From assembly GCA_017452785.1 (NCBI GenBank), contig JAFTLT010000019.1, positions 21,416 to 85,415 on the forward strand: a DNA stretch of 64,000 bases, read 5' to 3'. This document shows, piece by piece, positions 1 to 64,000 of this stretch. The stretch comes from Clostridia bacterium (GTDB taxonomy: Bacteria > Bacillota > Clostridia > Oscillospirales > Acutalibacteraceae). Below the pieces are notes generated by a model that saw nothing but the letters and a program-made list of their open reading frames with translations, searched no databases and had not been told where the DNA came from. A program made the translations under genes and the position numbers. Numbering within the stretch: the stretch's first letter is position 1; each line of letters starts with the position of its first letter.

Positions 1-565
1 CAAAGGCGGCATCGCTGTTTATAAGCAGGAAAATCAGAAGTGCAAGCAGGGGTACGGCAAGAAGAAGACCTGCCAATAAACCAAAATTGCGCTTGCTCTT
101 TTTAAGCGATTTCACTGAACGGAGTATTGCCGTTAAGGGCAGAAACAGATTTGCAACCGGTGTCAGAAAGGCTTTTTGCAAAAGGTCAAAAGCATAGAGA
201 TAACTGCCTGAGGTGTGAAGGTTTGATTTTGCCAGTGTCAGGCAATAAAGTGCTGAAAAAGCCATAAGCAGGGGTATGATGTAAAAGCTGCCGTGAATGG
301 CAAGAGCTGCAGTGAGCGTTAAGCAGCATCCGCCTGTGAGAAAGGCTTCACTGTGAAAAGCCTTTCTTTTAATGATTATATAAACAGTTGCAATTATAAA
401 AAATGAAAGATAAATAAGAGAGGTTTTGATGTAGTTTTCTTCGTCTATTATTTCTTTTGTCAGAAAATAAACGGTAAAAAATGAGACAAAAGGAATTATA
501 AAGTCAAAAATATCTGCTTTAAGAGTGGATTTAAGTGAATCGGTTTTAATGTTGTTGTCATTCAT
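1..565 (-). CDS. Polytopic membrane protein, N-terminal part (DUF4173/DUF4153-like)
   Basis: The frame is open from the ATG complement at 563-565 to the window edge, giving about 188 residues with the C-terminus missing. The start sits behind a GAGGTGA ribosome binding site and lies 10 nt downstream of the XRE gene stop, so it belongs to that operon. After a short polar N-terminus the protein has several hydrophobic segments; the last visible one ends VPLLALLIFLLINSDAAF, which resembles the start of DUF4173/DUF4153-type membrane proteins of Firmicutes. That family link is by recognition only. The neighbouring HTH and DUF2975 genes are a recurrent partnership. Function is unknown. Confidence 0.75.
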   Translation of the reverse strand, partial: MNDNNIKTDSLKSTLKADIFDFIIPFVSFFTVYFLTKEIIDEENYIKTSLIYLSFFIIATVYIIIKRKAFHSEAFLTGGCCLTLTAALAIHGSFYIIPLLMAFSALYCLTLAKSNLHTSGSYLYAFDLLQKAFLTPVANLFLPLTAILRSVKSLKKSKRNFGLLAGLLLAVPLLALLIFLLINSDAAF

Positions 566-575
566 TTATGTCACC

Positions 576-788
576 TCATTCTTCATCATCTGTAAATTCC
601 AGTATATCCCCCGGCTGACAGTCTAAAACCTTGCAGATGCTCTCAAGAGTTGAAAAGCGGATAGCCTTTGCCTTGCCGGTTTTGAGTATGGAAAGATTTG
701 CCTGTGTTATGCCTATTTTTGCTGCAAGCTCACCTGAGGAGATTTTGCGTTTAGCCATCATAACATCCAAATTAACTATAATTGACAT
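576..788 (-). CDS. Small XRE-family helix-turn-helix regulator
   Basis: This 70-residue protein is essentially one Cro/cI-type HTH: the stretch ISSGELAAKIGITQANLSIL (about residues 16-35) has the recognition-helix spacing of the family, and the C-terminus LDCQPGDILEF is typical of the short regulators paired with DUF2975 membrane proteins. A strong AGGAGG site precedes the ATG at 788. It lies between the DUF2975 gene (11-nt gap) and the membrane protein gene (10-nt gap), all on the minus strand. It probably controls its own operon; DNA binding is inferred from the fold and the target is not visible. Confidence 0.88.
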   Translation of the reverse strand: MSIIVNLDVMMAKRKISSGELAAKIGITQANLSILKTGKAKAIRFSTLESICKVLDCQPGDILEFTDDEE

Positions 789-799
789 AGGGCACCTCC

Positions 800-1243
800 T
801 CAGATAGTCAGTTCATTTTCACTTTTAATTTCGGTGGCCTTAGCCATAACATTTTTGAGTACTCTTAAGATAAGAGTCATAAAGGCAGCACCGAAAGAGA
901 AAATGAAAAGCGGCATATAAAACAGTCCGCACACTGCAGCGGCAATTGCCACGAAGGCGCAGCACCATGAAAGATAGCGAAGATATGAAACGGTGGTGCT
1001 TGTGAAAACTGTTTCTTTGAGGATGTTTCTGAGAATTTTCATAATAAAAATGAGAGCCAGCCAACCTGCAGGGCAGCAGACATAAAAGGCTGTGAGCATA
1101 ATGCGAATGGTACTCTCACGCACTATATCACCGAAAAACCAGCCTGCTCCGGGTATAGCGACTATCATTAAAATGCCCAGCAGCGCCATAAAAGCGTATG
1201 TAATATAAAGGGTGAGCTTGGTGCTTTTTTCTTGTGTGTACAT
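800..1243 (-). CDS. DUF2975-type membrane protein
   Basis: The protein has 147 residues and four predicted membrane helices (about residues 12-35, 45-65, 80-100 and 105-130). The start chosen is the ATG at 1243 because a GGAGG site lies just upstream; the in-frame ATG at 1348 has no such site and would add an unlikely leader. The length, the four-helix layout and the downstream small XRE regulator match DUF2975 proteins. In that family the membrane protein and regulator are thought to work together, but the signal is unknown. It is the first gene of a three-gene minus-strand operon. Confidence 0.8.
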   Translation of the reverse strand: MYTQEKSTKLTLYITYAFMALLGILMIVAIPGAGWFFGDIVRESTIRIMLTAFYVCCPAGWLALIFIMKILRNILKETVFTSTTVSYLRYLSWCCAFVAIAAAVCGLFYMPLFIFSFGAAFMTLILRVLKNVMAKATEIKSENELTI

Positions 1244-1498
1244 AAATTTACCTCCGTTTAACTGTTTTTGCAAGGCCAATATATCATATAATTTATCGTT
1301 TGTCAATAAAAAATAAACGAAAAACATAAAATATTTTTCTTTTTTCAATTAAATTGCAGATTCTGTCAGGTGGATAATAAAGTTTGATTTTTCTGCAAAA
1401 ACTATTGCAGTGAGCATATGAAATCTGATATTATAAAAATAACATCGACCTTTGTCGATGAAATAAATATTACAAACCGGAGAATCGGAGAGGTAACT

Positions 1499-3247
1499 AT
1501 GGATATTTTTGATATTTTATCCCTTGTGGGCGGACTTGCACTTTTCCTTTTCGGAATGCAGACTATGGGCAATGCCCTTGAAAAGAAAGCCGGCGGTAAG
1601 CTGAAATCAGTTCTCAGCAAAATGACGAGTAACCCCTTAAGCGGCTTTTTGCTTGGTCTTGGTGTAACGGCAGTTATACAATCATCATCAGCAACAACTG
1701 TAATGGTTGTGGGCTTTGTTAACTCAGGTGTTATGACCTTACATCAGGCAATCAGCATAATTATGGGTGCAAATATCGGTACCACCGTCACGGCGTGGAT
1801 ACTTTCACTTGCAGGCATAAGCAGCTCAAACCCGTTCATCCAGCTTTTTAAGCCGGATTCCTTTGTGCCTGTGCTGGCACTGATTGGTATAGTATTCCTT
1901 ATGTTTTCAAAGAACAACAAAAAGAAGGATACCGCAACCATACTTTTAGGCTTTGCCGTGCTTATGACAGGCATGAGTGCTATGTCGGATGCTGTGGCAG
2001 GTCTTAAGGATGTGCCTGAATTTACAAATATACTTACATTTTTCACTAATCCTATATTAGGTGTACTGGCAGGTGCGGTGCTCACGGCAATTATTCAGTC
2101 ATCCTCAGCCTCTGTCGGTATTCTTCAGGCTCTTTCCTCAACAGGTGCCATTACTTTCGGAGCCGCCATTCCTATTATAATGGGTCAGAATATCGGTACC
2201 ACAGTAACAGCAATGATATCTTCACTCGGTGCCAACAAAAATGCCAAGAGAACGGCTTTTGTGCATCTTTATTTCAATCTTATCGGTACTGCTGTGTTGC
2301 TTGCTACCTTTTACGGTCTGGATGCAGTTATAGGATTTGCTTTCACTGAAAACACAATTGATGAGACGGGCATAGCCATTGTGCACACGGCTTTCAATCT
2401 GCTGTGCACTATTGTGTGGGCTCCTTTCACCAAGGTGCTTGAAAAGCTTGCCGTAATCACTGTCAAAGACACAGAAGAAAAAGAGCATTACGAAATTCTT
2501 GACGAGAGACTTTTTGCAACTCCCTCAGTTGCAGTTGACCGTTCGAGAGCTGTAACGGAAAAGATGGCTGAAATTTCAGTTGAAGCAATAACTAAGGCTT
2601 TATCACTTCTCGGTGAATATAAGAGAGAATATTCTGAGGAAATAATAAAAGCAGAGAAAAAAGCCGATAAATATGAAGATAAGCTGGGCTCCTATCTTGT
2701 CAAGGTATCGTCTCTTGAGCTTTCGGATGAGGACAGTGTTGAGGCAACGAAGCTGCTTCATATTATCAGCGATTTTGAAAGAATTTCAGACCACGCCGTC
2801 AATGTGCTTACATCGGCAGAAGAAATAGAAGAAAAGAAGCTGGCTTTCTCTGAAAAGGCAAAGACTGAAATGATGACTCTTGTCTCAGCGGTTGAGGAAA
2901 TCACACTTCTTGCATACAAGAGCTTTAAGGATAACGATTTGCATGCTGCCATTATGGTTGAGCCTCTTGAGCAGGTTGTTGATGACCTGAGAGACAAAAT
3001 CAAGAGCAAGCACATCAAACGCCTGCAGGAAGGCAGATGTACTATAGAGCTTGGCTTTATTCTCGGTGACCTTCTGACAGACCTTGAGAGAGTTTCTGAC
3101 CATTGCTCAAATATTGCAGGTCTTGTGCTTGAAATGGAGCATAAGGGAATGGATATACACAAATATCTCAGACAGATGAAAAAGGCCCCTGAAAGTGACT
3201 ATAACAGGCTTTATGATGAATACAGTGAAAAATACAGCATCGCCTGA
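1499..3247 (+). CDS. Na/Pi cotransporter family protein with PhoU-like domain
   Basis: This 582-residue protein is a sodium-dependent phosphate symporter of the NptA/YjbB type. The N-terminal half holds the inverted pair of Na/Pi cotransporter repeats, each with the QSSSA signature (about residues 61 and 199), within hydrophobic helices. The C-terminal region (about 350-570) is charged and helical with the PhoU-like pattern, including DFERISDHAVN and DLERVSDHCSN. I chose the ATG at 1499 over the upstream in-frame ATG at 1418 because GGAGAGG precedes it and the protein then begins with the first membrane helix. It appears to be a single-gene unit. A role in phosphate uptake is known for the family; direction of transport here is inferred. 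Confidence 0.93.
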   Translation: MDIFDILSLVGGLALFLFGMQTMGNALEKKAGGKLKSVLSKMTSNPLSGFLLGLGVTAVIQSSSATTVMVVGFVNSGVMTLHQAISIIMGANIGTTVTAWILSLAGISSSNPFIQLFKPDSFVPVLALIGIVFLMFSKNNKKKDTATILLGFAVLMTGMSAMSDAVAGLKDVPEFTNILTFFTNPILGVLAGAVLTAIIQSSSASVGILQALSSTGAITFGAAIPIIMGQNIGTTVTAMISSLGANKNAKRTAFVHLYFNLIGTAVLLATFYGLDAVIGFAFTENTIDETGIAIVHTAFNLLCTIVWAPFTKVLEKLAVITVKDTEEKEHYEILDERLFATPSVAVDRSRAVTEKMAEISVEAITKALSLLGEYKREYSEEIIKAEKKADKYEDKLGSYLVKVSSLELSDEDSVEATKLLHIISDFERISDHAVNVLTSAEEIEEKKLAFSEKAKTEMMTLVSAVEEITLLAYKSFKDNDLHAAIMVEPLEQVVDDLRDKIKSKHIKRLQEGRCTIELGFILGDLLTDLERVSDHCSNIAGLVLEMEHKGMDIHKYLRQMKKAPESDYNRLYDEYSEKYSIA

Positions 3248-3301
3248 GAATTAACCTAATGTATATATTAAATGAATAAAAAATAAAAATTGCTTTGTCT
3301 A

Positions 3302-3330
3302 TTGACTTTTATTTTAATATTTGTTATGAT
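3302..3330 (+). promoter_or_regulatory. Sigma-A promoter for the 40-residue microprotein
   Basis: TTGACT at 3302-3307 and TATGAT at 3325-3330 are separated by 17 bp, about 30 bp upstream of the start codon. This gives the tiny ORF at 3364 its own transcription unit. Confidence 0.75.
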
Positions 3331-3363
3331 AAATTTACAGAAAATACCGAGGAGGTGTAATTA

Positions 3364-3486
3364 ATGGATATCGTAGCAAACGTATTTGCAAAGATCGAAG
3401 AAATCTTCAACATCGTTATCGATTTCATCAAAGGCCTTTTTGAGACTATTAAGCCCGAAGATGAAGAAACAACAGCCGAGGCATAA
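3364..3486 (+). CDS. 40-residue amphipathic microprotein
   Basis: A strong GAGGAGGTG site precedes the ATG at 3364, a clean -35/-10 promoter lies upstream, and an intrinsic terminator follows at 3506-3535, so this short frame has all the parts of a monocistronic gene. The product begins MDIVANVFAKIEEIFNIVI and ends in an acidic tail (KPEDEETTAEA). Its first 30 residues make an amphipathic helix with Phe/Ile/Val on one face. It has no signal peptide or recognisable family. The helix resembles the C-terminal tails of several secreted proteins in this window. Possible roles include a membrane-associated peptide or a small surface-active protein; both are inference. Confidence 0.7.
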   Translation: MDIVANVFAKIEEIFNIVIDFIKGLFETIKPEDEETTAEA

Positions 3487-3505
3487 TTGAAAAAAAGCAA
3501 TTAAA

Positions 3506-3535
3506 AACAGAAGTCGTTAAGGCTTCTGTTTTTTT
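3506..3535 (+). terminator. Intrinsic terminator after the microprotein
   Basis: AACAGAAG (3506-3513) pairs with CTTCTGTT (3523-3530), followed by a run of T residues. Confidence 0.8.
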
Positions 3536-3593
3536 CTTGATTATTTTAAATACTTGTGCTACAATGTCTTCAATATATATGAGGAGAACGCTT

Positions 3594-4439
3594 ATGAATA
3601 AAATAACGCAGATAATATCAATTGTTATGGCTTTTTTTATGACGGTGTCAGCAAGTCTCAACTCACTGTTTAACGGGGATATTTATCCTTTTGACAGTAA
3701 CACAAAAACGGTGGGGCTTGAAACACTGACAAGAAGTCAGGGCGTAACAACAGACGGTAAGAGCTGGATTTTTTCAGGAAATAAGCAGCTGACAAAGGTG
3801 AGCCTTGACGGTGAGACGACAATAGCTGCAAATAAAAAGGCACTGCAAGACTTCGGGCAGTACGGCAGTGACCACATAGGCGGTATAAGCTATTATGACG
3901 GCAAAATCTATGCCTCGATAGAAGACGGCGACAGCTTTTCTTACCCCATAGTTGCCATTTATGATGCAGAAACCCTTGAGTTTACGGGTAAGTATAAGGT
4001 TGTTTCCACGGATATTCTTTTCAGAGGATGCCCGTGGGTGTGCTGTGACGGTGAAAGAGGAGTCTTTTATGTGGGTAACAGCAGAGCCTGCACCGAGCTT
4101 TACGCTTTCAGCCTTGACAGTATGGAATATGTCAGAACAATAGCTCTTGAAAGTGAGATTGAAAAAATCCAAGGTGCCGAAATGTATGAGGGCTATATGA
4201 TAGCAGCAACAAACGATGCAACAAGAGCTGTTTATAAAGTGGATATGGAAACAGGCAATTACACAAAAATGTTTGACAGAATAATGTATGAGCCAAAGCT
4301 TATTGATAATTTTGGCGGTGAGGGCGAAGATATAACTGTGCTGCAAATGGAAGACGGAACACTCTTTCACGCACTTGATATAGGCGCACTGTTTATTGAC
4401 TCAAATTTGCGACACTATAAACCTATAGAAGAAAACTAA
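3594..4439 (+). CDS. Secreted beta-propeller-like protein of unknown function
   Basis: The protein has 281 residues. The ATG at 3594 follows GAGGAGA at 7-nt spacing and begins a signal peptide (MNKITQIISIVMAFFMTVSA); the longer frame from 3537 has no ribosome site. The mature part contains repeated short beta-strand units such as GGISYYDGKIYASIE, GVFYVGNSRACTELYAF and VYKVDMETGNYTKMF, the pattern of a six- or seven-bladed propeller (YncE/SMP-30-like). No catalytic motif is recognisable. It lies 12 nt upstream of trkA but a role in potassium uptake is not implied. Function is unknown. Confidence 0.75.
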   Translation: MNKITQIISIVMAFFMTVSASLNSLFNGDIYPFDSNTKTVGLETLTRSQGVTTDGKSWIFSGNKQLTKVSLDGETTIAANKKALQDFGQYGSDHIGGISYYDGKIYASIEDGDSFSYPIVAIYDAETLEFTGKYKVVSTDILFRGCPWVCCDGERGVFYVGNSRACTELYAFSLDSMEYVRTIALESEIEKIQGAEMYEGYMIAATNDATRAVYKVDMETGNYTKMFDRIMYEPKLIDNFGGEGEDITVLQMEDGTLFHALDIGALFIDSNLRHYKPIEEN

Positions 4440-4450
4440 GGAGAAAAGTT

Positions 4451-5812
4451 ATGAACATTATTGTTGCAGGCTGTGGAAAAATAGGCAAGGCTGTTATAGC
4501 CACACTCTGTTCAGAGGGGCATGATGTAACACTTCTTGACAAAAATGCAGACCTTATTAATGAAATGACAAACATATATGATGTTATAGGTGTTTGCGGC
4601 AACTGTGCTGACTGTGAAACTCTGGAGGAGGCTGCCATTGACAAGGCAGAGCTTTTCATTTGTGTAACAGGCTCAGATGAGATGAATATGCTCTCTTGCT
4701 TTATTGCAAAGAAGATGGGGGCAAAGCACACTGTTGCAAGAATAAGAAACCCTGAATATAACGACCGTTCACTGGGATTTATGCGTCAGCAGCTCGATCT
4801 TTCAATGTCGATAAACCCTGAGCTTCTTGTGGCTCAGGAGCTCTATAATATACTTAAGCTGCCCTCGGCTTTTAAGGTGGAATATTTTTCAAGAAGAAAC
4901 CTTGAAATGATAGAGGTTAAGCTCAAAAACGATTCGCCTCTTTGCGGCAAAAAGCTCTCTAAGCTGCGTGAAAAACAGAATGTGGAATTTCTTATCGGTG
5001 CAGTGCTCAGGGGAGACAGAGTTATCATTCCCGACGGTAGCTTTGAGCTTGCAGCAGGTGATGAAATTTCAATTGCAGCGGCTCCGGCTGATATGCAAAA
5101 GCTGCTTAAGGGTCTGGGCATACTTAAAAAGCAGGCAAGAAGCGTTATGATTTTGGGCGGCAGCAAAACTGCCTATTATCTGTCAAAAATGCTTTTAGCA
5201 TCAGGCAATGAGGTTAAGATAATTGAAAAAGACACTGCACGCTGTGAACAGCTTTCAGAGCTTTTGCCTAAGGCAGTGCTTATAGGCGGTGACGGCTCAC
5301 AGCAGGAGCTTCTTTTAGAGGAAGGTCTGCGCTCACTTGATGCCTTTGTTGCACTGACAGGTATGGACGAAGAAAATATTCTTATTTCAATTTTTGCTTC
5401 AAACCAGAATGTGCCTAAGGTAATATCAAAGGTTAACCGTGATGAAATGGCGAAGATGGCAGAAAATCTCGGCCTTGACTGCATTGTTTCAACAAAATCA
5501 ATAACCTCGGATATTATTCTCAGATACACAAGAGCTCTCAATAATAGCCTTGGCAGCAGCATTGAGACTCTTTATAAGATTATGAACGGCAAGGTTGAGG
5601 CTCTGGAATTCAAGGTGCTTAATGATTCTAAACTTCTTGGCGTACCTATTAAAGATTTGACAATCAAGCCCGGTATTCTTATTGCAGGTATTATCCGTGC
5701 AGGCAAAAAGACGATAATACCAAAAGGCGATGATGTGATTTTGCAGGGAGACAGAGTGATAATTCTTTCGGCAGAGTACCGCATATCGAATCTTGCTGAT
5801 ATTTTGAGGTAG
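4451..5812 (+). CDS. trkA: Trk system potassium uptake protein TrkA
   Basis: This 453-residue protein is the cytoplasmic NAD-binding regulator of the TrkH channel. It has the standard duplicated layout: Rossmann domain 1 beginning MNIIVAGCGKIGKAVIATL with GCGKIG, a first RCK-C domain (about 140-220), a second Rossmann domain from about 230 and a second RCK-C domain to the end. The second glycine motif is GGSKTA rather than GxGxxG, as is common in two-domain TrkA proteins where one half has weaker nucleotide binding. A GGAGAA site precedes the ATG. The stop lies 4 nt before trkH, so the two are co-translated. Confidence 0.95.
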   Translation: MNIIVAGCGKIGKAVIATLCSEGHDVTLLDKNADLINEMTNIYDVIGVCGNCADCETLEEAAIDKAELFICVTGSDEMNMLSCFIAKKMGAKHTVARIRNPEYNDRSLGFMRQQLDLSMSINPELLVAQELYNILKLPSAFKVEYFSRRNLEMIEVKLKNDSPLCGKKLSKLREKQNVEFLIGAVLRGDRVIIPDGSFELAAGDEISIAAAPADMQKLLKGLGILKKQARSVMILGGSKTAYYLSKMLLASGNEVKIIEKDTARCEQLSELLPKAVLIGGDGSQQELLLEEGLRSLDAFVALTGMDEENILISIFASNQNVPKVISKVNRDEMAKMAENLGLDCIVSTKSITSDIILRYTRALNNSLGSSIETLYKIMNGKVEALEFKVLNDSKLLGVPIKDLTIKPGILIAGIIRAGKKTIIPKGDDVILQGDRVIILSAEYRISNLADILR

Positions 5813-5816
5813 TAAA

Positions 5817-7259
5817 ATGAACAGAAGAATGGTTTTATATATGGTAGGCACCGTTATAAAGATTGAGGCGGCTCTGATGCTGCTGCCTCTGGCGGTTTCG
5901 GTTATATATAAGGAAAGCTGCACAAAGGATTTCCTTATTTCAATATTGATTGCCGTTGCGGTGGGATTTGCACTGACGCTTATTTTCAAACCCGGAAGCA
6001 AGGTCATTTATGCCAAAGAGGGGTTTGTTATAGTCTCATTGGCGTGGATTGCTTTGTCTGTAATTGGTGCTTTGCCTTTTTATATCAGTGGAGAAATACC
6101 TTCATATATTGATGCTTTTTTTGAAACCGTCAGTGGCTTTACTACAACGGGTGCGTCAATTCTGACAGATGTTGAGTCAATGAGCAAGGGACTTCTTTTC
6201 TGGCGTAGCTTTACTCATTGGGTCGGCGGTATGGGTGTGCTTGTATTTGTGATGGCTGTTTTGCCCTCTGTTTCTGACCGGACCATACACATCCTCAGAG
6301 CCGAAGCGCCGGGACCTGTAGTTGGCAAAATAGTGCCGAAAATGAAGCAGACAGCAAGAATACTTTATGTCATATATATTGTGCTTACAGTGGTTATGGC
6401 AATTTTTCTTCTGGCCGGGAAAATGCCGGTGTTTGACAGTATAGTTCATGCATTGGCAACAGCAGGCACAGGTGGATTCGGTATAAAAGCAGACAGCGTA
6501 GGGTCATACTCGCCGTATATTCAATGGGTACTTACAGTTTTTATGCTCATATTCGGCGTGAATTTTAATTTGTATTATCTGATTCTTTTAAAGAAAATAA
6601 AGTCGGTTTTAAAAAACGAAGAACTTATCGCTTATATAGTGATAGTTGTTATCAGCTCTGTGGCTATTACAGTAAACATTATGCCGATGTTTGAAAATTT
6701 GTCAGATAGCATAAGGCATGCTGCTTTTCAGGTGGCAACAATTATTACAACCACAGGCTATGCAACGGTGGATTTTAATCAGTGGCCGACATTTTCAAAA
6801 ACAATTTTGCTGCTGCTTATGTTTACTGGAGGTTGCGCAGGCTCAACAGCAGGCGGCTTCAAGATGTCGAGGGTTGTACTTCTTATCAAAAAAATCAAAC
6901 GAGAACTGCAGAAACTTCTACATCCGAGATCGGTTAGTGTAATTCGTATGGACGGAAAAAGGATTGATGAAGCTACTATGGGATCGTTAGGTTCATATCT
7001 TGCTATATATGTGCTTTTCTTCTGCTTGTTTGTTTTTATACTCGGTTTTGAAACCTTTGATCTTGAATCGAACATATCTGTTGTTGCTTCTTGCTTTAAC
7101 AATATCGGCCCCGCATTCGGAATAGCAGGACCTGCCTCAAGCTATGCAATGTATTCACCTTTTTCAAAGGTTGTGTTATCCTTTGCGATGCTTCTTGGAA
7201 GACTTGAAATATTCCCGTTAATACTGACATTCTCACCGTCAACATGGGTAAAGAAATAA
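5817..7259 (+). CDS. trkH: TrkH-family potassium uptake channel
   Basis: This 480-residue integral membrane protein carries the fourfold pore-loop arrangement of TrkH/KtrB. Selectivity-loop glycines are visible in VSGFTTTGASIL, ATAGTGGFG, ITTTGYATV and FNNIGPAFG, and the segment GGCAGSTAGGFKMSR is highly characteristic. It forms the membrane subunit with the TrkA protein encoded 4 nt upstream and catalyses potassium uptake. The length matches the family. The operon ends at a hairpin with a T run at 7261-7294. Confidence 0.95.
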   Translation: MNRRMVLYMVGTVIKIEAALMLLPLAVSVIYKESCTKDFLISILIAVAVGFALTLIFKPGSKVIYAKEGFVIVSLAWIALSVIGALPFYISGEIPSYIDAFFETVSGFTTTGASILTDVESMSKGLLFWRSFTHWVGGMGVLVFVMAVLPSVSDRTIHILRAEAPGPVVGKIVPKMKQTARILYVIYIVLTVVMAIFLLAGKMPVFDSIVHALATAGTGGFGIKADSVGSYSPYIQWVLTVFMLIFGVNFNLYYLILLKKIKSVLKNEELIAYIVIVVISSVAITVNIMPMFENLSDSIRHAAFQVATIITTTGYATVDFNQWPTFSKTILLLLMFTGGCAGSTAGGFKMSRVVLLIKKIKRELQKLLHPRSVSVIRMDGKRIDEATMGSLGSYLAIYVLFFCLFVFILGFETFDLESNISVVASCFNNIGPAFGIAGPASSYAMYSPFSKVVLSFAMLLGRLEIFPLILTFSPSTWVKK

Positions 7260-7260
7260 T

Positions 7261-7294
7261 AAAAAAGCGACTCTGTGAGGGTCGCTTTTTTATT
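7261..7294 (+). terminator. Intrinsic terminator after trkH
   Basis: AAAAAGCGAC pairs with GTCGCTTTTT around an 8-9 nt loop, followed by further T residues, directly after the trkH stop. Confidence 0.85.
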
Positions 7295-7366
7295 GTTTCG
7301 GCTAAAGCCAAAGTTAAGTTTACCTGAGGGCAAGGTTCACAGAGACAAATATTCCCTATGAAAAGA

Positions 7367-7402
7367 AAAATGCTGTCGCCTGTGAGAGTGACAGCATTCT
7401 TT
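7367..7402 (-). terminator. Intrinsic terminator after the GntP gene
   Basis: AATGCTGTC and GACAGCATT form a stem just downstream of the minus-strand GntP stop, followed in that direction by a T-rich tract. Confidence 0.75.
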
Positions 7403-7404
7403 TT

Positions 7405-8862
7405 TTAGTGGATAAACAGTGAGAGAATTACAAGAATGATTGAGCCGAAAGCGGGAACGAGAACAGAGGATACTGACCATGTTTTAAGGCTTGTCTTGAG
7501 ATCCATGCCTGAGAAGTTAGTAACAACATGGAAGTAGGAGTCGTTCATATAGCTCGGACACATCGTTGTAAGGCAGAGTGCAAGAGCACAGAGATAAGGG
7601 TTGAGGCCAAGTGTTGACATCATGGGAGCAATAATTGCTGAGCCTGTAATCATAGCGGTTGTGCCTGAACCCTGAGGGAATCTCATAATAACACCGATAA
7701 TGAGAGGAATAAGAATTGCGGGAACACCTGCATCAACAATCCATTCAGCCATGATGCCTGCTGCGCCTGTTGCGTTGATAACTGCACCGAGAGCACCGCC
7801 TGCTGCTGTGATGAAAGCGATGGGGCCTGCTTCACGGCAAGCTTCCTGCATCATATCAACACATGTTTTCTTGTCATAGCTTCTGCAAAGAAGGAATGCG
7901 CCCATGCAAAGTGAGATGAAGAGAGCCACGATAGGCTGACCGAGGAATGTAACTGCATTTGCAAATGCAGTGCCTGCAAGTGAATCAATCTGACCAACAA
8001 TAGTGTTAGCGAAGATAAGCACGATAGGAACAAGAAGTGTTGCAAATGAAAGGAATGCGCTGGGAAGCTTTTCAGCAGCAAGAAGCTCTGCAAAGTCTGC
8101 TGTTACAAGCTCTTCGCCCTTTTCCTGCTTTGCCTGTATTCTGTCGAGAACTGTAAGCTGTGCTTCTGTGTACTTTGAACGGTCGATTTCATAAGGTACA
8201 ACAAGGTCGGGGTACTTCTTGCCGAAGTAACGGAAAAGGAACACTGCGAAGATAAACAGAGGAATTGAAATTGCAATGCCGCACATGATAAACAAGCCAA
8301 GGTCTACATTCAGTCCGTTTTCCTGGAAGGTTGAAACAACAGCGAGAGGACCGGGTGTGGGGGGTACCATAAAGTGTGTTATGTAAAGACCCATACCGAG
8401 AATACCGCCGAGACCTACCATTGACTTCTTTGTCAGACGGGAGAACTCTTTTGCAAGTGATGAGAGAATAACGAAGCCTGAATCGCAGAAAACGGGGATT
8501 GAAACAACGAAGCCGGTAAGACCGAGAACGATGTCACATCTCTTAACGCCGACAAGCTTTAAGATTGTCAGAGCCATACGTTTTGCGGCGCCGCTTTTCT
8601 CAAGGAAGATACCCATTATACAGCCGAAACCGATAACGATACCGATGCTGGTCATTGAGTTACCGAAGCCTTTGCTCACGGTGCTGACGCAAGCGGTGAG
8701 AGTGTCAACCACTGAACCGTCGGGACCGAAGGGCATTGCAAGAACTGCAATGAGAAGAGCTGAAATAACGAGTGAGGGGAAAGCATGCATTTTTGTGAAG
8801 ATAACAAGCAGCATCATAACAACGATACCGATTGCCATCGCCAACACGGGATGTAATGCCAT
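7405..8862 (-). CDS. GntP-family gluconate/organic acid permease
   Basis: This 485-residue protein has about 12-14 hydrophobic segments and matches the GntP family of proton symporters, which import gluconate and related sugar acids or hydroxy acids. The segment SIPVFCDSGFVILSSLAKEF is the most characteristic piece, and the C-terminal half has FPQGSGTTAMITGSAI. The protein starts at an ATG preceded by GGAGG and has its own perfect promoter at 8894-8922. There are no sugar-acid catabolic genes beside it, so the substrate cannot be named. It forms a single-gene unit. Confidence 0.9.
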   Translation of the reverse strand: MALHPVLAMAIGIVVMMLLVIFTKMHAFPSLVISALLIAVLAMPFGPDGSVVDTLTACVSTVSKGFGNSMTSIGIVIGFGCIMGIFLEKSGAAKRMALTILKLVGVKRCDIVLGLTGFVVSIPVFCDSGFVILSSLAKEFSRLTKKSMVGLGGILGMGLYITHFMVPPTPGPLAVVSTFQENGLNVDLGLFIMCGIAISIPLFIFAVFLFRYFGKKYPDLVVPYEIDRSKYTEAQLTVLDRIQAKQEKGEELVTADFAELLAAEKLPSAFLSFATLLVPIVLIFANTIVGQIDSLAGTAFANAVTFLGQPIVALFISLCMGAFLLCRSYDKKTCVDMMQEACREAGPIAFITAAGGALGAVINATGAAGIMAEWIVDAGVPAILIPLIIGVIMRFPQGSGTTAMITGSAIIAPMMSTLGLNPYLCALALCLTTMCPSYMNDSYFHVVTNFSGMDLKTSLKTWSVSSVLVPAFGSIILVILSLFIH

Positions 8863-8893
8863 AGGGAAACCTCCAATTATTAAATTTGCTTAA

Positions 8894-8922
8894 AGTATAA
8901 CAGAAGATATTTTCTTTGTCAA
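8894..8922 (-). promoter_or_regulatory. Sigma-A promoter for the GntP gene
   Basis: On the minus strand TTGACA (complement of 8917-8922) and TATACT (complement of 8894-8899) are 17 bp apart, upstream of the GntP start. Confidence 0.8.
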
Positions 8923-9086
8923 CAATTTAACCTGATATGCAACTCGGAAGGACAAAATGTTTAATATTCTGACAAACTATTAAGCCTATACTATAAAAAT
9001 ATAAAATTATTTTAAAAAGTTGTTTATTTTATCTTGCCGATTTGTTATACTTGAAATAGTGAAGTATATAATGAAGGAGAAGAGTA

Positions 9087-11240
9087 ATGAACAACATTAA
9101 AGAAAAAGCATTTGATATTTTCAATACGGCAAAAAGCTATTGGTTTACTCCGGCAAAAGGAAACTATATTCCTTATAAAGAGGTTGCCAGCCTTAGCGGC
9201 GCAGGTTTCGGTGTGCATTGGACAACCCTGCTTGCAACCACTATTTTTCTTGATGCGTCCAATTTCCTTGTTGGTGCCAGCATAGGTCTTAAGCCTATGG
9301 ATTTGCAGATTATGCTTATAGTTGCAAATCTTGTGGGTATACCCATGGGCATTTTCAGAGCATGGTACTATGACAATCACAGTCTTAAGGGAGGCAAGTT
9401 CCTGCCGTTTCTCAGGCGTACAGCTCTGCCCTTAGCAGTAGTGTCTCTTGTTTTTGTTTGGCTGCCTTATGAAAACTGGGGATATATAACAAAGGCCGTT
9501 GTAGTTGAAGCGATGTATCTGCTGCTTAATGTTTTTTTGTGCTTTTATAATGAGAGCTATACATATTTTCAGCAGATAATAACGCCGAATGCTCAGGAAA
9601 GAGCCAATGTAATGAGTATTTCTCAGGTGGTTTATTCCTTGGCTCCGACGATTACTAATCTGGTCATTCCTCTTGTTGCAGGGCTGACATGGGGTCTTAA
9701 CAACATCTGGACATACAGAGTAATATACCCTGCTTTCACTGTGGTGGGGCTCATTCTCAACACTATCTTTTTCCGCAAGGTTAAAGAAAGGCTCATTCTG
9801 CCTAAAAAGAAGCCTGACCCAATAAGAATAATTGATGCTGTGCGTGAGGTTGCAAAAAATAAATATTACTGGATAGTTCAGGCAGCAGCGTGGGTGGTTT
9901 TCCTTGAGTCGGGCTATGGCGTAGTTCTCGGCTGGTCATTTGTTTATTCCCATGACGGTCAGTATGCGGCATCGTTAGGTCTTGCAAATACTATTATAGG
10001 AAATGCTGCTTTGTGGTCAATGCTGCTTGCACCCTTTGCCATAAAAGCAATGGGCAAAAGAAATCTGCTTATAACTGCAAACTCGATAAACATCCTTGTT
10101 CTCATAGTTCTTTATTTTACATATAAAAATCTTATAGTTATCTGCGTCCTGTGGTACTTCAACACCTTCATAAACACCTTCTGGAATATAGTGCAGCACA
10201 ATATCAGTGCTGATATGAGAGACTATCATCAGTGGAAAACCGGCGTGAGAATTGACGGCCTTTTCGGCCCTCTTGGTATGATAGGCACTGTCATAGGTTT
10301 TTTCACAGGAATGTTCTATCCGTCAATTTATGAAAAGATGGGACTTTTAGAGGACTACAATGTTCTTTATGATGATGCAATGAGAAACAGCCTGTTTGAA
10401 GTACTCATTATCTGTTCTGCGGTTGGTGCTTTGCTTAATCTTATTCCTTTCCTCTTTTATGACCTGACGGAAAACAAGCATAAGGCATATGTTGATGTGC
10501 TTAAAATAAGGGCAATGTTTGAAAATTACGGTCTGGGTGTGCTTGAGGATGATGAGCTGGTTGAAGCTATGGAAATAATTCATATGACAAAAGAGCTCGA
10601 CGGCAAAGAAAAGCAGGCAGTTGATAAATCAGCACTTATTGCGGCAAAGCAGATGCCGAGGGGTACCGACGAAGAAAAGCAGCTCAGAGCTGAAGCTATA
10701 AGGCAGGCAAAAAGCGAAATTAAAGCTGTAAAGGAAAGAAATCTTGCAATAGAGCGAAACTATATAGTAATGGAAGACCTCAATAAGTTTTCGGGCGAAA
10801 CAGCAAGAATAAGGCTGGCTCAGGCAAACAGAACCTTAGCCTTAGGTTCTGTATATATTTATGATAACGAAAAGCAGGAGCTAAAACGGGCTAAGGCTAT
10901 GCCAAAAAGCACCAAGCAGGAAAAAGAAATCCGTTCAGATGCAATAAACCTTGCAAGAATGAAAAAGGAAGCGGCTGCTCTAATAAGAAAATACGGCGAA
11001 GAATGCCTCAAGGCTCCCGATGAAAGGATGAAGGAAGAAATTATAAACAGAGAAACTTCATCTTTTGCAGACAGTCTAAGACAAAGACGAGAGCTCAGAA
11101 AATATATGAAGGCAGAGTCTGTCTATATGAGAGTTACCAAGCCCTGCAGAGAAGCTGCTAACCTTATTGCTCAGGCAAATAATTACACACACGATGAAGA
11201 GCTTGAAGAAAGATATGCTCTTATATGTGAAAAAATATAA
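9087..11240 (+). CDS. MFS/GPH-type transporter with long repeat-bearing cytoplasmic tail
   Basis: This 717-residue protein is longer than usual for the glycoside-pentoside-hexuronide/MFS transporters (about 450-500). Residues 30-470 form some 12 membrane helices. From about residue 475 the protein is soluble, highly charged and helical. Two related blocks occur there about 82 residues apart: AKQMPRGTDEEKQLRAEAI (near 519) and AKAMPKSTKQEKEIRSDAI (near 601). The ATG follows AAGGAGAAGAG. The substrate is not visible and no sugar-catabolic gene adjoins it. The tail might be a regulatory or protein-binding module, which is inference from its composition. The gene is monocistronic, with a terminator at 11253-11288. 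Confidence 0.82.
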   Translation: MNNIKEKAFDIFNTAKSYWFTPAKGNYIPYKEVASLSGAGFGVHWTTLLATTIFLDASNFLVGASIGLKPMDLQIMLIVANLVGIPMGIFRAWYYDNHSLKGGKFLPFLRRTALPLAVVSLVFVWLPYENWGYITKAVVVEAMYLLLNVFLCFYNESYTYFQQIITPNAQERANVMSISQVVYSLAPTITNLVIPLVAGLTWGLNNIWTYRVIYPAFTVVGLILNTIFFRKVKERLILPKKKPDPIRIIDAVREVAKNKYYWIVQAAAWVVFLESGYGVVLGWSFVYSHDGQYAASLGLANTIIGNAALWSMLLAPFAIKAMGKRNLLITANSINILVLIVLYFTYKNLIVICVLWYFNTFINTFWNIVQHNISADMRDYHQWKTGVRIDGLFGPLGMIGTVIGFFTGMFYPSIYEKMGLLEDYNVLYDDAMRNSLFEVLIICSAVGALLNLIPFLFYDLTENKHKAYVDVLKIRAMFENYGLGVLEDDELVEAMEIIHMTKELDGKEKQAVDKSALIAAKQMPRGTDEEKQLRAEAIRQAKSEIKAVKERNLAIERNYIVMEDLNKFSGETARIRLAQANRTLALGSVYIYDNEKQELKRAKAMPKSTKQEKEIRSDAINLARMKKEAAALIRKYGEECLKAPDERMKEEIINRETSSFADSLRQRRELRKYMKAESVYMRVTKPCREAANLIAQANNYTHDEELEERYALICEKI

Positions 11241-11252
11241 TTCAATAATGAC

Positions 11253-11288
11253 AAAAACGCTCTACTGCATCATTGCAAGAGCGTTTTT
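11253..11288 (+). terminator. Intrinsic terminator after the MFS gene
   Basis: AAAAACGCTCT (11253-11263) pairs with AGAGCGTTTTT (11278-11288), ending in a T run. Confidence 0.85.
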
Positions 11289-11344
11289 GCTGTGGGTGAA
11301 TATTGCACAGTTATGGTGGAAAAGTTAAAAATGTTAATAAAAAA

Positions 11345-11373
11345 TTGACAAATGCCGACAAAAAATATATAAT
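11345..11373 (+). promoter_or_regulatory. Sigma-A promoter for the secreted esterase gene
   Basis: Consensus TTGACA (11345-11350) and TATAAT (11368-11373) are 17 bp apart, about 40 bp before the start codon. Confidence 0.85.
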
Positions 11374-11411
11374 GGCACAAGACAGATATATAAGAACGGA
11401 AGGTGTATAAC

Positions 11412-12440
11412 ATGAAAAAATTACTGTCTTTAACACTTGCAATTTTAATGATTGTGTCTTGCTTTATTTTTGCTGTCGGCGCAGTGAGTGAAAAGGCCGG
11501 AATTGCAGCTCTCAATGCTCAGTTTGTCAAACGTGAGGGCATAATGGACTATGTTTATTATTCACCTGTAAAGGGTGATAATGATGACACGAAATATCCT
11601 GTTGTTGTGTGGCTTCACGGCAATTCATCGGGTGACTATCCCGGCCATCAGCTTGAAAACTGCGATATAGGCAGATGGTCCAGTGAAGAATATCAGAGCC
11701 GTTTTGAAGGTACCGGCGGAGCATTTCTTTTCCTGCCGAGATACCCCACAAACTCAGTTTCAATTGCATGGGAGGGTCCCACAACAACCCTCAAGTCATC
11801 AATTGACTCTTTCCTCAAAATACACGAGGCAAATATTGACACAAACAGAATTTATATCGGCGGTTACTCAATGGGCGGCAAAATGGTGCTGAGAATGGCA
11901 AGCACATATCCTGAGCTTTTTGCAGCGGCATTCCCCTTGTCACCCGTTTATGCACCCACAACAGCAGAACTCAACAGCCTTGTTGATATGCCTATATGGT
12001 TTGCGTGGTGCAAAAATGATACCTATGTCAGCCTTAATCAGGTTACTGTCAAGGGTAACTGGAATTATCTTATGAATATTTCAAACTGCAAAGAAGACTG
12101 CAGACTCGTTACCTTTGATAAGATATACCGCTCAAACTATGCACTGAGAACTGCAGATGATGCAGGTGATACCCATAACACATGGGATGCGGCAACTCAC
12201 GATTTCTTTATGGATGACGGTGCTCATTTTAAAGATGTAACAATAACTGACGGTAACGGTGAGGAAATCAGCCTTACCTATCCCAACGGTCTCATTTCAT
12301 GGCTTTCATCACAGAGCCTTGCAGAGGATGACGGCAACTCAACAAGAGGCAGCATTATAATTAAGCTCCTTTCAAAAATAGGCGAGTTCTTCTCAGATTT
12401 CTTTGTTGCACTTATGAATATTCTCACAGGTGCACTGTAA
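11412..12440 (+). CDS. Secreted alpha/beta-hydrolase (esterase-like) with amphipathic C-terminal tail
   Basis: The ATG at 11412 follows GGAAGGTG and opens a signal peptide (MKKLLSLTLAILMIVSCFIF); the GTG-type upstream frame is not needed. The 342-residue protein has VVWLHGNSSG, the oxyanion-region HG motif, and GYSMGGKM with the nucleophile Ser at residue 153. A late THNTWD stretch could supply the catalytic His. This is the pattern of secreted PHB-depolymerase-like or prolyl-oligopeptidase-like esterases. After the catalytic domain the protein ends in an amphipathic helix, KLLSKIGEFFSDFFVALMNI. The natural substrate is unknown. Confidence 0.82.
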   Translation: MKKLLSLTLAILMIVSCFIFAVGAVSEKAGIAALNAQFVKREGIMDYVYYSPVKGDNDDTKYPVVVWLHGNSSGDYPGHQLENCDIGRWSSEEYQSRFEGTGGAFLFLPRYPTNSVSIAWEGPTTTLKSSIDSFLKIHEANIDTNRIYIGGYSMGGKMVLRMASTYPELFAAAFPLSPVYAPTTAELNSLVDMPIWFAWCKNDTYVSLNQVTVKGNWNYLMNISNCKEDCRLVTFDKIYRSNYALRTADDAGDTHNTWDAATHDFFMDDGAHFKDVTITDGNGEEISLTYPNGLISWLSSQSLAEDDGNSTRGSIIIKLLSKIGEFFSDFFVALMNILTGAL

Positions 12441-12453
12441 ACCGCATTAATAA

Positions 12454-12489
12454 AAGACTGTATCAAACCGCATGGAATGATACAGTCTT
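12454..12489. terminator. Bidirectional terminator between convergent hydrolase genes
   Basis: AAGACTGTATCA and TGATACAGTCTT form a perfect 12-bp stem with A/T runs on both sides, between the plus-strand esterase and the minus-strand lipase-like gene. Confidence 0.85.
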
Positions 12490-12502
12490 ATTTTATTATA
12501 CA

Positions 12503-14374
12503 TTATTTGAGTATATCGGAAAAGCCTTTGTTGCCAAAGAGCTTAAGCAGCAGATTGCTGAAGAATCCGAGAATGGCACTGAGAATTTTAAGTAAGAAGT
12601 TTGTCTGGGCTTCTTTCTCTGCTTCTTCTTTTTCCTGATCAAGCTCAGCCTCGTCTTTACCGCTGTCAATGATTTTATCTACAGCAGCTTCAAATCTTTC
12701 TGCAGCAGCATTGAATTCCTCTGTAGGCATGCAGGTGCTGTCTATAGCTGCGCCGAGGACATCTCTTGCTGCTATGAACTCTGCCGCATCAGCTGCACTG
12801 AGACTTGAGGTGTCATAGTCTTTCCAGAGGTTATAGTGGGAAATGACAGTTCTTGATTTGCGTGCAAAGTTAAACTGAGGGAAGCCGGGGTCGGAATAAA
12901 CACCCTTAAAGCTGTCGTCTGTGAGAATTCTTACTGCAAGGCGCATGATAACGTCATTGCTTGCTGTCTGTTCATGGTTCTGATCTTTGAAATAGAAGGT
13001 TGTTTCGCAAAGAATACCTGTTGAAGCATCAACTATTCTGTCTTTGTCAATGTGGTTGTGTGACGGGTCCGTGCAGTATGTGTTTGCCTGCTTATAATCT
13101 TCGGGCAAGGGGGTGTTGACATTAATGCTTGTTGCACCGAAGGATTCGGAATCCATATGAATAATGCCGTCAGCGTTAACGTCATCCCATGAATCACAAA
13201 TGCTGTAAAGAGGAACATTGTAATTTACGATGTCAAAGCATTCAATGCCTTTATCGATCATGTCAAGAATATTCTTTCTTGAGTTCACCTGAGCATCATA
13301 GTACCAATCGGTCTGTGCACGGATGTAAGTATCATCCTCGTCCATAAGGTACATTTCACGGCATTCTGGATAATGTGCTGAGGGGATAAGAGCCCACAGG
13401 CAGGTTGAGCGTTCAAGATAGTCCTCAACTAAAATCTGAACGGCAGTGTCCAGAATATTGTCGAAATCTGCTTCAGGGAAAATTCTGAGAATAATATTGA
13501 TAAGATAAGCAAGATATTCCTGACTGTCACCTAAAAGTGATGGGAACATATAGCCGTAAAGAGCATCCGGGTCATCTAAAAGACCGTAGTGATAAATGTC
13601 ACCTATAACATTTGAGCCGTCTGCAGCAGGGATAACATAGCAGATTCTGTTGATATCGTCAGAAATGTCAAGACCCTTGTCTAGATAAAGCTGCACAAGA
13701 GCGTTACAAATTGATCCGCCCTGGCTGATAGGTGCAAGGTTGACCTTAGCGTGACCTGTTTCTTTTTTAGCTATCTGAATAAGCTCGAAAAGCTCGTTGG
13801 CAATTTCCATAATATTGCCTGTTGAAAGATATGAGAAGAAGAAAAGGTGATCAAGACCTGCAGTTTCTGAGAATGCATGCAGAGGAATCTGATTTAAAGC
13901 ATAGTTTCTTTCCTCAGCAGTGAGGTTTGCAAGGCTTGTTGTGTATCTGTCGGCACGGATGTTTTTGATGGGGTTACCTTTTTCATCCATTGCAATATTG
14001 CCCAGAAGTGCTTCACCAAGCACACCCGCAATAGCCTCGGCACAGCGGTTTTCCTTGTCCTCCTGAGTTATGAGCAGGCTGCCCAGAGGAAGAAGTGCAT
14101 CAGAAAGAGCGAGCTTGACAACGTCACTTGTTGCTTCCATAAAGAAGGGAGCTGCATAGGGCTGACCTTCGGAGTTGAGCATTTCGTTGCCGTTTTCGTC
14201 AAGATATCTCACCTTAGACTGGAAAAGACCGGGAATGATGATTGATGGACAGATTCCGCAATCACAGCTGTCTGAGTCTGCTGTGCTGAACTCTGCCGAA
14301 GCAGGGAGTACACTGCAGGAAAAAGCCATTATGAAAGCGAGTAAAACTGCAAGGGATTTTTTCAGTGTTTTCAT
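12503..14374 (-). CDS. Secreted lipase-like alpha/beta-hydrolase with amphipathic C-terminal tail
   Basis: The 623-residue product has a clear signal peptide (MKTLKKSLAVLLAFIMAFSC...ASA). The start CDCGICPSIIIPGLFQSKVR and the later APISQGGSICNAL, with Ser217 in an SxGG elbow, suggest an LCAT/lipase-like alpha/beta-hydrolase. The nucleophile motif deviates from GxSxG by having Pro-Ile before Ser, so catalysis is not certain. Residues 560-600 are acidic and helical (DEAELDQEKEEAEKEAQ), followed by the hydrophobic tail FLLKILSAILGFFSNLLLKL. It is convergent with another secreted hydrolase that has a similar tail. The substrate is unknown. Confidence 0.72.
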   Translation of the reverse strand: MKTLKKSLAVLLAFIMAFSCSVLPASAEFSTADSDSCDCGICPSIIIPGLFQSKVRYLDENGNEMLNSEGQPYAAPFFMEATSDVVKLALSDALLPLGSLLITQEDKENRCAEAIAGVLGEALLGNIAMDEKGNPIKNIRADRYTTSLANLTAEERNYALNQIPLHAFSETAGLDHLFFFSYLSTGNIMEIANELFELIQIAKKETGHAKVNLAPISQGGSICNALVQLYLDKGLDISDDINRICYVIPAADGSNVIGDIYHYGLLDDPDALYGYMFPSLLGDSQEYLAYLINIILRIFPEADFDNILDTAVQILVEDYLERSTCLWALIPSAHYPECREMYLMDEDDTYIRAQTDWYYDAQVNSRKNILDMIDKGIECFDIVNYNVPLYSICDSWDDVNADGIIHMDSESFGATSINVNTPLPEDYKQANTYCTDPSHNHIDKDRIVDASTGILCETTFYFKDQNHEQTASNDVIMRLAVRILTDDSFKGVYSDPGFPQFNFARKSRTVISHYNLWKDYDTSSLSAADAAEFIAARDVLGAAIDSTCMPTEEFNAAAERFEAAVDKIIDSGKDEAELDQEKEEAEKEAQTNFLLKILSAILGFFSNLLLKLFGNKGFSDILK

Positions 14375-14488
14375 TGTGTTTTTCTCCTTTGAATGTTTTT
14401 ATATATTTTAACACTTAAGTTAAATATTTACAATATAAAAGGAAATAAAAGTTTATTAAAGACGAAAAAGGTGCCGGCTGAAACCGTG

Positions 14489-14517
14489 TTGACATAAGTC
14501 TAAATAATTGATAAAAT
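14489..14517 (+). promoter_or_regulatory. Sigma-A promoter for the sialidase-like gene
   Basis: TTGACA (14489-14494) and TAAAAT (14512-14517) with a 17-bp spacer lie just upstream of the ribosome binding site. Confidence 0.8.
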
Positions 14518-14542
14518 TAATAAAAAAGAAAAGGAGAAAATT

Positions 14543-15886
14543 ATGAAAAAGACAGTTCTTATTATTCTTGCTGTTATAGTGTGTGCAGGTGTTATTGCCG
14601 GGGCAGTGTTGCTGTTTGGCACAAGCAATTTCACAGGTGAGGACTATACTATTCCTGAACTCGATCTCAGTGTTATGCCTGAGGAGCTTGCCGGCAGCGA
14701 ATATGAATATCTATATAGTCTTTCCGTGGTGGATAACTCAAAGGATTATATGGCTCATCCTGACAGCATCCTGCTCAAAGACGGCAATATCCTCACTGTG
14801 TACCCTGCCGGTCACGGTAAGGGAGCAGTGCTCAATAAGCTCAGCACTGACGGTGGTATCAGCTGGAGTGAAGCTGTTGAAAACACTCCCGAAAGCTGGG
14901 TTAATTCGCAGGAAACCCCCACAGTTTACCGCCTTGAGTTTTCTGACGGCAGTGCTGATAAGCTTATTCTTATTTCGGCTAACCCCAAGTGGCCTTATTC
15001 TGATACGGTGGGCGGATTTGAATGCTCAATTTCTGAGGATGAGGGTAAGACATGGTCAGAGTTCAGACGCTTTTATGACCTTGAAAGTGAAAATCCCGTG
15101 GTGCCTATTGTGGCAATGTCAAGTCTGACAAGACTTAAGGAAAACGGCGAATTTACCGATAAGTGGATGGGCCTTTTCCATGATGCGGATTTCTATAATT
15201 ATAAAACAATTCTCACCTTTGATGAAGATGGCAATATGCAGTGGAGTGTACCCGAAAAATACTTTGCCGAGCACAGAGAGATTGAGCAAAGCTCAAATAT
15301 GTGTGAGGTTGAGGTTATACGCTCAGATATGGGGCAGGGTGATGAGCTTTGCCTGATAACGAGAAGCAACTCAAAGAAAATCAACTCACTTATTTCTTTC
15401 TCTCAGGATGAGGGCAAAACATGGAGTGAGCCTGTAGAAGCACCTGCAGCCCTCAACGGTGAAAGGCACAAGGCTGAATACACCTCAGACGGCAGGCTGT
15501 TTATCACCTTCCGTTCAATTGAGAGAGGAAGCAAAGCGGCAGAGTACGCAAATAAAACAGATAAAGTCAAGGGCTGGATGAGTGAAGGCCTTGTTGCGTG
15601 GGTAGGCACATATGATGACCTTAAGCAGGGCACTGAGGGTGATTACAGAATTAAGCTGGCTCACATTTATTTTGACGATCAGACTGAGCCCGAATATTAT
15701 GCGGGCTCAGACACGGGGTATTGTGGAAATGTTGTTTTAGAGGATGACACAATTGTTACCTGCGGTTACGGCAAATTCAGCCCCGATGAAAAAGCTGAAG
15801 ACGGCACACTCAGGACTTACATCTGTTCAAAGAGGATAAACCTCAGCGACACAGATGAACTGGTGGAAAGATATTTAAAAAAATAA
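14543..15886 (+). CDS. Membrane-anchored or secreted sialidase-like Asp-box protein
   Basis: The 447-residue protein starts with an N-terminal hydrophobic segment (VLIILAVIVCAGVIAGAVLL) that could be a signal anchor. Three Asp-boxes are visible: STDGGISWSE, SEDEGKTWSE and SQDEGKTWSE, the repeating loop of sialidase-type six-bladed propellers. An Arg residue (LFITFRSIERG) and acidic residues in the expected later blades fit an exo-alpha-sialidase or BNR-repeat hydrolase. The full catalytic Arg triad cannot be confirmed by eye. A GGAGAA site precedes the ATG and the gene stands alone between a promoter and a terminator. It may act on host or dietary glycans, which is inference. Confidence 0.75.
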   Translation: MKKTVLIILAVIVCAGVIAGAVLLFGTSNFTGEDYTIPELDLSVMPEELAGSEYEYLYSLSVVDNSKDYMAHPDSILLKDGNILTVYPAGHGKGAVLNKLSTDGGISWSEAVENTPESWVNSQETPTVYRLEFSDGSADKLILISANPKWPYSDTVGGFECSISEDEGKTWSEFRRFYDLESENPVVPIVAMSSLTRLKENGEFTDKWMGLFHDADFYNYKTILTFDEDGNMQWSVPEKYFAEHREIEQSSNMCEVEVIRSDMGQGDELCLITRSNSKKINSLISFSQDEGKTWSEPVEAPAALNGERHKAEYTSDGRLFITFRSIERGSKAAEYANKTDKVKGWMSEGLVAWVGTYDDLKQGTEGDYRIKLAHIYFDDQTEPEYYAGSDTGYCGNVVLEDDTIVTCGYGKFSPDEKAEDGTLRTYICSKRINLSDTDELVERYLKK

Positions 15887-15898
15887 CAACTGAAAAAA

Positions 15899-15937
15899 CA
15901 AGAGTGAAGAACCTGAAAATTCTTCACTCTTATTCTT
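15899..15937. terminator. Bidirectional terminator
   Basis: AAGAGTGAAGAA and TTCTTCACTCTT form a stem between the convergent sialidase-like gene and the minus-strand gene at 15937. Confidence 0.85.
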
Positions 15938-17610
15938 TAGAATTCACATCCTACTATGAGGGACCCTGAAACGGAAAGCTTGGCTTTGTCGCCTGCTTCA
16001 AGCAAAAGCATGTTTTCGTTTTCGGCAGCTCTTGCCTTATAGATATTGTCGTTTTCGTCTATGACATAAATATAGGTGTTGCCGTCAATATCGATATATT
16101 TTATTGAAGCTACAGTTACGGTTCTTTCTTTTATTTCTTCCTTTGGAGCAGTTTCGTTTATGCCCAGAACGGCCTTATATTTTGCAATGCATTCTTTTTG
16201 TGTTGCGGCTGTTGCAACAAGATTATACTGCTCAACATTAACTGCGGCATAGAGCTTTACAAGTCCGCCTGAGTCTTTGAGTACCATAATATAAGTGGGT
16301 CTGCCATCAATATTTATCAGTGATGGGAATGATGCCTGATAGCCTTTTTCCTGCACTTCACCCTCTGCAGCTGCCATTGCGGATTTTTCATCTGCGCCTG
16401 CAACAGCATAGTAGCGGCTTTCGCCCGTTCGCTCGTTTGCAAGCAGGAAGCCTATGTTCGAGCTGTCACCGTTGACAGAGGTAACTCCTGTGTAAATCCA
16501 TATATCGCCGTCTTTGGAGATGTAGCCGTAATCGCTGATTGGCGTTTCGTCAAAGCTTTCTTCATCGTCTGAGGAGTAGGTAGTAACCTGCTTGCAGTCC
16601 TTTTTGGCAAACAGACTGTTGAGATAGCCATTTTTGAGAGTACCGTACCAATTATACTGCTTGCATATAAGGTCCCCACTGAAAACCACATCAATCCATC
16701 GGGGAATGTCTGACAGCTCATATTTCACCGTTTCACCTGTGACAGGGTCAAGAACTATGCAGCCCACAACGGTTTCGCCGCCGAAAAGAGCTACAGTGTG
16801 GTCAATTACGCAAGCCACATAATAAGGCTTGCCGTCTTCGTCAATTTCAAAGTGAAGGTTGCTGAGCATAAGCGTGGGGTACTCAAGACGAAGGTGCCTG
16901 AAAGCATCTTCGCTGAAATAAGCTGAGGGAACATATTTCATGCCTGATGTTTCATTAAAGGAAGCGGACATAGAAACAGGGTCTACACTGACATAGCCTT
17001 TTACACCGCCTGATTTATTATTTGACCACTTAAAAAAGCCTGCATATTCAAGAGGTGAGACCTTTATGGGCTTGCCTTTATAGTCAATCTGTGTGTAATT
17101 ATAAGAGACATCAAACTGGCTGACCACATCTGATAGGGTGCCTATTTCTCTGTCGCCCAGCATTTGTGCAGAGGCGGTGTCCATTAAAGCAATAGAGTCT
17201 GTGCCCACCGATTCTGATAAGTCGGCAGTGAAATCTGAGTCGGTCACTTTGAGAATTTCTGAGTGAGCAACCGCATTAAAGAAAGGACTGCTTATAAGAG
17301 CGATGAAAAGAAAAACAGCCGTAAAAGCAAGGGGTACGATATAAGGCTTAAGCGAGATATTAAATTTGGTCTGCTTTTTTGTTCTGCCCTTTGAGCCCTT
17401 TTTAATTGAAGTTGTAATATAGCCGAAATCTTTACAGCCTTTGGCAAGTCTTTCCACAATAACAAAGATAAATAAAGCGGTGTTTATAAGAATCCACAGA
17501 CCGGGATTTTTTGCGTTGAGAGCAGGGCACAGGGTATAAAAGCCCAGTGCGAGAAAAATCAGCGCAGAAATTGCACCTAATATGTAGGGGAAGGGTTTAA
17601 TTTTTTTCAT
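15937..17610 (-). CDS. Large membrane-anchored protein of unknown function
   Basis: The start is taken at 17610, where AAGGAG precedes the ATG; an in-frame ATG at 17643 lacks a site. The 557-residue product has two N-terminal membrane helices (about residues 8-25 and 35-52), a basic cytoplasmic loop (KKGSKGRTKKQTK) and a third helix (about 90-112). About 440 extracytoplasmic residues follow. That part repeats a PepSY-like alternation of strands, for example GKPYYVACVIDHTVALFGGE and GRPTYIMVLKDSGGLVKLYA. I recognise no catalytic motif and do not assign a family. Conserved-looking aromatic residues (PRWIDVVFSGD) suggest a real conserved domain. Confidence 0.7.
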   Translation of the reverse strand: MKKIKPFPYILGAISALIFLALGFYTLCPALNAKNPGLWILINTALFIFVIVERLAKGCKDFGYITTSIKKGSKGRTKKQTKFNISLKPYIVPLAFTAVFLFIALISSPFFNAVAHSEILKVTDSDFTADLSESVGTDSIALMDTASAQMLGDREIGTLSDVVSQFDVSYNYTQIDYKGKPIKVSPLEYAGFFKWSNNKSGGVKGYVSVDPVSMSASFNETSGMKYVPSAYFSEDAFRHLRLEYPTLMLSNLHFEIDEDGKPYYVACVIDHTVALFGGETVVGCIVLDPVTGETVKYELSDIPRWIDVVFSGDLICKQYNWYGTLKNGYLNSLFAKKDCKQVTTYSSDDEESFDETPISDYGYISKDGDIWIYTGVTSVNGDSSNIGFLLANERTGESRYYAVAGADEKSAMAAAEGEVQEKGYQASFPSLINIDGRPTYIMVLKDSGGLVKLYAAVNVEQYNLVATAATQKECIAKYKAVLGINETAPKEEIKERTVTVASIKYIDIDGNTYIYVIDENDNIYKARAAENENMLLLEAGDKAKLSVSGSLIVGCEF

Positions 17611-17686
17611 AGTGTTCACTCCTTTGTGGGATAAGGATAGCATAAAAGTAAAAATAAATCAACTGAGTTCAAGGTGGGGAGAAAGT

Positions 17687-17781
17687 ATCTATTATCTATT
17701 CTTTATTATTTATTATCTATTATTTTGTAAAGTCGCAGGGGAGAGAATAGATAATAGATAACAGATAATAAATAATAAAAC
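17687..17781. repeat. AT-rich long inverted repeat
   Basis: Two arms built from TATTATTTATTATCT-type words, about 17692-17735 and 17749-17780, are inverted around a GC-richer centre (GTCGCAGGGGAGAG). The arms are internally repetitive (ATTATCTATT). The whole could form a cruciform or RNA hairpin. It sits between the minus-strand gene start at 17610 and the tRNA terminator. It looks like a dispersed intergenic repeat. Confidence 0.7.
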
Positions 17782-17782
17782 C

Positions 17783-17820
17783 AAAAAGAAAAGCCACACT
17801 TTCGTGCGACTTTTCTTTTT
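17783..17820 (-). terminator. Terminator after tRNA-Arg
   Basis: AAAAAGAAAAGCCACAC pairs with GTGCGACTTTTCTTTTT (two non-Watson-Crick positions), immediately downstream of the CCA end of the minus-strand tRNA. Confidence 0.75.
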
Positions 17821-17894
17821 GGCACCCCCTGCGGGAATCGAACCCACATCTAATCCTTAGGAGGGATTTATTCTATCCATTGAACTAAGGAGGC
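17820..17894 (-). tRNA. tRNA-Arg (CCT anticodon)
   Basis: The complement folds as a complete cloverleaf. The acceptor is GCCTCCT with AGGGGGT, the D-stem GTTC/GAAT, and the anticodon stem AATCC/GGATT around loop CTCCTAA, which gives anticodon CCT (reads AGG). The T-arm is GTGGG-TTCGATT-CCCGC. CCA is encoded at the 3' end (17820-17822). A sigma-A promoter lies upstream at 17947-17975 and a terminator follows. The gene appears to be expressed alone. Confidence 0.95.
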
Positions 17895-17946
17895 GTATTC
17901 TGAAGTAATAAGCAAGAGGAAATAGTGAAGAAGTTTACAGGTGATT

Positions 17947-17975
17947 ATTTTATCATTCTTTTTATTTAAAGTCAA
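17947..17975 (-). promoter_or_regulatory. Sigma-A promoter for tRNA-Arg
   Basis: On the minus strand TTGACT (complement of 17970-17975) and TAAAAT (complement of 17947-17952) are 17 bp apart. Confidence 0.75.
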
Positions 17976-18056
17976 CCTCAGGTTGGCAAATTATACTTTT
18001 AGTGAAAAATCGCTATATTTTCTTCGGCAGAGTACAAAATAAAAGTGCCTAATCAT

Positions 18057-18085
18057 TTGACAATCAGCTTAATTTGTATTATTAT
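18057..18085 (+). promoter_or_regulatory. Sigma-A promoter for the Mrp-family gene
   Basis: TTGACA (18057-18062) and TATTAT (18080-18085) with a 17-bp spacer, leaving about a 65-nt leader. The rest of the intergenic region 17895-18156 shows only the tRNA promoter and AT-rich DNA. Confidence 0.75.
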
Positions 18086-18156
18086 ATAGTTTAGTCTAAA
18101 TTTTTATTATAGATTATGGTTTTCAATTCATAATTCAACGAAGGGTAGTGTTATAT

Positions 18157-18972
18157 ATGAGTGAATGTTCAGGTAACTGTTCGTCATGTGCTTCAGCTTC
18201 AGGCTGCAAGGATAAGGATCCGCATCTTAAGCAGAACGAATACAGTGACATTAAAAAGATTTATGCCGTTGTCAGCGGTAAGGGCGGTGTCGGTAAGTCC
18301 TCTGTGACTTCACTGCTTGCAACTGCTATGCAGCTTCGCGGCAAGCAGACAGCTATTCTTGACGCAGACGTTACGGGCCCATCAATTCCCAAAATGTTCG
18401 GCATCAAGGGCAATGCAGAAACCAACAATGTTGTTATTTTCCCCAGAGAGTCCTCAGGCGGAGTAAGAATTATGTCAGTTAATCTGCTTCTTCCCAATCA
18501 CGAGGATCCCGTTGTCTGGAGAGGTCCCGTTATCAGCGGCGTTATTCAGCAGTTTTTCACCGATGTTGCATGGGGCGACGTTGACTATATGTTTGTTGAT
18601 ATGCCTCCGGGAACAGGTGATGTACCTCTGACAGTTTTCCAGAGCCTTAAGGTTGACGGCATTATTGTTGTCACCACACCTCAGGACCTTGTTGGTCTTA
18701 TTGTCAGCAAGGCTATGAAAATGGCTGAAATGATGAATATTCCTGTTGTTGGTCTTGTTGAAAATATGAGCTACTTCGAGTGCCCTGATTGCGGAAAGAA
18801 ACACAGCATTTTCGGCGAAAGCAAAACTGAAGAGGTTGCTGCTAAGTTCGGTGTACCCGTGCTGGCTAAGCTGCCTATTGACACAAGAACTCCGGCACTT
18901 GCAGACAAGGGTGCAATAGAGCTTGCAGAAACCGATCCCTTGCAGAGTGTTATTGATAAGCTGCTGTCTTAA
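18157..18972 (+). CDS. Mrp/NBP35-family Fe-S cluster carrier ATPase
   Basis: The 271-residue protein is a P-loop ATPase of the Mrp/NBP35/ApbC group, which carries and transfers iron-sulfur clusters. It has the deviant Walker A KGGVGKSS near residue 43, the DADVTGPSIPKM motif and VDMPPGTGDVPLT. A Cys-rich N-terminus (CSGNCSSCASASGC) and the CPDC pair (FECPDCGKKH) provide cluster ligands. The start is the ATG at 18157, placed 11 nt from AAGGG; a GTG three codons upstream would sit too close to that site. It is a single-gene unit with its own promoter. Confidence 0.93.
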   Translation: MSECSGNCSSCASASGCKDKDPHLKQNEYSDIKKIYAVVSGKGGVGKSSVTSLLATAMQLRGKQTAILDADVTGPSIPKMFGIKGNAETNNVVIFPRESSGGVRIMSVNLLLPNHEDPVVWRGPVISGVIQQFFTDVAWGDVDYMFVDMPPGTGDVPLTVFQSLKVDGIIVVTTPQDLVGLIVSKAMKMAEMMNIPVVGLVENMSYFECPDCGKKHSIFGESKTEEVAAKFGVPVLAKLPIDTRTPALADKGAIELAETDPLQSVIDKLLS

Positions 18973-19101
18973 CAGTGCGTTTACAATAAAAGTATATCGG
19001 TGCATAAAGAGTTTTACACAAGTTTTACATTGATATACTTGATTTTTTTGCTTGAGTTTAGTAGTCTAATAATTGAAGAATGAAAATAAGGAGACTCCCC
19101 G

Positions 19102-20145
19102 ATGAAAAAAATACTCAGAAGAATATTTTTAAGCCTTCTTGTTGTGGTTGTGGTCTGTGTAGGTGTAGGTGTTTATTGGTTTACTCACGACCCTGAGGTG
19201 CCCACAAATTCCGACACATATCTCACAGATGCTCAGGGCTCGACATATCTTGCTGTTGTTGACGGTGACGGACACACCTATGCTGTTGTTACGGATGCAG
19301 ACGGCAACCGCTATGCTGCAGAGTTTGACGGCAGTCAGGTCGGCAGCACAGTCGGTCAGATCAATGACGACATTTCTCTTGACGAGGTGCCGACAAACTT
19401 TACAGGTGAACACATGGATGTCACAGCAGGTAATAAATATGACGGTGATGTTGCAACAACTTTGCCTACTTTGCCTGAGGATACAACAAAAGAAGATAAA
19501 ACAACCACAAAAAAAGACGATAAAAACGATAACACAACAACCACGAAAAGGCCTGATAATAAACCCGGAAAACTGGAAGCTTACAGAATTGAAAAATATC
19601 AGAAGGTCTTTTCAAGCGGTACATATCTTATGGAAATCACAACAAATGACCCGGATTTAGGCGATATGCCTGTTACCATGGCAATAAAAAACGGTAACAT
19701 GTATGTGAAGATGACCATGAACCTTGAAAGCACAACCATGAACTGCAGTATGCTCTATCTCAGAAGCAAGGACACTATGTATCTGCTTTTCGATGACTGG
19801 AAGAAGTACAGCAAGATGCCCGAAAGCATGATGGGCGAGGATATGGATATGAGCGCTATGCTCAATGAAATGAATAAGAGTGATATAGGTGAAATCACTG
19901 TTTCAGAGGTTGAGATCGGCGGTCAGAAGCTGATTATGGAAAGCTATAACAGCACTGTTGACGGCACAACAGTTAATTATTATTTCGACGGTGAAACACT
20001 TGTAAGAAGAGACGATATTTCACCAAGCGGTGTTGTTGACTCAACATATTTCACAAGAATAACAACAGATGTTCCCGATTCATATTTTGAAATTCCCAAG
20101 GGCTACGGATATCTTAATCTCGGCTTCCTTGAGGCTATGATGTAA
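19102..20145 (+). CDS. Membrane-anchored extracytoplasmic protein with Thr-rich linker, unknown function
   Basis: This 347-residue protein has an N-terminal membrane anchor (IFLSLLVVVVVCVGVGVYWF). A short domain follows with three related strands ending YLAVVDGDG, YAVVTDADG and YAAEFDGSQ. Residues about 120-155 are a low-complexity Thr/Lys/Asp linker (TTKEDKTTTKKDDKND). The C-terminal domain (about 160-347) has LolA/LppX-like alternating strands and Met-rich segments (MMGEDMDMSAMLNEM). GGAG precedes the ATG. No enzyme motif is visible. A lipoprotein-like ligand-binding role is possible but unproven. Confidence 0.7.
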   Translation: MKKILRRIFLSLLVVVVVCVGVGVYWFTHDPEVPTNSDTYLTDAQGSTYLAVVDGDGHTYAVVTDADGNRYAAEFDGSQVGSTVGQINDDISLDEVPTNFTGEHMDVTAGNKYDGDVATTLPTLPEDTTKEDKTTTKKDDKNDNTTTTKRPDNKPGKLEAYRIEKYQKVFSSGTYLMEITTNDPDLGDMPVTMAIKNGNMYVKMTMNLESTTMNCSMLYLRSKDTMYLLFDDWKKYSKMPESMMGEDMDMSAMLNEMNKSDIGEITVSEVEIGGQKLIMESYNSTVDGTTVNYYFDGETLVRRDDISPSGVVDSTYFTRITTDVPDSYFEIPKGYGYLNLGFLEAMM

Positions 20146-20157
20146 AATAAAATTTTT

Positions 20158-20190
20158 AAATTGCACTGATTTATTTCGGTGCAATTTTTT
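20158..20190 (+). terminator. Intrinsic terminator
   Basis: AAATTGCAC (20158-20166) and GTGCAATTT (20179-20187) form a stem followed by a T run. Confidence 0.85.
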
Positions 20191-20207
20191 TTGTATCCGA
20201 TTTCCAC

Positions 20208-20236
20208 TTGACATATACCCCTATAGGGTATATTAT
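20208..20236 (+). promoter_or_regulatory. CsoR-copA promoter with embedded CsoR operator
   Basis: TTGACA (20208-20213) and TATTAT (20231-20236) are 17 bp apart. The spacer is filled by a near-palindrome, TATACCCCTATAGGGTATA (about 20214-20232), the typical CsoR operator with C/G tracts flanked by TATA. Binding there would block RNA polymerase until Cu(I) releases the repressor, as known for the family. Confidence 0.88.
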
Positions 20237-20254
20237 TTAAGAGAGGTGATAATT

Positions 20255-20551
20255 ATGGAATGTAAATATTGTCATGATAAGAAAGAGAGAAGTCAGGAAG
20301 AAATGAAAGCTCTCATAAACAGACTGAACCGTATAGAGGGACAGATAAGAGGCATAAAGGGTATGCTTGAAAAGGATGCTTACTGTGCCGATATTATAGT
20401 GCAGACTGCAGCCGTGTCTGCGGCACTGGGCAGCTTTAATAAGGAGCTTCTGGCTTCACATATAAAATCCTGCGTTGCTGAGGATATCAGGCAAGGCAAT
20501 GACGAAACAGTGGATGAGCTTGTTTTGCTCATTCAAAAGCTTATGAAGTGA
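20255..20551 (+). CDS. csoR: CsoR-family copper-sensing repressor
   Basis: This 98-residue all-helical protein belongs to the CsoR/RcnR (DUF156) family. It contains LINRLNRIEGQIRGIKGM, Cys in DAYCADIIVQ and SHIKSCVAED with the family Cys/His/Cys ligand pattern for Cu(I) (Cys near 48, His near 74, Cys near 78). The ATG at 20255 follows GAGAGGTG; an in-frame GTG at 20246 overlaps the ribosome site. The gene lies 10 nt before the copper ATPase start and directly behind a CsoR-type operator, so copper-responsive autoregulation of csoR-copA is expected. Confidence 0.92.
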   Translation: MECKYCHDKKERSQEEMKALINRLNRIEGQIRGIKGMLEKDAYCADIIVQTAAVSAALGSFNKELLASHIKSCVAEDIRQGNDETVDELVLLIQKLMK

Positions 20552-20561
20552 GGTGTAAGTA

Positions 20562-23060
20562 TTGAAGCAGTTTGATGTAACGGGTATGTCGTGTGCTGCA
20601 TGCAGTGCACGGGTTGAAAAGGCAGTGTCTGCTCTTGAGGGGGTAACACAGTGTAGCGTTAATCTTCTGACAAACTCAATGGGTGTTGAGGGCTCTGCCG
20701 ATGAAAAAGAAATAATTGCCGCTGTTGAAAAGGCAGGCTACGGAGCAAGCGTGAAGGGCGGCAGTGTAAAAGAATCACAAAGCAAAGAAGACGCCTTCAA
20801 GGACAGGGAAACTCCGAAGCTGAAAAGAAGGCTGATATTATCCGTAGGCTTTCTTGCAGTGCTTATGTATGTTTCAATGGGACACTCAATGTGGGGCTGG
20901 CCTTTGCCTATGCTTGAAGGCAACTATCTCGGCATAGGTCTTTTGCAGATGTGTCTTAGTGTAATTGTTATGCTCATAAACAAAAAGTTTTTTATCAGCG
21001 GAGTAAAAGGCGTAACCAACAAAGCTCCTAATATGGATACCCTTGTTGCAATGGGCAGCGGTGCATCTTTTCTTTGGAGTGTTTATGTGCTGTTTGCTAT
21101 GACCGCTGCAGCCACAAAGGGTGATATGCAGCAGGTTATGCACCTTAGTCACGATTTTTATTTTGAATCGGCGGCTATGATTGTAACACTTATAACAGTG
21201 GGTAAAATGCTTGAAGCAAAAAGCAAGGGCAAAACCACAAACGCCCTTAAAGCTCTTATGGACTTAAGACCAAAAACAGCCAGAGTTATAAAAGACGGTG
21301 AAGAAACTGAAATCTCAGCCGAGGATGTAAAAAAAGGTGACATTTTTGTTGTACGCCCCGGTGAGAGCATACCCGTTGACGGAGTGGTGCTTGAGGGTCA
21401 CAGTGCCGTTAATGAATCTGCACTAACGGGTGAGAGTATACCTGTCGATAAAAAGTCAGGGGATAAGGTCTCAGCTTCCACAGTCAATCAGTCGGGGCTC
21501 ATAAAGTGTCAGGCTGTTGCTGTAGGTGAAGACACGACTTTATCACAGATAATAAAAATGGTAAGCGATGCTTCTGCAACAAAGGCACCTATTGCCAAAA
21601 TTGCCGACAAGGTGTCAGGTATATTTGTGCCAACGGTTATCGCTATAGCTATAATTACAGGTATAGTCTGGCTTATTGCAGGTCAGAGTGTGGTTTTCGC
21701 ACTTGCAAGAGCTATTTCGGTGCTTGTTATAAGCTGCCCTTGTGCATTGGGGCTTGCAACACCTGTTGCCATAATGGTTGCAAGCGGTATGGGTGCAAAG
21801 AATGGTATACTGTTTAAAACTGCCGAGGCTATTGAGAAAGCAGGCAAGATTCAGATAGTGGCTCTTGATAAAACAGGCACAATAACCAAGGGTGAGCCTG
21901 AGGTGACAGATATTATCCCTGATGAGGGAGTAAGTGAAAAAGAGCTGCTGACTTATGCCTATTCTCTTGAAAGGGACAGTGAGCACCCTCTTGCAAAAGC
22001 GGTGGTGAAATATGCTGATGGCAAGGTGGAAGCAGAAAAGGTCAGTGATTTTGCATCCTTGCCCGGCAAAGGCCTTGAAGGCTATATTGGTTCAGATAAG
22101 GTCTGTGGCGGTAATCTTAAGTTTATAGAGGAGCTCTGCGAAGTACCCCAAAAGATTAAAGATGATATTGAAAGGCTTTCTTTTCAGGGAAAAACCCCCT
22201 TGCTTTTTGCAAAAGGAAGAAGGTTTTTAGGTGCAGTGCTTGCTGCCGATGTTATAAAAGAAGAAAGCGAAAAAGCGGTAAGCGAGCTTAAAAATATGGG
22301 CATACATGTTGTTATGCTCACAGGCGATAACGAAAACACGGCGAAAACCATAGGTGAAATTGCAGGTGTTGATGAGGTTATTGCAGGGGTACTGCCTGAC
22401 GGCAAAGAAAAGGTTATACGCTCACTTGCAAAGCGTGGTACAGTGGCAATGGTAGGTGACGGCATAAATGATGCACCTGCCCTGACCAGAGCTGACATAG
22501 GCATTGCTATTGGCAGCGGAACGGATATAGCTATTGATGCAGGTGACATTGTGCTTATGAAAAGCAGCCTCAGCGATGTGCCGAAGCTGCTCAGACTCAG
22601 CAGATGCACCCTTAAGACAATTCATCAGAATTTATTCTGGGCGTTTTTCTATAATGCACTCGGCATACCTCTTGCAGCAGGTGCGTTTATACCGATTTTC
22701 GGTTGGACACTGACACCTATGTTCGGCGCAGCAGCGATGAGCCTTTCAAGCTTTTGTGTTGTGTCAAATGCACTAAGACTCAATTTTGCCGATATATCTT
22801 CATCAAAGCATGACAGGAAGATAAAAAATAAGCTCCCTGAAATAGATCAGGAAGCGGAAAATGAGAAGATTATCAGCGTTAAGGGTATGATGTGTGAGCA
22901 TTGCGAAAAGCGAGTGAGGGAAGCTCTTGAAGCTCTCAGTGAAATAGAAAAAGCCGAGCCTGATTTTAAATCGGGTCAGGTCAGACTCACACTGCTTGGT
23001 GAAGCAGATATGAAAAAAATCCGTAAAGCCATAAAGGATGCGGGATATAAGGTGAATTAG
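20562..23060 (+). CDS. copA: Copper-translocating P1B-type ATPase CopA with N- and C-terminal HMA domains
   Basis: The 832-residue protein exports Cu(I). An N-terminal HMA domain carries GMSCAAC. The core has the CPC motif ([12 protein letters not shown]), the phosphorylation site DKTGT, TGES and GDGINDAP. A second HMA-like domain lies at the very C-terminus, with GMMCEHC and GYKVN. CopA proteins usually carry HMA domains only at the N-terminus, so the C-terminal copy is unusual. The start codon is TTG at 20562, preceded by GAGGTG. It is co-transcribed with csoR 10 nt upstream. Confidence 0.94.
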
Positions 23061-23130
23061 GAATTTGGAATTGTGGGAAGGTCTTGATAAAACAGCAATT
23101 TTTAATTCGCATATTAAATCACATAAAAAA

Positions 23131-23175
23131 TATCCACCTGTTCCTTGTTTAGTGAACAGGTGGATATAGCTTTTT
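23131..23175. terminator. Bidirectional terminator between copA and the DtxR gene
   Basis: ATATCCACCTGTTC and GAACAGGTGGATAT form a 14-bp stem between the convergent genes, flanked by A- and T-rich tracts. Confidence 0.85.
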
Positions 23176-23222
23176 AAAAGAATTACCTGATGTTAATTTT
23201 CTTTGCGGCAGCAGCCATCCTT

Positions 23223-23609
23223 TTACTGTGAGTCCGTCGGAATTCCGAATTCCCCCAAGTGTTTTCTTATTGCGTCGAAACTTTCGTCAGATAAAATGTG
23301 TTCGATTTTGCAGGCATCTTCAACTGCTGTATCTTTTGAAACGCCAAGACGCATAAGACACTCACTTAGGATTGTGTGTCTTGTGTAAAGCTTTTCGGCA
23401 ATTTCCCTTCCCGGAGGTAAAAGAACAATACTGCCGTCGCCCATAACATCAATATAGCCGTTTTCTCTTAAGTTTTTCATTGCCACACTGACACTGGGCT
23501 TTGAGTAGCCTAATTCGTTTGCAATATCAATTGAGCGTACACTGCCGTTTTTTGCAGTGAGCATCAATATTGTTTCCAGATAATTTTCTGCTGATTGCTG
23601 TATCTTCAT
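23223..23609 (-). CDS. DtxR/MntR-family metal-dependent repressor
   Basis: The 128-residue protein starts at 23609 after an AGGAG site; the upstream in-frame ATG at 23666 lies within the promoter and is rejected. The N-terminal winged helix has ENYLETILML and SIDIANELGYSKPSVSVAMK. The dimerisation and metal-binding part has EDACKIEHILSDES, with Glu, Cys and His at the usual DtxR/MntR metal positions. The length fits a two-domain MntR-like protein without an SH3 domain. It probably senses Mn2+ or Fe2+; which one cannot be told. It is likely autoregulated through the palindrome at 23643-23660. Confidence 0.88.
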   Translation of the reverse strand: MKIQQSAENYLETILMLTAKNGSVRSIDIANELGYSKPSVSVAMKNLRENGYIDVMGDGSIVLLPPGREIAEKLYTRHTILSECLMRLGVSKDTAVEDACKIEHILSDESFDAIRKHLGEFGIPTDSQ

Positions 23610-23637
23610 TTGTTTTCTCCTGTTAGTTGATGATAAA

Positions 23638-23666
23638 ATTATAACATATTTGCATATGTTTTTCAA
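23638..23666 (-). promoter_or_regulatory. Promoter of the DtxR-family gene with embedded operator
   Basis: On the minus strand TTGAAA (complement of 23661-23666) and TATAAT (complement of 23638-23643) are 17 bp apart. The spacer is occupied by a perfect inverted repeat, AACATAT-TTGC-ATATGTT (23643-23660). Autorepression by the metal regulator is the natural reading. Confidence 0.75.
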
Positions 23667-23756
23667 GTCTGTTGACCTATTAAGCTATTTATGGAAAAGC
23701 GAACAGAGAAATAAAATTTGCTTTTATGACTGTGCAGAAATTTTGCTTTGTAAGCG

Positions 23757-23793
23757 GCAAAAAAATTCGGCAATACAAATGTACCACCGAATT
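23757..23793 (-). terminator. Terminator after the small secreted protein
   Basis: AATTCGG (23764-23770) and CCGAATT (23787-23793) form a stem with T residues downstream in minus-strand direction. The remaining 23667-23812 sequence shows nothing else. Confidence 0.65.
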
Positions 23794-23812
23794 AATTCAG
23801 TTTTGTTTAAAA

Positions 23813-24145
23813 TCAGAAGGGAAGGCTGCCGTTACCGAGAACCTTTGAAAGGAACTGGTCAACAAAAACTCTTAAGCCTCTGAGGAAATTATCAAGAGCG
23901 TCGAGAATTTTTGAGATTGTGCCGCTGAGACTTTCAATGCTGTCTGTTGCATCGTCAACTTCTTCCTGATTTTCACCGATTGCAGTTGAAATGAAATCAC
24001 CGAGAACTTCTTCTGTTGACTGAGTTGTGGGAATAGCCTGAGTTGTGATAGGTTCAGCAACAACGCCGTCTGAAGCTGCTCCGACACCCATAACCATTGT
24101 GAAGCAAAGAATAATTGCCATTAAAGCGATAGAAATCTTTTTCAT
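23813..24145 (-). CDS. Small secreted protein with amphipathic C-terminal helix
   Basis: The 110-residue product has a signal peptide (MKKISIALMAIILCFTMVMG...GAA) and a Thr/Gln-rich linker (TTQAIPTTQST). The rest is helical, ending LDNFLRGLRVFVDQFLSKVL. AGGAG precedes the ATG and its own promoter (24181-24209) and terminator flank it. No family is recognised. The C-terminal helix resembles tails on the secreted hydrolases here. Membrane or surface association is inferred only from this helix. Confidence 0.7.
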   Translation of the reverse strand: MKKISIALMAIILCFTMVMGVGAASDGVVAEPITTQAIPTTQSTEEVLGDFISTAIGENQEEVDDATDSIESLSGTISKILDALDNFLRGLRVFVDQFLSKVLGNGSLPF

Positions 24146-24161
24146 TTTGCATAACTCCTTT

Positions 24162-24209
24162 TTGATATAATAGTGAATATATTATATCAAAGATTAACTC
24201 AATATGCAA
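24162..24209 (-). promoter_or_regulatory. Promoter and palindrome upstream of the small secreted protein gene
   Basis: On the minus strand TTGCAT (complement of 24204-24209) and TATAAT (complement of 24181-24186) are 17 bp apart. Overlapping the -10 is an 11-bp inverted repeat, TTGATATAATA / TATTATATCAA (24162-24172 and 24180-24190), which could be an operator or an RNA 5' hairpin. Confidence 0.6.
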
Positions 24210-24239
24210 CATTTAATTAAAATTTTAATTTTTTTAATA

Positions 24240-24430
24240 GTGAATCTATATAGGATAAGGCTGATGCGTAAGCAGCATAAATTCCGGAACTGACGCAAAA
24301 GCATGAGTTCCGGTATTTAAACTGTAAAGAGCAAACTGCAAAAACCGGCTGTTCACGGAAAGAATTGCTGTACCAGTGAAGGAGCGCAGCTTATCTCTCA
24401 CCGATTTCCTTCACAGGAATTTGCACTCAC
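24240..24430. other. Structured noncoding stretch, unassigned
   Basis: No convincing reading frame is present in 24210-24458. Two good hairpins are visible: CCGGAACT/AGTTCCGG with a 14-nt loop (about 24284-24313), and GTGAAGGA/TCCTTCAC (about 24376-24414) with a large loop. Smaller words such as GCTG...CAGC also pair. It lies upstream of, but separated by a promoter from, the nucleosidase gene. It may be a dispersed repeat or a small RNA; I could not match it to a known riboswitch. Confidence 0.4.
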
Positions 24431-24458
24431 AATTTTATTGTATGCAAAAAAGCTCATA

Positions 24459-24488
24459 TTGACATAGAGGGATTTTATGGGATATAAT
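24459..24488 (+). promoter_or_regulatory. Sigma-A promoter for the nucleosidase gene
   Basis: TTGACA (24459-24464) and TATAAT (24483-24488) with an 18-bp spacer. Confidence 0.75.
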
Positions 24489-24569
24489 TATAATCAGTGA
24501 AATTTGTGCTTTCAGGGTTTTTCTGAGCCGATTTTAAATAAAAAAGATGTTGTGAAAGGAAAAATAAAA

Positions 24570-25280
24570 ATGAAAAAAACTGTAGGAATACTTTTTGCGG
24601 ATACAATGGAATATGGTCCTTTTCTTCAGTGGGCAAAAGAGAATGTTCACTGTGAAAAAATAAGAAGAGGCAACGAAAGCTGCAGTGTGACCCTGACAAA
24701 GGGTGAAAACTCACTTGAGGTTATTGCTGTCAGATGCGGAATAGGCAAGGTAAATGCCGCCTCAGCCACAGCTTTTCTTATCAGCGACGACAATGCAGAC
24801 TATATCCTCAATGCAGGACTTTCAGGTGCGGTGCAAAAGCTCAAGAGAGAGGATATGATTGCAGCCGAGAGCTTTGTTGAGTGTGACTTTGATCTCACTG
24901 CTATAGGATATGGATTAGGGGTTAAGCCTGACGGTCAGGAATATATTTATTATCCCGATGAAAAGCTGCTGTCTTACGCTCTTATGAGCAAGGGCATTAT
25001 TAAGGCTAAGACGGGAACAGGTGACATTTTTCTGACAGATAAAGAAAGAAAAAATCTCTATAAGGAAACCTTCGGCATTGATTCCTTTGATATGGAAACA
25101 GCAGCAATTGCAGGTGTGTGTCACAAGTGCGGCGTACCCATGCTGTCTCTTCGCAAAATAAGCGACGATGCAGATGATTGCTCAGTTGAGGATTACCGTG
25201 AAATGAACGAGAGACAGGAAAGCTGTCTGACAGAGCTTCTTATAAATGTGCTGAGCAGAATTCTTGACGATATGGAATAA
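24570..25280 (+). CDS. MTA/SAH nucleosidase-like phosphorylase-family protein
   Basis: The 236-residue protein has the nucleoside phosphorylase/MTAN fold signature: AVRCGIGKVNAASATAFLIS and AGLSGAV in the N-terminal half, and FDMETAAIAGVCHKCGVP with the ribose-binding Met-Glu pair near residue 178, followed by RKISDDAD with the catalytic Asp position. It probably cleaves a purine nucleoside such as methylthioadenosine or S-adenosylhomocysteine, but the substrate is not certain because the sequence diverges from canonical mtnN. The ATG at 24570 follows GAAAGGA; the longer frame from 24504 has no site. Confidence 0.8.
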   Translation: MKKTVGILFADTMEYGPFLQWAKENVHCEKIRRGNESCSVTLTKGENSLEVIAVRCGIGKVNAASATAFLISDDNADYILNAGLSGAVQKLKREDMIAAESFVECDFDLTAIGYGLGVKPDGQEYIYYPDEKLLSYALMSKGIIKAKTGTGDIFLTDKERKNLYKETFGIDSFDMETAAIAGVCHKCGVPMLSLRKISDDADDCSVEDYREMNERQESCLTELLINVLSRILDDME

Positions 25281-25337
25281 TAATCGCAAAAAAAGAAAAA
25301 ATATGCAAAAACTGCTGAATTTTATACGCTCAACCTC

Positions 25338-25366
25338 TTGAAAAAATAAAAATTGAATAGTATAAT
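25338..25366 (+). promoter_or_regulatory. Sigma-A promoter for the PHP-HydS cluster
   Basis: TTGAAA (25338-25343) and TATAAT (25361-25366) are 17 bp apart. The leader then contains a hairpin, TTGACCTTT/AAAGGTCAA (about 25395-25428), before the TTG start. Confidence 0.75.
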
Positions 25367-25456
25367 AAATATGATTATTATTATTGAGGAAGTTTGACCT
25401 TTTTTTAAGGAAAAGCCTGAAAGGTCAACAAGAAAAAGGAAACGGGGAGTATTAAA

Positions 25457-26332
25457 TTGAAAGCAGATTTACATTGTCACACCAAACTTTCAGACGGCAC
25501 CTTGGGCATTGACGATATTATTATTCTTGCCAAAAACAGCGGTGTTACAACTCTGGCTATCACAGACCACGACTGCCTTGCGGGCACAGTCAGAGCAAGC
25601 ATAATCGGCGAAAGACACGGAATTAATGTTATTCCTGCCGTGGAGTTTTCTGCAACAGACAGCAAGAGAGGAGCAAAAGCGCACATACTCTGCTATCTGC
25701 CCGACACTCCCGAAAGACTTGAAGGCCTTTGCAAGAGCAACACAGAAAAGAGAAAAAGAGCAGGCAGAATAATGATAGCTAAGGCTACATCAAAATTCCC
25801 CATAAGCACAGAGCTTATTATGAAATGTGCAACAGGCTCAACAAACATTTATAAGCAGCATATTATGCATGCTCTTATGGAGTGCGGCTATACAACAAGC
25901 ATATTCGGCGATTTATTCAAAAAGCTTTTCTCCTCTGAGTCAAGAATGAATATATCAATGGAGGCTACATATCCCGAACCCTCAGAAATAATCGAAGCAA
26001 TTCACGAGGCAGGCGGCATTGCCGTGCTTGCTCACCCCGGTTTCTATGATAATTTTGAGCTTTTGGAAGAGCTTATTCCTTTAGGACTTGACGGTGTTGA
26101 GGTCTGGCATCCTGAGAATACTCCCGAACAGCAGGAAATGCTTATCAGAACAGCAAAAAAGCATGACCTTCTTATGACAGGCGGCAGTGATTTCCACGGT
26201 GCATATAATGCGTACCCCATTAAGCTTGGCGAATACGGTCCCGACGAGGAAAATGTAGCAAAGCTGCTTGCTTATAAGGCAAAGAAACGCAGAAAGCAAA
26301 AAAGAATGGCTGCTGCGGCTGAGGCAAAATAA
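25457..26332 (+). CDS. PHP-domain phosphoesterase (TrpH/RNase AM-like)
   Basis: The 291-residue protein begins at TTG 25457 behind GGGGAG, so that the metal-binding motif DLHCHTKLSDG stands right at the N-terminus as in the family. Other PHP motifs follow: ITDHDCLAG, PAVEFSA, VLAHPGFYD and GGSDFHG. These supply His/Asp/Glu ligands for the metal centre that hydrolyses phosphoesters. Family members act on 3',5'-nucleoside bisphosphates or short RNAs; the substrate here is inferred only. It is the first gene of a run leading into the sensory hydrogenase-like genes. Confidence 0.88.
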   Translation: MKADLHCHTKLSDGTLGIDDIIILAKNSGVTTLAITDHDCLAGTVRASIIGERHGINVIPAVEFSATDSKRGAKAHILCYLPDTPERLEGLCKSNTEKRKRAGRIMIAKATSKFPISTELIMKCATGSTNIYKQHIMHALMECGYTTSIFGDLFKKLFSSESRMNISMEATYPEPSEIIEAIHEAGGIAVLAHPGFYDNFELLEELIPLGLDGVEVWHPENTPEQQEMLIRTAKKHDLLMTGGSDFHGAYNAYPIKLGEYGPDEENVAKLLAYKAKKRRKQKRMAAAAEAK

Positions 26333-26373
26333 CTTGTCCCCGAAGGGCTAAAATATTTTTAACGGAGAACTAT

Positions 26374-26961
26374 ATGAACGAAAATGATGTAAAGATTTAT
26401 GTCAGCGAAAAAGAAATGAATAAAAATGCAGGCGAGTTCAGCGGAAACTTTGAGCTTGTAATGGCTAACAGAGCAAACGGCAATATTGATAAAGCCAGAA
26501 AACTGGGTGCCTCACTTGCAACAATTGCCCCCACAGATGTGGGCGATGAAGGAATTTATGTTGACATAAGAAATCACCTTGCACCTAAGTTTCTGATGCC
26601 GGATATACTTTATCAGATAAGGGTACTGTTGGTTTTTGCCTGCGAAACACTTTTGCAGATGGAAATTCCCATAGAGCTGCTGTCAACAACGGCAATCGCC
26701 TCTATGTACAGTGAAATGGAAAAGGAAATGCCGGGCTTTTACAGCAATATATCAAACGGTGCAGCCTTTACCTTTTATTATCTTGCAATTCAGAAGGGCG
26801 GCGACCTTTCACGCAACATTGGTGAAGCCTTTGCCATGCTCTGCTCAGTTAAAAACAAAGAGGGCTTTGTGCTGGCAGGTCAGACTGTGTGGAATATTGC
26901 TGTGGATGTTATTGAAAAAGAAATTGAAAAAGCAGGACTCAAAGAGATTTGTCCGGAATAA
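26374..26961 (+). CDS. Cytoplasmic protein of unknown function
   Basis: The 195-residue protein has no signal peptide or membrane helix and no motif I recognise. It is mainly helical, with GNFELVMANRANGNIDKARKL near the N-terminus and an acidic C-terminal helix. A CGGAG site precedes the ATG. It lies between the first PHP gene (41-nt gap) and the DRTGG gene (82-nt gap), all co-oriented, so it may be part of the hydrogenase-signalling operon. That is context only. Confidence 0.65.
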   Translation: MNENDVKIYVSEKEMNKNAGEFSGNFELVMANRANGNIDKARKLGASLATIAPTDVGDEGIYVDIRNHLAPKFLMPDILYQIRVLLVFACETLLQMEIPIELLSTTAIASMYSEMEKEMPGFYSNISNGAAFTFYYLAIQKGGDLSRNIGEAFAMLCSVKNKEGFVLAGQTVWNIAVDVIEKEIEKAGLKEICPE

Positions 26962-27043
26962 ACAAAGAAGTTAAGCGGACATTGTGTCCGCTTTCTGCGT
27001 ATATAATATTATTAATTGCCGTTTTCGGCATTGGAGGAAAACC

Positions 27044-27394
27044 ATGAAAGTCAGAGATATTCAGGAAATTTTAAATGCAGAAGTAATTTGCAGAGACGAC
27101 CTTCTTGACACAGAGGTCTATGCCGCTTGCGGCAGTGACATGATGAGTGATGTGCTTGCCTTTGTCAAAGAGCAGGCAGTTATGCTCACAGGTCTTGTTA
27201 ACCCTCAGGTGGTACGCACAGCGGAAATGATGGATATGCATTGCATAGTTTTTGTCAGAGGCAAACGCCCTGACCTTAATATGATTGAAATGGCTGAGGA
27301 CAGAGACATGGTTATGCTCTGCACAGACTGCGAAATGTTTACCTCCTGCGGCAAGCTCTATTCAGCGGGACTGAGGGGAGGCAGCGCACAGTAA
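27044..27394 (+). CDS. DRTGG-domain protein (first copy)
   Basis: The 116-residue protein is a single DRTGG domain: MKVRDIQEILNAEVICRDDL, then SDMMSDVLAFVKEQAVMLTG, and the IVFVRGKRPD segment. The start is the ATG at 27044 behind GGAGGAAAA; the longer frame from 26984 is rejected. DRTGG domains are thought to be ligand-binding or regulatory, and they occur beside HydS-type genes in Clostridia and Thermotogae. The stop overlaps the start of the next gene (TAATG), so translation is coupled. Confidence 0.85.
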   Translation: MKVRDIQEILNAEVICRDDLLDTEVYAACGSDMMSDVLAFVKEQAVMLTGLVNPQVVRTAEMMDMHCIVFVRGKRPDLNMIEMAEDRDMVMLCTDCEMFTSCGKLYSAGLRGGSAQ

Positions 27395-27819
27395 TGGAAG
27401 ATGTTATCAAGCTCCACTATGTTGTACCGGGGGACGATTTCACAAGAGCAGGTGCTGCGTCCGGTGATGTCAAGCGTACCCTTAAGCAGCTTGGAATTTC
27501 ACCTGCCGTTATAAGAAATGTTTCCATTGCAATGTATGAGGGCGAAATTAATATGGTTATTCACGCCGGTGGCGGAGAAATAGATGTTGAAATAACAGAG
27601 AATGGCATTAAAATGGCTCTGGCAGATAAAGGCCCCGGCATTGCGAATGTGGAGCTTGCAATGAAAGAGGGTTATTCAACTGCGCCTGACAATATAAGAA
27701 ATCTTGGCTTTGGTGCAGGCATGGGTCTGCCTAATATAAAAAAGTATACAGATGATTTCAGAATAGAAACGGCAGTGGGAGTAGGTACGACACTGTTTCT
27801 GAACGTTAATATCCAATAA
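27394..27819 (+). CDS. HATPase-domain protein, anti-sigma/serine kinase-like
   Basis: The 141-residue protein has the GHKL ATPase motifs of RsbW/SpoIIAB-like kinases: the N-box region IAMYEGEINMVIHA, the G1 box ALADKGPGIANVE and the G2 box GFGAGMGLPNIKK. It lacks a sensor or dimerisation domain. Such stand-alone ATPases are recurrent members of hydrogenase-associated clusters with DRTGG and HydS proteins. A signalling role to a phosphorylated partner is inferred. The start overlaps the stop of the DRTGG gene. Confidence 0.87.
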   Translation: MEDVIKLHYVVPGDDFTRAGAASGDVKRTLKQLGISPAVIRNVSIAMYEGEINMVIHAGGGEIDVEITENGIKMALADKGPGIANVELAMKEGYSTAPDNIRNLGFGAGMGLPNIKKYTDDFRIETAVGVGTTLFLNVNIQ

Positions 27820-27849
27820 AGCATAATAATATGAAGAAAGGAGGCAGCT

Positions 27850-29172
27850 ATGTCTATATTGTTTCATTCAGTGCGCCTTGATGCGGAGAAATGTCAGGGC
27901 TGCACAAACTGTATAAAACGTTGCCCCACAGAAGCTATAAGAGTAAGAAATAAAAAAGCATATATTATTTCAGACAGATGCATTGACTGCGGTGAGTGCA
28001 TAAGAGTTTGCCCCCATCATGCAAAATATGCCGTAAGTGAGCATTTTAATGAGCTGGTTAAATATAGATACAGAATAGCACTTCCTGCACCTGCACTTTA
28101 CGGTCAGTTTAACAATCTTGAAAATGTTGACTATGTGCTGACAGGACTCAAAAAAATGGGTTTTGACGATGTTGTTGAGGTTTCAAAGGGTGCTGAAATC
28201 CTTTCTTCGGCAACGAGAGAAATGTTTGAAAGCGGCGAGCTTAAAAAGCCGGTTATATCCTCTGCCTGCCCTGCAGTTGTCAGGCTTATTAGAACAAGAT
28301 TTCCAAATCTTCTGGGCAATTTGCTGCCCACTTGTGCGCCCATTGACCTTGCGGCAAAAATAGCAAGAGAAAAGGCTAGAAAAGAGACTGATTACAGTGA
28401 TGAAGAAATAGGTGTTTTCTTTATTACTCCCTGCCCTGCAAAAAGAACGGCAATAAGCAATCCTCTCTGCCACGAAAATTACGGCATTAGCGGTGCAATT
28501 GCAATAAAGGATATTTATCCCGTTCTTGTGCAGACTATGGATAAGCTTAAAACCGATGAAATAGAAAATATAAACGATTCAGGTATAATAGGTGTTGGTT
28601 GGGCAAGCAGCGGCGGAGAGGCCGCAGGGCTTTTAAAAGAGAGGTATCTTGCTGCTGACGGCATTGAAAATGTTATCAATGTGCTTGAGGAGCTTGAAAA
28701 CGAAAAGCTCAATGACCTTGATTTTATAGAGCTCAATTGCTGCACGGGCGGATGTGTCGGCGGCGTGCTGACAGTTGAAAACCCATATGTTGCTAAGGCA
28801 AGACTGCAAAGGCTCAGAAAGTTTATGCCTGTTTCCTGCAACCGACTTGATGATTATTTCACTATTGACGACCTTGGATGGACAAAGGAGCTGACGGCAT
28901 CACCTGCCATGAAGTTAGCTGACAATGTTATAACGGCAATGAGAATGATGTCAAGACTCAGAGAAATTGAAAGCTCACTGCCGGGTCTTGACTGCGGCAT
29001 ATGCGGTGCACCCTCCTGCAGAGCACTTGCAGACGATATAGTCAGAGGATATGCTCAGGAAACTGACTGTGTTTTACATAATATACAAGTTGGCGGAAAA
29101 GACGATTGGCTTCCTGCGCCTTTCAGAATGAAGGTACAAAACGAAGAAAGCGGAGATAAAAATGACAGTTAA
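27850..29172 (+). CDS. Sensory [FeFe]-hydrogenase-like protein (HydS type)
   Basis: The 440-residue protein begins with two [4Fe-4S] motifs (CQGCTNCIKRCP, about 16-27, and CIDCGECIRVCP, about 46-57). An H-cluster-type domain follows, with L1 SSACPAVVR (about 137), L2 TPCPAKRT (about 193) and L3 CCTGGCVGG (about 297). The cysteines for the cubane are present, but residues around them differ from catalytic hydrogenases (TSCCPxW, MPCxxK, PGGCxGGGG). The C-terminus adds a [4Fe-4S] motif CGICGAPSC. This matches the sensory hydrogenases, though no PAS domain is attached. A GGAGG site precedes the ATG. It probably senses H2 or redox state; catalysis is doubtful. Confidence 0.88.
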   Translation: MSILFHSVRLDAEKCQGCTNCIKRCPTEAIRVRNKKAYIISDRCIDCGECIRVCPHHAKYAVSEHFNELVKYRYRIALPAPALYGQFNNLENVDYVLTGLKKMGFDDVVEVSKGAEILSSATREMFESGELKKPVISSACPAVVRLIRTRFPNLLGNLLPTCAPIDLAAKIAREKARKETDYSDEEIGVFFITPCPAKRTAISNPLCHENYGISGAIAIKDIYPVLVQTMDKLKTDEIENINDSGIIGVGWASSGGEAAGLLKERYLAADGIENVINVLEELENEKLNDLDFIELNCCTGGCVGGVLTVENPYVAKARLQRLRKFMPVSCNRLDDYFTIDDLGWTKELTASPAMKLADNVITAMRMMSRLREIESSLPGLDCGICGAPSCRALADDIVRGYAQETDCVLHNIQVGGKDDWLPAPFRMKVQNEESGDKNDS

Positions 29173-29488
29173 AGAATTAGCACAGAGGCTGCAGCTTAAA
29201 ATACTCACAGAGATAGATGAAGATAAGGAAGTAACAGGATGTTACAGCGGTGACTTGCTTTCATGGGTCATGTCAAAGGCAAAGATGGGCGATGTTTGGC
29301 TGACGGTTATGGGCAATGTCAATGCAGTTGCAGTTGCCGTGCTCACAGAGTGTGCCTGTATAGTGTTGACGGAAAATGCTGCTCTTGATGAGCAGGCAAA
29401 GCAAAAGGCTGAGCTTCAGGGCGTAACATTTTTACAGAGCGACAGAAATGCCTATGAGCTTTCTGTGGAAATAGCAAAGCTGATATGA
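29162..29488 (+). CDS. DRTGG-domain protein (second copy)
   Basis: The 108-residue protein overlaps the HydS-like gene by 11 nt. It starts MTVKELAQRLQLKILTEI and has the DRTGG-type SDLLSW-like pattern YSGDLLSWVMSKAKMGDVWL, with no other domain. Two DRTGG copies around the HydS and ATPase genes are typical of this kind of locus. The ligand is unknown. Overlap with both neighbours implies translational coupling. Confidence 0.83.
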   Translation: MTVKELAQRLQLKILTEIDEDKEVTGCYSGDLLSWVMSKAKMGDVWLTVMGNVNAVAVAVLTECACIVLTENAALDEQAKQKAELQGVTFLQSDRNAYELSVEIAKLI

Positions 29489-30204
29489 TGAAGCTGTATT
29501 ACGATTTGCATTTACATTCCTGCCTTTCACCCTGCGGTGACAATGATATGACACCTTATAATCTTGTCAATATGGCTAAGATTTTCGGTTATGATGTTAT
29601 TGCACTTACGGACCACAACACCTGCAAAAACTGCGGCAGTGCCATAAAGGTTGGTGAGCAGACAGGCATAACCGTTGTGCCGGGAATGGAATTGTGTACA
29701 AGTGAAGAAATTCACTGTGTGTGCCTTTTCCCTTCGCTAAAAAGTGCTGAGGCCTTTTCCGATCATATCTACGGTACTCTGCCGCCTATAAAAAATAAGG
29801 AGAAGATTTTTGGCGAACAGCTTATTATGGATAGTGAGGACGGCATACTGGGGAAAGAAGAAATACTTCTGACAACGGCAAGCAGTGTGAGCATAGATGC
29901 CTTGCCGTCTTTGGTGGATGAATACGGCGGAGTGTGCTATCCTGCCCATATTGACAGAAACTCTTACAGCATAATTTCATCTCTTGGTGATTTCAGCCCT
30001 GATTTAAAGGTCAGCTGCTTTGAGCTGACACCTCAGGCTGACGAAAGGCACTATCTTGAAAAGTACACAGCAACAAAGGGAAAGCTTATAATAAGAAGCT
30101 CGGATGCACACTATCTTGAAAATATGCGTGAGCCGGAGTTTTATCTTGAGCTCAGAGAGAATTCAGCCGAGGCACTTATAGATTATCTCAAAGGAGAGGT
30201 TTAA
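29485..30204 (+). CDS. PHP-domain protein (second copy)
   Basis: The 239-residue protein starts at ATGATG 29485/29488, overlapping the DRTGG stop. PHP metal motifs are present: YDLHLHSCLSPCGDND, ALTDHNTC, PGMELCTSE, YPAHIDRNSY and RSSDAHYL. Several extra Cys residues near the N-terminus (HSCLSPCG, CKNCG) are notable beside Fe-S proteins. PHP proteins of this subgroup recur with HydS/DRTGG genes; the phosphoester substrate is unknown. Confidence 0.87.
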   Translation: MMKLYYDLHLHSCLSPCGDNDMTPYNLVNMAKIFGYDVIALTDHNTCKNCGSAIKVGEQTGITVVPGMELCTSEEIHCVCLFPSLKSAEAFSDHIYGTLPPIKNKEKIFGEQLIMDSEDGILGKEEILLTTASSVSIDALPSLVDEYGGVCYPAHIDRNSYSIISSLGDFSPDLKVSCFELTPQADERHYLEKYTATKGKLIIRSSDAHYLENMREPEFYLELRENSAEALIDYLKGEV

Positions 30205-30657
30205 ATGACAGAAAAAGAAAGAGCGGGGGAGCTGTTCCTTGAAGGGTATAACTGTGCTCAGTCAGTGTTTACAGCATTTTCTCACCGTTTCGGCTTAAAT
30301 GAGGAAACTGCCAAAAAGGTTTCAGCAGGCCTTGGCGGCGGAGTTGGCAGAATGAGAGAGGTCTGCGGTGCCGTAAGCGGAGCAGCTATGGTTATAGGCA
30401 GCCTTTGTGCTGCAACAACGGGTGATGACACCGAAAGTAAAAAGCGAAACTATGAGTTAGTCCGTGAGTTCGCTGACAGATTCAATGCCATACACGGCAG
30501 TGTTGTTTGCAGAGACTTATTGAAACTGGGAACAAAAATGGAAGACACAGCAAAACCTGACAGCAGAAATGCACAGTATTATAAATCACGCCCTTGTCTT
30601 AAGGTTGTTGAGGATGCAGCAGGTATTCTTATGCAGATGATTGAGGAAAATGAATAG
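30205..30657 (+). CDS. C_GCAxxG_C_C family redox protein
   Basis: The 150-residue protein carries the family signature: NCAQSV near residue 15, GLGGGVGRMREVCGAVSGAA (about 44-63), then isolated Cys in VVCRDLL and RPCLKVV. Proteins of this family are thought to bind a metal or redox centre, and they are frequent in anaerobes; the reaction is unknown. The ATG follows GGAGAGG and begins directly after the PHP stop, so it is the last gene of the cluster, before the terminator at 30662. Confidence 0.88.
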   Translation: MTEKERAGELFLEGYNCAQSVFTAFSHRFGLNEETAKKVSAGLGGGVGRMREVCGAVSGAAMVIGSLCAATTGDDTESKKRNYELVREFADRFNAIHGSVVCRDLLKLGTKMEDTAKPDSRNAQYYKSRPCLKVVEDAAGILMQMIEENE

Positions 30658-30661
30658 AAAA

Positions 30662-30700
30662 AAGCGACTTTGTTCACACTGAACAGAGTCGCTTCTTTAC
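30662..30700. terminator. Bidirectional terminator
   Basis: AAGCGACTTTGTTCA and TGAACAGAGTCGCTT form a 15-bp stem with one wobble position. It closes the HydS cluster and overlaps the 3' end of the YHYH gene on the other strand. Confidence 0.85.
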
Positions 30701-31387
30701 TTGTCGGTTTATTATAAATCTGCAAATGCATACCGCAATGTAACAAATCAGAGTGACGGCGATTATAATAATCAAATATATTTGAAGCTCAAGCAAAGGA
30801 AAGTTTACAATATCAAGAACTTTCATAGTCATAAGCTCGTCGGTCTCGGCTCTGATTATCAGTGACCCTGGAGTCAGGGGGTTAACCTTGTTGTCGTCTT
30901 CAAGTGTGCCGTTTTGAACGGATATTTGAACAGTAGTGTTATCGCTGTCAGAGTCGTCTGTAACAACAGTGAAATAAATCGGCTTAGTAAGGCTGTAATA
31001 GCTTTTGCCGAAAAAGCTGACGGTCGGGACGGTTTCTATAATAAGGTCTATGCTTGAACAGTTCGGAAAGAGGGATGTTTCATCCTCTTTAAGTGTTGTC
31101 TTTTCCTGTTTTACCGATAGGGTCGGTTGACTATTTATAACCTCAGTGTTGTTGGTTGTCGGTTGTGTCTGAGAATAGGGGCAAGCTCCGTTTTCGTGAA
31201 GATGTGCCGGGTTACCGTTACAATGATAGTGGTAGCTTCCGAGTCCGCTGTCGTTTTCATTGTCATTGTGTCCGCCCTTGGAATCTGTGTTGCCCGGGTG
31301 CGCAAAGCATACTGTGAAAAAGGATAGGCTAATCAAAAGGGTAATAATGAGGGATAAAACGGTTTTAAGATGATTTTTGCGTGACAT
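30674..31387 (-). CDS. YHYH-domain secreted or membrane protein
   Basis: The ATG at 31387 follows AGAGGTG and opens a signal peptide (VLSLIITLLISLSFFTVCFA). The mature start is His/Asn-rich, with GSYHYHCNGNPAHLHENGAC, the YHYH motif known from many small secreted Firmicutes proteins. A Cys/His-rich metal site is plausible. The middle part has an Ig-like strand pattern, and the C-terminus has one membrane helix (LIIIIAVTLICYIAVCICRF) and a basic end (NRQVKKRL). The gene lies behind a structured leader with an intrinsic terminator (31388-31569). The role is unknown. Confidence 0.8.
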   Translation of the reverse strand: MSRKNHLKTVLSLIITLLISLSFFTVCFAHPGNTDSKGGHNDNENDSGLGSYHYHCNGNPAHLHENGACPYSQTQPTTNNTEVINSQPTLSVKQEKTTLKEDETSLFPNCSSIDLIIETVPTVSFFGKSYYSLTKPIYFTVVTDDSDSDNTTVQISVQNGTLEDDNKVNPLTPGSLIIRAETDELMTMKVLDIVNFPLLELQIYLIIIIAVTLICYIAVCICRFIINRQVKKRLCSV

Positions 31388-31569
31388 AAAAACACCTCTA
31401 AAATAAAAAAAGTGTGCCCAAACAGGACACACCGAAAAATGTATCTCCTATTTGGTGTCACGCAAATATTAACCCACGAAAAAGATATAAGTGAATTAAG
31501 AGATACACCTTTACCAAAGTGTTCTCTTTTCCGTGGGTGACTATTCAATTGAAAAATATTTACGTGACA
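31388..31569 (-). promoter_or_regulatory. Riboswitch-like attenuator leader of the YHYH gene
   Basis: Reading the minus strand, an outer stem of 15 bp pairs 31555-31569 with 31456-31470 (one G-U). Within it, ACCCACG/CGTGGGT (31472-31478 with 31532-31538) continues as AAAAGA/TCTTTT, and a third arm pairs 31500-31512 with 31516-31526. Near the gene, GTGTGTCC/GGGCACAC (31412-31432) plus a T run makes a terminator before the ribosome site. The segment GAGATAC (31441-31447) can instead pair with GTATCTC of the third arm (31500-31506), and GACACC with GGTGT, disrupting both structures. This is the layout of a transcriptional riboswitch. The ligand is unknown and no known class was recognised. Confidence 0.7.
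31401..31432 (-). terminator. Attenuator terminator in the YHYH leader
   Basis: An 8-bp stem (31412-31419 with 31425-31432, one U-G pair) is followed by seven T residues in minus direction. It stands between the leader fold and the YHYH ribosome binding site. Confidence 0.8.
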
Positions 31570-31574
31570 GGTGA

Positions 31575-31603
31575 ATAATACCACACTTAGTCAAAAAAAG
31601 CAA
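31575..31603 (-). promoter_or_regulatory. Promoter of the YHYH leader
   Basis: On the minus strand TTGCTT (complement of 31598-31603) and TATTAT (complement of 31575-31580) are 17 bp apart. This places transcription start near 31568, exactly at the foot of the outer leader stem. Confidence 0.7.
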
Positions 31604-31647
31604 CCTGATTGAAATAAAATCTTAAGAAATAATGTAACAAAACAGCA

Positions 31648-31676
31648 TTGTAACTTATCTTGTTTAGTGATATACT
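31648..31676 (+). promoter_or_regulatory. Sigma-A promoter for the CapA-like gene
   Basis: TTGTAA (31648-31653) and TATACT (31671-31676) with a 17-bp spacer, 30 bp before the CapA-like start. Confidence 0.7.
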
Positions 31677-31705
31677 GATATAAAATGCATTAAGAGGTTT
31701 TTAAT

Positions 31706-33037
31706 ATGAAAAACAAACGAAAGAAAATAGCATCTGCAGTTATGACCTGCCTTGTGGTGGTGCTTGCGGCAGCGATTGTCGGCTTCACGGTGCAAAATGA
31801 TATGATTCCTTCACTCACCACCACTTCACCTGTGCCCTCAACCACGCTTCCCACAACCACAGAGCCAACTGAGCCTCCTGTGCCAACTGTTGAAAAGACA
31901 GTCACTATCGGTTCGGCAGGAGATGTGCTCATACACATTCCCGTTTATCAGAATGCAAAGCAAAGTGACGGTACTTACGATTTCAGCCACCTTTTTACCT
32001 ATAGTGAAAGTGAAATTAATGACTGTGACTATTTTGTGGCAAACCTTGAAACCACTCTTGCAGGCACAAACGGCAGAAGCTATAGCGGTTTTCCCCGATT
32101 TAACTCACCTGACTCTATTGTGGATGCACTGAAGGGTGCGGGTGTAGACTGCCTTCTCACTGCCAATAACCATAGCTATGATACAAACGGCCCCGGTGTG
32201 AAGCGTACTCTTGAGGTTATAGATAAAGCGAAGCTTGACCACACAGGCTCAAGACAAAGTGAAAACGAAAAGCAGTACCTTGTAAAAAATATCGAAGGCA
32301 TAAAATTCGGATTTGCCTGCTACACCTATGAAACACCCACAACTGAGGGCAGAAAGGCTCTCAACGGACTCCTTGTTGACACCGCAACGGCACCTCTTAT
32401 CAATTCATTTAACCCTGCAAAGCCCCAGAGCTTTTATGATGAGCTTGAAAGTAATATAAAGAAGATGAAAAAAGAGGGTGCAGAGGTTACTGTCATATAT
32501 ATCCATTGGGGTGAAGAATATCAGCTGACACAAAACGCCAAGCAAAAAGAAATTGCTCAGGAACTTTGCGATTTGGGCGTTGATGTGATAATCGGCGGAC
32601 ATCCTCATGTTGTGCAGCCTGTGGATCTTCTCACATCTACAGACGGTAAACATAAGACAGTTTGTGTCTATTCTCTCGGCAATTTCGTGTCAAATCAGAG
32701 ACGAAACCTTATGGGCCTTAAAACGGGTCACACGGAAGACGGACTCATTTTTGAAATGACCTTTTCAAAATACAGCGACGGCACAGTTATATTTGACAGT
32801 GTTGATGCAATTCCCACATGGGTGCATCTCTATAATGAAAACGGCAAGAAGGTACATTCTATAGTACCACTTGAAGGAAATCTTGACGAAAAAGCAGCTG
32901 AGCTCGGTCTTAACAAAACGGGTGACGGACTTGCTCAGGCAAAAGCATCAATGAAAAGAACAAATGCCCTTGTGTCTGAGGGCGAAAAGAAGTGCAACGA
33001 CTATCTTAAAACAATTGTCAGACCTGATGAGGAGTAA
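31706..33037 (+). CDS. CapA-family phosphoesterase-like secreted protein
   Basis: The 443-residue protein has an N-terminal anchor (MTCLVVVLAAAIVGFTV), a Thr/Pro-rich linker (TTSPVPSTTLPTTTEPTEPP) and a PGA_cap/CapA domain. The metal-site motifs GSAGDVLIH, VANLETTLAG, LLTANNHSYD, IYIHWGEEY and IIGGHPHVVQP follow the calcineurin-like fold of the family. CapA proteins take part in poly-gamma-glutamate capsule export, but no PgsB/C partners are here, so that role is not supported; a surface phosphoesterase is an alternative. It lies 9 nt before the YfhO gene, so the two form an operon. Confidence 0.87.
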   Translation: MKNKRKKIASAVMTCLVVVLAAAIVGFTVQNDMIPSLTTTSPVPSTTLPTTTEPTEPPVPTVEKTVTIGSAGDVLIHIPVYQNAKQSDGTYDFSHLFTYSESEINDCDYFVANLETTLAGTNGRSYSGFPRFNSPDSIVDALKGAGVDCLLTANNHSYDTNGPGVKRTLEVIDKAKLDHTGSRQSENEKQYLVKNIEGIKFGFACYTYETPTTEGRKALNGLLVDTATAPLINSFNPAKPQSFYDELESNIKKMKKEGAEVTVIYIHWGEEYQLTQNAKQKEIAQELCDLGVDVIIGGHPHVVQPVDLLTSTDGKHKTVCVYSLGNFVSNQRRNLMGLKTGHTEDGLIFEMTFSKYSDGTVIFDSVDAIPTWVHLYNENGKKVHSIVPLEGNLDEKAAELGLNKTGDGLAQAKASMKRTNALVSEGEKKCNDYLKTIVRPDEE

Positions 33038-33046
33038 GACTAAACA

Positions 33047-35074
33047 ATGAAAACTCTGTCAAAAGATAAAAAAATTAAATATCTTATCCTTGCTTTTTCA
33101 TTTGTTATTCCCTGCTTTGCAGTGCTCATAAGCTATATTATAAGAGGGATTGAGCCTTTCGGCGGCAGAACGCTCTGCTCAATGGACGGCTTTTCGCAGT
33201 ATTACCCAATGCTGATGAATATGGACGAAGCACTGTCAAAGGGAGAAGTGTTTTATTCCTTTCACGGTGCACTGGGGTTTAACCTCTGGGCTCAGAGTGC
33301 ATATTACACCAACAGTCCCTTGTGGCTTCTTGTCTATATGATTCCTCACGAGTGGCAGATTGAGGCTATACATTTTCTCATTATGCTGAAAATCGGTCTT
33401 TCGGGATTTTTCTTCAGTTTGAGACTTCTGAGAAAATATGAAAACACAGATGAAAACAAGGCACTGAAATTCTTTCCTGCCCTGTCAACCGCATGGGCTC
33501 TTAGCGGCTATATGATTGCATTTATCAATCAGTTTATGTGGACTGATGTGATTATGCTTCTGCCTCTTGTTGTGCTTGGTATAGAGGAGCTTGTGAAGAA
33601 TAAAAAGCTCACAGTTTACATAGTGAGTCTGTTTCTCAGCATATGGTCATGCTTTTATCTCAGTTTTATGGTCTGCATTTTCAGCGTGCTTTACTTTTTG
33701 TTCCTTATTCTTAAAGAGAAAATGGAAAACAAACAAAGATTTTCATACTGTCTTTGCTTCGGTGTGGGTTCGCTCACAGCAGGAGCTATGGCGGCAGTGA
33801 GCCTTATACCCACAGCTAAAGCGCTGAGTCTCACCCTTGCCAGTGAAGCAGGCTTCAATGAGGCTATAGAAATTAAATACACCCTCGGTAGGCTCCTTAT
33901 GAGATTGCTGCCATTTCAGAAAATCTCTCTGGAATACGGTGAGCCTAATCTTTATTGCACCCTTATTGCAGTGGTGCTTATGCTGTTTTATTTTGCTTTC
34001 GGCAAAGCCTCAAAAAGAGAAAAGCTGCTTTACTTCGGCTTTGTCACATTTATGTTCCTGTCTATGTGTACTAATATAGGTGAGTATCTGTGGCACGGTT
34101 TTCACTTTCCCAATCAGCTGCCTGCAAGACAGAGCTTTCTCGTTATATTCCTCATGCTGACAATTGCGGCTGAGGGGACTCAGAAATTAGATTTTCGCAA
34201 AGGGGCGGCGACATTCTTGTCGGCTGTGATAATTTCAGGCGCGTCCCTGAGTGCAGTGTATCAGATAATATCTCAGGTCTGGGCGGCAAGAGTTGATTCG
34301 CTGCAAAGATATGAAAGCAGCATGGAGGAGTTTACCGCCCTTGACGATGAGGATATTTTCTCAAGGCTTGCATGGACAGATGAGAAGAAGAACAACTATC
34401 CTCAGCAGTATAACTATAACGGAATCTGCTATTATTCTTCAACAATGTCGGGGGATGCCTATGAGTTTTTTCAAAATCTCGGCATGGAGCGTTATGCAAA
34501 AAACGTGAGCACACGCTATAATCAGTCGGATATACTCAACGCCATTTTCGGCATTAAGTATATTCTTGAAGAGGACGGCGAAACCATAACCGTCAACGAA
34601 AACGCACTGCCCTTGGCTTTTCTGAGTGATGAAGCTGTGCTGGGTGTAAATCTCAGTGACTATAAAAAGGGCGAAGAAGCGCAAGAGGCACTGTGGGATA
34701 GTGTGGTGCTCAGTAAAAACGACTTTGACACTCAGGTCAGTGAGCTCAAGGCTAACGGCATAAACCTCACATATTTTGACACGGATAAAATAAAAGGCAA
34801 CATAACTTGTTACAGAGACGGAGTGCTTCTGACAAGTCTTCCATATGACGGTGGCTGGCGGATATTCATTGACGGTGAAGAAGCTGAAACAACCAAAGCG
34901 GCAGGCTATCTCACCTGTGCGGAGATAACAGAAGGCCGGCACGAGGTTGAGTTCAGGTATACAGTGCCGGGTATAGAGCTCGGTGCGGCACTCAGTCTGG
35001 TTGGAATTATATGCCTTGTAGTAATTATGAATTATGAATTAGGAATTATGAATTGGATTAAAAAGAAAATGTAA
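33047..35074 (+). CDS. YfhO-family membrane protein, possible glycosyltransferase
   Basis: The 675-residue protein matches YfhO, a family linked to lipoteichoic acid glycosylation in Bacillus. It has about 10-12 membrane helices in the N-terminal 400 residues. The characteristic motif FGGRTLCSMDGFSQYYPML lies near residue 35, and an extracytoplasmic beta-rich domain ends near residue 640. The last 20 or so residues include NYELGIMNW from an AT-rich repetitive sequence (GAATTATGAATTA-type, 35020-35062), so the natural C-terminus may have been altered by a repeat. It is translationally close to the CapA-like gene. Confidence 0.88.
   Translation: MKTLSKDKKIKYLILAFSFVIPCFAVLISYIIRGIEPFGGRTLCSMDGFSQYYPMLMNMDEALSKGEVFYSFHGALGFNLWAQSAYYTNSPLWLLVYMIPHEWQIEAIHFLIMLKIGLSGFFFSLRLLRKYENTDENKALKFFPALSTAWALSGYMIAFINQFMWTDVIMLLPLVVLGIEELVKNKKLTVYIVSLFLSIWSCFYLSFMVCIFSVLYFLFLILKEKMENKQRFSYCLCFGVGSLTAGAMAAVSLIPTAKALSLTLASEAGFNEAIEIKYTLGRLLMRLLPFQKISLEYGEPNLYCTLIAVVLMLFYFAFGKASKREKLLYFGFVTFMFLSMCTNIGEYLWHGFHFPNQLPARQSFLVIFLMLTIAAEGTQKLDFRKGAATFLSAVIISGASLSAVYQIISQVWAARVDSLQRYESSMEEFTALDDEDIFSRLAWTDEKKNNYPQQYNYNGICYYSSTMSGDAYEFFQNLGMERYAKNVSTRYNQSDILNAIFGIKYILEEDGETITVNENALPLAFLSDEAVLGVNLSDYKKGEEAQEALWDSVVLSKNDFDTQVSELKANGINLTYFDTDKIKGNITCYRDGVLLTSLPYDGGWRIFIDGEEAETTKAAGYLTCAEITEGRHEVEFRYTVPGIELGAALSLVGIICLVVIMNYELGIMNWIKKKM
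35020..35062 (+). repeat. AT-rich direct repeat at the 3' end of yfhO
   Basis: The sequence repeats the words GAATTATGAATTA and GGAATTATGAATT. It is coding for the last residues of the YfhO-like protein. Related words occur downstream of copA (about 23057-23075). Confidence 0.6.
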
Positions 35075-35075
35075 C

Positions 35076-35110
35076 AACAAAACCCGGCAGATTAATTTCT
35101 GTCGGGTTAG
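35076..35110 (+). terminator. Intrinsic terminator after yfhO
   Basis: AACCCGGCAG and CTGTCGGGTT form a stem with one wobble just after the YfhO stop, followed by a T-containing tract. Confidence 0.7.
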
Positions 35111-35120
35111 TATTTGTATT

Positions 35121-35181
35121 TTTGCCCTCGTCGGGCAGGCATTCTTTTTCCTGCCGTGGAAAAAGAATCAAAAACGCATAG
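35121..35181. repeat. 61-bp hairpin repeat, copy 1
   Basis: A short GCCC/GGGC hairpin is followed by an 11-bp hairpin, ATTCTTTTTCC/GGAAAAAGAAT (35141-35151 and 35158-35168). It ends 4 nt before the stop of the minus-strand acyltransferase gene and may act as its 3' hairpin. A second copy lies at 49966-50026 in the same relation to another minus-strand gene. Confidence 0.75.
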
Positions 35182-35184
35182 TTA

Positions 35185-36387
35185 TTAATAGTAAGGACGA
35201 TTAGTTAAATATCTCCAAGCCGCAATATATTTCGATGGTGAGCGGGGAACTTGTGAGCCCAGGTCAAGGAAAATCTTGTCGTCAACTAAAAGCACTGTGT
35301 CCTTGTTTGCAAGTGAAACCTGTTTAATTTCTGACATTTCCATTGTGATAGGCTCTTTGCCCTCACTTGTGATAATTTCAAACTTATCTTTATAAAGATT
35401 AAGTGTGCCGTTTTCTGTGAGGATTTCCTCATTTTCGCCGTCAACTGTCTTTACAATCTGACCGCCTTCGCTGACGATAACTTCGCCGTCTTTTGCAGTG
35501 AGAAGCATTTCTTTCCACACATCTCTCTGCCATAAATCCCAGTCAAGCACATTGTCAAAGTGAAGTCCCTTGCCAATATCGTGGAAGAAGCCGTCTGACT
35601 TCATTTCTACCTCATAACCGCAATCACACTTCAAGTTGTTGCCGTGGCTGTGGAGTGTAGCCACCTTTTTACATTCGGGGCAGACATAGAGAATTCTTTC
35701 AACACATTCTGCAAGGTTTTCGCCGCTGTAATCCTGAGGATTCTTTCTTTGCTCCTCATAGGCGTTGACATATGTATCACGGCGGATAATTTCCGTGATT
35801 TCCTTTACAGTGAGCCCGCTGAGCTCTTCTGCACTGTATTCATTCACAAAGTGACCTGTGATGGGGCCTTTTCTGGGGCTGTTTGCCCAACGGGGCTTTC
35901 TCAGGTACCCGCCGACGAATTTATATGTGACAAGTGCAACCCCGGCATCTTTGACAAGCTGGCCTGTGTGCTCTGAAATAAAGCCTGTCTGACCGTTGGT
36001 TGTCATTGCACCCTCAGCGTGAAGTCCCACGGGGATGCCTGCTCGGAGATTTCGTTTGATATCTTCATTGATAATCTCTGAGGGCTTATCTCTGTATTTG
36101 ATGATAACACCGCCGATTTTAGTGAAAAGCCAGCTGACTTTCATTCTCAGCACATGGTCACTTGAAACATAGCGGATGTAGCGTTTCATCGCTGCCATTT
36201 CATAGCCCGGGTCAAAAGCTTCGGTGTGATTTGAAATGAGAATGAAGGTTTTGTGTTCAGGCTTGCGATATTCAAGATGAACATTGTTGTCGTTTATAAC
36301 CTTCTTTTTGAGCAGGTTAATAAGAGTCATTGTTACTGTTGCATTAAAGCGATAGCCTTTTCTGGTTTTTCTTATTTCGCTGTTCAT
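35185..36387 (-). CDS. PlsC-like acyltransferase with zinc ribbon
   Basis: The 400-residue protein has a PlsC/LPLAT core: NHTEAFDP, an NHx4D-type catalytic motif near residue 53, and GLHAEGAMTTNG for the second conserved block. Around residue 230 it has a zinc-ribbon-like part, CPECKK and CDCGYEV, and a further beta-rich C-terminal domain (about 270-400). It is longer than standard acyltransferases (about 240). It overlaps the upstream acyl-CoA ligase gene by 4 nt (ATGA), so ligase and transferase are co-translated. It probably transfers a fatty acyl group in lipid synthesis; the acceptor is unknown. Confidence 0.83.
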   Translation of the reverse strand: MNSEIRKTRKGYRFNATVTMTLINLLKKKVINDNNVHLEYRKPEHKTFILISNHTEAFDPGYEMAAMKRYIRYVSSDHVLRMKVSWLFTKIGGVIIKYRDKPSEIINEDIKRNLRAGIPVGLHAEGAMTTNGQTGFISEHTGQLVKDAGVALVTYKFVGGYLRKPRWANSPRKGPITGHFVNEYSAEELSGLTVKEITEIIRRDTYVNAYEEQRKNPQDYSGENLAECVERILYVCPECKKVATLHSHGNNLKCDCGYEVEMKSDGFFHDIGKGLHFDNVLDWDLWQRDVWKEMLLTAKDGEVIVSEGGQIVKTVDGENEEILTENGTLNLYKDKFEIITSEGKEPITMEMSEIKQVSLANKDTVLLVDDKIFLDLGSQVPRSPSKYIAAWRYLTNRPYY

Positions 36388-38093
36388 ACTGTTACCACCT
36401 CTTTTTCTGCTTCTTCTTTTTCAGCCTCTTCTTCAAGTGAGTGATAAGCAACCTTGCCTACAAGAGTTTTGGGCAGCTCATCTCTGAAGATAATCTCCTT
36501 GGGTCTTTCAAATACGTCAAGGTACTCCTTACAGTGCTCGAGAATGCTCTGCTTTGTTGTTTCACTCTTTTCTACACCGCTGTTCAGAACGATATATGCT
36601 CTTACTCTCTGCATTTTATAGGGGTCTTTTACGCCTATAACACAGCAGTAATCAACGCTCTCGTGCTTGTCAATCATATTTTCAATATGTGAGGGATAAA
36701 CATTGTAGCCGCTTGTAACTATCATACGCTTCATTCTCTGCTTGAAGTAAACGAAGCCTTCCTCGTCAATATAGCCTGCATCGCCTGTGAAAAGCCAACG
36801 CTTGCCGTTTTCGTCAATGCGCATTGTTTTGGCATTTTCTTCCTCGGCATCCTTATAGCCGAGCATAAGTGTGGGGCCTGAGATAATGATTTCGCCCATT
36901 TCGCCTGCAGGCAGATAGTTGAAGGTACCCGGCTCAACTATGCGATAATCTGTGTCACGAAGGGGAAGACCGATAGAGCCGACCTTTGCTCTGTCTTTAG
37001 GTGTAACGCATGAAGCTGTTACGCACTCTGTAAGACCGTAGCCTTCACGAATCTGAAGATTTGCACCGTGCTCCTTAAAGAACTTATCAGCTCTCTTTTT
37101 AAGCTCAGGGCTCAGAGCGTCACCGCCGCTGAAAACGCCGATGAGGAATGAAAGGTCTGCGCCGTCGAAGATGTCAACCTTAAGAAGTGCCTCAAAGAGG
37201 GTGGGTACACCTGCGATAAAATTAGGCTTATGCTTGAGCACGTCCTTTGCATAGCTCTCTTTGGTGAACTGAGGGATAAGAATACACATTGCACCGTTTT
37301 CAAGCACTGTGTGAATACCGATGCCAAGACCAAATCCGTGGAAAATAGGCATAACTGAAAGGAATTTGCAGCCGTAGTCAAGGTTGCAGCCTGAAATTTC
37401 GGCAACCTGCATACCAAGGCAGTTGAAGTTCCAATCTGAAAGATAAATTCCCTTGGGTGTGCCGCTTGTGCCGCCACTGTAAAGAATAACGGCTGCTTTG
37501 TTTTTGTCAAACTCAACAGGGGGGAGCTCAACGCCTTTGCCTGTTTTGATAAATTCAGACCAAACAAGACCGCCTTTACCGGGGAACTTCAGGTTCTGTC
37601 TGTTTTTGAGGTACTTGAAAGCGATAGCCTTAACCAAAGGAAGCTCTTCCTGAATTCTTGCAGTGATGATTTTAACATCGTTTTTAGCTTCACCTACAGC
37701 TTTTTCAACCTTCTCATAAAACTGGTCGAGGGTGAGAATCATCTTGCTTTCTGAATAGTCAAGATAAAAGGTGATGTTTTTGCCTGATGAAAGAGGGTGT
37801 ACCATGTTTGCTATTGCACCTATTCTGTTAAGGGCATAAAGGCATATAACTCCCTGAGGAGTGTTGGGCATGCAGATAGTTACAACATCATCTTTTTTGA
37901 TGCCGGCTTTGAGAAAAGCACCGGCTGCAAGCTCGATTTTTTCCACAAAGGTTTTGTAGCTTGTGTATTTGCCCATAAAGTTAAGGGCGGGAGCATCGGG
38001 AACACGCTTTGCCGAAGCCGCAATAGCACCGAACATAGTTGTTTCGGGGTAGGGGTGGCTTACGGGTGTGAAGTTTATTTGTGGTAAAGTCAT
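36384..38093 (-). CDS. AMP-dependent acyl-CoA ligase
   Basis: The 569-residue protein is an adenylate-forming enzyme of the long-chain acyl-CoA synthetase type. Core motifs: ILYSGGTSGTPKG (A3), REGYGLTECV (A5), WLFTGDAGYIDEEGFVYF (A7) and the Lys at the C-terminus within LPKTLVGKVAYH (A10). It probably activates a fatty acid for the acyltransferase encoded by the overlapping downstream gene. The C-terminal tail EEEAEKEEAEKEVV is a low-complexity acidic stretch. GGAGG precedes the ATG. Substrate chain length cannot be told. Confidence 0.9.
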   Translation of the reverse strand: MTLPQINFTPVSHPYPETTMFGAIAASAKRVPDAPALNFMGKYTSYKTFVEKIELAAGAFLKAGIKKDDVVTICMPNTPQGVICLYALNRIGAIANMVHPLSSGKNITFYLDYSESKMILTLDQFYEKVEKAVGEAKNDVKIITARIQEELPLVKAIAFKYLKNRQNLKFPGKGGLVWSEFIKTGKGVELPPVEFDKNKAAVILYSGGTSGTPKGIYLSDWNFNCLGMQVAEISGCNLDYGCKFLSVMPIFHGFGLGIGIHTVLENGAMCILIPQFTKESYAKDVLKHKPNFIAGVPTLFEALLKVDIFDGADLSFLIGVFSGGDALSPELKKRADKFFKEHGANLQIREGYGLTECVTASCVTPKDRAKVGSIGLPLRDTDYRIVEPGTFNYLPAGEMGEIIISGPTLMLGYKDAEEENAKTMRIDENGKRWLFTGDAGYIDEEGFVYFKQRMKRMIVTSGYNVYPSHIENMIDKHESVDYCCVIGVKDPYKMQRVRAYIVLNSGVEKSETTKQSILEHCKEYLDVFERPKEIIFRDELPKTLVGKVAYHSLEEEAEKEEAEKEVVTV

Positions 38094-38375
38094 TTTTGGC
38101 CTCCGTATATTTTAACTTAAAGTCTGAAACTGCTTAAAGAAAAATCAGTGTATCAAACATCTTTTCATTATATGCCTTAATTTTTATTAATTTATTAACA
38201 GTGTTTAAATTTACATATCCGAATGAAAGAAAAACACTGACACTATCAGGATTATTTTATAGCTTATGCTTAAAAATACTGTAAAAATAAAAAATAAGTG
38301 GGAAATATACATTGATTGTTTACATTTGCTTGTTAAAATTAACGCAACTTAAAAATATTGAAGGAGAGATTATCA

Positions 38376-39707
38376 ATGAAAAAAACTATCGCTTTTCTTC
38401 TTAGTTTAATGATGCTTGTTTCCTGCTTCACCCTTGCAGGCTCAGCAACATTTTCAAAAAATGAAGAAACTGACAAAACCCTTCGTTTCGGCGATGACGG
38501 AAAATTTAAAATTATGCAGATTGCAGACATTCAGGATGGCTTCTTTTTAAAGGCTCTGACAGAAGAGTTTATCACTGCAGTGCTGGATATGGAAAAGCCT
38601 GATTTAGTTGTGCTCACAGGTGACAATATAGGTCAGGGCTGGGGCATTACCTACGGCGCAATTAAGATGAATATCAATAACTTTATGTCAATTTTTCAGC
38701 AGAGAGACATACCAGTTGCCATAGTTTACGGCAACCACGATGATGAAGACAATGTTCTGAGCAAGGAAATGCAGTGGAAAATATATGAAAGCTATGACTG
38801 CTTTGTTGGTGTGCCTGACACTGAAGAAATGGCAGGCTTCGGCACATATAACATCCCTGTTTATTCATCGAAGGATGCTGAGAAAAAGGCTTTCAACCTC
38901 TGGTTCTTTGACTCACAGACCTATAATCACGAAAACGACCTTGGCGGCTACGGCGCTGTTGAAAAGGACCAGATTGACTGGTACATAAAAACAGAAAAAG
39001 CTCTCACTGAGGAAAACGGCGGCACTCCCATTCCCTCATTTGCTTTTCAGCATATTATCATTCCTGAGGTTTACGGCGGCTCATATAAAATGATTTACCG
39101 TCATCTCAGTGAGGAAGAGCTTGCAGAGCTCGATACGGAAAATCTTGATGAAAGCAAGTACCATATGAGTGAAAACGGCAAAGTCTATGAAATTGTAGGC
39201 GACGAGTCAATCTATAACGATAAGTATGATGTGCTGTGGAAGGATGACATTTATGTTATGCCGCCCGAATATATAGATGATGAAACCTTTATAGGCGAAG
39301 ACGGAGGTGCTCCCTTCTATTCAAACGGTCAGGCTGATGCTCTTGTTGATAACGGCAATGTGCTCGGTCTTGCTGTGGGACATGACCATGTCAACTGCTT
39401 TGTTATGCCCTATAGAGGCATGGATATAGTTCAGACTCCGACAGGTGCTTTCGGCTCCTACGGTGACGAAAACAGAGGCATTAGAGTTATCGAGCTCGAT
39501 GAAAAGGATCTGACAACCTATGAAACAGATATGATTTTCTTCAGAGATATTTTTGATGTCAGCGATCCGCTTATGGAAAACCGAATTATTGCCAGCTCCA
39601 CAAGCTCTACCTTCGGCGAAAAGGTTGTTGCCTTCTTTGCCGTGGGATATTATAAGCTGGTTTATGCTTTTGAAAAGTTTATTTCACTTGTAAGACTTCC
39701 CGTTTAA
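38376..39707 (+). CDS. Secreted calcineurin-like metallophosphoesterase
   Basis: The 443-residue protein starts at ATG 38376 behind GAAGGAGAG; a TTG at 38358 overlaps that site. It has a signal peptide and the dimetal motifs IADIQD, LTGDNIGQ, YGNHDDE and GHDHVN. The DxH motif is replaced by DIQ, as in some purple-acid-phosphatase-like relatives. The C-terminus FFAVGYYKLVYAFEKFISLV resembles the tails of the other secreted hydrolases here. It is monocistronic and ends at a strong terminator. The substrate is unknown. Confidence 0.87.
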   Translation: MKKTIAFLLSLMMLVSCFTLAGSATFSKNEETDKTLRFGDDGKFKIMQIADIQDGFFLKALTEEFITAVLDMEKPDLVVLTGDNIGQGWGITYGAIKMNINNFMSIFQQRDIPVAIVYGNHDDEDNVLSKEMQWKIYESYDCFVGVPDTEEMAGFGTYNIPVYSSKDAEKKAFNLWFFDSQTYNHENDLGGYGAVEKDQIDWYIKTEKALTEENGGTPIPSFAFQHIIIPEVYGGSYKMIYRHLSEEELAELDTENLDESKYHMSENGKVYEIVGDESIYNDKYDVLWKDDIYVMPPEYIDDETFIGEDGGAPFYSNGQADALVDNGNVLGLAVGHDHVNCFVMPYRGMDIVQTPTGAFGSYGDENRGIRVIELDEKDLTTYETDMIFFRDIFDVSDPLMENRIIASSTSSTFGEKVVAFFAVGYYKLVYAFEKFISLVRLPV

Positions 39708-39715
39708 TAAAGACT

Positions 39716-39763
39716 GTCACTCATTTGTCAATCTTCTCTATTGACAAATGAGTGATTTTTTAA
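39716..39763 (+). terminator. Intrinsic terminator
   Basis: CACTCATTTGTCAA and TTGACAAATGAGTG form a perfect 14-bp stem followed by T residues. Confidence 0.9.
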
Positions 39764-39816
39764 TAAAATGTAAACACAAGCATTAAAAGACCTTATTAGG
39801 TCAGAAGGAGAAAAAC

Positions 39817-41106
39817 ATGAAAAAGGCAAAAAAAACAGTAGCGTTACTGCTTTCACTTGTGCTCGTTTTTTCTTTTGCTGTTTTACCCGCTTCGGCAGAG
39901 GGTGAAGCTGCACAGGAAACAGCAACTCTTGACAAAACTTTATTCAAAACGGACTATCCCTATGTTTTCGTTCACGGTATGGGCGGCTGGTCTGACTATA
40001 ACGGTGAAGCATATTGGGGCGGCTGGGCCAATTCTGAGGGCGATGTAATTAAGCTCTATAATGATAACGGAATAGAAGCCTATGCAGCTGTTGTGGGACC
40101 TCTCAGCAGTGCGTGGGACAGAGCTTGCGAGCTCTATGCTCAGCTTATGGGTACTGTTGTCGATTACGGTGAGGCTCATTCAAAGGCACACGGACACGAC
40201 CGCTTTGGTTATGATTATAAGGGCAAAGAGCTTATGGGCAAGGCATGGGATATGAAAAGTCCCATAAACATTGTAGGACACAGCTTCGGCGGCCCAACAG
40301 TAAGACTGTTTGCTTCGCTTCTCGCTTACGGTGATAAGGACGAAATTGCAGCGTCAGGCAGCGATATTTCTCCTTTCTTCACAGGCGGACACAAAGAAGC
40401 TATACATGCTGTTATAACTTTTTCAGGGGTTCATAACGGCTCACCCGTTGCAAATCTCATAGTAGATAACGGTCTGCTTTATCTCATAGGTGCCGGACTT
40501 CATCTTGCAGGCGTCTTTTTCGGCAGAAATCTTATGATGTGGGATCTTCAGCTGGGTCATTTCGGTGTTACACCTGTGCAGGGTGAAGAAAAAGCAAAAT
40601 TCAGCCTGAAAACAATATTGAATTTCGTTAAGGCAAATGACAACTGCGGCTATGATATGACTCTTCGTGGTGCCAAAGAGCTCAATGAAAAAATCAAGAT
40701 AGTTGACAGTGCATACTACTATTCATATTCCTGCATTTCATCAGAGGAAACTAAATTCGGCACACAGAAGCCCATCGCTTCAAACTTCCAGCTTTTCATT
40801 CCCACGTCACTTTATATCGGTGCTCTCGAAGGTAAGACAATCGACGGTGTTTATATGGATAAAAGCTGGGCAATAAATGACGGAATTGTTCCTCTTGCAA
40901 GTGCTCTTTACCCTGCAGACGATGCCCAAACAGCAAAGAATTATGAGTCTGCAATTGAGGCAGGTGAAAAAATAGAAACCGGCAGATGGTACTATATGAC
41001 TCCCATGGTAGGCTTTGACCACTTTGACTTCTGCGGCACAATAGATTATCTGACCAGCTTTGAGGATTTCTATTACACACTGCTTGAAACTGTAAATGCA
41101 AGATAA
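39817..41106 (+). CDS. Secreted lipase (staphylococcal/Geobacillus family I.5-I.6-like)
   Basis: The 429-residue protein has a signal peptide (VALLLSLVLVFSFAVLPASA). The lipase parts are VFVHGMGGW (oxyanion hole), GHSFGGPTVRLF with Ser156, GVHNGSP, WAINDGIVPLAS and the C-terminal GFDHFDFCG, which supplies the catalytic His. This arrangement matches large Gram-positive lipases with a metal site near the C-terminus. Triacylglycerol hydrolysis is known for the family. A leader hairpin (GACCTTATTAGGTC) precedes the ribosome site. Unlike the other hydrolases here it lacks an amphipathic tail. Confidence 0.88.
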   Translation: MKKAKKTVALLLSLVLVFSFAVLPASAEGEAAQETATLDKTLFKTDYPYVFVHGMGGWSDYNGEAYWGGWANSEGDVIKLYNDNGIEAYAAVVGPLSSAWDRACELYAQLMGTVVDYGEAHSKAHGHDRFGYDYKGKELMGKAWDMKSPINIVGHSFGGPTVRLFASLLAYGDKDEIAASGSDISPFFTGGHKEAIHAVITFSGVHNGSPVANLIVDNGLLYLIGAGLHLAGVFFGRNLMMWDLQLGHFGVTPVQGEEKAKFSLKTILNFVKANDNCGYDMTLRGAKELNEKIKIVDSAYYYSYSCISSEETKFGTQKPIASNFQLFIPTSLYIGALEGKTIDGVYMDKSWAINDGIVPLASALYPADDAQTAKNYESAIEAGEKIETGRWYYMTPMVGFDHFDFCGTIDYLTSFEDFYYTLLETVNAR

Positions 41107-41117
41107 AATTTAATAAT

Positions 41118-41152
41118 AAATGCGAGGCCTGAAACCTCGCATTTTATTATGT
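41118..41152. terminator. Bidirectional terminator
   Basis: AAATGCGAGG and CCTCGCATTT form a stem between the lipase gene and the convergent zinc-ribbon gene. Confidence 0.85.
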
Positions 41153-41539
41153 TTTTTTAATAAATTCCGTGCTGCAGTGAGGGCAGCTGATTTTGATTTT
41201 GCCTCTGCCTTTCGGTACCCTTAAGGTGTTGTGGCATTTGGGGCACTGATAATACTTGTGGTCTTTATCCTGAAACTGCTTGACTTTTTTGATGATGAAC
41301 TGCCGCCACGGGGCACTGATTTTAAGAAACTTAAGGTTTTCCTGTTGTCTTTTTGCAATATTTTTTGACAGCATTCTGCAGGCTGCAACGATATAGGGGA
41401 TAAGACCTAAATATCTTATGAAGGCTGCATCGAAAAAAGAAAGAAACAGTGTGAGCACACAGCCGAAAATGACTAATGCCAAATTAAGCTGGTCGTTACC
41501 GTACCTTCCATACATAAACTTTCTTAACTTATCTAACAT
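41147..41539 (-). CDS. Small membrane protein with C-terminal zinc ribbon
   Basis: The 130-residue protein has two predicted membrane helices (about residues 17-33 and 40-57), a basic linker, and a zinc ribbon at the C-terminus: YQCPKCHNTLRVP and ISCPHCSTEF, that is CxxC-x(n)-CxxC. Such proteins are common in Firmicutes and uncharacterised. GAGGAGT precedes the ATG. Function is unknown. Confidence 0.8.
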   Translation of the reverse strand: MLDKLRKFMYGRYGNDQLNLALVIFGCVLTLFLSFFDAAFIRYLGLIPYIVAACRMLSKNIAKRQQENLKFLKISAPWRQFIIKKVKQFQDKDHKYYQCPKCHNTLRVPKGRGKIKISCPHCSTEFIKKT

Positions 41540-41643
41540 AAAAATTACTCCTCACCTTTGATATCTGCCAATATATACCTGATACTTTAATTATAGGTTA
41601 AAAAATTTCTTTGTCAACAACAAAGTATTTGGTTATTTTGCAG

Positions 41644-41672
41644 TTGATTATTCTTATTCATTGGACTATAAT
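41644..41672 (+). promoter_or_regulatory. Sigma-A promoter for the PTS EIIC gene
   Basis: TTGATT (41644-41649) and TATAAT (41667-41672), 17 bp apart, about 33 bp before the start codon. Confidence 0.75.
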
Positions 41673-41704
41673 ATTTAACAACATGATGATAGGATGTGGA
41701 AAAA

Positions 41705-42712
41705 ATGATTAAGAAGTATCTCAAACGCTATTTTGTTGACGCCATGAGCTTTATGGCTCTGGGTCTTTTTTCGTCTCTGATTGTGGGACTCATTATCAGT
41801 CAGCTTTCAAAAATTCCTCACCTTGAAATTCTTGCAAGCTTTTCAGGTGTTCTGTCAGCTTCATCACCTGTGGTGGGCGGTGCAATAGGTGCGGCAATAG
41901 CATACGGACTCAAGTCAAAGCCACTTGTTATTTTTTCGTGCATTGCGGTGGGTGCCTTCGGCTATGAGCTCGGCGGTCCGGTGGGCGCATATGTATCCGC
42001 AGTGGTTGCAAATGAAATAGCATCCCTTATTGCAGGCAAAACTAAAATCGATATAGTTGTCACACCCATAGTCTGCATAGTTACAGGCGGATTTGTCAGC
42101 ACCTTTGTGGGCCCCTATCTCTCAGATTTTATGACCGGCTTCGGTGAGTTAATAAATAAAGCTACTCAGCTTCATCCGTTTCCTATGGGTATCACCGTTT
42201 CGGTGCTTATGGGACTTGCTCTGACAGCTCCCATATCCTCGGCGGCTATTGCAATTATGCTTGGCCTTGACGGTATTGCCGCAGGTGCAGCGGCAGTTGG
42301 CTGTGCTGCGCAGATGGTTGGTTTTGCAGTAACTTCCTTTAAGGCAAACGGTGTTGGCGGTCTTATTTCTCAGGGTGTCGGCACGAGTATGCTTCAGTTC
42401 TCGAATATAATGAGACATCCCCAGATAGTTATTGCTCCAACCCTTGCAGGTGCAATTTTAGGCCCTGTGTCAACCTGCGTGCTTAAAATGACAAACATAC
42501 CCACAGGTGCAGGCATGGGCACAAGCGGACTTGTGGGTCAGTTCGGTGCCTATTCGGCAATGAGTGACACTTTCGGCAGCACAAAGTCGGTGGTTCTTAT
42601 TGCGCTTATGCATTTTGTGGCTCCCGCTGTGCTTTCTCTTGTAATTCACCTTGCACTTAAAAAGCTCGGCATAGTTAAAGACGAATATTTAAAACTTGAT
42701 AAGCCCGAATAA
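41705..42712 (+). CDS. PTS EIIC-type membrane protein
   Basis: The 335-residue protein is a multi-helix membrane protein of the PTS_EIIC_2 group. It has glycine-rich segments such as SPVVGGAIGAAIAYGL, GVGGLISQGVGTSML and TGAGMGTSGLVGQFG. It carries no EIIA or EIIB domain and none is adjacent, so phosphorylation-coupled transport is not established; the group includes stand-alone members. The ATG at 41705 is preferred to the GTG at 41696 because the AGGATG site is at suitable spacing. It is followed 18 nt later by the HAD gene. Confidence 0.82.
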   Translation: MIKKYLKRYFVDAMSFMALGLFSSLIVGLIISQLSKIPHLEILASFSGVLSASSPVVGGAIGAAIAYGLKSKPLVIFSCIAVGAFGYELGGPVGAYVSAVVANEIASLIAGKTKIDIVVTPIVCIVTGGFVSTFVGPYLSDFMTGFGELINKATQLHPFPMGITVSVLMGLALTAPISSAAIAIMLGLDGIAAGAAAVGCAAQMVGFAVTSFKANGVGGLISQGVGTSMLQFSNIMRHPQIVIAPTLAGAILGPVSTCVLKMTNIPTGAGMGTSGLVGQFGAYSAMSDTFGSTKSVVLIALMHFVAPAVLSLVIHLALKKLGIVKDEYLKLDKPE

Positions 42713-42730
42713 CCGAAAGGATTTCATTTT

Positions 42731-43300
42731 ATGAACGTTTACGATTTTGATGACACCATATATGACGGCGACAGTAACCTTGACTTTTTCAAGGACTTGT
42801 TTATGCGATATCCCTCACTTTTAAGATATGTGCCTGACCTTATAAAAATAATGAAGGATTACAGAGCCACAAACCTTCGTTTTGAGGACCTTATTGCAAA
42901 TTACGGTGATGTGCTTCAGGATTTCATTGACAGAAACCATCCTGACCCTGAAAAAATGTCAAAGGCATTCTGGGATAAGCATGAAAAGCAGATTAAGCCC
43001 TTTTACAGAGAAATTCAGAAAGAGGATGACCTGATTATTACAGCCTCGCCAAAGTTTCAGATGGATGAAATCTGCAAACGCTTGGGTATAAAACATTATC
43101 TTGCTTCAGAGTTTGACCTTAAAACGGGTGTTTTCGGCAGACCTTGCTTCAGAGAGAGAAAGATAGAGTTTTTCCGTGAAGCATATCCTGACGGTGTAAT
43201 AGACGATTTCTATACAGACTCAATGAACGATGAATTTCTTTTCCCTTATGCAAAGAGAGTTTTCTTTGTGACGGGTCAAAAAATTAAGAGAATAAAATAA
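42731..43300 (+). CDS. HAD-family phosphatase
   Basis: The 189-residue protein has HAD motif I at the N-terminus (YDFDDTIYDGD), motif II in LIITASPKF, and the C-terminal acidic motif YTDSMNDEF. It belongs to the HAD-IB (SerB-like) type. It probably dephosphorylates a small metabolite; the substrate is not evident. AAAGGA precedes the ATG and the gene lies between the EIIC and pseudouridine synthase genes in one orientation, so they are probably co-transcribed. Confidence 0.88.
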   Translation: MNVYDFDDTIYDGDSNLDFFKDLFMRYPSLLRYVPDLIKIMKDYRATNLRFEDLIANYGDVLQDFIDRNHPDPEKMSKAFWDKHEKQIKPFYREIQKEDDLIITASPKFQMDEICKRLGIKHYLASEFDLKTGVFGRPCFRERKIEFFREAYPDGVIDDFYTDSMNDEFLFPYAKRVFFVTGQKIKRIK

Positions 43301-43303
43301 GCC

Positions 43304-44014
43304 ATGGAAAGACTTGATAAGATAATCGCTTCTCAGGGGCAGCACTCAAGAAGCGATGTAAAAAAACTTATAAAGCAGGGCAGAGTTACTCTTGACGGCA
43401 AGACAGTTAAAAGTGCAGACACAAAAGCTGATCCTCAAAAAGCTGTCATTGCAATAGACGGCAGGGTACTGAACTATAAAAAACATATTTATATCATGCT
43501 CAACAAACCCAAGGGGGTTATTTCTGCCACTGAGGATCCGACCCAGCCCACGGTTATTGACCTTGTGCCGAAAGAGATGCGCCGTGAGGGGCTGTTTCCT
43601 GCAGGCAGACTCGACGGTGACACAACAGGCTTTGTGCTTATAACCGATGATGGTGATTTCGCTCACAGAATACTTTCACCGAAAAATCACATAATGAAGA
43701 CCTATATTGCCACGCTGCAAAGAGAGCTCACGGCAGAGGATGTTGCGGCATTCGGAGAGGGCATTGAGCTCAGAGACGGCACACTTTGTCTTGAAGCAGA
43801 GGTTGTGCCTCTTGCCGGTACTGTGCCCATGGCGCAGGTGAAAATATGTGAGGGCAAATATCATCAGGTCAAAAGAATGTTTGCTGCTCTGGGTAATAAG
43901 GTGCTGGAGCTCAGGCGTATTAAAATGGGTGAGCTATGTCTTGATGAGTCTCTTGAGGAAGGTCACTGCAGAGAAATAACAGAGTGGGAGCTTGCTCTTA
44001 TTGAAAAAAGATAA
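43304..44014 (+). CDS. Pseudouridine synthase, RsuA/RluB family
   Basis: The 236-residue protein has an N-terminal S4 RNA-binding domain (RLDKIIASQGQHSRSDVKKL) and the RsuA-type catalytic domain with PAGRLDGDTTGFVLITDDGD, where the Asp of RLD is the catalytic residue. KVQICEGKYHQVKRMF-type sequence near 185 completes the family pattern. It modifies uridine in rRNA; which site cannot be told from sequence alone. It starts 3 nt after the HAD gene stop. Confidence 0.93.
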   Translation: MERLDKIIASQGQHSRSDVKKLIKQGRVTLDGKTVKSADTKADPQKAVIAIDGRVLNYKKHIYIMLNKPKGVISATEDPTQPTVIDLVPKEMRREGLFPAGRLDGDTTGFVLITDDGDFAHRILSPKNHIMKTYIATLQRELTAEDVAAFGEGIELRDGTLCLEAEVVPLAGTVPMAQVKICEGKYHQVKRMFAALGNKVLELRRIKMGELCLDESLEEGHCREITEWELALIEKR

Positions 44015-44055
44015 AGGATTGCTTTTTGCGACTGCGCAAAGCAGTCCTTTTTTTG
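44013..44055 (+). terminator. Intrinsic terminator
   Basis: AAAGGATTGCTTT and AAAGCAGTCCTTT pair with one wobble, followed by T residues. Confidence 0.85.
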
Positions 44056-44091
44056 TGGAAAAAATACCTTGTATAAATTTATTGTTTTCTA

Positions 44092-44120
44092 TTGAAAAAA
44101 AGATTGAAATTTGTTAAAAT
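44092..44120 (+). promoter_or_regulatory. Sigma-A promoter for xpt
   Basis: TTGAAA (44092-44097) and TAAAAT (44115-44120) with a 17-bp spacer. The short leader has no room for, and no sign of, a purine riboswitch. Confidence 0.7.
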
Positions 44121-44158
44121 ATCTACACAAGACTTTTTAAATTTAAGGCGGTGGCAAA

Positions 44159-44734
44159 ATGAAGCTTTTAGAAGAAAGAATTCTTAAAGACGGACAGGTA
44201 TTCCCCGGAAATATCCTTAAGGTTGACTCTTTCCTTAACCACCAGATTGATGTTGAACTTCTTAATAAAATGGGCGAAGAAATATTGCGCCTTTATAAAG
44301 ACTGCGGTGTTAACAAAATCCTTACTATTGAAGCATCTGGTATAGGAATAGCTTGTATAGCGGCGCAGTTTTTTAATTGTCCCGTTTTATTTGCCAAGAA
44401 AACCAAAACAAAGAATATAGCTAATTCTGTTTACAAGACTCAGGTGCGCTCTTTCACTCACGGTGTTGAATACGATGTAATTGTATCAAAAGATTTCATC
44501 GGTGAAAACGATAAGGTGCTTATCGTTGACGATTTCCTTGCTGAGGGCAACGCTCTTTTAGGTCTTGTTGACCTTTGCAATCAGGCAGGTGCAGAAATTG
44601 CAGGCTGCGCAATTGCAATTGAAAAGGGCTTTCAGCAGGGCAGAGACCGTGTTGAGAAAAAAGGCGTGAGAGTTGAAGCTCTGGCAATTATTGAATCCAT
44701 GACAGATAAACAGGTTAAATTCAAAAATCAGTAA
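44159..44734 (+). CDS. xpt: Xanthine phosphoribosyltransferase
   Basis: The 191-residue protein matches Xpt in length and sequence: MKLLEERILKDGQVFPGNIL, the VDSFLNHQID segment, EASGIGIAC and the PRPP-binding loop VLIVDDFLAEGNAL. It converts xanthine (and PRPP) into XMP. It is followed 54 nt later by a BMP-family binding protein gene and the rest of a nucleoside transporter, so the group forms a purine uptake and salvage locus. GGCGG before the ATG is the ribosome site. Confidence 0.95.
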   Translation: MKLLEERILKDGQVFPGNILKVDSFLNHQIDVELLNKMGEEILRLYKDCGVNKILTIEASGIGIACIAAQFFNCPVLFAKKTKTKNIANSVYKTQVRSFTHGVEYDVIVSKDFIGENDKVLIVDDFLAEGNALLGLVDLCNQAGAEIAGCAIAIEKGFQQGRDRVEKKGVRVEALAIIESMTDKQVKFKNQ

Positions 44735-44788
44735 TCGGCTGCCTTCAGGGGGCAGTTCAGATAAAATTTTCAAACGGAGGAAAAACCA

Positions 44789-46078
44789 ATGAAAAAATTT
44801 CTTGCAGTTCTCCTTGCAGCACTCATGCTCTTCACACTTGCAGCATGCGGCGGTAACGGAGACGACACATCAACCACAGATCCCAATGCAGGCGCAGAAA
44901 ACACAGCAGTTTCCGACCTTAAGATCGGTGTAGTTCTTCTGCACAACGAAACAGTCGGCTATGACGAAAACTTTATGATTGCTGTTGAAGCAGCTTGTGA
45001 TGAGCTCGGCATCAACAAGGAAACAAACCTTCTTTACAAAAAGGACGTTCCCGAAGATTCAGCTTGCTATGATGCTTGCATCGAGCTCGTTGAAGACGAA
45101 TGTGACATCATCTTTGCAGACTCCTTCGGTCACGAAGAATTCGTAATCAAGGCTGCTAAGGAATATCCTGATGTTCAGTTCTTCCACGCAACAGGCACAA
45201 ACGCTAAAATTGCAGAGGTTGCTAACTTCCACAATGCATTTGCTTCAATTTATGAAGGCAGATATCTTGCAGGTGTTGTTGCAGGTCTCAAGCTCAACCA
45301 GCTTATCGAAGAAGGCAAAATTACTGCAGAAGAAGCTAAGATGGGTTACATCTCAGCTAAGCCCTATGCAGAATGTATTTCAGGTTACACATCATATTAT
45401 CTTGGCGCAAAGAGTGTTTGCCCCAGCGCAACAATGACAGTTACATACACAGATTCATGGGCTGACCTTGCTCTTGAGCAGGAAGCAGCTAAGAAGCTTA
45501 TCAAGGAAGGCGTTGTTCTTATGAGTGAACATGCTGACACCGACGGCTCACCCATGGCTTGTGAAGACGAAACAAAGGCAGGCAATCCCCTTTATCATGT
45601 TGGTTACAACATCAACTTCAATGATATCGCTCCTAACGCAAACCTTGTTTCATCAAAGATTGACTGGACACCTTACTTCAAGCACATCTTCACAGCTGTT
45701 GCTGAAGGTAAAGAAGTTGAAGCTGATTATTGCGGCACTCTTGCAACAGGCTCAGTTATCCTCACAGAGTATAACGATGCTAACGTAACAGAAGACATGA
45801 AGGCTAAGGTTGAAGAAGTTAAGGCAGGTCTTCTTGACGGCTCAATCAAGGTGTTTGATACCAGCACATTCACAGTAACACTTGACAGACCCGAAAATCA
45901 GTTTGTTGTTGCTGAGGTTGACGATGAGGGTCATCTTACATCATACACAGCTGATGCTGTTACAGATGCAGCATTCGCAGCTGACACAGAATCAGTTATC
46001 GACGGTGAGGTTGCTGAATCAACACACAGAAGTGCTCCCTATTTCAGCATTATCATCGACGGCATCGAAATCATCTGA
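44789..46078 (+). CDS. BMP-family (PnrA-like) purine nucleoside-binding lipoprotein
   Basis: The 429-residue protein has a lipobox (LFTLAACGG, Cys20) and an acidic Thr-rich linker. The periplasmic-binding-like domain contains IGVVLLHNETVGYDENFM and IIFADSFGHEEFV, and DGSPMACEDE. This matches the BMP/PnrA family of nucleoside-binding proteins, but it is longer (about 340 is usual) because of the N-terminal linker and C-terminal extension. It supplies substrate to the ABC transporter encoded downstream. A GGAGG site precedes the ATG. Confidence 0.9.
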   Translation: MKKFLAVLLAALMLFTLAACGGNGDDTSTTDPNAGAENTAVSDLKIGVVLLHNETVGYDENFMIAVEAACDELGINKETNLLYKKDVPEDSACYDACIELVEDECDIIFADSFGHEEFVIKAAKEYPDVQFFHATGTNAKIAEVANFHNAFASIYEGRYLAGVVAGLKLNQLIEEGKITAEEAKMGYISAKPYAECISGYTSYYLGAKSVCPSATMTVTYTDSWADLALEQEAAKKLIKEGVVLMSEHADTDGSPMACEDETKAGNPLYHVGYNINFNDIAPNANLVSSKIDWTPYFKHIFTAVAEGKEVEADYCGTLATGSVILTEYNDANVTEDMKAKVEEVKAGLLDGSIKVFDTSTFTVTLDRPENQFVVAEVDDEGHLTSYTADAVTDAAFAADTESVIDGEVAESTHRSAPYFSIIIDGIEII

Positions 46079-46103
46079 TGTAATATCGTAAAACAATTTC
46101 CAT

Positions 46104-46125
46104 AGCGGAGTGAATTCACTCCGCT
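46104..46125 (+). other. Intra-operon palindrome after the binding-protein gene
   Basis: A perfect 11-bp inverted repeat centred on GAATTC lies 25 nt after the stop, followed by a weak T-rich tract. In mRNA it would make a stable hairpin. It could protect the binding-protein message or partly terminate, giving more binding protein than transporter. Confidence 0.65.
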
Positions 46126-46225
46126 TATGGTTGTTTTATATGTTTAAAAATTCCCTGATAAAAGCAATAAAGATTTATTGTTTTTATGAGCGAATATTAA
46201 GCTATTTGAACGGAGGAAGGAAATA

Positions 46226-47773
46226 ATGTCAGAAGCGGCAATTGAACTGAGAAACATAACAAAGCGTTTCGGCAGTGTCACTGCAAACAAAAATATTTCC
46301 ATGACCGTAAACAAAGGTGAAATCCTCTCTATTCTGGGTGAAAACGGAAGCGGTAAGACTACTCTTATGAATATGCTTTCCGGCATTTATCATCCTGATG
46401 AGGGGCAGATTTTTGTCAGCGGCAGGGAAGCATCTATTCAGTCACCTAAGGATGCCTTTGAATATAAAATAGGCATGATACATCAGCACTTCAAGTTAGT
46501 TGATATACTTACCGTTACAGAAAATGTTATTCTGGGTCTCAAGGGTGAGGGCAAGCTAAGCATAAAAAAGAGTGCAGCCAAGATTAAAGAAATCTGCGAT
46601 ATGTATGGTTTCGAGATTGACCCGATGAAAAAAATCTATGAGATGTCGGTTTCGGAAAAGCAGACAGTTGAGATTATCAAGGTTATTTACCGTGGAGCGG
46701 AAATTCTTATTCTTGACGAGCCTACAGCCGTACTCACACCAAAAGAGACTGAAAACCTTTTCGGTATTCTTCGTAATATGAGAGATGCAGGTAAGTCAAT
46801 TATTATCATCACTCATAAGCTCAACGAGGTTTTATCTCTGTCAGATAAGGTTGCCGTTCTTCGTAAGGGCGAATATATCGGCACCGTTGAAACCAAGGAT
46901 GCAACTGAGCAGAGCCTGACAGAAATGATGGTTGGCAAAAAGGTTTCACTCAATATTGAAAGAGCTGAGCCTCACGACTGTGAAAAGAGACTTTCTCTTA
47001 CAAATGTTTCTGTTACCAATAAAGAGGGTGTGCAGATACTCAAAAATGTTTCTTTCACTGCAAAGTCAGGCGAAATTCTCGGCATTGCAGGCATTGCGGG
47101 CAGCGGACAGAAAGAGCTTCTTGAGGCTATTGCAGGTCTGCAGCACCTTAAAAGCGGTTCAATTATTTATTATGACCCGAAAACAGGCAAGGAAGAAAAC
47201 CTCAGAGACAAAACACCCTTGCAGATAAGAGATCTTGGTGTTCGTCTTTCCTTCGTACCTGAAGACAGACTGGGTATGGGTCTTGTTGGCTCAATGGGCA
47301 TAACAGACAATATGATGCTTCGTTCCTATAAAGGCGGTAAGGGCATGTTCCTGCACCGTAAGGACCCGAAGGATCTTGCTGACAGAATTATAAAGGATCT
47401 TGAGGTTGTTACTCCAGGTACCGACACACCTGTCAGAAAGCTCTCAGGCGGTAATATTCAGAAGGTGCTTGTAGGCAGGGAAATTGCAGCTTCACCCACA
47501 GTTCTTATGGCAGCGTATCCCGTAAGAGGTCTTGACATTAACTCCTCATATACAATATATAATCTTCTCAACGCTCAGAAAGAGGGCGGCACAGCCGTTA
47601 TCTTTGTCGGTGAGGACCTTGACGTACTCATTGAGCTTTGCGACAGAATTTTAGTTATATGCCACGGTCAGATAAGCGGCATAGTGGATGGAAAGAAAGC
47701 CACCAAGGAAGGCATCGGTATGCTGATGACCAACCTTCCCGAAAAAACACAGGAAGAGGAGGATGCACAGTGA
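46226..47773 (+). CDS. ABC transporter ATPase of nucleoside type (two ABC domains)
   Basis: The 515-residue protein has two ABC domains like RbsA/YufO. Domain 1 has Walker A GENGSGKTT, a signature-like VSEKQTVEI and Walker B ILILDEPTAVL. Domain 2 has a degenerate Walker A (GIAGSGQKEL) with LSGGNIQKVLVGREIA and AYPVRGLD in place of DEPT, typical of this type. GGAGG precedes the ATG. Its stop overlaps the permease GTG start by 4 nt. It energises import of nucleosides by the two permeases downstream. Confidence 0.94.
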   Translation: MSEAAIELRNITKRFGSVTANKNISMTVNKGEILSILGENGSGKTTLMNMLSGIYHPDEGQIFVSGREASIQSPKDAFEYKIGMIHQHFKLVDILTVTENVILGLKGEGKLSIKKSAAKIKEICDMYGFEIDPMKKIYEMSVSEKQTVEIIKVIYRGAEILILDEPTAVLTPKETENLFGILRNMRDAGKSIIIITHKLNEVLSLSDKVAVLRKGEYIGTVETKDATEQSLTEMMVGKKVSLNIERAEPHDCEKRLSLTNVSVTNKEGVQILKNVSFTAKSGEILGIAGIAGSGQKELLEAIAGLQHLKSGSIIYYDPKTGKEENLRDKTPLQIRDLGVRLSFVPEDRLGMGLVGSMGITDNMMLRSYKGGKGMFLHRKDPKDLADRIIKDLEVVTPGTDTPVRKLSGGNIQKVLVGREIAASPTVLMAAYPVRGLDINSSYTIYNLLNAQKEGGTAVIFVGEDLDVLIELCDRILVICHGQISGIVDGKKATKEGIGMLMTNLPEKTQEEEDAQ

Positions 47774-48873
47774 AAGTGAAAACAGCAAAAGAACCCCTTG
47801 TGAGAATTGCCAAGAGAACAGACATAAGCACAGGTCTGTCTTACGGAATAAGATTTGCCAGTGTGGCACTTGCACTTCTTGCTTGCGGTGTTGTTATTAT
47901 ACTGCTCACAAGCGGCAAAATCTCTTTCTTCGAGGTTTACGGTGAAATGCTTGAGGGTGCCTTCGGTACTGCAAGACGAGTGAAAATAACAGTGCGTGAC
48001 ACTTGCGCTCTGCTGTGTCTTGCCGTTGCTCTTGCACCTGCATTTAAGATGCGCTTTTGGAATATCGGTGCAGAGGGACAGGCTCTTATAGGTGCGCTGG
48101 CCTCATGCGTTGTGGTTAAGCTTTTCCCTGAAATGCCCGTGGCTCCCCTAATTTTGCTTATGTTTATTGTCAGTGTTGCTGCGGGTGCATTGTGGGGCAT
48201 AATTCCCGGTATTTTCAAGGCAACCATAAAGGCAAACGAAACACTCTTTACCCTTATGATGAATTATGTTGCTATTCAGCTTGTTAAGTTTTTTGCCGTG
48301 CTTTGGGAAAAGCAAAAGGGCGCAGGCGTTATGTCAACACTTACCACAGGCAAGCTGCCTCAGCTTTTTGGTGTTGACTACGGCTGGAGCATAATCATAA
48401 TTCTTGTTGTGACAATTTTATCATATATCTATATGAAATATTCAAAGCAGGGTTATGAAATTGCCGTTGTTGGTGAAAGTGAAAACACTGCAAGATATAT
48501 CGGCATAAACGTTAAAAAGGTAATTATCAGAACTATGGCAATTTCAGGTGCTCTTTGCGGTCTTGCAGGCTTCCTTCTTGTCAGCGGTACTCACCACCTT
48601 GTTAAGAGTGATATAGTCGGCGGTAACGGTTTCACTGCAATTATTGTTGCATGGCTGGCTCATCTGAATCCTCTTGTAATGATGCTCACTTCCTTTTTCG
48701 TTTCATTCCTTGATATAGGCACTGCAAAAATTGCATCAACCTGCAACCTTAACGATTTCGCTTCTGACGTTGTTGTAGGTATAGCACTTTTCATTATCCT
48801 TGCAAGTGAGTTCTTTATAAACTATAAAGTGATTTTCACAAAATCAGGCAAAAAAGTAAAGGAGGGCAAATAA
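47770..48873 (+). CDS. ABC transporter permease, nucleoside type (first)
   Basis: The 367-residue protein starts at GTG 47770, behind GAGGAGG and overlapping the ATPase stop (GTGA); longer readings from upstream lie inside the ATPase gene. It has about 9-10 membrane helices with the BPD_transp_2 signature, for example FWNIGAEGQALIGALASCVV and the EAA-like GESENTARYIGINVKK. It is followed by a second permease one nucleotide later. The two subunits form the membrane channel of the importer. Confidence 0.93.
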   Translation: MKVKTAKEPLVRIAKRTDISTGLSYGIRFASVALALLACGVVIILLTSGKISFFEVYGEMLEGAFGTARRVKITVRDTCALLCLAVALAPAFKMRFWNIGAEGQALIGALASCVVVKLFPEMPVAPLILLMFIVSVAAGALWGIIPGIFKATIKANETLFTLMMNYVAIQLVKFFAVLWEKQKGAGVMSTLTTGKLPQLFGVDYGWSIIIILVVTILSYIYMKYSKQGYEIAVVGESENTARYIGINVKKVIIRTMAISGALCGLAGFLLVSGTHHLVKSDIVGGNGFTAIIVAWLAHLNPLVMMLTSFFVSFLDIGTAKIASTCNLNDFASDVVVGIALFIILASEFFINYKVIFTKSGKKVKEGK

Positions 48874-48874
48874 T

Positions 48875-49852
48875 ATGGATTTTGCATATATTCTCTCAAG
48901 AGCAGTTGCTCAGGGTCTGCCCTTGCTTTACGGCTCCAACGGTGAAATCCTCAATGAAAAAAGCGGTAACCTTAACCTTGGCATCCCCGGCATTATGATA
49001 AGCGGCGGTGTTGCAGGTATTGTAGGTGCACTTATTTATGAAAACTCCGTAGCTGAGCCTAACGGTATGGTGGGACTTATTGTTTCGCTTCTTTGCAGTG
49101 TTGCATGTTCGCTTTTGCTTTCGCTTATTTACTGTTTTCTTACAGTTACACTCAGAGCAAATCAGAATGTTACAGGTCTTGCAATTACCATTTTCGGCTC
49201 AGGCCTCGGCAACTTCTATGGCGGAGCTATTTCAACGATACTCGGCATAACAAACAACTCAATCCCTGCTACTGCGGCAGCGTACAAAATGCCACTCGTG
49301 CCCTTTTATGATAAGCTGGGTGCTATAGGCACAATCTTCTTCTCACACGGCTTTATGTTTTATCTTGCCCTTATCATTGCTTTTGTGTCATGGTATGTGC
49401 TGAAAAAGACAAGAACGGGACTTTCTCTTCGTGCGGTGGGAGAAAACCCTGCAACGGCTGACGCAGCAGGTATTAATGTAACAAGATATAAATATGTTGC
49501 AACTTGTCTCGGCGGTGTTATAGCAGGTCTTGGCGGACTTTACTACGCTATTGACTATTCAAACGGACTCTGGGATACACAGTCATTTGGTGACAGAGGC
49601 TGGCTTGCAGTTGCTCTTGTTATCTTTGTTGTGTGGAAGCCTAATCTTGCAGTTCTTGGCGCATTCCTTTTCGGCGGTCTTTATATTGCTGAGATTTTTG
49701 TGCCGGGTCTCACAAGTGCAACAAAAGAGCTTTTCAAGATGCTGCCTTATCTTGTAACAATTGTTATTCTTATCACCACAAGCCTTATGAAGAAAAAGGA
49801 AAATCAGCCTCCTGAAAGCTTGGGACTGCCTTATTTCAGAGAGGAACGATAA
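48875..49852 (+). CDS. ABC transporter permease, nucleoside type (second)
   Basis: The 325-residue protein has about 9 membrane helices and the family motifs EKSGNLNLGIPGIM and GENPATADAAGINVTRYK, the coupling helix that contacts the ATPase. GGAGG lies before the ATG and the gene starts one nucleotide after the first permease stop. Together with the ATPase, the other permease and the lipoprotein it makes a complete PnrA-type nucleoside importer. Confidence 0.93.
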   Translation: MDFAYILSRAVAQGLPLLYGSNGEILNEKSGNLNLGIPGIMISGGVAGIVGALIYENSVAEPNGMVGLIVSLLCSVACSLLLSLIYCFLTVTLRANQNVTGLAITIFGSGLGNFYGGAISTILGITNNSIPATAAAYKMPLVPFYDKLGAIGTIFFSHGFMFYLALIIAFVSWYVLKKTRTGLSLRAVGENPATADAAGINVTRYKYVATCLGGVIAGLGGLYYAIDYSNGLWDTQSFGDRGWLAVALVIFVVWKPNLAVLGAFLFGGLYIAEIFVPGLTSATKELFKMLPYLVTIVILITTSLMKKKENQPPESLGLPYFREER

Positions 49853-49926
49853 GACATCAATTAAAGTTTTGTCAAATTTTTACAAAAATTTGCAGAGCAC
49901 GAGACAGGTCTCGTAGTAAAAAAATC

Positions 49927-49957
49927 AAGGAGACTCAACACCGAGTCTCCTTTTTGT
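49927..49957 (+). terminator. Terminator after the nucleoside transporter operon
   Basis: AAGGAGACTC and GAGTCTCCTT form a 10-bp stem followed by T residues. Confidence 0.88.
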
Positions 49958-49965
49958 TTATTCTT

Positions 49966-50026
49966 TTTGCCCTCGCCGGGCAGGCGTTCTTTTTGCTGCC
50001 GCACAAAAAGAACCAAAAATGCGTTG
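49966..50026. repeat. 61-bp hairpin repeat, copy 2
   Basis: It aligns over all 61 positions with 35121-35181. The main stem is GTTCTTTTTG/CAAAAAGAAC (49986-49995 and 50004-50013). Compared with copy 1, the outermost pair changes from A-T to G-C and an inner pair from C-G to G-C, so pairing is preserved. It ends 7 nt before the rarA stop on the minus strand. Confidence 0.78.
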
Positions 50027-50033
50027 TGCGTTG

Positions 50034-51299
50034 TTATTTCTTTATCTTATCCCAGTATTCTCTTGCCGCCTGCTCATTTTTATTATCACCAAACTGATAA
50101 TAAACCTTGTCCTTCAGCACATCAGGCAAATATTGCTGTTTGACATAGTGACCCGGATATTCGTGGGGGTACTTATAAAACTGACCCTTGTTCTGATTAT
50201 CCTCGCCGTCAAAGTGCTTGTTCTGAAGGGTGCGGGGGATAGGGCCGCTTTTGCCTGCTCTGATGTCTGCCGCCGCCGCATCATAGGCATTGTAGGCAGA
50301 GGTGGATTTGGGTGAATTGCAAACGAGAACAACCGCATCGGCAAGGGGAATTCTTGCTTCGGGTAAGCCTACCATAAGAGCCATATCAACAGCCGCTTTG
50401 ACAATGGGCAATATCATTGGGTAGGCAAGTCCCACATCCTCAGCGGCGCAGACCATAAGCCTTCTCGTTGCTGAGGGCAGATCCCCTGCTTCAAGAAGCC
50501 TTGCAAGATAATGAAGAGCCGCATTGGGGTCTGAGCCACGCATGCTCTTTTGAAAGGCCGAGAGTATATCATAGTGCTCATCGCCCTCACGGTCATATTT
50601 CATTGCGCTTTTCTGCGTGAGCTCATTTGCTTTTTCTTTTGTTATATGTACTCTGCCGTTTTCATCGGGCAAGGTGCTGAGCACGCAAAGCTCAGCTGAA
50701 TTCATAGCCTTTCTGACATCACCGCCACAGGAGCGAGCGATATGTAAAAGCACTTCGTTATCGGCCTCTACAGTTATATTTCTTTCTTTTTCGAGAAAAC
50801 GAAAAGCTCTTTCCACAGCAGGGATAATATCCTCTGCTTCAACGCTTTTGAATTCAAAAACAGTGCAGCGGCTTAAGATTGCTCCGTGAATATAGAAGTA
50901 GGGGTTTTCAGTTGTTGAAGCAATGAGAGTGATTTCGCCTCTTTCAATATAGTCAAGAAGTGTCTGCTGCTGTTTTTTGTTGAAATACTGTATCTCGTCA
51001 AGGTAGAGAAGTATGCCGTTAGGTGCGGCAAGAGTGTCAAGCTCTGCAACTATAGCCTTGATGTCGGCAGTTGATGCCGATGTACCGTTGAGTTTATGAA
51101 ACTTTCTGTTTGTTCTCAGAGCTATAATTGAAGCAAGGGTTGTTTTGCCTATGCCTGAGGGCCCGTAAAATATAAGGTTGGGCGGTTCGCCGCTTTCTAT
51201 AATGTTTCTCAGAGCCTTGCCTTCACTTAAGAGGTGTTTTTGACCGACAATATCTTCAATGCCCTGAGGTCTTATTCTGTCCGCTAAGGGTGCTTTCAT
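50034..51299 (-). CDS. rarA: Replication-associated recombination protein A (RarA/MgsA)
   Basis: The 421-residue AAA+ ATPase acts at stalled replication forks. It begins MKAPLADRIRPQGIEDIVGQ, has Walker A GPSGIGKTTL, Walker B YLDEIQYFNKKQQ, sensor 1 ASTTENPYF and the RarA-type C-terminal domain with AMKYDREGDEHYDILSAF and KSMRGSDPNAALHYLARL. The ATG at 51299 follows GAAGGTG; the long upstream frame to 51521 lies in the MITE-like element and is rejected. It is monocistronic. Confidence 0.95.
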   Translation of the reverse strand: MKAPLADRIRPQGIEDIVGQKHLLSEGKALRNIIESGEPPNLIFYGPSGIGKTTLASIIALRTNRKFHKLNGTSASTADIKAIVAELDTLAAPNGILLYLDEIQYFNKKQQQTLLDYIERGEITLIASTTENPYFYIHGAILSRCTVFEFKSVEAEDIIPAVERAFRFLEKERNITVEADNEVLLHIARSCGGDVRKAMNSAELCVLSTLPDENGRVHITKEKANELTQKSAMKYDREGDEHYDILSAFQKSMRGSDPNAALHYLARLLEAGDLPSATRRLMVCAAEDVGLAYPMILPIVKAAVDMALMVGLPEARIPLADAVVLVCNSPKSTSAYNAYDAAAADIRAGKSGPIPRTLQNKHFDGEDNQNKGQFYKYPHEYPGHYVKQQYLPDVLKDKVYYQFGDNKNEQAAREYWDKIKK

Positions 51300-51360
51300 T
51301 TTTTCACCTTCTTTTTGTGTGTACCATAGTATTCTAACATAAAGCTGATATAAAATCAAC

Positions 51361-51750
51361 GAAAAAAATCCGCCTGCTGAATGTACGGAGTTGCTAAGGA
51401 CAGAAATAACTATTGGGAGACACGTTGTAAAGAAGTCTCCCAATTTTCTATTTGTACAAAATGACACTTTCGGCTTGAAAGTGTCATTTTGGGTTATATA
51501 CTTTGAAAGCAAATATGCCAATCTGAAAACAATTTTTTCGGTATGTATAAGTGATCTTGCAAATTAAAAATTTGCAGTGATATTTTTGATAAATCAAAAG
51601 CGATATTGAAGCCTTGTGGCTTCAGTGTTATTTTATTCGCATAAAACTGTCCGAAGGACAATAACACTGCGTAGCAATATAACTCGCCATATGGCGAATA
51701 AAACTGCCGAGTGTCCTTACGAACACTCGGCTAAGCAAGCGGATTTTTTG
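51361..51750. mobile_element. MITE-like element with inverted ends and a hairpin chain
   Basis: The ends are a 16-bp inverted repeat with one mismatch, AAAAAATCCGCCTGCT (51363-51378) against AGCAAGCGGATTTTTT (51734-51749); similarity continues inwards with TAAGGACA on both sides. No reading frame of useful size is inside. Perfect stems occur at 51412-51444 (ATTGGGAGAC/GTCTCCCAAT) and 51458-51490 (AAAATGACACTTTC/GAAAGTGTCATTTT), and several small ones between 51550 and 51730 such as GAAGCC/GGCTTC, TGTCC/GGACA, TCGCCA/TGGCGA and GCCGAGTGT/ACACTCGGC. A target duplication was not identified. Confidence 0.6.
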
Positions 51751-51755
51751 TTTTA

Positions 51756-54700
51756 TCAGTCTTTATAACCGAAGAAGTCAAGAGTAACAACATTGTTGCA
51801 GTCAAAGCCTATGTCTGCAGTGTAGGTAAAGAAGGAATACTCAATCTTAAGGTTTCTTATATCGATATCAATATTCATATCATATTTCATATCGCTGACT
51901 TTACCTGTTATTTTGTTTACTGACACGGTCAGTGAGCTGTCGTGATAACGCTGAGCAAAGGAGTCATAGGTTATCTTCATACCCTCACCGCTGTTGTTGA
52001 TAGTGTTAAGAGCACCTGAGAGGTAGGAGTTTGTGAGAATATCAAAGACCTTGCCGTGCTTGGTGTTAATGCCTGAAGTGGGAAGATATGTGAAGCTTTC
52101 TTCCTCAAGAATGAGCTTGAGATCATAGGTGTATGAGCCGTTATCGAGAAGCACAACGCTCTTAATATCGCTCATTTCAAGACCTTCCACGATAGTCATA
52201 TACTGACCTCTGACAGGAACATTGAGCATGTAGTTTTCCCACGCTGAGGTTGAGCCTGAGCTGACGGGAGTCTGAACAAAGCTCTTGGGTGCTGCAAGGT
52301 CGCTGAACATGCTGTAAAGATCTTCTTCCTTAAGCACATCGCCATAGGAGCTCTTGTTTGTCAGACTGAAGTTTGTGAAGGTGGAAACATCGTTTCTGTT
52401 AAAGCCGGGCAGATTATCGCTGGTCTTGACGGAGTCGGCCTTTTCTTTAAGAAGGTTATAAAGCTGCTGCTTTGTACCTGTAGGCTTTATGAAGGTATCT
52501 GATGTGAACCAGACCTCTTTGGTGTTGACTGTGTCTGCACTTGTCATAACGATAATATTGACACCGCCTGCCTTTTTGAAGGTGACAAGTCCGTTTGCAT
52601 CAACAGTAGCTATTGTTTCGTCAGTTGATGCATATTTCACGGTTTCACCGTCACCGCCGGGCTTGAGTGAGGCCTGAATCTGATAGACTGAGCCGACTTT
52701 GCAGTTTTCAAAATAGTCCTTTTCTATTTCAACAACGCTTCTGCAATAAATCTGGAAGGAGCCGCTGTAGGCGTTGTCGGATGTGTAAGCGGTTATTGTA
52801 ACAAGACCCTTGCCTTTGCAGGTGACAGTGCCGTCTGAGGATACTGTGGCAATTGAGGTGTCACTTGATTTCCATTTAAGTGATGTGGCAGGATATTTTG
52901 AGCTGATTGATGAGTCAACTGTAGCTGTGAGCTTTGCGCTGTTGCCGTAGTACCAAGGTGAATCGTCACCAAGATAAGCAACACTTATCATTTTCTTTAT
53001 GACGCTGACTCTCATTGTAGCGGTTTTACCTGAGTCTGCAGCTCTGACTGTCAGAGTGAAGGCGAAGGCCTTGTTTGTCTGAGGCTCAATAGTTGCCTTG
53101 AGAGCTCTGATAAGACCATTCTGACCGATTGAGATATAATCGCTGAGCTTGCAGGTATCAGTCTTTGTAGTCTGGATAATGAAGCCTGACTTATAGCTGT
53201 ATGTGTAGTCTGTGCCTGTGACGGTGAATGTCTTATTCGATGTGTCTACAGGAGTGAAAACAGGGTTGATAACAAAGGTTTCACCAACTGTCAGGCTCAT
53301 TGATGTGGGCACAGATATGCCTGTTGAAACAACATTTTTAACTGTAAGTGTATAGGAAACGCTTTTGCCGCTGTCTTCACTTGTTGCGGTGATAACAGTC
53401 GAGCCGGTTTTGATAGCTGTGATTTCGCCTGTTTTGCTGTTTACTGTTGCAATGGCTGTGTTGCTTGATTTATAAGTGATATTTTTATTTGCAGCGTATT
53501 CGGGGAGAACCTTTGCCTTGACAGTGCCGGTTTTGCCGGGAGCAATTGATGCAGGCTTTGTGACAAATTCAATGGAGTCAACTCCCGTATCATCAGTTTT
53601 TACTCCTGACAGAACGGTGCTGTTTTCATCGCACTTATCGCAGTTTTCCTTAGCACAGTGGGTGATGACATAGAAGTTATATGCAGTGTCAGGGCTGAGT
53701 CCCTCGGCAGTGTACGATGTGGCGGTGGGTGAAGAAAGATTCAACTGCTTGCCGTTCATATAGAGCTTATAGCCTGCTGCGCCGGGAACGCTGCTCCATG
53801 AAAGAGAAATAGTGCTGTTTGTTACTGAGGTACAGACAAAGTTTGCTGCCTTACCTAAAGGTGCAGTGACCTTGCTGCTTTGGGCAAATTCACTGTAAGC
53901 ATAACCTGCGGAGGTTTTGACATATGCTCTGACTCTGAAGCCGTAATCTGTGCAGGGTGCAATGCCGTTTACAATATATGAGGAGCCTTTGACATTGGCG
54001 AGCTTTGTGTAATTGCTGGTCTTGCCGTCACTATCATAGGTGCACATATATACCTGATAGGTGGAAATGTTATCCTGCATATCCCAGCTAAGGCTTATTC
54101 CCTGTGTGGCTGCCTCAGCTTTGAGATTTTTAACTGCAGCGGGAGCTGTTTTAAATGTGAAGTAATCGGAGCTGTTGCCGAGAATGTCTTTTTCTTCGTT
54201 GTATGCTCTGATTCTGACAGTATAATCTCTGTAAGAACTGAGATCTGCAAGGGAAAGGCTTGTAGCAGCAGCAACATAGGTTTTGTTTTTGTCCGTAACC
54301 TCATCGGTGAGAGTTACTCTGTATTCGTCAGCCTTCTTAACCTCATTCCATGACAGTGTAGCCGAGGTCTCTTTAAGGTCCGAAACCTTGAAGGTTGTGG
54401 GCTTGCCTATAGTTGTGGTTGAGCTAAGGGAAGTATATGAGGGGGAGTAAAGATATTTGCTGCCTGTTTTTGCATAGGCTCTGACTCTGAATTTATATGT
54501 AACCGCGCTGTCGAGAGTTGAAACAGTATAGGTGGTTTTGCTTGTATTTGCCAGCTTTGTCCATTTGCCGTCGATATACTGATAAACCTGATAACCCTTT
54601 GCGCCTGTTACCTTACCCCATGTGAGCTTGACTTTTGTGGAATAGGGAGTAGCTTTAAGGGAAGCAACCTTTTTAGGCCTGATGTAAAAGCTCTTTGAGG

Positions 54701-54989
54701 CTGTGCCTGTGTAGGAGCCTTTGCCCTTAACGGTAATAGTAGCCTTGCCCACATTTTTATTGTTTTTATAGCTGACAGTGTAGGATTTTGTGCTGAGCTT
54801 TTTTTTGCCGACTTTAACCGTAACTGTGGGCTTTATAGCCTTGCCGGTGTAGGTATAAGTTGAGGCTGAGATTGAAATAACAGCTTTTTTAATTGAGGTT
54901 GCCGCACTTGCAGGCAGGGAAAAAACGCTGAAAATCAAAACAAGCGACATAAGAGATATAACTATACTCGGTAAAATTTTCTTACGCAT
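51756..54989 (-). CDS. Large secreted protein with fibronectin type III and bacterial Ig-like domains
   Basis: The 1077-residue protein starts at ATG 54989, at good spacing from AAAGGA; the ATG at 54998 overlaps that site. After a signal peptide, residues about 35-105 are MBG-like (YTYTGKAIKPTVTV, NNKNVGKATITVKG). Four FN3-type domains follow (to about 470), each with a WxxV/YxV-type pattern such as GAKGYQVYQY and AAGYKLYMNG. Big2-type Ig-like domains then appear, marked by SSNTAIATV, SSDTSIATV and STDETIATV. The last 200 residues are a separate beta-rich domain. No anchor motif is visible. It probably acts at the cell surface; the ligand is unknown. Confidence 0.88.
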   Translation of the reverse strand: MRKKILPSIVISLMSLVLIFSVFSLPASAATSIKKAVISISASTYTYTGKAIKPTVTVKVGKKKLSTKSYTVSYKNNKNVGKATITVKGKGSYTGTASKSFYIRPKKVASLKATPYSTKVKLTWGKVTGAKGYQVYQYIDGKWTKLANTSKTTYTVSTLDSAVTYKFRVRAYAKTGSKYLYSPSYTSLSSTTTIGKPTTFKVSDLKETSATLSWNEVKKADEYRVTLTDEVTDKNKTYVAAATSLSLADLSSYRDYTVRIRAYNEEKDILGNSSDYFTFKTAPAAVKNLKAEAATQGISLSWDMQDNISTYQVYMCTYDSDGKTSNYTKLANVKGSSYIVNGIAPCTDYGFRVRAYVKTSAGYAYSEFAQSSKVTAPLGKAANFVCTSVTNSTISLSWSSVPGAAGYKLYMNGKQLNLSSPTATSYTAEGLSPDTAYNFYVITHCAKENCDKCDENSTVLSGVKTDDTGVDSIEFVTKPASIAPGKTGTVKAKVLPEYAANKNITYKSSNTAIATVNSKTGEITAIKTGSTVITATSEDSGKSVSYTLTVKNVVSTGISVPTSMSLTVGETFVINPVFTPVDTSNKTFTVTGTDYTYSYKSGFIIQTTKTDTCKLSDYISIGQNGLIRALKATIEPQTNKAFAFTLTVRAADSGKTATMRVSVIKKMISVAYLGDDSPWYYGNSAKLTATVDSSISSKYPATSLKWKSSDTSIATVSSDGTVTCKGKGLVTITAYTSDNAYSGSFQIYCRSVVEIEKDYFENCKVGSVYQIQASLKPGGDGETVKYASTDETIATVDANGLVTFKKAGGVNIIVMTSADTVNTKEVWFTSDTFIKPTGTKQQLYNLLKEKADSVKTSDNLPGFNRNDVSTFTNFSLTNKSSYGDVLKEEDLYSMFSDLAAPKSFVQTPVSSGSTSAWENYMLNVPVRGQYMTIVEGLEMSDIKSVVLLDNGSYTYDLKLILEEESFTYLPTSGINTKHGKVFDILTNSYLSGALNTINNSGEGMKITYDSFAQRYHDSSLTVSVNKITGKVSDMKYDMNIDIDIRNLKIEYSFFTYTADIGFDCNNVVTLDFFGYKD

Positions 54990-55004
54990 ATATTTCATCC
55001 TTTC

Positions 55005-55643
55005 TTAAAAACCCAGATTGTCGTTGACAAGCAGGACAATAATTCTTTCTTTTTCTCTGCTGCGGCGTGTGACAACTATCTGATTGCATATGCAGTCAGG
55101 GCTAAGACAGTCACCGCATCTGCCAAGGCTGCTGCAGGGAGTGCTTTTATTAAGACGGATTGTGTTTGGCGGTGAGGCAATGTCTCTTGTTCTCTTATAG
55201 CCTGCCTCAACACTGTCAACAACCTTATTCATGCCTGCAAGCACGATAACATGCTTAGGGCCGTAAATAAGCGAAGCCACTCTGTTACCGTTGCCGTCAA
55301 CATTGATGAGTTCACCGTCAAGGGTTATTGCGTTGGTGCCCATAAGGAAATAGTCACACTGAAAGGTTTTTACTGCAAACTCCTGCTGTGCTTCGGGTGT
55401 GGTGTACTGTGTTCTGTCAAGAACATCGTATTTGCCTTCGTTTTTAAGTGCATCGGGTATACCGCATTCGTGAATGCTCATGCTGCCGCCCCAGCTTATG
55501 ACACTGCCCTCAGGAATAAGTGACAGTACTGTCTTTGTGCACTCCTCTTTTGTGGCACAGTAATAAGCGGTCATGTTACGCTTTTCAAGTGCTTTTATGA
55601 TAGTTTTTGCCTGTTTTTCACGGGCATCGTAAACAAAACTCAT
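55005..55643 (-). CDS. LUD-domain protein (LutC/LutB-related)
   Basis: The 212-residue protein begins at ATG 55643 behind GGAGGAGA; the longer frame is rejected. It has the LUD pattern: ISWGGSMSIHECG, LMGTNAITLDGELINVDGNG and YGPKHVIVLAGMNKVV. A Cys cluster near the C-terminus (CGDCLSPDCICN) may bind an Fe-S centre. LUD proteins occur in lactate oxidation complexes, but no LutA/LutB partner is here, so a lactate role is not supported. It lies 15 nt upstream of the surface-protein gene and could be co-transcribed. Confidence 0.85.
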   Translation of the reverse strand: MSFVYDAREKQAKTIIKALEKRNMTAYYCATKEECTKTVLSLIPEGSVISWGGSMSIHECGIPDALKNEGKYDVLDRTQYTTPEAQQEFAVKTFQCDYFLMGTNAITLDGELINVDGNGNRVASLIYGPKHVIVLAGMNKVVDSVEAGYKRTRDIASPPNTIRLNKSTPCSSLGRCGDCLSPDCICNQIVVTRRSREKERIIVLLVNDNLGF

Positions 55644-55683
55644 TATTCTTCTCCTCCATCTGTTATTTCTGTTGATACACATA

Positions 55684-55712
55684 ATTATAGCAGAACTGTT
55701 CAGTTTTTACAA
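55684..55712 (-). promoter_or_regulatory. Promoter of the LUD gene with palindromic spacer
   Basis: On the minus strand TTGTAA (complement of 55707-55712) and TATAAT (complement of 55684-55689) are 17 bp apart. Inside the spacer is the inverted repeat AACTG-TT-CAGTT (55694-55705), a possible operator. Confidence 0.7.
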
Positions 55713-55924
55713 TACTATATAAATAACATATCAATGTGAAAAATAAATGAAAAAATTTCCGTTTCAAAGTTTCATTTACAATAATTAAAAGTTGTTAAGG
55801 CAAACTTTTTGCACACAATAATTTAGTAGTATGCTATATAGAACACAAAAATTTAAGATAAATATAGACAATTAGTAAATTTTTAACAAAAAAAGAAAAA
55901 AGTCTTTTATTTTGTGGATATTAA

Positions 55925-55933
55925 TGTTATAAT
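55925..55933 (+). promoter_or_regulatory. Extended -10 promoter element for murA
   Basis: TGTTATAAT gives an extended -10 box; no good -35 is visible. The 5' leader of about 120 nt includes a small hairpin (GTGTC/GACAC near 55950). The rest of 55713-56061 is AT-rich and shows nothing else. Confidence 0.5.
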
Positions 55934-56061
55934 ACACAAGTTAAGGGGTGTCTTCTGACACTTAAAATGAATTTTACCTTTGCCTCAGGGCAGATTTTAT
56001 AAAATAAGAGAGATAGATATTTCTTCCGCACTTAATAAAAAACGGAAAGAGGAGATTGATT

Positions 56062-57354
56062 TTGGAAAAACTCGTTATCCACGGCGGTAACAGATTATCC
56101 GGTGAAATAGAAATAAGCGGTGCAAAGAATGCCGCTGTTGCAATTATACCTGCAACACTTCTTGCTCAGGATGTCTGCCGCATTGAAAATATACCGAATA
56201 TATCCGACGTTTCCTGTATGGTAAGAATTCTCAGCCAAATGGGCGCGCAGATAAGATATATTAACAAGCATACTATCGAAATTAACACAAAGACCGTTAA
56301 TTCATATATAGTGCCCTACGAAATGACAAAGCAGCTCAGAGCTTCCTATTACCTTATCGGTGCCCTTTTAGGCAGATATTCAAGAGCTAAGGTTGCTCTG
56401 CCCGGTGGCTGTAACTTTGGTGTAAGACCAATCGACCTTCATATCAAGGGCTTTGAGCTTTTGGGTGCAAAGACAACTGTTGAAGAAAATGCAATGATCA
56501 ACGCAAGTGCAGATATGCTCACAGGCAGTCCTATATATATGGATAAGGTCAGCGTTGGTGCAACTATCAATGTTATGCTTGCCGCAGTTAAGGCAAGAGG
56601 CCTCACTATTATTGAGAATGCAGCCAAGGAGCCTCATATTGTTGACCTTGCAAACTTCCTCAATGCTATGGGTGCCGATGTCAGAGGTGCAGGCACAGAT
56701 GTTATTAAAATTCACGGTGTAAGCAACCTTCACGGCTGCACATATGCTATTATCCCTGACCAGATTGAGGCAGGCACATATATGGCTGCAGCAGCTGCTA
56801 CAGGCGGAGATGTGCTTATTAAGAATGTCATCCCCAAGCATCTTGAATCGATAACAGCAAAGCTTATTGAGTGCGGTGTTAAGGTTACTGAATATGATGA
56901 CAGTGTGCGTGTTCAGTCCGACGGCAAATTTAAGAGGATCAATCTTAAGACTATGCCTCATCCCGGCTTCCCCACAGATATGCAGCCTCAGATGGCGGTG
57001 CTTCTCAGTGTTGCAGAGGGCACAAGCCTTGTTTCTGAAGGTGTATGGGATAACCGCTTTAAATATATTGATCAGCTTATGCGTATGGGTGCTGATGTTC
57101 AGGTTGATGGTACAATGGCTGTTTTTCAGGGCGTTAAAGAGCTTATGGGCGCACCTGTAAAGGCTGATGACCTCAGAGCAGGTGCTGCAATGATAATTGC
57201 AGGTCTTATGGCAAGAGGTACAACAGAAATTGAAGATATAATCTATATTGACAGAGGCTATGAGGATTATGTTGACAAGCTCAGGAATGTAGGTGCGGAT
57301 ATTTACCGTAAAGAAATCTCACAGACATCTTCCGATGCAGTGAGCGCAGGCTAA
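56062..57354 (+). CDS. murA: UDP-N-acetylglucosamine 1-carboxyvinyltransferase
   Basis: The 430-residue enzyme makes the first committed step of peptidoglycan synthesis, adding enolpyruvate to UDP-GlcNAc. The start is TTG 56062 at good spacing from GAGGAG; a TTG at 56056 lies too close to that site. Visible parts include SGAKNAAVAIIPATLL near the start, RASYYLIGALLGRYSRAKV, and the active-site loop LPGGCNFGVRPID with the catalytic Cys that fosfomycin modifies in the family. Motifs PHPGFPTDMQPQ and EDIIYIDRGYEDYVDKLR complete the match. Confidence 0.96.
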   Translation: MEKLVIHGGNRLSGEIEISGAKNAAVAIIPATLLAQDVCRIENIPNISDVSCMVRILSQMGAQIRYINKHTIEINTKTVNSYIVPYEMTKQLRASYYLIGALLGRYSRAKVALPGGCNFGVRPIDLHIKGFELLGAKTTVEENAMINASADMLTGSPIYMDKVSVGATINVMLAAVKARGLTIIENAAKEPHIVDLANFLNAMGADVRGAGTDVIKIHGVSNLHGCTYAIIPDQIEAGTYMAAAAATGGDVLIKNVIPKHLESITAKLIECGVKVTEYDDSVRVQSDGKFKRINLKTMPHPGFPTDMQPQMAVLLSVAEGTSLVSEGVWDNRFKYIDQLMRMGADVQVDGTMAVFQGVKELMGAPVKADDLRAGAAMIIAGLMARGTTEIEDIIYIDRGYEDYVDKLRNVGADIYRKEISQTSSDAVSAG

Positions 57355-57364
57355 AATGAAACCG

Positions 57365-57395
57365 AGAGTCCGGAAGCAACCGGACTCTTAATTTT
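57365..57395 (+). terminator. Terminator after murA
   Basis: AGAGTCCGG (57365-57373) and CCGGACTCT (57380-57388) form a stem followed by a T-rich tract. Confidence 0.75.
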
Positions 57396-57406
57396 AAGGT
57401 GATATT

Positions 57407-58201
57407 ATGGCAAGATTTTGCTCTCTTTTTTCATCGAGTTCAGGCAACTCAACCTTTCTTTCTTCGGGAAAGACAAATATTCTCATAGACGCAGGTGTCA
57501 GCGCAAAACGCCTTAAAGAGGCTCTGCTCAGGCGTGCCATTGACCCGGCTTCCCTTGCAGGCATATTCATAACTCACGAGCACAGTGACCATATCAGCGG
57601 TGTACGCGTGCTGGCGAGTGCATTTAATATACCCGTTTATGCCACCGAGGGAACTCTCAGCTATATGGAAGAAAACGGCACAATAAACGGCAAGTTTCCT
57701 TTTGAGGTTATTTCTTATGAGGGCATGGAAATAGGCGATATGTTTATAAAGCCCTTCAGCACCCCTCACGACAGCAGAGAAAGCTGTGGCTACAGAATAG
57801 AGCTTCCCCATTCACAGACTGCGGCAATTGCAACGGATATAGGCAAAATTACAGACAAACTCAAAGAGAATATCATAGGCTGCGACCTTGTTATGCTTGA
57901 ATCAAATCACGATATAGGCATGCTGCAGAACGGGCCATATCCCTATGTGCTGAAAAGACGAATTCTCTCTGATAAGGGACATCTTTCAAATATTGCCTGC
58001 GGTGATATGGCAGCAGAGCTTATAAGCAAGGGTACTGCAAGGCTTTATCTCGGACATTTAAGTGACGAAAACAATTTCCCTGACCTTGCATTTCAGACAA
58101 GCCTTGCCGCAATAAGCGAAAAGACAAAAGCAGTGTGCGGCAGAGATTACATACTTGAAGTGTGCAAAAAAGAAAATGATAAGGATATAGTAAGGTTTTA
58201 A
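57407..58201 (+). CDS. MBL-fold metallohydrolase, YycJ/WalJ type
   Basis: The 264-residue protein has the metallo-beta-lactamase motif HEHSDHISGVRVL and the family start FCSLFSSSSGNSTFLSSG. The His/Asp ligands STPHDSRESCGY and ATDIGK, LESNHD further on are those of YycJ. In Firmicutes this protein is linked to DNA repair or cell-wall control as a 5'-exonuclease-like enzyme; its exact role here is inferred. The next gene, rlmH, starts 2 nt after its stop, a conserved neighbourhood. Confidence 0.92.
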   Translation: MARFCSLFSSSSGNSTFLSSGKTNILIDAGVSAKRLKEALLRRAIDPASLAGIFITHEHSDHISGVRVLASAFNIPVYATEGTLSYMEENGTINGKFPFEVISYEGMEIGDMFIKPFSTPHDSRESCGYRIELPHSQTAAIATDIGKITDKLKENIIGCDLVMLESNHDIGMLQNGPYPYVLKRRILSDKGHLSNIACGDMAAELISKGTARLYLGHLSDENNFPDLAFQTSLAAISEKTKAVCGRDYILEVCKKENDKDIVRF

Positions 58202-58203
58202 TT

Positions 58204-58686
58204 ATGCTCAATATTACAATTATTGCTATAGGCAAGCTGAAGGAACAGTATCTGCGTGATGCTTCGGCAGAGTACCAAAAAAGACTGTCAACCCTTTGCA
58301 AACTGAATATTATTGAATTGCCTGCTCAAAAGCTCAGCGACAATCCGTCTGAGAAAGAAATCGACAATGCTTTGGCGGCAGAGGGCAAAAAAATTATGGA
58401 AAAGATACCTAAGGGAGCAAGAATTTACACCATGTGCATTGAGGGCAAGCAGCGCTCAAGTGAGGAGCTCAGCCGTGAACTTGATATGGCAGGCGTTGAG
58501 GGTGACAGCTCTGTGGTGTTTATCATAGGCGGCTCATTCGGTCTCAGTGAGGATGTAAAAAAGCTCAGTGCATACCGCCTGTCTATGAGTAAAATGACCT
58601 TCCCTCATCAGATAGCACGCATAATGCTCCTTGAGCAGATTTACAGAAGCCTGCAGATTTCAATAGGTACAAAATATCATAAATAA
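58204..58686 (+). CDS. rlmH: 23S rRNA (pseudouridine1915-N3)-methyltransferase
   Basis: The 160-residue protein is a SPOUT-class methyltransferase that modifies helix 69 of 23S rRNA. It shows the family start NITIIAIGKLKEQYLRDA, the cofactor-binding region VVFIIGGSFGLSEDV and the C-terminal FPHQIARIMLLEQIYRSLQI with KYHK. Length is standard. It is adjacent to the YycJ-like gene, as is usual in Firmicutes. Confidence 0.97.
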   Translation: MLNITIIAIGKLKEQYLRDASAEYQKRLSTLCKLNIIELPAQKLSDNPSEKEIDNALAAEGKKIMEKIPKGARIYTMCIEGKQRSSEELSRELDMAGVEGDSSVVFIIGGSFGLSEDVKKLSAYRLSMSKMTFPHQIARIMLLEQIYRSLQISIGTKYHK

Positions 58687-58738
58687 GGCGACGAGCATAA
58701 ACGGGTTCGGATTATACTCGTCAACCTAAGGAGACAGG

Positions 58739-59227
58739 ATGATAAGAAAAGCTAAGACAGAAGACATTCCCGCACTGCTGGAAATATATAATTATGAAGT
58801 GAAAAACGGTGTGGCTACACTTGACATCAATGAAAAAAGCATAGAGCAGTGGACTCAGTGGTTCTTAAATCACAATATAAAAAATCACCCTCTGATTGTG
58901 CTGGAGGAAAAGGGAGCAGTTAAAGGGTATGCGAGCCTTTCATCCTATAGAGAAAAGGAAGCCTATGCTTCCACAGTGGAGCTGTCAATATATGTTCATC
59001 CTGCTTTCAGAGGTCAGGGCGTTGGTACGTTGCTTATGAGAGAGATTATAGGTTTGGCAAAAGAAGACAAAACAGTGCACACGGTGGTATCAGTAATAAC
59101 ATCAGGTAACGCTGCAAGCGAAAGGCTTCACGATAAATTCGGCTTCACCTTCTGCGGCAAGATAAAAGAAGCTGGAATTAAATTCGGAAAATATATCGAC
59201 ATTTCAAATTATCAGCTAATAGTTTAA
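58739..59227 (+). CDS. GNAT-family N-acetyltransferase
   Basis: The 162-residue protein is a phosphinothricin-acetyltransferase-like GNAT. It has IRKAKTEDIPALLEIYNYEV at the start and the acetyl-CoA motif YVHPAFRGQGVGTLLM, with SERLHDKFGF as motif B. It acetylates an amine-bearing small molecule of unknown identity. AAGGAGACAG is the ribosome site. The upstream 50 nt contain a small GACGAG/CTCGTC hairpin. Confidence 0.88.
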   Translation: MIRKAKTEDIPALLEIYNYEVKNGVATLDINEKSIEQWTQWFLNHNIKNHPLIVLEEKGAVKGYASLSSYREKEAYASTVELSIYVHPAFRGQGVGTLLMREIIGLAKEDKTVHTVVSVITSGNAASERLHDKFGFTFCGKIKEAGIKFGKYIDISNYQLIV

Positions 59228-59266
59228 AAGGACTGTTTTTGTAATGACAGTTCCTTCGTTTTTTAA
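59228..59266 (+). terminator. Terminator after the GNAT gene
   Basis: AAGGACTGT and ACAGTTCCTT pair with small irregularity, followed by T residues. Confidence 0.7.
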
Positions 59267-59293
59267 TAATTTATTAATTAATCAGAAAAAACA

Positions 59294-59322
59294 TTGCAAC
59301 ACTCTCTGAGCCTTACTATAAT
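59294..59322 (+). promoter_or_regulatory. Sigma-A promoter for the phosphoesterase gene
   Basis: TTGCAA (59294-59299) and TATAAT (59317-59322) are 17 bp apart. Confidence 0.75.
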
Positions 59323-59368
59323 TTAAAAGTAAGGTTTATTATGTTTAAATGTGAAAGGAGAAAATAAT

Positions 59369-60328
59369 ATGATTGCCTTGATAACAAAAATTATTTCTTT
59401 TATGACAGCACTTGTCTGCACAATCGTTCCTTTTGTGGACTACTCAGCAGAAAAGCCTGAGGAAATACTGCTCAATGTTGCAATGATCTCTGATGTACAC
59501 ATTGATGAAAGACTGCCCTTAGGTCAGATGATGCTCTCAAGCGGACTTGAAGATATGTCAAGAAACAAAACTCCCAACGATGCAGTTGTTGTTGCAGGTG
59601 ACTTGACTAATTACGGCAATAAAGAAGCTGTTGAAGCCTTTTATAATGTGATGAAAAAGCACAGCCCTTATGCAGAATGGGTTATAGCAGCAGGTAACCA
59701 TGACATAGGTCATGTTGAGGATTACACCCATGACGAAGCAAGACAGTGGCTTATTGAGTTCTTCAACGAATATGATGTCGCTCAGACCGACAAAATTTAT
59801 TACAGCAAGCAGGTTAAGGGTTACACCTTTATAGTGCTTTGCGATGAAAGTGAAGATAACTGGGATTCATGCGACATATATGATGAGCAGATAGCTTTCC
59901 TTGATGCGGAGCTCAGCAAGGCAACTGCTGAGGGTAAGCCTGCCTTTGTTATTTGCCACTGGCCTGTCGAGGGCACAAACGGTCAGCCTATTATTTATGA
60001 AGACAGCGGACTTGACGGCGAATATTCACAGAAGGTGCAGGCAACACTTGAAAAGTATGAGAATGTATTTCTTATCAGCGGTCATATGCATGCAGGCATC
60101 AACGGCAAGCTGGTTAAAGAGGCATTTGGCTTCTCATGCGTTGAAACCAAAAACGGAGTTACTTATGTAAATCTGCCCACCTATGATCTCGTTAACCGTT
60201 ACGGTATTCCTTGGAACGGTATGGGTATGCAAATGGAAGTTTATGAAGATGAGGTTATTTTCAGAGCAAGACGCTATCTTGTTTCAAGATGGTACGCATT
60301 CCATGAATTCACAGTGCCTCTTGTGTAA
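59369..60328 (+). CDS. Secreted calcineurin-like metallophosphoesterase
   Basis: The start is ATG 59369 behind GAAAGGAGA; an earlier in-frame start overlaps that site. The 319-residue protein has a signal or anchor segment (ITKIISFMTALVCTIVPFVD) and dimetal motifs MISDVHID, VAGDLTNYG, AAGNHDIGH, ICHWPVEG and SGHMHAG. All canonical DxH, GD, GNHD and GHxH blocks are present, so it is probably active. It is a second secreted phosphoesterase in the window besides the one at 38376; the two are not close in sequence. The substrate is unknown. Confidence 0.88.
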   Translation: MIALITKIISFMTALVCTIVPFVDYSAEKPEEILLNVAMISDVHIDERLPLGQMMLSSGLEDMSRNKTPNDAVVVAGDLTNYGNKEAVEAFYNVMKKHSPYAEWVIAAGNHDIGHVEDYTHDEARQWLIEFFNEYDVAQTDKIYYSKQVKGYTFIVLCDESEDNWDSCDIYDEQIAFLDAELSKATAEGKPAFVICHWPVEGTNGQPIIYEDSGLDGEYSQKVQATLEKYENVFLISGHMHAGINGKLVKEAFGFSCVETKNGVTYVNLPTYDLVNRYGIPWNGMGMQMEVYEDEVIFRARRYLVSRWYAFHEFTVPLV

Positions 60329-60337
60329 AATCAAACT

Positions 60338-60375
60338 AAAAGAGCCGTCACGTCAAAGTGATGGCTCTTTAATTT
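60338..60375. terminator. Bidirectional terminator
   Basis: AAAGAGCCGTCAC and GTGATGGCTCTTT form a stem with one wobble; it overlaps the 3' end of the convergent Crp/Fnr gene. Confidence 0.82.
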
Positions 60376-61024
60376 TAAATTTGTTTTTGTGGCTTTCTAT
60401 TATTCCCTCGTGCCTGAGACTGCTTATTACAGCAGACAGTGCACTTCTTTCAGCACCCAGATAATCTGCAAGCCCCTGACGGTCAAAGGGAATGTCAAAT
60501 TCATTTCTGCCTCTTTTTTCTGCTTCAAAAGAAAGATATGTCAGCAGCTTTTCTCTTGTGGTACGCTTTGAGATTATCTCTATTTTTTTAGTCAGCAAAA
60601 GATTTTTGCCGGCGGTTATTTTCAAAAGATTAGCTATAAGCTTTGAATGAAAGCCGCAGGCATTGCTGCAGGGTGAAATTACCCGATTATAGGGGATAGC
60701 GAGATATTCACTGTCACTCAAAGCGGTAACCGTCATAGGAATACGGTCGGCACCTGCGGCTGCAAAGGCTTCCGCAAACAGCTCAGAGGGAAAAACAGTT
60801 GCCACGATATTTTTATTGCCGTAGCAGTCACCGTGAGAGATTTCGGCACTGCCTGAAAGAAGAAGGCCGATAAAGGTTGCCTCGTCGCCTTCATTTATGA
60901 TGATTTCATTTCTGACTGCTTTTTTTGTTTTAGCACCGAGACAGCTCAGAAGGGATGAAAGCTCGTTTTCTTCTATGCCTGAAAATAAAGGACAGTTTTT
61001 TATTATATCTGTATGCTTTTTCAT
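60353..61024 (-). CDS. Crp/Fnr-family transcriptional regulator
   Basis: The 223-residue protein has an N-terminal cyclic-nucleotide-type sensor domain (NEGDEATFIGLLLSGSAEIS) and a C-terminal winged helix with FDIPFDRQGLADYLGAERSA-type sequence. It lacks an obvious N-terminal Fnr Cys cluster; Cys occurs only at scattered places. It is divergent from a ferredoxin-type gene, with a palindrome between them. Regulators of this kind often control hcp and ferredoxin genes under nitrosative or redox stress; that link is inference. Confidence 0.88.
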   Translation of the reverse strand: MKKHTDIIKNCPLFSGIEENELSSLLSCLGAKTKKAVRNEIIINEGDEATFIGLLLSGSAEISHGDCYGNKNIVATVFPSELFAEAFAAAGADRIPMTVTALSDSEYLAIPYNRVISPCSNACGFHSKLIANLLKITAGKNLLLTKKIEIISKRTTREKLLTYLSFEAEKRGRNEFDIPFDRQGLADYLGAERSALSAVISSLRHEGIIESHKNKFKIKEPSL

Positions 61025-61038
61025 AAAAACTCCTGTTT

Positions 61039-61070
61039 TGTTGGAAATCCAACATACTTGCGATTATAAT
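61039..61070 (+). promoter_or_regulatory. Palindromic operator and promoter in the Crp/Fnr-ferredoxin intergenic region
   Basis: TGTTGG-AAAT-CCAACA (61039-61054) is a perfect 6-bp inverted repeat. It overlaps the -35 TTGGAA (61041-61046) of a promoter whose -10 is TATAAT (61065-61070), spacer 18 bp. The site lies 15 bp upstream of the regulator's own start on the other strand. Confidence 0.65.
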
Positions 61071-61113
61071 TATAATATAATAAAGACACAAAATCAAGAA
61101 AGAAGGATTAATT

Positions 61114-61824
61114 ATGATAAGAAAAATTATTAAGATAGACGAAGAAAAATGTAACGGCTGCGGACTTTGTGCAGCTGCCTGCCATGAGGGTGCTATCGGA
61201 ATGGTTAACGGTAAGGCTAAGCTCCTCAGAGAAGATTATTGTGACGGACTCGGTGACTGTCTGCCTGCATGTCCCACGGGGGCAATCAGCTTTGAGCTGC
61301 GTGAGGCCGAAGCCTACAACGAAGAAGCTGTATTGAAAGCCAAGACAGAAAAGGAAAAAGCAATAAATAAGCCTTTGCCCTGCGGATGCCCCGGAACAAA
61401 CAGCAAGAGAATTGTAAGAGAAAAGAAAGAGCCGGTAAGTAGTGTTGCAGTCAGCGAAAGTGAGCTTTCACAGTGGCCTGTGCAGATAAAGCTTGTGCCT
61501 GTTAATGCACCTTATTTTGATAATGCAAACCTGCTTGTTGCAGCAGATTGCACTGCTTTTGCATACGGCAATTTTCACAAGGAATTTATCAGAAACAGAG
61601 TGACTCTTATAGGTTGCCCGAAGTTAGATGAAGGCGATTATGCAGATAAGCTGACACAGATTATTGCCGGCAATAATATTAAAAGCGTCACTGTGGTACG
61701 AATGGAAGTTCCCTGCTGTGGAGGTATTGAAAATGCAGTGAAGAGAGCTCTGCAGGCAAGCGGAAAGTTTATTCCGTGGCAGGTTGTTACAATATCCACA
61801 AGCGGTGAAAAGTTGGATGTATAA
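61114..61824 (+). CDS. 4Fe-4S ferredoxin-domain iron-sulfur protein
   Basis: The 236-residue protein begins with two ferredoxin motifs: CNGCGLCAAACHEGAI and CDGLGDCLPACPTGAI, the second with CxxxxxC spacing that is normal for this family. The middle part has a Cys-Gly-Cys stretch (LPCGCPGTN). The C-terminal domain has ADCTAFAYGNFH, IGCPKLDEGDY and PCCGGIENA. This is the iron-sulfur protein often found near Crp/Fnr and hcp in Clostridia. No hcp gene is in this window. Electron transfer is inferred; the partner is unknown. AAGGA precedes the ATG. Confidence 0.87.
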   Translation: MIRKIIKIDEEKCNGCGLCAAACHEGAIGMVNGKAKLLREDYCDGLGDCLPACPTGAISFELREAEAYNEEAVLKAKTEKEKAINKPLPCGCPGTNSKRIVREKKEPVSSVAVSESELSQWPVQIKLVPVNAPYFDNANLLVAADCTAFAYGNFHKEFIRNRVTLIGCPKLDEGDYADKLTQIIAGNNIKSVTVVRMEVPCCGGIENAVKRALQASGKFIPWQVVTISTSGEKLDV

Positions 61825-61932
61825 GGGACATCAACCGTGGACAGATTTTGCTTAAGGGCAGAGTCTGTCTTTTTTTCTTGCAAAAGATTTAAAATCATTG
61901 TATTATATATAAAAACACAGTGAGGCAGAAGT

Positions 61933-62586
61933 ATGGCAGGAAAAGATGTTAAGCTTATCGAATATCCTAAAAGTGTTGATGCGTGGAATTGCATAACTCA
62001 TGCTGTGGGTGCAGTCTTTGGAATAATTTCACTTGTTATGATGCTTATAAAAGCTGAGGGAATGCGCCACAGCTTTTGTGCTGCAGTTTACGGTCTTAGT
62101 ATCATTGCGGTCTTTACGGTTTCGGCGGTTTATCACGGCTTGCCTTCGGGTGAAGCCAAAAGGCGTGCAAGACTTGCCGATCATTCTACGGTACCTTTTT
62201 TAATAGCAGGTACGGCAACACCCTGCGCACTCATATCACTTTATGAAATAAGTCACTCTCACGGTCTTATAATATTTATTATGGGCTGGCTTTGTGCTGT
62301 TTTCGGACTTATTTCAAAGGTTTTCTTTTTTGAAAAGCTGAAAAGTGTAACCATGGCTGTCTATATCGTTTCAGGCACTGTAATGCTTTTCAGTGCGGTG
62401 CCTGTGCTTGATAAAATTGACAGTGGTGCTTTCGGTGAGTTGGTTTTCGGCAGTGTACTCTATGTTATAGGTGCAATTTTTTGTGGACTTGGAGTTAAGA
62501 AGCCTTCTATGCATATTGTGTTTCATTTATTTGTGCTGCTTGCAAGTGCCGTGCATGTTTATGTTATATATACAGCAGTTATATAA
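61933..62586 (+). CDS. Hemolysin III family membrane protein
   Basis: The 217-residue protein has seven membrane helices and the metal-ligand motifs of the hemolysin III/PAQR family: NCITHAVGA, SAVYHG, ADHSTVPFLIAG and the C-terminal MHIVFHLFVLLASAVH. Family members resemble adiponectin receptors and are thought to be Zn-dependent hydrolases or ion-related proteins; haemolysis is not established for most. It is a single gene with a terminator immediately downstream. Confidence 0.93.
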   Translation: MAGKDVKLIEYPKSVDAWNCITHAVGAVFGIISLVMMLIKAEGMRHSFCAAVYGLSIIAVFTVSAVYHGLPSGEAKRRARLADHSTVPFLIAGTATPCALISLYEISHSHGLIIFIMGWLCAVFGLISKVFFFEKLKSVTMAVYIVSGTVMLFSAVPVLDKIDSGAFGELVFGSVLYVIGAIFCGLGVKKPSMHIVFHLFVLLASAVHVYVIYTAVI

Positions 62587-62622
62587 AAAATTACCGCCGT
62601 CGGATGACAGCGGTTAATTTTA
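62587..62622. terminator. Bidirectional terminator
   Basis: AATTACCGC and GCGGTTAATT form a stem with one wobble position between the convergent hemolysin III and MBL genes. Confidence 0.75.
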
Positions 62623-62623
62623 T

Positions 62624-63487
62624 TCAGCACAGTTCTTTTTCAATAAGATTGATCATTATGCTTGTATTAAGCTCCATAGCGTCAATGGGGTACATATCTC
62701 TGACTTTGCCGTGATAAAACTTATCCTTGAAAAAGCTGAGGGCATCCTTTTTACTGCCGCCGCTTTTTAAAATATCAACGATTTCCTGCGCCGTTTCGGC
62801 AGTGTACCTGACAGAATTTGAAAAATATAGCTTGGTGGTTTTTTCGTCGAGCAATCCGCAGTGAGGCACGAGAATATTTTTAACACCCAGAGCAGCTGCT
62901 TTCTTTATTGAATCAAGGCTCATCTGATAGCCCACAAGAAACGAGGGAACAACAGCCTTATCACCGTCAAAAACACCAAGAGTCTCACAGCCGAGCAGCA
63001 ATTTTTCACTTTCAAGATAAAATCCCACGGAGCATTTCGTATGGCCGGGCAGGTTAACAACAGTAAAAACCATATCTCCTGCCGCAATTTTATCACCGTC
63101 ACTGACAGGGATATCAACACGCAGGCTGTCAATCAGATCTTCATAGTCGGTTATTTTGTTGGTACGGGCAAACTTGCCGTCAAGCTCACGCATGAGTGCA
63201 CGTGCAGTGGGCTTTGCAAAAATTTTAACTGCATATTCGCCTGCAACAACCTTAGCGTCGGGCCAATATCTGAGGGCATAAACACTGCCAAGGGCGTGGT
63301 CATAGTGTGAATGGGTCAGAAAAATATAGTCCAGATTTCGCTCACCGAGATATGCCTTTATTTTATCTGCAACGGCATAGCCTGTGAAGGCAAAGCCTGA
63401 ATCGTAAAGTATGGCAGTTTTGCCGTCGTCAATAAGAAATGCGCTGTCGCCGGGAACGGAACGCATATCGGTTACTTTGATATTCAT
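62624..63487 (-). CDS. MBL-fold metallohydrolase
   Basis: The 287-residue protein starts at ATG 63487 behind AGAGGA; the in-frame upstream extension is rejected. It has the metallo-beta-lactamase motif THSHYDHALGS and a second His in NLPGHTKCSVGF, then LLGCETLGVFD and VPHCGLL for further ligands. It is glyoxalase II-like in layout with a C-terminal helical domain. The substrate is unknown. It stands alone. Confidence 0.87.
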   Translation of the reverse strand: MNIKVTDMRSVPGDSAFLIDDGKTAILYDSGFAFTGYAVADKIKAYLGERNLDYIFLTHSHYDHALGSVYALRYWPDAKVVAGEYAVKIFAKPTARALMRELDGKFARTNKITDYEDLIDSLRVDIPVSDGDKIAAGDMVFTVVNLPGHTKCSVGFYLESEKLLLGCETLGVFDGDKAVVPSFLVGYQMSLDSIKKAAALGVKNILVPHCGLLDEKTTKLYFSNSVRYTAETAQEIVDILKSGGSKKDALSFFKDKFYHGKVRDMYPIDAMELNTSIMINLIEKELC

Positions 63488-63579
63488 TTGCTCAGTCCTC
63501 TGAAAAAGTAATGGTGTAATTATATAACTGTTTTGCATCTTTGTCAAACCTATAGGCAAAAAACACGAAGCTAAAACTA

Positions 63580-63608
63580 TTGACAAACCTTATCTTAAAG
63601 TGTATAAT
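63580..63608 (+). promoter_or_regulatory. Full-consensus sigma-A promoter of the tRNA-like array
   Basis: TTGACA (63580-63585) and TATAAT (63603-63608) are both perfect and 17 bp apart. Start of transcription would be near 63615, some 18 nt before the first repeat. Such promoters are typical of stable RNA genes. Confidence 0.85.
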
Positions 63609-63632
63609 AGCAAGGCATTTCAGATTTAATAT

Positions 63633-63831
63633 CGAGGCGTAGCGCAGTTTGGTAGCTTTGAGCCTGACCGCCGCCGGTGGCGGATGAAGGGAAGGCGAAA
63701 AGGCGCAGCGGTCAAAATTTCTGTGTCGCACCAAGACACAAAGAAATTTTGGGAACCGCAAGAGTAAATCTGCTTTGGGAGCCGACTAAAGCAAAGATGC
63801 AGAATTTTCAGATAAAGAAAAAACTTAATAT
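63633..63831 (+). ncRNA. tRNA-Pro-like structured repeat, unit 1 (199 bp)
   Basis: The unit begins CGAGGCGTAGCGCAGTTTGG, matching the acceptor and D-arm of a bacterial tRNA-Pro. At 63769-63785 it has TCTGC-TTTGGGA-GCCGA, an anticodon arm with UGG anticodon, U33 and G37 (4 of 5 pairs). Between these are about 110 extra nucleotides with strong hairpins: CCGCC/GGCGG (63671-63683), GACCGC with GCGGTC (63666-63671 and 63708-63713), and AAAATTTCTGTGTC with GACACA...GAAATTTT (63714-63750). No T-arm or 3' acceptor follows, so this is not an ordinary tRNA gene. It probably makes a structured RNA or a tRNA-derived repeat. The function is unknown. Confidence 0.6.
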
Positions 63832-64000
63832 CGAGGCGTAGCGCAGTTTGGTAGCTTTGAGCCTGACCGCCGTCGTTGGCGGATGAAGGGAAGGCGAAAA
63901 TGCGCAGCGGTCAAAATTTCTGTGTCGCACCAAGACACAAAGAAATTTTGGGAACCGCAAGAGTAAATCTGCTTTGGGAGCCGACTAAAGCAAAGATGCA
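63832..64000 (+). ncRNA. tRNA-Pro-like structured repeat, unit 2 (cut by window end)
   Basis: It repeats unit 1 at an exact 199-bp offset over the visible 169 nt, with three substitutions. One turns C-G into U-G in the small CCGCC/GGCGG stem, one lies in that hairpin's loop and one is in the GGCGAAAA(G/T) loop region, so the fold is kept. The array continues past the window edge. An intact tRNA-Pro may lie further downstream. Confidence 0.6.

Follow-up and report, generated by a model that had tools for sequence, protein, structure and literature searches.

What is an array in which a proline tRNA gene begins twice and is completed in neither copy, and where does the genome that carries it keep a whole tRNA-Pro(UGG)? 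The question is raised by the right-hand end of the window (the whole 64,000-nt stretch of DNA analysed, G000:C25:21416-85415), the last base of which is also the last base of contig C25. Two tandem 199-bp units stand there (63633-63831 and 63832-64000; Tandem Repeats Finder score 729, 98% matches), preceded by a full-consensus promoter; both units and promoter had been part of the original prediction. The features of the array are as follows.

63580..63608, + strand: promoter TTGACA-N17-TATAAT (from sequence), the only good promoter of the array and putatively that of the downstream intact tRNA-Pro(UGG)
63633..63656, + strand: tRNA-Pro(UGG) 5' part of unit 1, which reaches past the D arm's end in 24 nt and matches the complete tRNA of contig C21 exactly
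63654..63765, + strand: element E of unit 1 (covariance model R1, 120.4 bits)
~63655-63704, + strand: outer helix P1 of E in unit 1, with inner hairpin P2 at 63671-63683 and hairpin P3 at 63708-63759 (structure and covariation)
63769..63782, + strand: anticodon-arm copy TCTGCTTTGGGAGC of unit 1 (sequence)
63788..63800, + strand: AAAGCAAAGATGC of unit 1, nearly the reverse complement of GCATCTGCTTT in the tRNA, pairing back onto the anticodon copy (sequence by eye, fold)
63801..63831, + strand: A-rich leader of unit 1, which recurs ahead of the complete tRNA on contig C21 (sequence)
63832..63855, + strand: tRNA-Pro(UGG) 5' part of unit 2 (sequence)
63853..63964, + strand: element E of unit 2 (covariance model, 110.9 bits)
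63968..63999, + strand: anticodon-arm copy and its reverse complement in unit 2, cut by the contig end (sequence)

Each unit runs in the same order: a tRNA 5' part, a structured insert of ~111 nt (which we call E), a copy of the anticodon arm, the near reverse complement of that arm, and an A-rich leader. The first 24 nt of each unit are identical to the 5' end of tRNA-Pro(UGG), while neither a T-arm nor a 3' acceptor follows the anticodon-arm copy and ARAGORN reports no tRNA at the array; the units are, as first proposed, tRNA-derived and incomplete. The left border of E is uncertain by a few bases, because its first three bases (AGC) are common to the tRNA part. Unit 2 stops at 169 of 199 nt, at the contig end, and over these 169 bp differs from unit 1 in three places: (i) 63674/63873 (C/T), where a C-G pair of P2 becomes T-G in the structure drawn from aligned copies, (ii) 63677/63876 (G/T), in the P2 loop, and (iii) 63702/63901 (G/T), an unpaired base in P1. 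Indeed, the earlier reading that all three changes lie in loops or keep pairing by G-U holds, as does that of stable hairpins in the insert: the unit folds more strongly than 200 shuffles (z -2.87), and E by itself more strongly still (z -3.74). Elsewhere in the window, 7-bp repeat arrays (17686-17777 and 17820-17894) adjoin tRNA-Arg(CCT), its only complete tRNA gene.

A complete tRNA-Pro(UGG), which the original prediction had suggested should be sought after the array, is present on another contig. Contig C21, in reverse complement, opens with GACTAAAG... and has an 18-nt exact overlap with the window's end; its start repeats 72 nt of the unit (the leader and the tRNA start) and continues into the complete tRNA. 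Judged by this overlap, C25 would join C21, and the array would then lie between the promoter and the complete tRNA-Pro(UGG). Two units, the second cut short, are visible up to the contig end.

An array at a contig end invites the explanation that it is an assembly artefact of a repeat. The genome is indeed a 74-contig draft of 89.8% completeness, and several other copies of E are likewise located at contig ends. However, the same layout (two E units, 203 bp apart, before tRNA-Pro(UGG)) lies inside the single 2.69-Mb contig of genome G435, two-unit layouts occur inside other contigs as well, and 37 copies of E are found in one finished replicon of Vescimonas. The layout is therefore no artefact, contrary to the refutation once envisaged, and an artefact could bear at most on how many units the window's array has; as a whole, this explanation is extremely improbable.

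Nor is a tRNA interrupted as if by an intron, another of the earlier suggestions, supported. Group I, group II and archaeal introns were all considered and rejected: the units are without a 3' half, the intact tRNA is separate, and no Rfam intron family matches over E. A T-box leader was likewise rejected. The motif GGGNACCGC presumably resembles a T-box bulge; the Rfam scan gave no T-box match over E, and in the 16 loci scanned no family of any kind overlaps it.

The nature of E becomes clearer from its distribution, which is that of a dispersed repeat. By blastn, the 199-bp unit is matched in 39 of 60 relatives. With the covariance model, E is found in 33 of the 35 genomes of the window's genus (209 matches) and, under stricter filters that lose weak matches, in 99/295 genomes and 59/149 genera of the sampled order and in 3/299 genomes of a phylum sample, one of the three being the window's own genome and one coming from its order. 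The finished genome of Vescimonas fastidiosa MM35 holds its 37 matches on one 861-kb replicon. An exact-pattern scan of named genomes returned 32 stretches from metagenome-assembled genomes called Clostridia, Oscillospiraceae, Eubacterium, Eubacteriales, Ruminococcus or Ruminococcaceae, and 21 of the 32 titles name deer, yak, sheep or goat samples. A phage-borne repeat was considered and rejected: searching with a narrow exact pattern of E gave 0 viral contigs. A looser search of phage records turned up three matches, all partial, in L201 (MT836623.1) and two more unannotated 'Bacteriophage sp.' records from human faeces. We recognised no description of the element in the open-licence literature searched.

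To define the structure of E, 38 copies were extracted and eight partial or near-duplicate ones left out, giving an alignment (A1) of 30. Two domains are common to all of these: an outer helix P1 with P2 inside it, and P3, a long hairpin that bears a bulge of three bases. Of 780 cells in this structure 97.6% are paired, and sliding the partners destroys the pairing. Covariation is likewise evident, with 12 of 26 pairs changing on both sides and 94 such cells against 26.9 in shuffles; further pair types are no more numerous than in shuffles. The element is ~111 nt long, with longer forms of ~218 nt that exist in genome G032, and is non-coding in the copies read. In the same genome (L124-L128, L134), the loop of P3 encloses a further palindromic repeat, so that E and palindromes make nested composites. 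A variant in genome G260, from another order (L045-L063), keeps the P1/P2 domain but not P3, its second domain being different; several of these variant copies sit between CCCCTCC and GGAGGGG arms.

Does this structure act as DNA or as RNA? G-U pairs make up 28 of 2,627 pairs in the helices of E and 57 of 666 in 30 neighbouring tRNAs (Fisher 2.7e-21, a value overstated because copies of E are related). Their rarity favours a hairpin of DNA over one of RNA. A slight lean in the other direction is that G-U pairs (28) outnumber A-C pairs (8), marking the strand that would be RNA. Non-coding, dispersed and built of conserved hairpins, E has the traits of a hairpin-forming mobile repeat. Those of a MITE are not apparent by eye: the aligned copies show neither terminal inverted repeats nor a constant short duplication.

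We then asked where E sits. A search of 95 loci gave 115 matches, of which 13 were repeated or edge-cut and were dropped, leaving 102 distinct copies with flanks. Two classes are associated with intact tRNA genes. In class A (24/102), the left flank is a tRNA 5' half and an intact copy of the tRNA lies downstream (Pro(UGG) in eight cases, Leu in 16). In class B (11/102), the right flank is a tRNA 3' half and the intact copy lies upstream (Met, Ser, Arg, Pro and Trp). A displaced tRNA fragment beside a regenerated tRNA, as is looked for at integrative elements, is hence found at 24 class A and 11 class B copies of the 102, and in all 35 E is on the strand of the tRNA. The points of entry are also constrained: E starts after tRNA nucleotide 20, in the D loop, in 16/16 class A Leu cases, while in the eight class A Pro cases it starts after nucleotide 21 in one and after nucleotides 34-36 in seven (D loop or anticodon loop).

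The tRNA halves appear to be home-grown. In 21 of 24 class A copies, the half-tRNA equals the neighbouring intact tRNA at 18/18 of its first bases, lineage-specific variants included; it was therefore not imported, unless gene conversion hides an import. Concerted evolution could likewise make a half-tRNA look local. The near reverse complement of the anticodon arm, read by eye in the window (AAAGCAAAGATGC), has counterparts among the class A and B copies, a set that did not include those of the window: a reverse complement of a tRNA arm, of at least 8 nt, lies in the flanks of 11/24 class A copies (0.32 expected) and 4/11 class B copies (0.05 expected), and is absent from 13/24 and 7/11, respectively. 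The remaining 67 of the 102 copies fall outside both classes. By eye, about twenty of these adjoin a tRNA half, and the DNA read around them contains no complete tRNA; the rest are in terminators and other repeats; the window's first copy is counted among the 67 because its complete tRNA is on another contig. Overall, targeting of tRNA genes is a strong trait of E in the genus of the window and is seen in other families as well, without being universal.

Comparison of orthologous loci shows a site with and without the element. In genome G011 (L022), E stands ahead of tRNA-Pro(UGG), while genome G017 (L184) has the same upstream DNA, promoter, tRNA and terminator without E. The upstream DNA of the two is identical at 272 of 300 bases, and G011 carries one clean extra block of 192 bp, between promoter and tRNA. 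Presence and absence at orthologous sites, the mark of mobility, is provided by this one clean pair. Three further genomes were compared by eye: G033 (L185) also looks empty at the tRNA-Pro(UGG) locus, and in G014 (L177) and G007 (L178) only the right end of E remains before the tRNA, a remnant of a deletion. E is also present in G008 (L141) at what appears, by eye, to be the window's own locus. Besides G435, tandem units are found in L067, L071, L080, L082, L103, L241 and L251, and E-E tandems in L034 and genome G010. Arrays before tRNA-Pro(UGG) recur in several genera, and the array layout is found in other families of the order too.

How might an intact tRNA behind such an array be made? 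Of 21 comparable class A loci, 19 have, ahead of the first half-tRNA, a promoter that agrees with the consensus at no fewer than 10 of 12 bases; none (0/21) has one between E and the tRNA, where in two of the 21 the gap is too short to scan. Going by promoter positions, the intact tRNA is probably made from the old promoter through E. The units would then be transcribed as a leader of the intact tRNA, because the only good promoter stands upstream of them.

Transcription through the array raises the prospect that it is a functional leader, a conserved regulatory or decoy RNA of tRNA-Pro(UGG) in which half-tRNA and E are kept by selection. The covariation in E, the recurrence of arrays before tRNA-Pro(UGG) in several genera and the single promoter upstream of the array are all in keeping with this. 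Against it, the orthologous loci described above are without an array (L184, L185) or hold remnants only (L177, L178); E accompanies many other tRNAs, upstream of some and downstream of others, and is found in other places too; G-U pairs are rare in E; and D-loop bases have been lost from several of the halves (L022, L040, L080). We regard a functional leader as very unlikely. The related idea in the original prediction, of a tRNA fragment recruited to a new RNA function, gained no evidence, the insert being a dispersed repeat, some copies of which are far from any tRNA gene's sequence context and outside tRNA genes altogether.

The explanation that we consider likely is that E is a mobile hairpin element that enters the arms of tRNA genes and other hairpins, that a tRNA half is duplicated when it enters a tRNA gene, and that the array arose by tandem duplication. 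E—about 111 nt of non-coding DNA in two hairpin domains—would move and insert as DNA, entering the D loop, the anticodon loop or the 3' half of tRNA genes in one orientation, as well as terminators and other palindromic repeats. Insertion into an essential tRNA gene is seen only where a tRNA half and its flank are duplicated beside E, a duplication that would be part of the insertion event itself. It would take two forms: (i) leader and 5' half beside E, with the intact tRNA downstream, and (ii) 3' half and terminator beside E, with the intact tRNA upstream. In both, the intact tRNA would still be made, in the first form from the old promoter and through E. The window would represent one insertion at tRNA-Pro(UGG) followed by a tandem duplication, for which the simplest route would be unequal recombination between the recurring segments of leader and 5' half.

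If this is correct, a mobile element without genes has, across an order of gut bacteria, found its way time and again into some of the most essential small genes while the cell survives, and the enzyme behind its movement should be findable. The element would offer a natural test of how DNA hairpins become insertion targets, would account for incomplete tRNA copies that annotation software may mistake for tRNA genes, and would show tRNA genes being transcribed by way of long leaders of repeated half-tRNAs. A bolder version strikes us as improbable: E would be active and gene-free, would attack tRNA genes at their hairpin tips while the DNA is single-stranded, and would restore half of its target by copying as a step of the insertion reaction, always rebuilding the essential tRNA. 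This would be a new insertion mechanism, with tRNA arms as its safe harbour.

The rival that carries most weight is that of integration scars, which we judge possible but unlikely. It holds that larger integrative elements (prophages or islands), whose tyrosine integrases cut tRNA loops and which bring a replacement tRNA or half with them, left the half-tRNAs behind as remnants of their attachment sites; E would be what is left of one end of these elements, or a mini-element that their integrases move. In two genomes tRNA-Pro(UGG) is split or truncated at the anticodon arm by elements with a tRNA-Pro of their own. In G435 (C1; L232, L254), the two E units are followed by two truncated, E-free tRNA-Pro(UGG) halves ending TTTGGGAGC and then by a tRNA-Pro(UGG) that is intact yet differs; two tyrosine recombinases lie nearby. 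In G005 (L253 = G005:C53:40000-50000; L196, L193, L252), where tRNA-Pro(UGG) is split over two contigs, a further tRNA-Pro(UGG), this one complete, and a pair of tyrosine recombinase genes come after its 5' part. Both patterns match tRNA-dependent lysogeny as set out in PMC10865867. The new tRNA in these two genomes is foreign and no E is needed, which is why the tyrosine-integrase reading is kept as a rival. Against it, the half beside E is of the local lineage in 21/24, whereas the tRNA brought into G435 differs; among the flanks read, integrases were seen only beside the E-free scars of G005 and G435; E also occurs in terminators and palindromes without any tRNA half; and it is the same ~111 nt in all of these settings. 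Attachment-site duplicates, the closest of the four original guesses, can be retained in the sense of duplicates left by insertions into a tRNA; the attachment site of an integrase belongs to the rival.

If E is mobile DNA, then something must move it. IS200-like (Y1_Tnp) transposases are found in 19 of the 35 genomes of the genus, the window's own not among them, and show no correlation with the number of E copies (rho 0.07). Reverse transcriptases, in 6/35, are uncorrelated as well (rho 0.24). Neither a resident transposase nor a reverse transcriptase is therefore supported as the mover over these 35 genomes, and a REP/BIME moved by RAYT was rejected on the same ground, since the transposase does not track E number. 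One reverse transcriptase match lies ~1 kb from a copy of E (G033:C55:8454-9098 and 10072-10183). Patterns of P3 halves, searched in eight genomes with odd spacings read, turned up longer loops and nested palindromes with no gene inside, and no longer, autonomous form; no integrase was seen within or next to any unit of E that was read (111-218 nt long). The mover would most likely be a recombinase or nuclease that works on the tips of DNA hairpins.

Other hairpins bear on this proposal. In only 10 of the 67 copies outside classes A and B, the flanks form an inverted repeat scoring at least 7 (2.9 expected). Flanks pair in 15 of 24 strong Vescimonas copies against 9.7 expected, a gain that is small because the copies share one repeat; by eye, 20 of the 24 sit at the tip of a GATG...CATC palindrome. 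Only one tRNA lies within 30 Vescimonas stretches. Insertion at palindrome tips is thus only partly supported as a general rule, and neither a constant target sequence nor a short target duplication was defined for E. At L035 (G002:C5:112427-112537), a CTTACTTTT/AAAAGTAAG hairpin holds E in its loop and is itself part of an apparently long, structured, non-coding stretch that has no Rfam match.

Short hairpin repeats are known from several other settings. The mitochondria of Allomyces carry double-hairpin elements, which are hairpin-forming mobile repeats, and the palindromic elements of Rickettsia are ~100-150-nt dispersed bacterial palindromes that lie mainly inside protein genes; to our knowledge, the latter have no known transposase. 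E is like these Rickettsia elements in being a dispersed bacterial palindrome of ~100-150 nt without a known transposase. With the repetitive hairpin-forming elements (RHE) of sponges and the Volvox and Allomyces repeats, it shares being short, non-coding, palindromic, dispersed, without a movement gene of its own, and also found inside RNA genes. It differs from the organelle repeats in being bacterial, in a two-domain structure that is conserved over an order, and in its fixed preferred points in tRNA loops, with one orientation and a duplicated tRNA half in each tRNA case. Indeed, fixed entry points in tRNA loops, and the half-tRNA that accompanies each such entry, are what make E distinctive. 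The RHE of sponge mitochondria and the palindromic repeats of Volvox organelles are described as hairpin-forming mobile repeats, with RHE in rRNA genes, in PMC2800124 and PMC2670323. Bacterial stem-loop repeats (SLS) are dispersed and mostly intergenic, according to PMC2267715. E resembles SLS and REP/BIME as a dispersed stem-loop repeat; unlike REP it is longer, has no evident GTAG-type end motif, and is not tracked by IS200-like transposases. Finally, PMC4383910, on genomic islands in tRNA genes, and PMC10865867, on tRNA-dependent lysogeny, describe site-specific entry into tRNA loops, a displaced fragment and a working tRNA. E shares with these systems the entry into a tRNA loop and the displaced tRNA fragment beside a working tRNA; it is unlike tRNA islands in that its units are ~110-220 nt and without an integrase, and in that 21 of 24 halves are of local origin.
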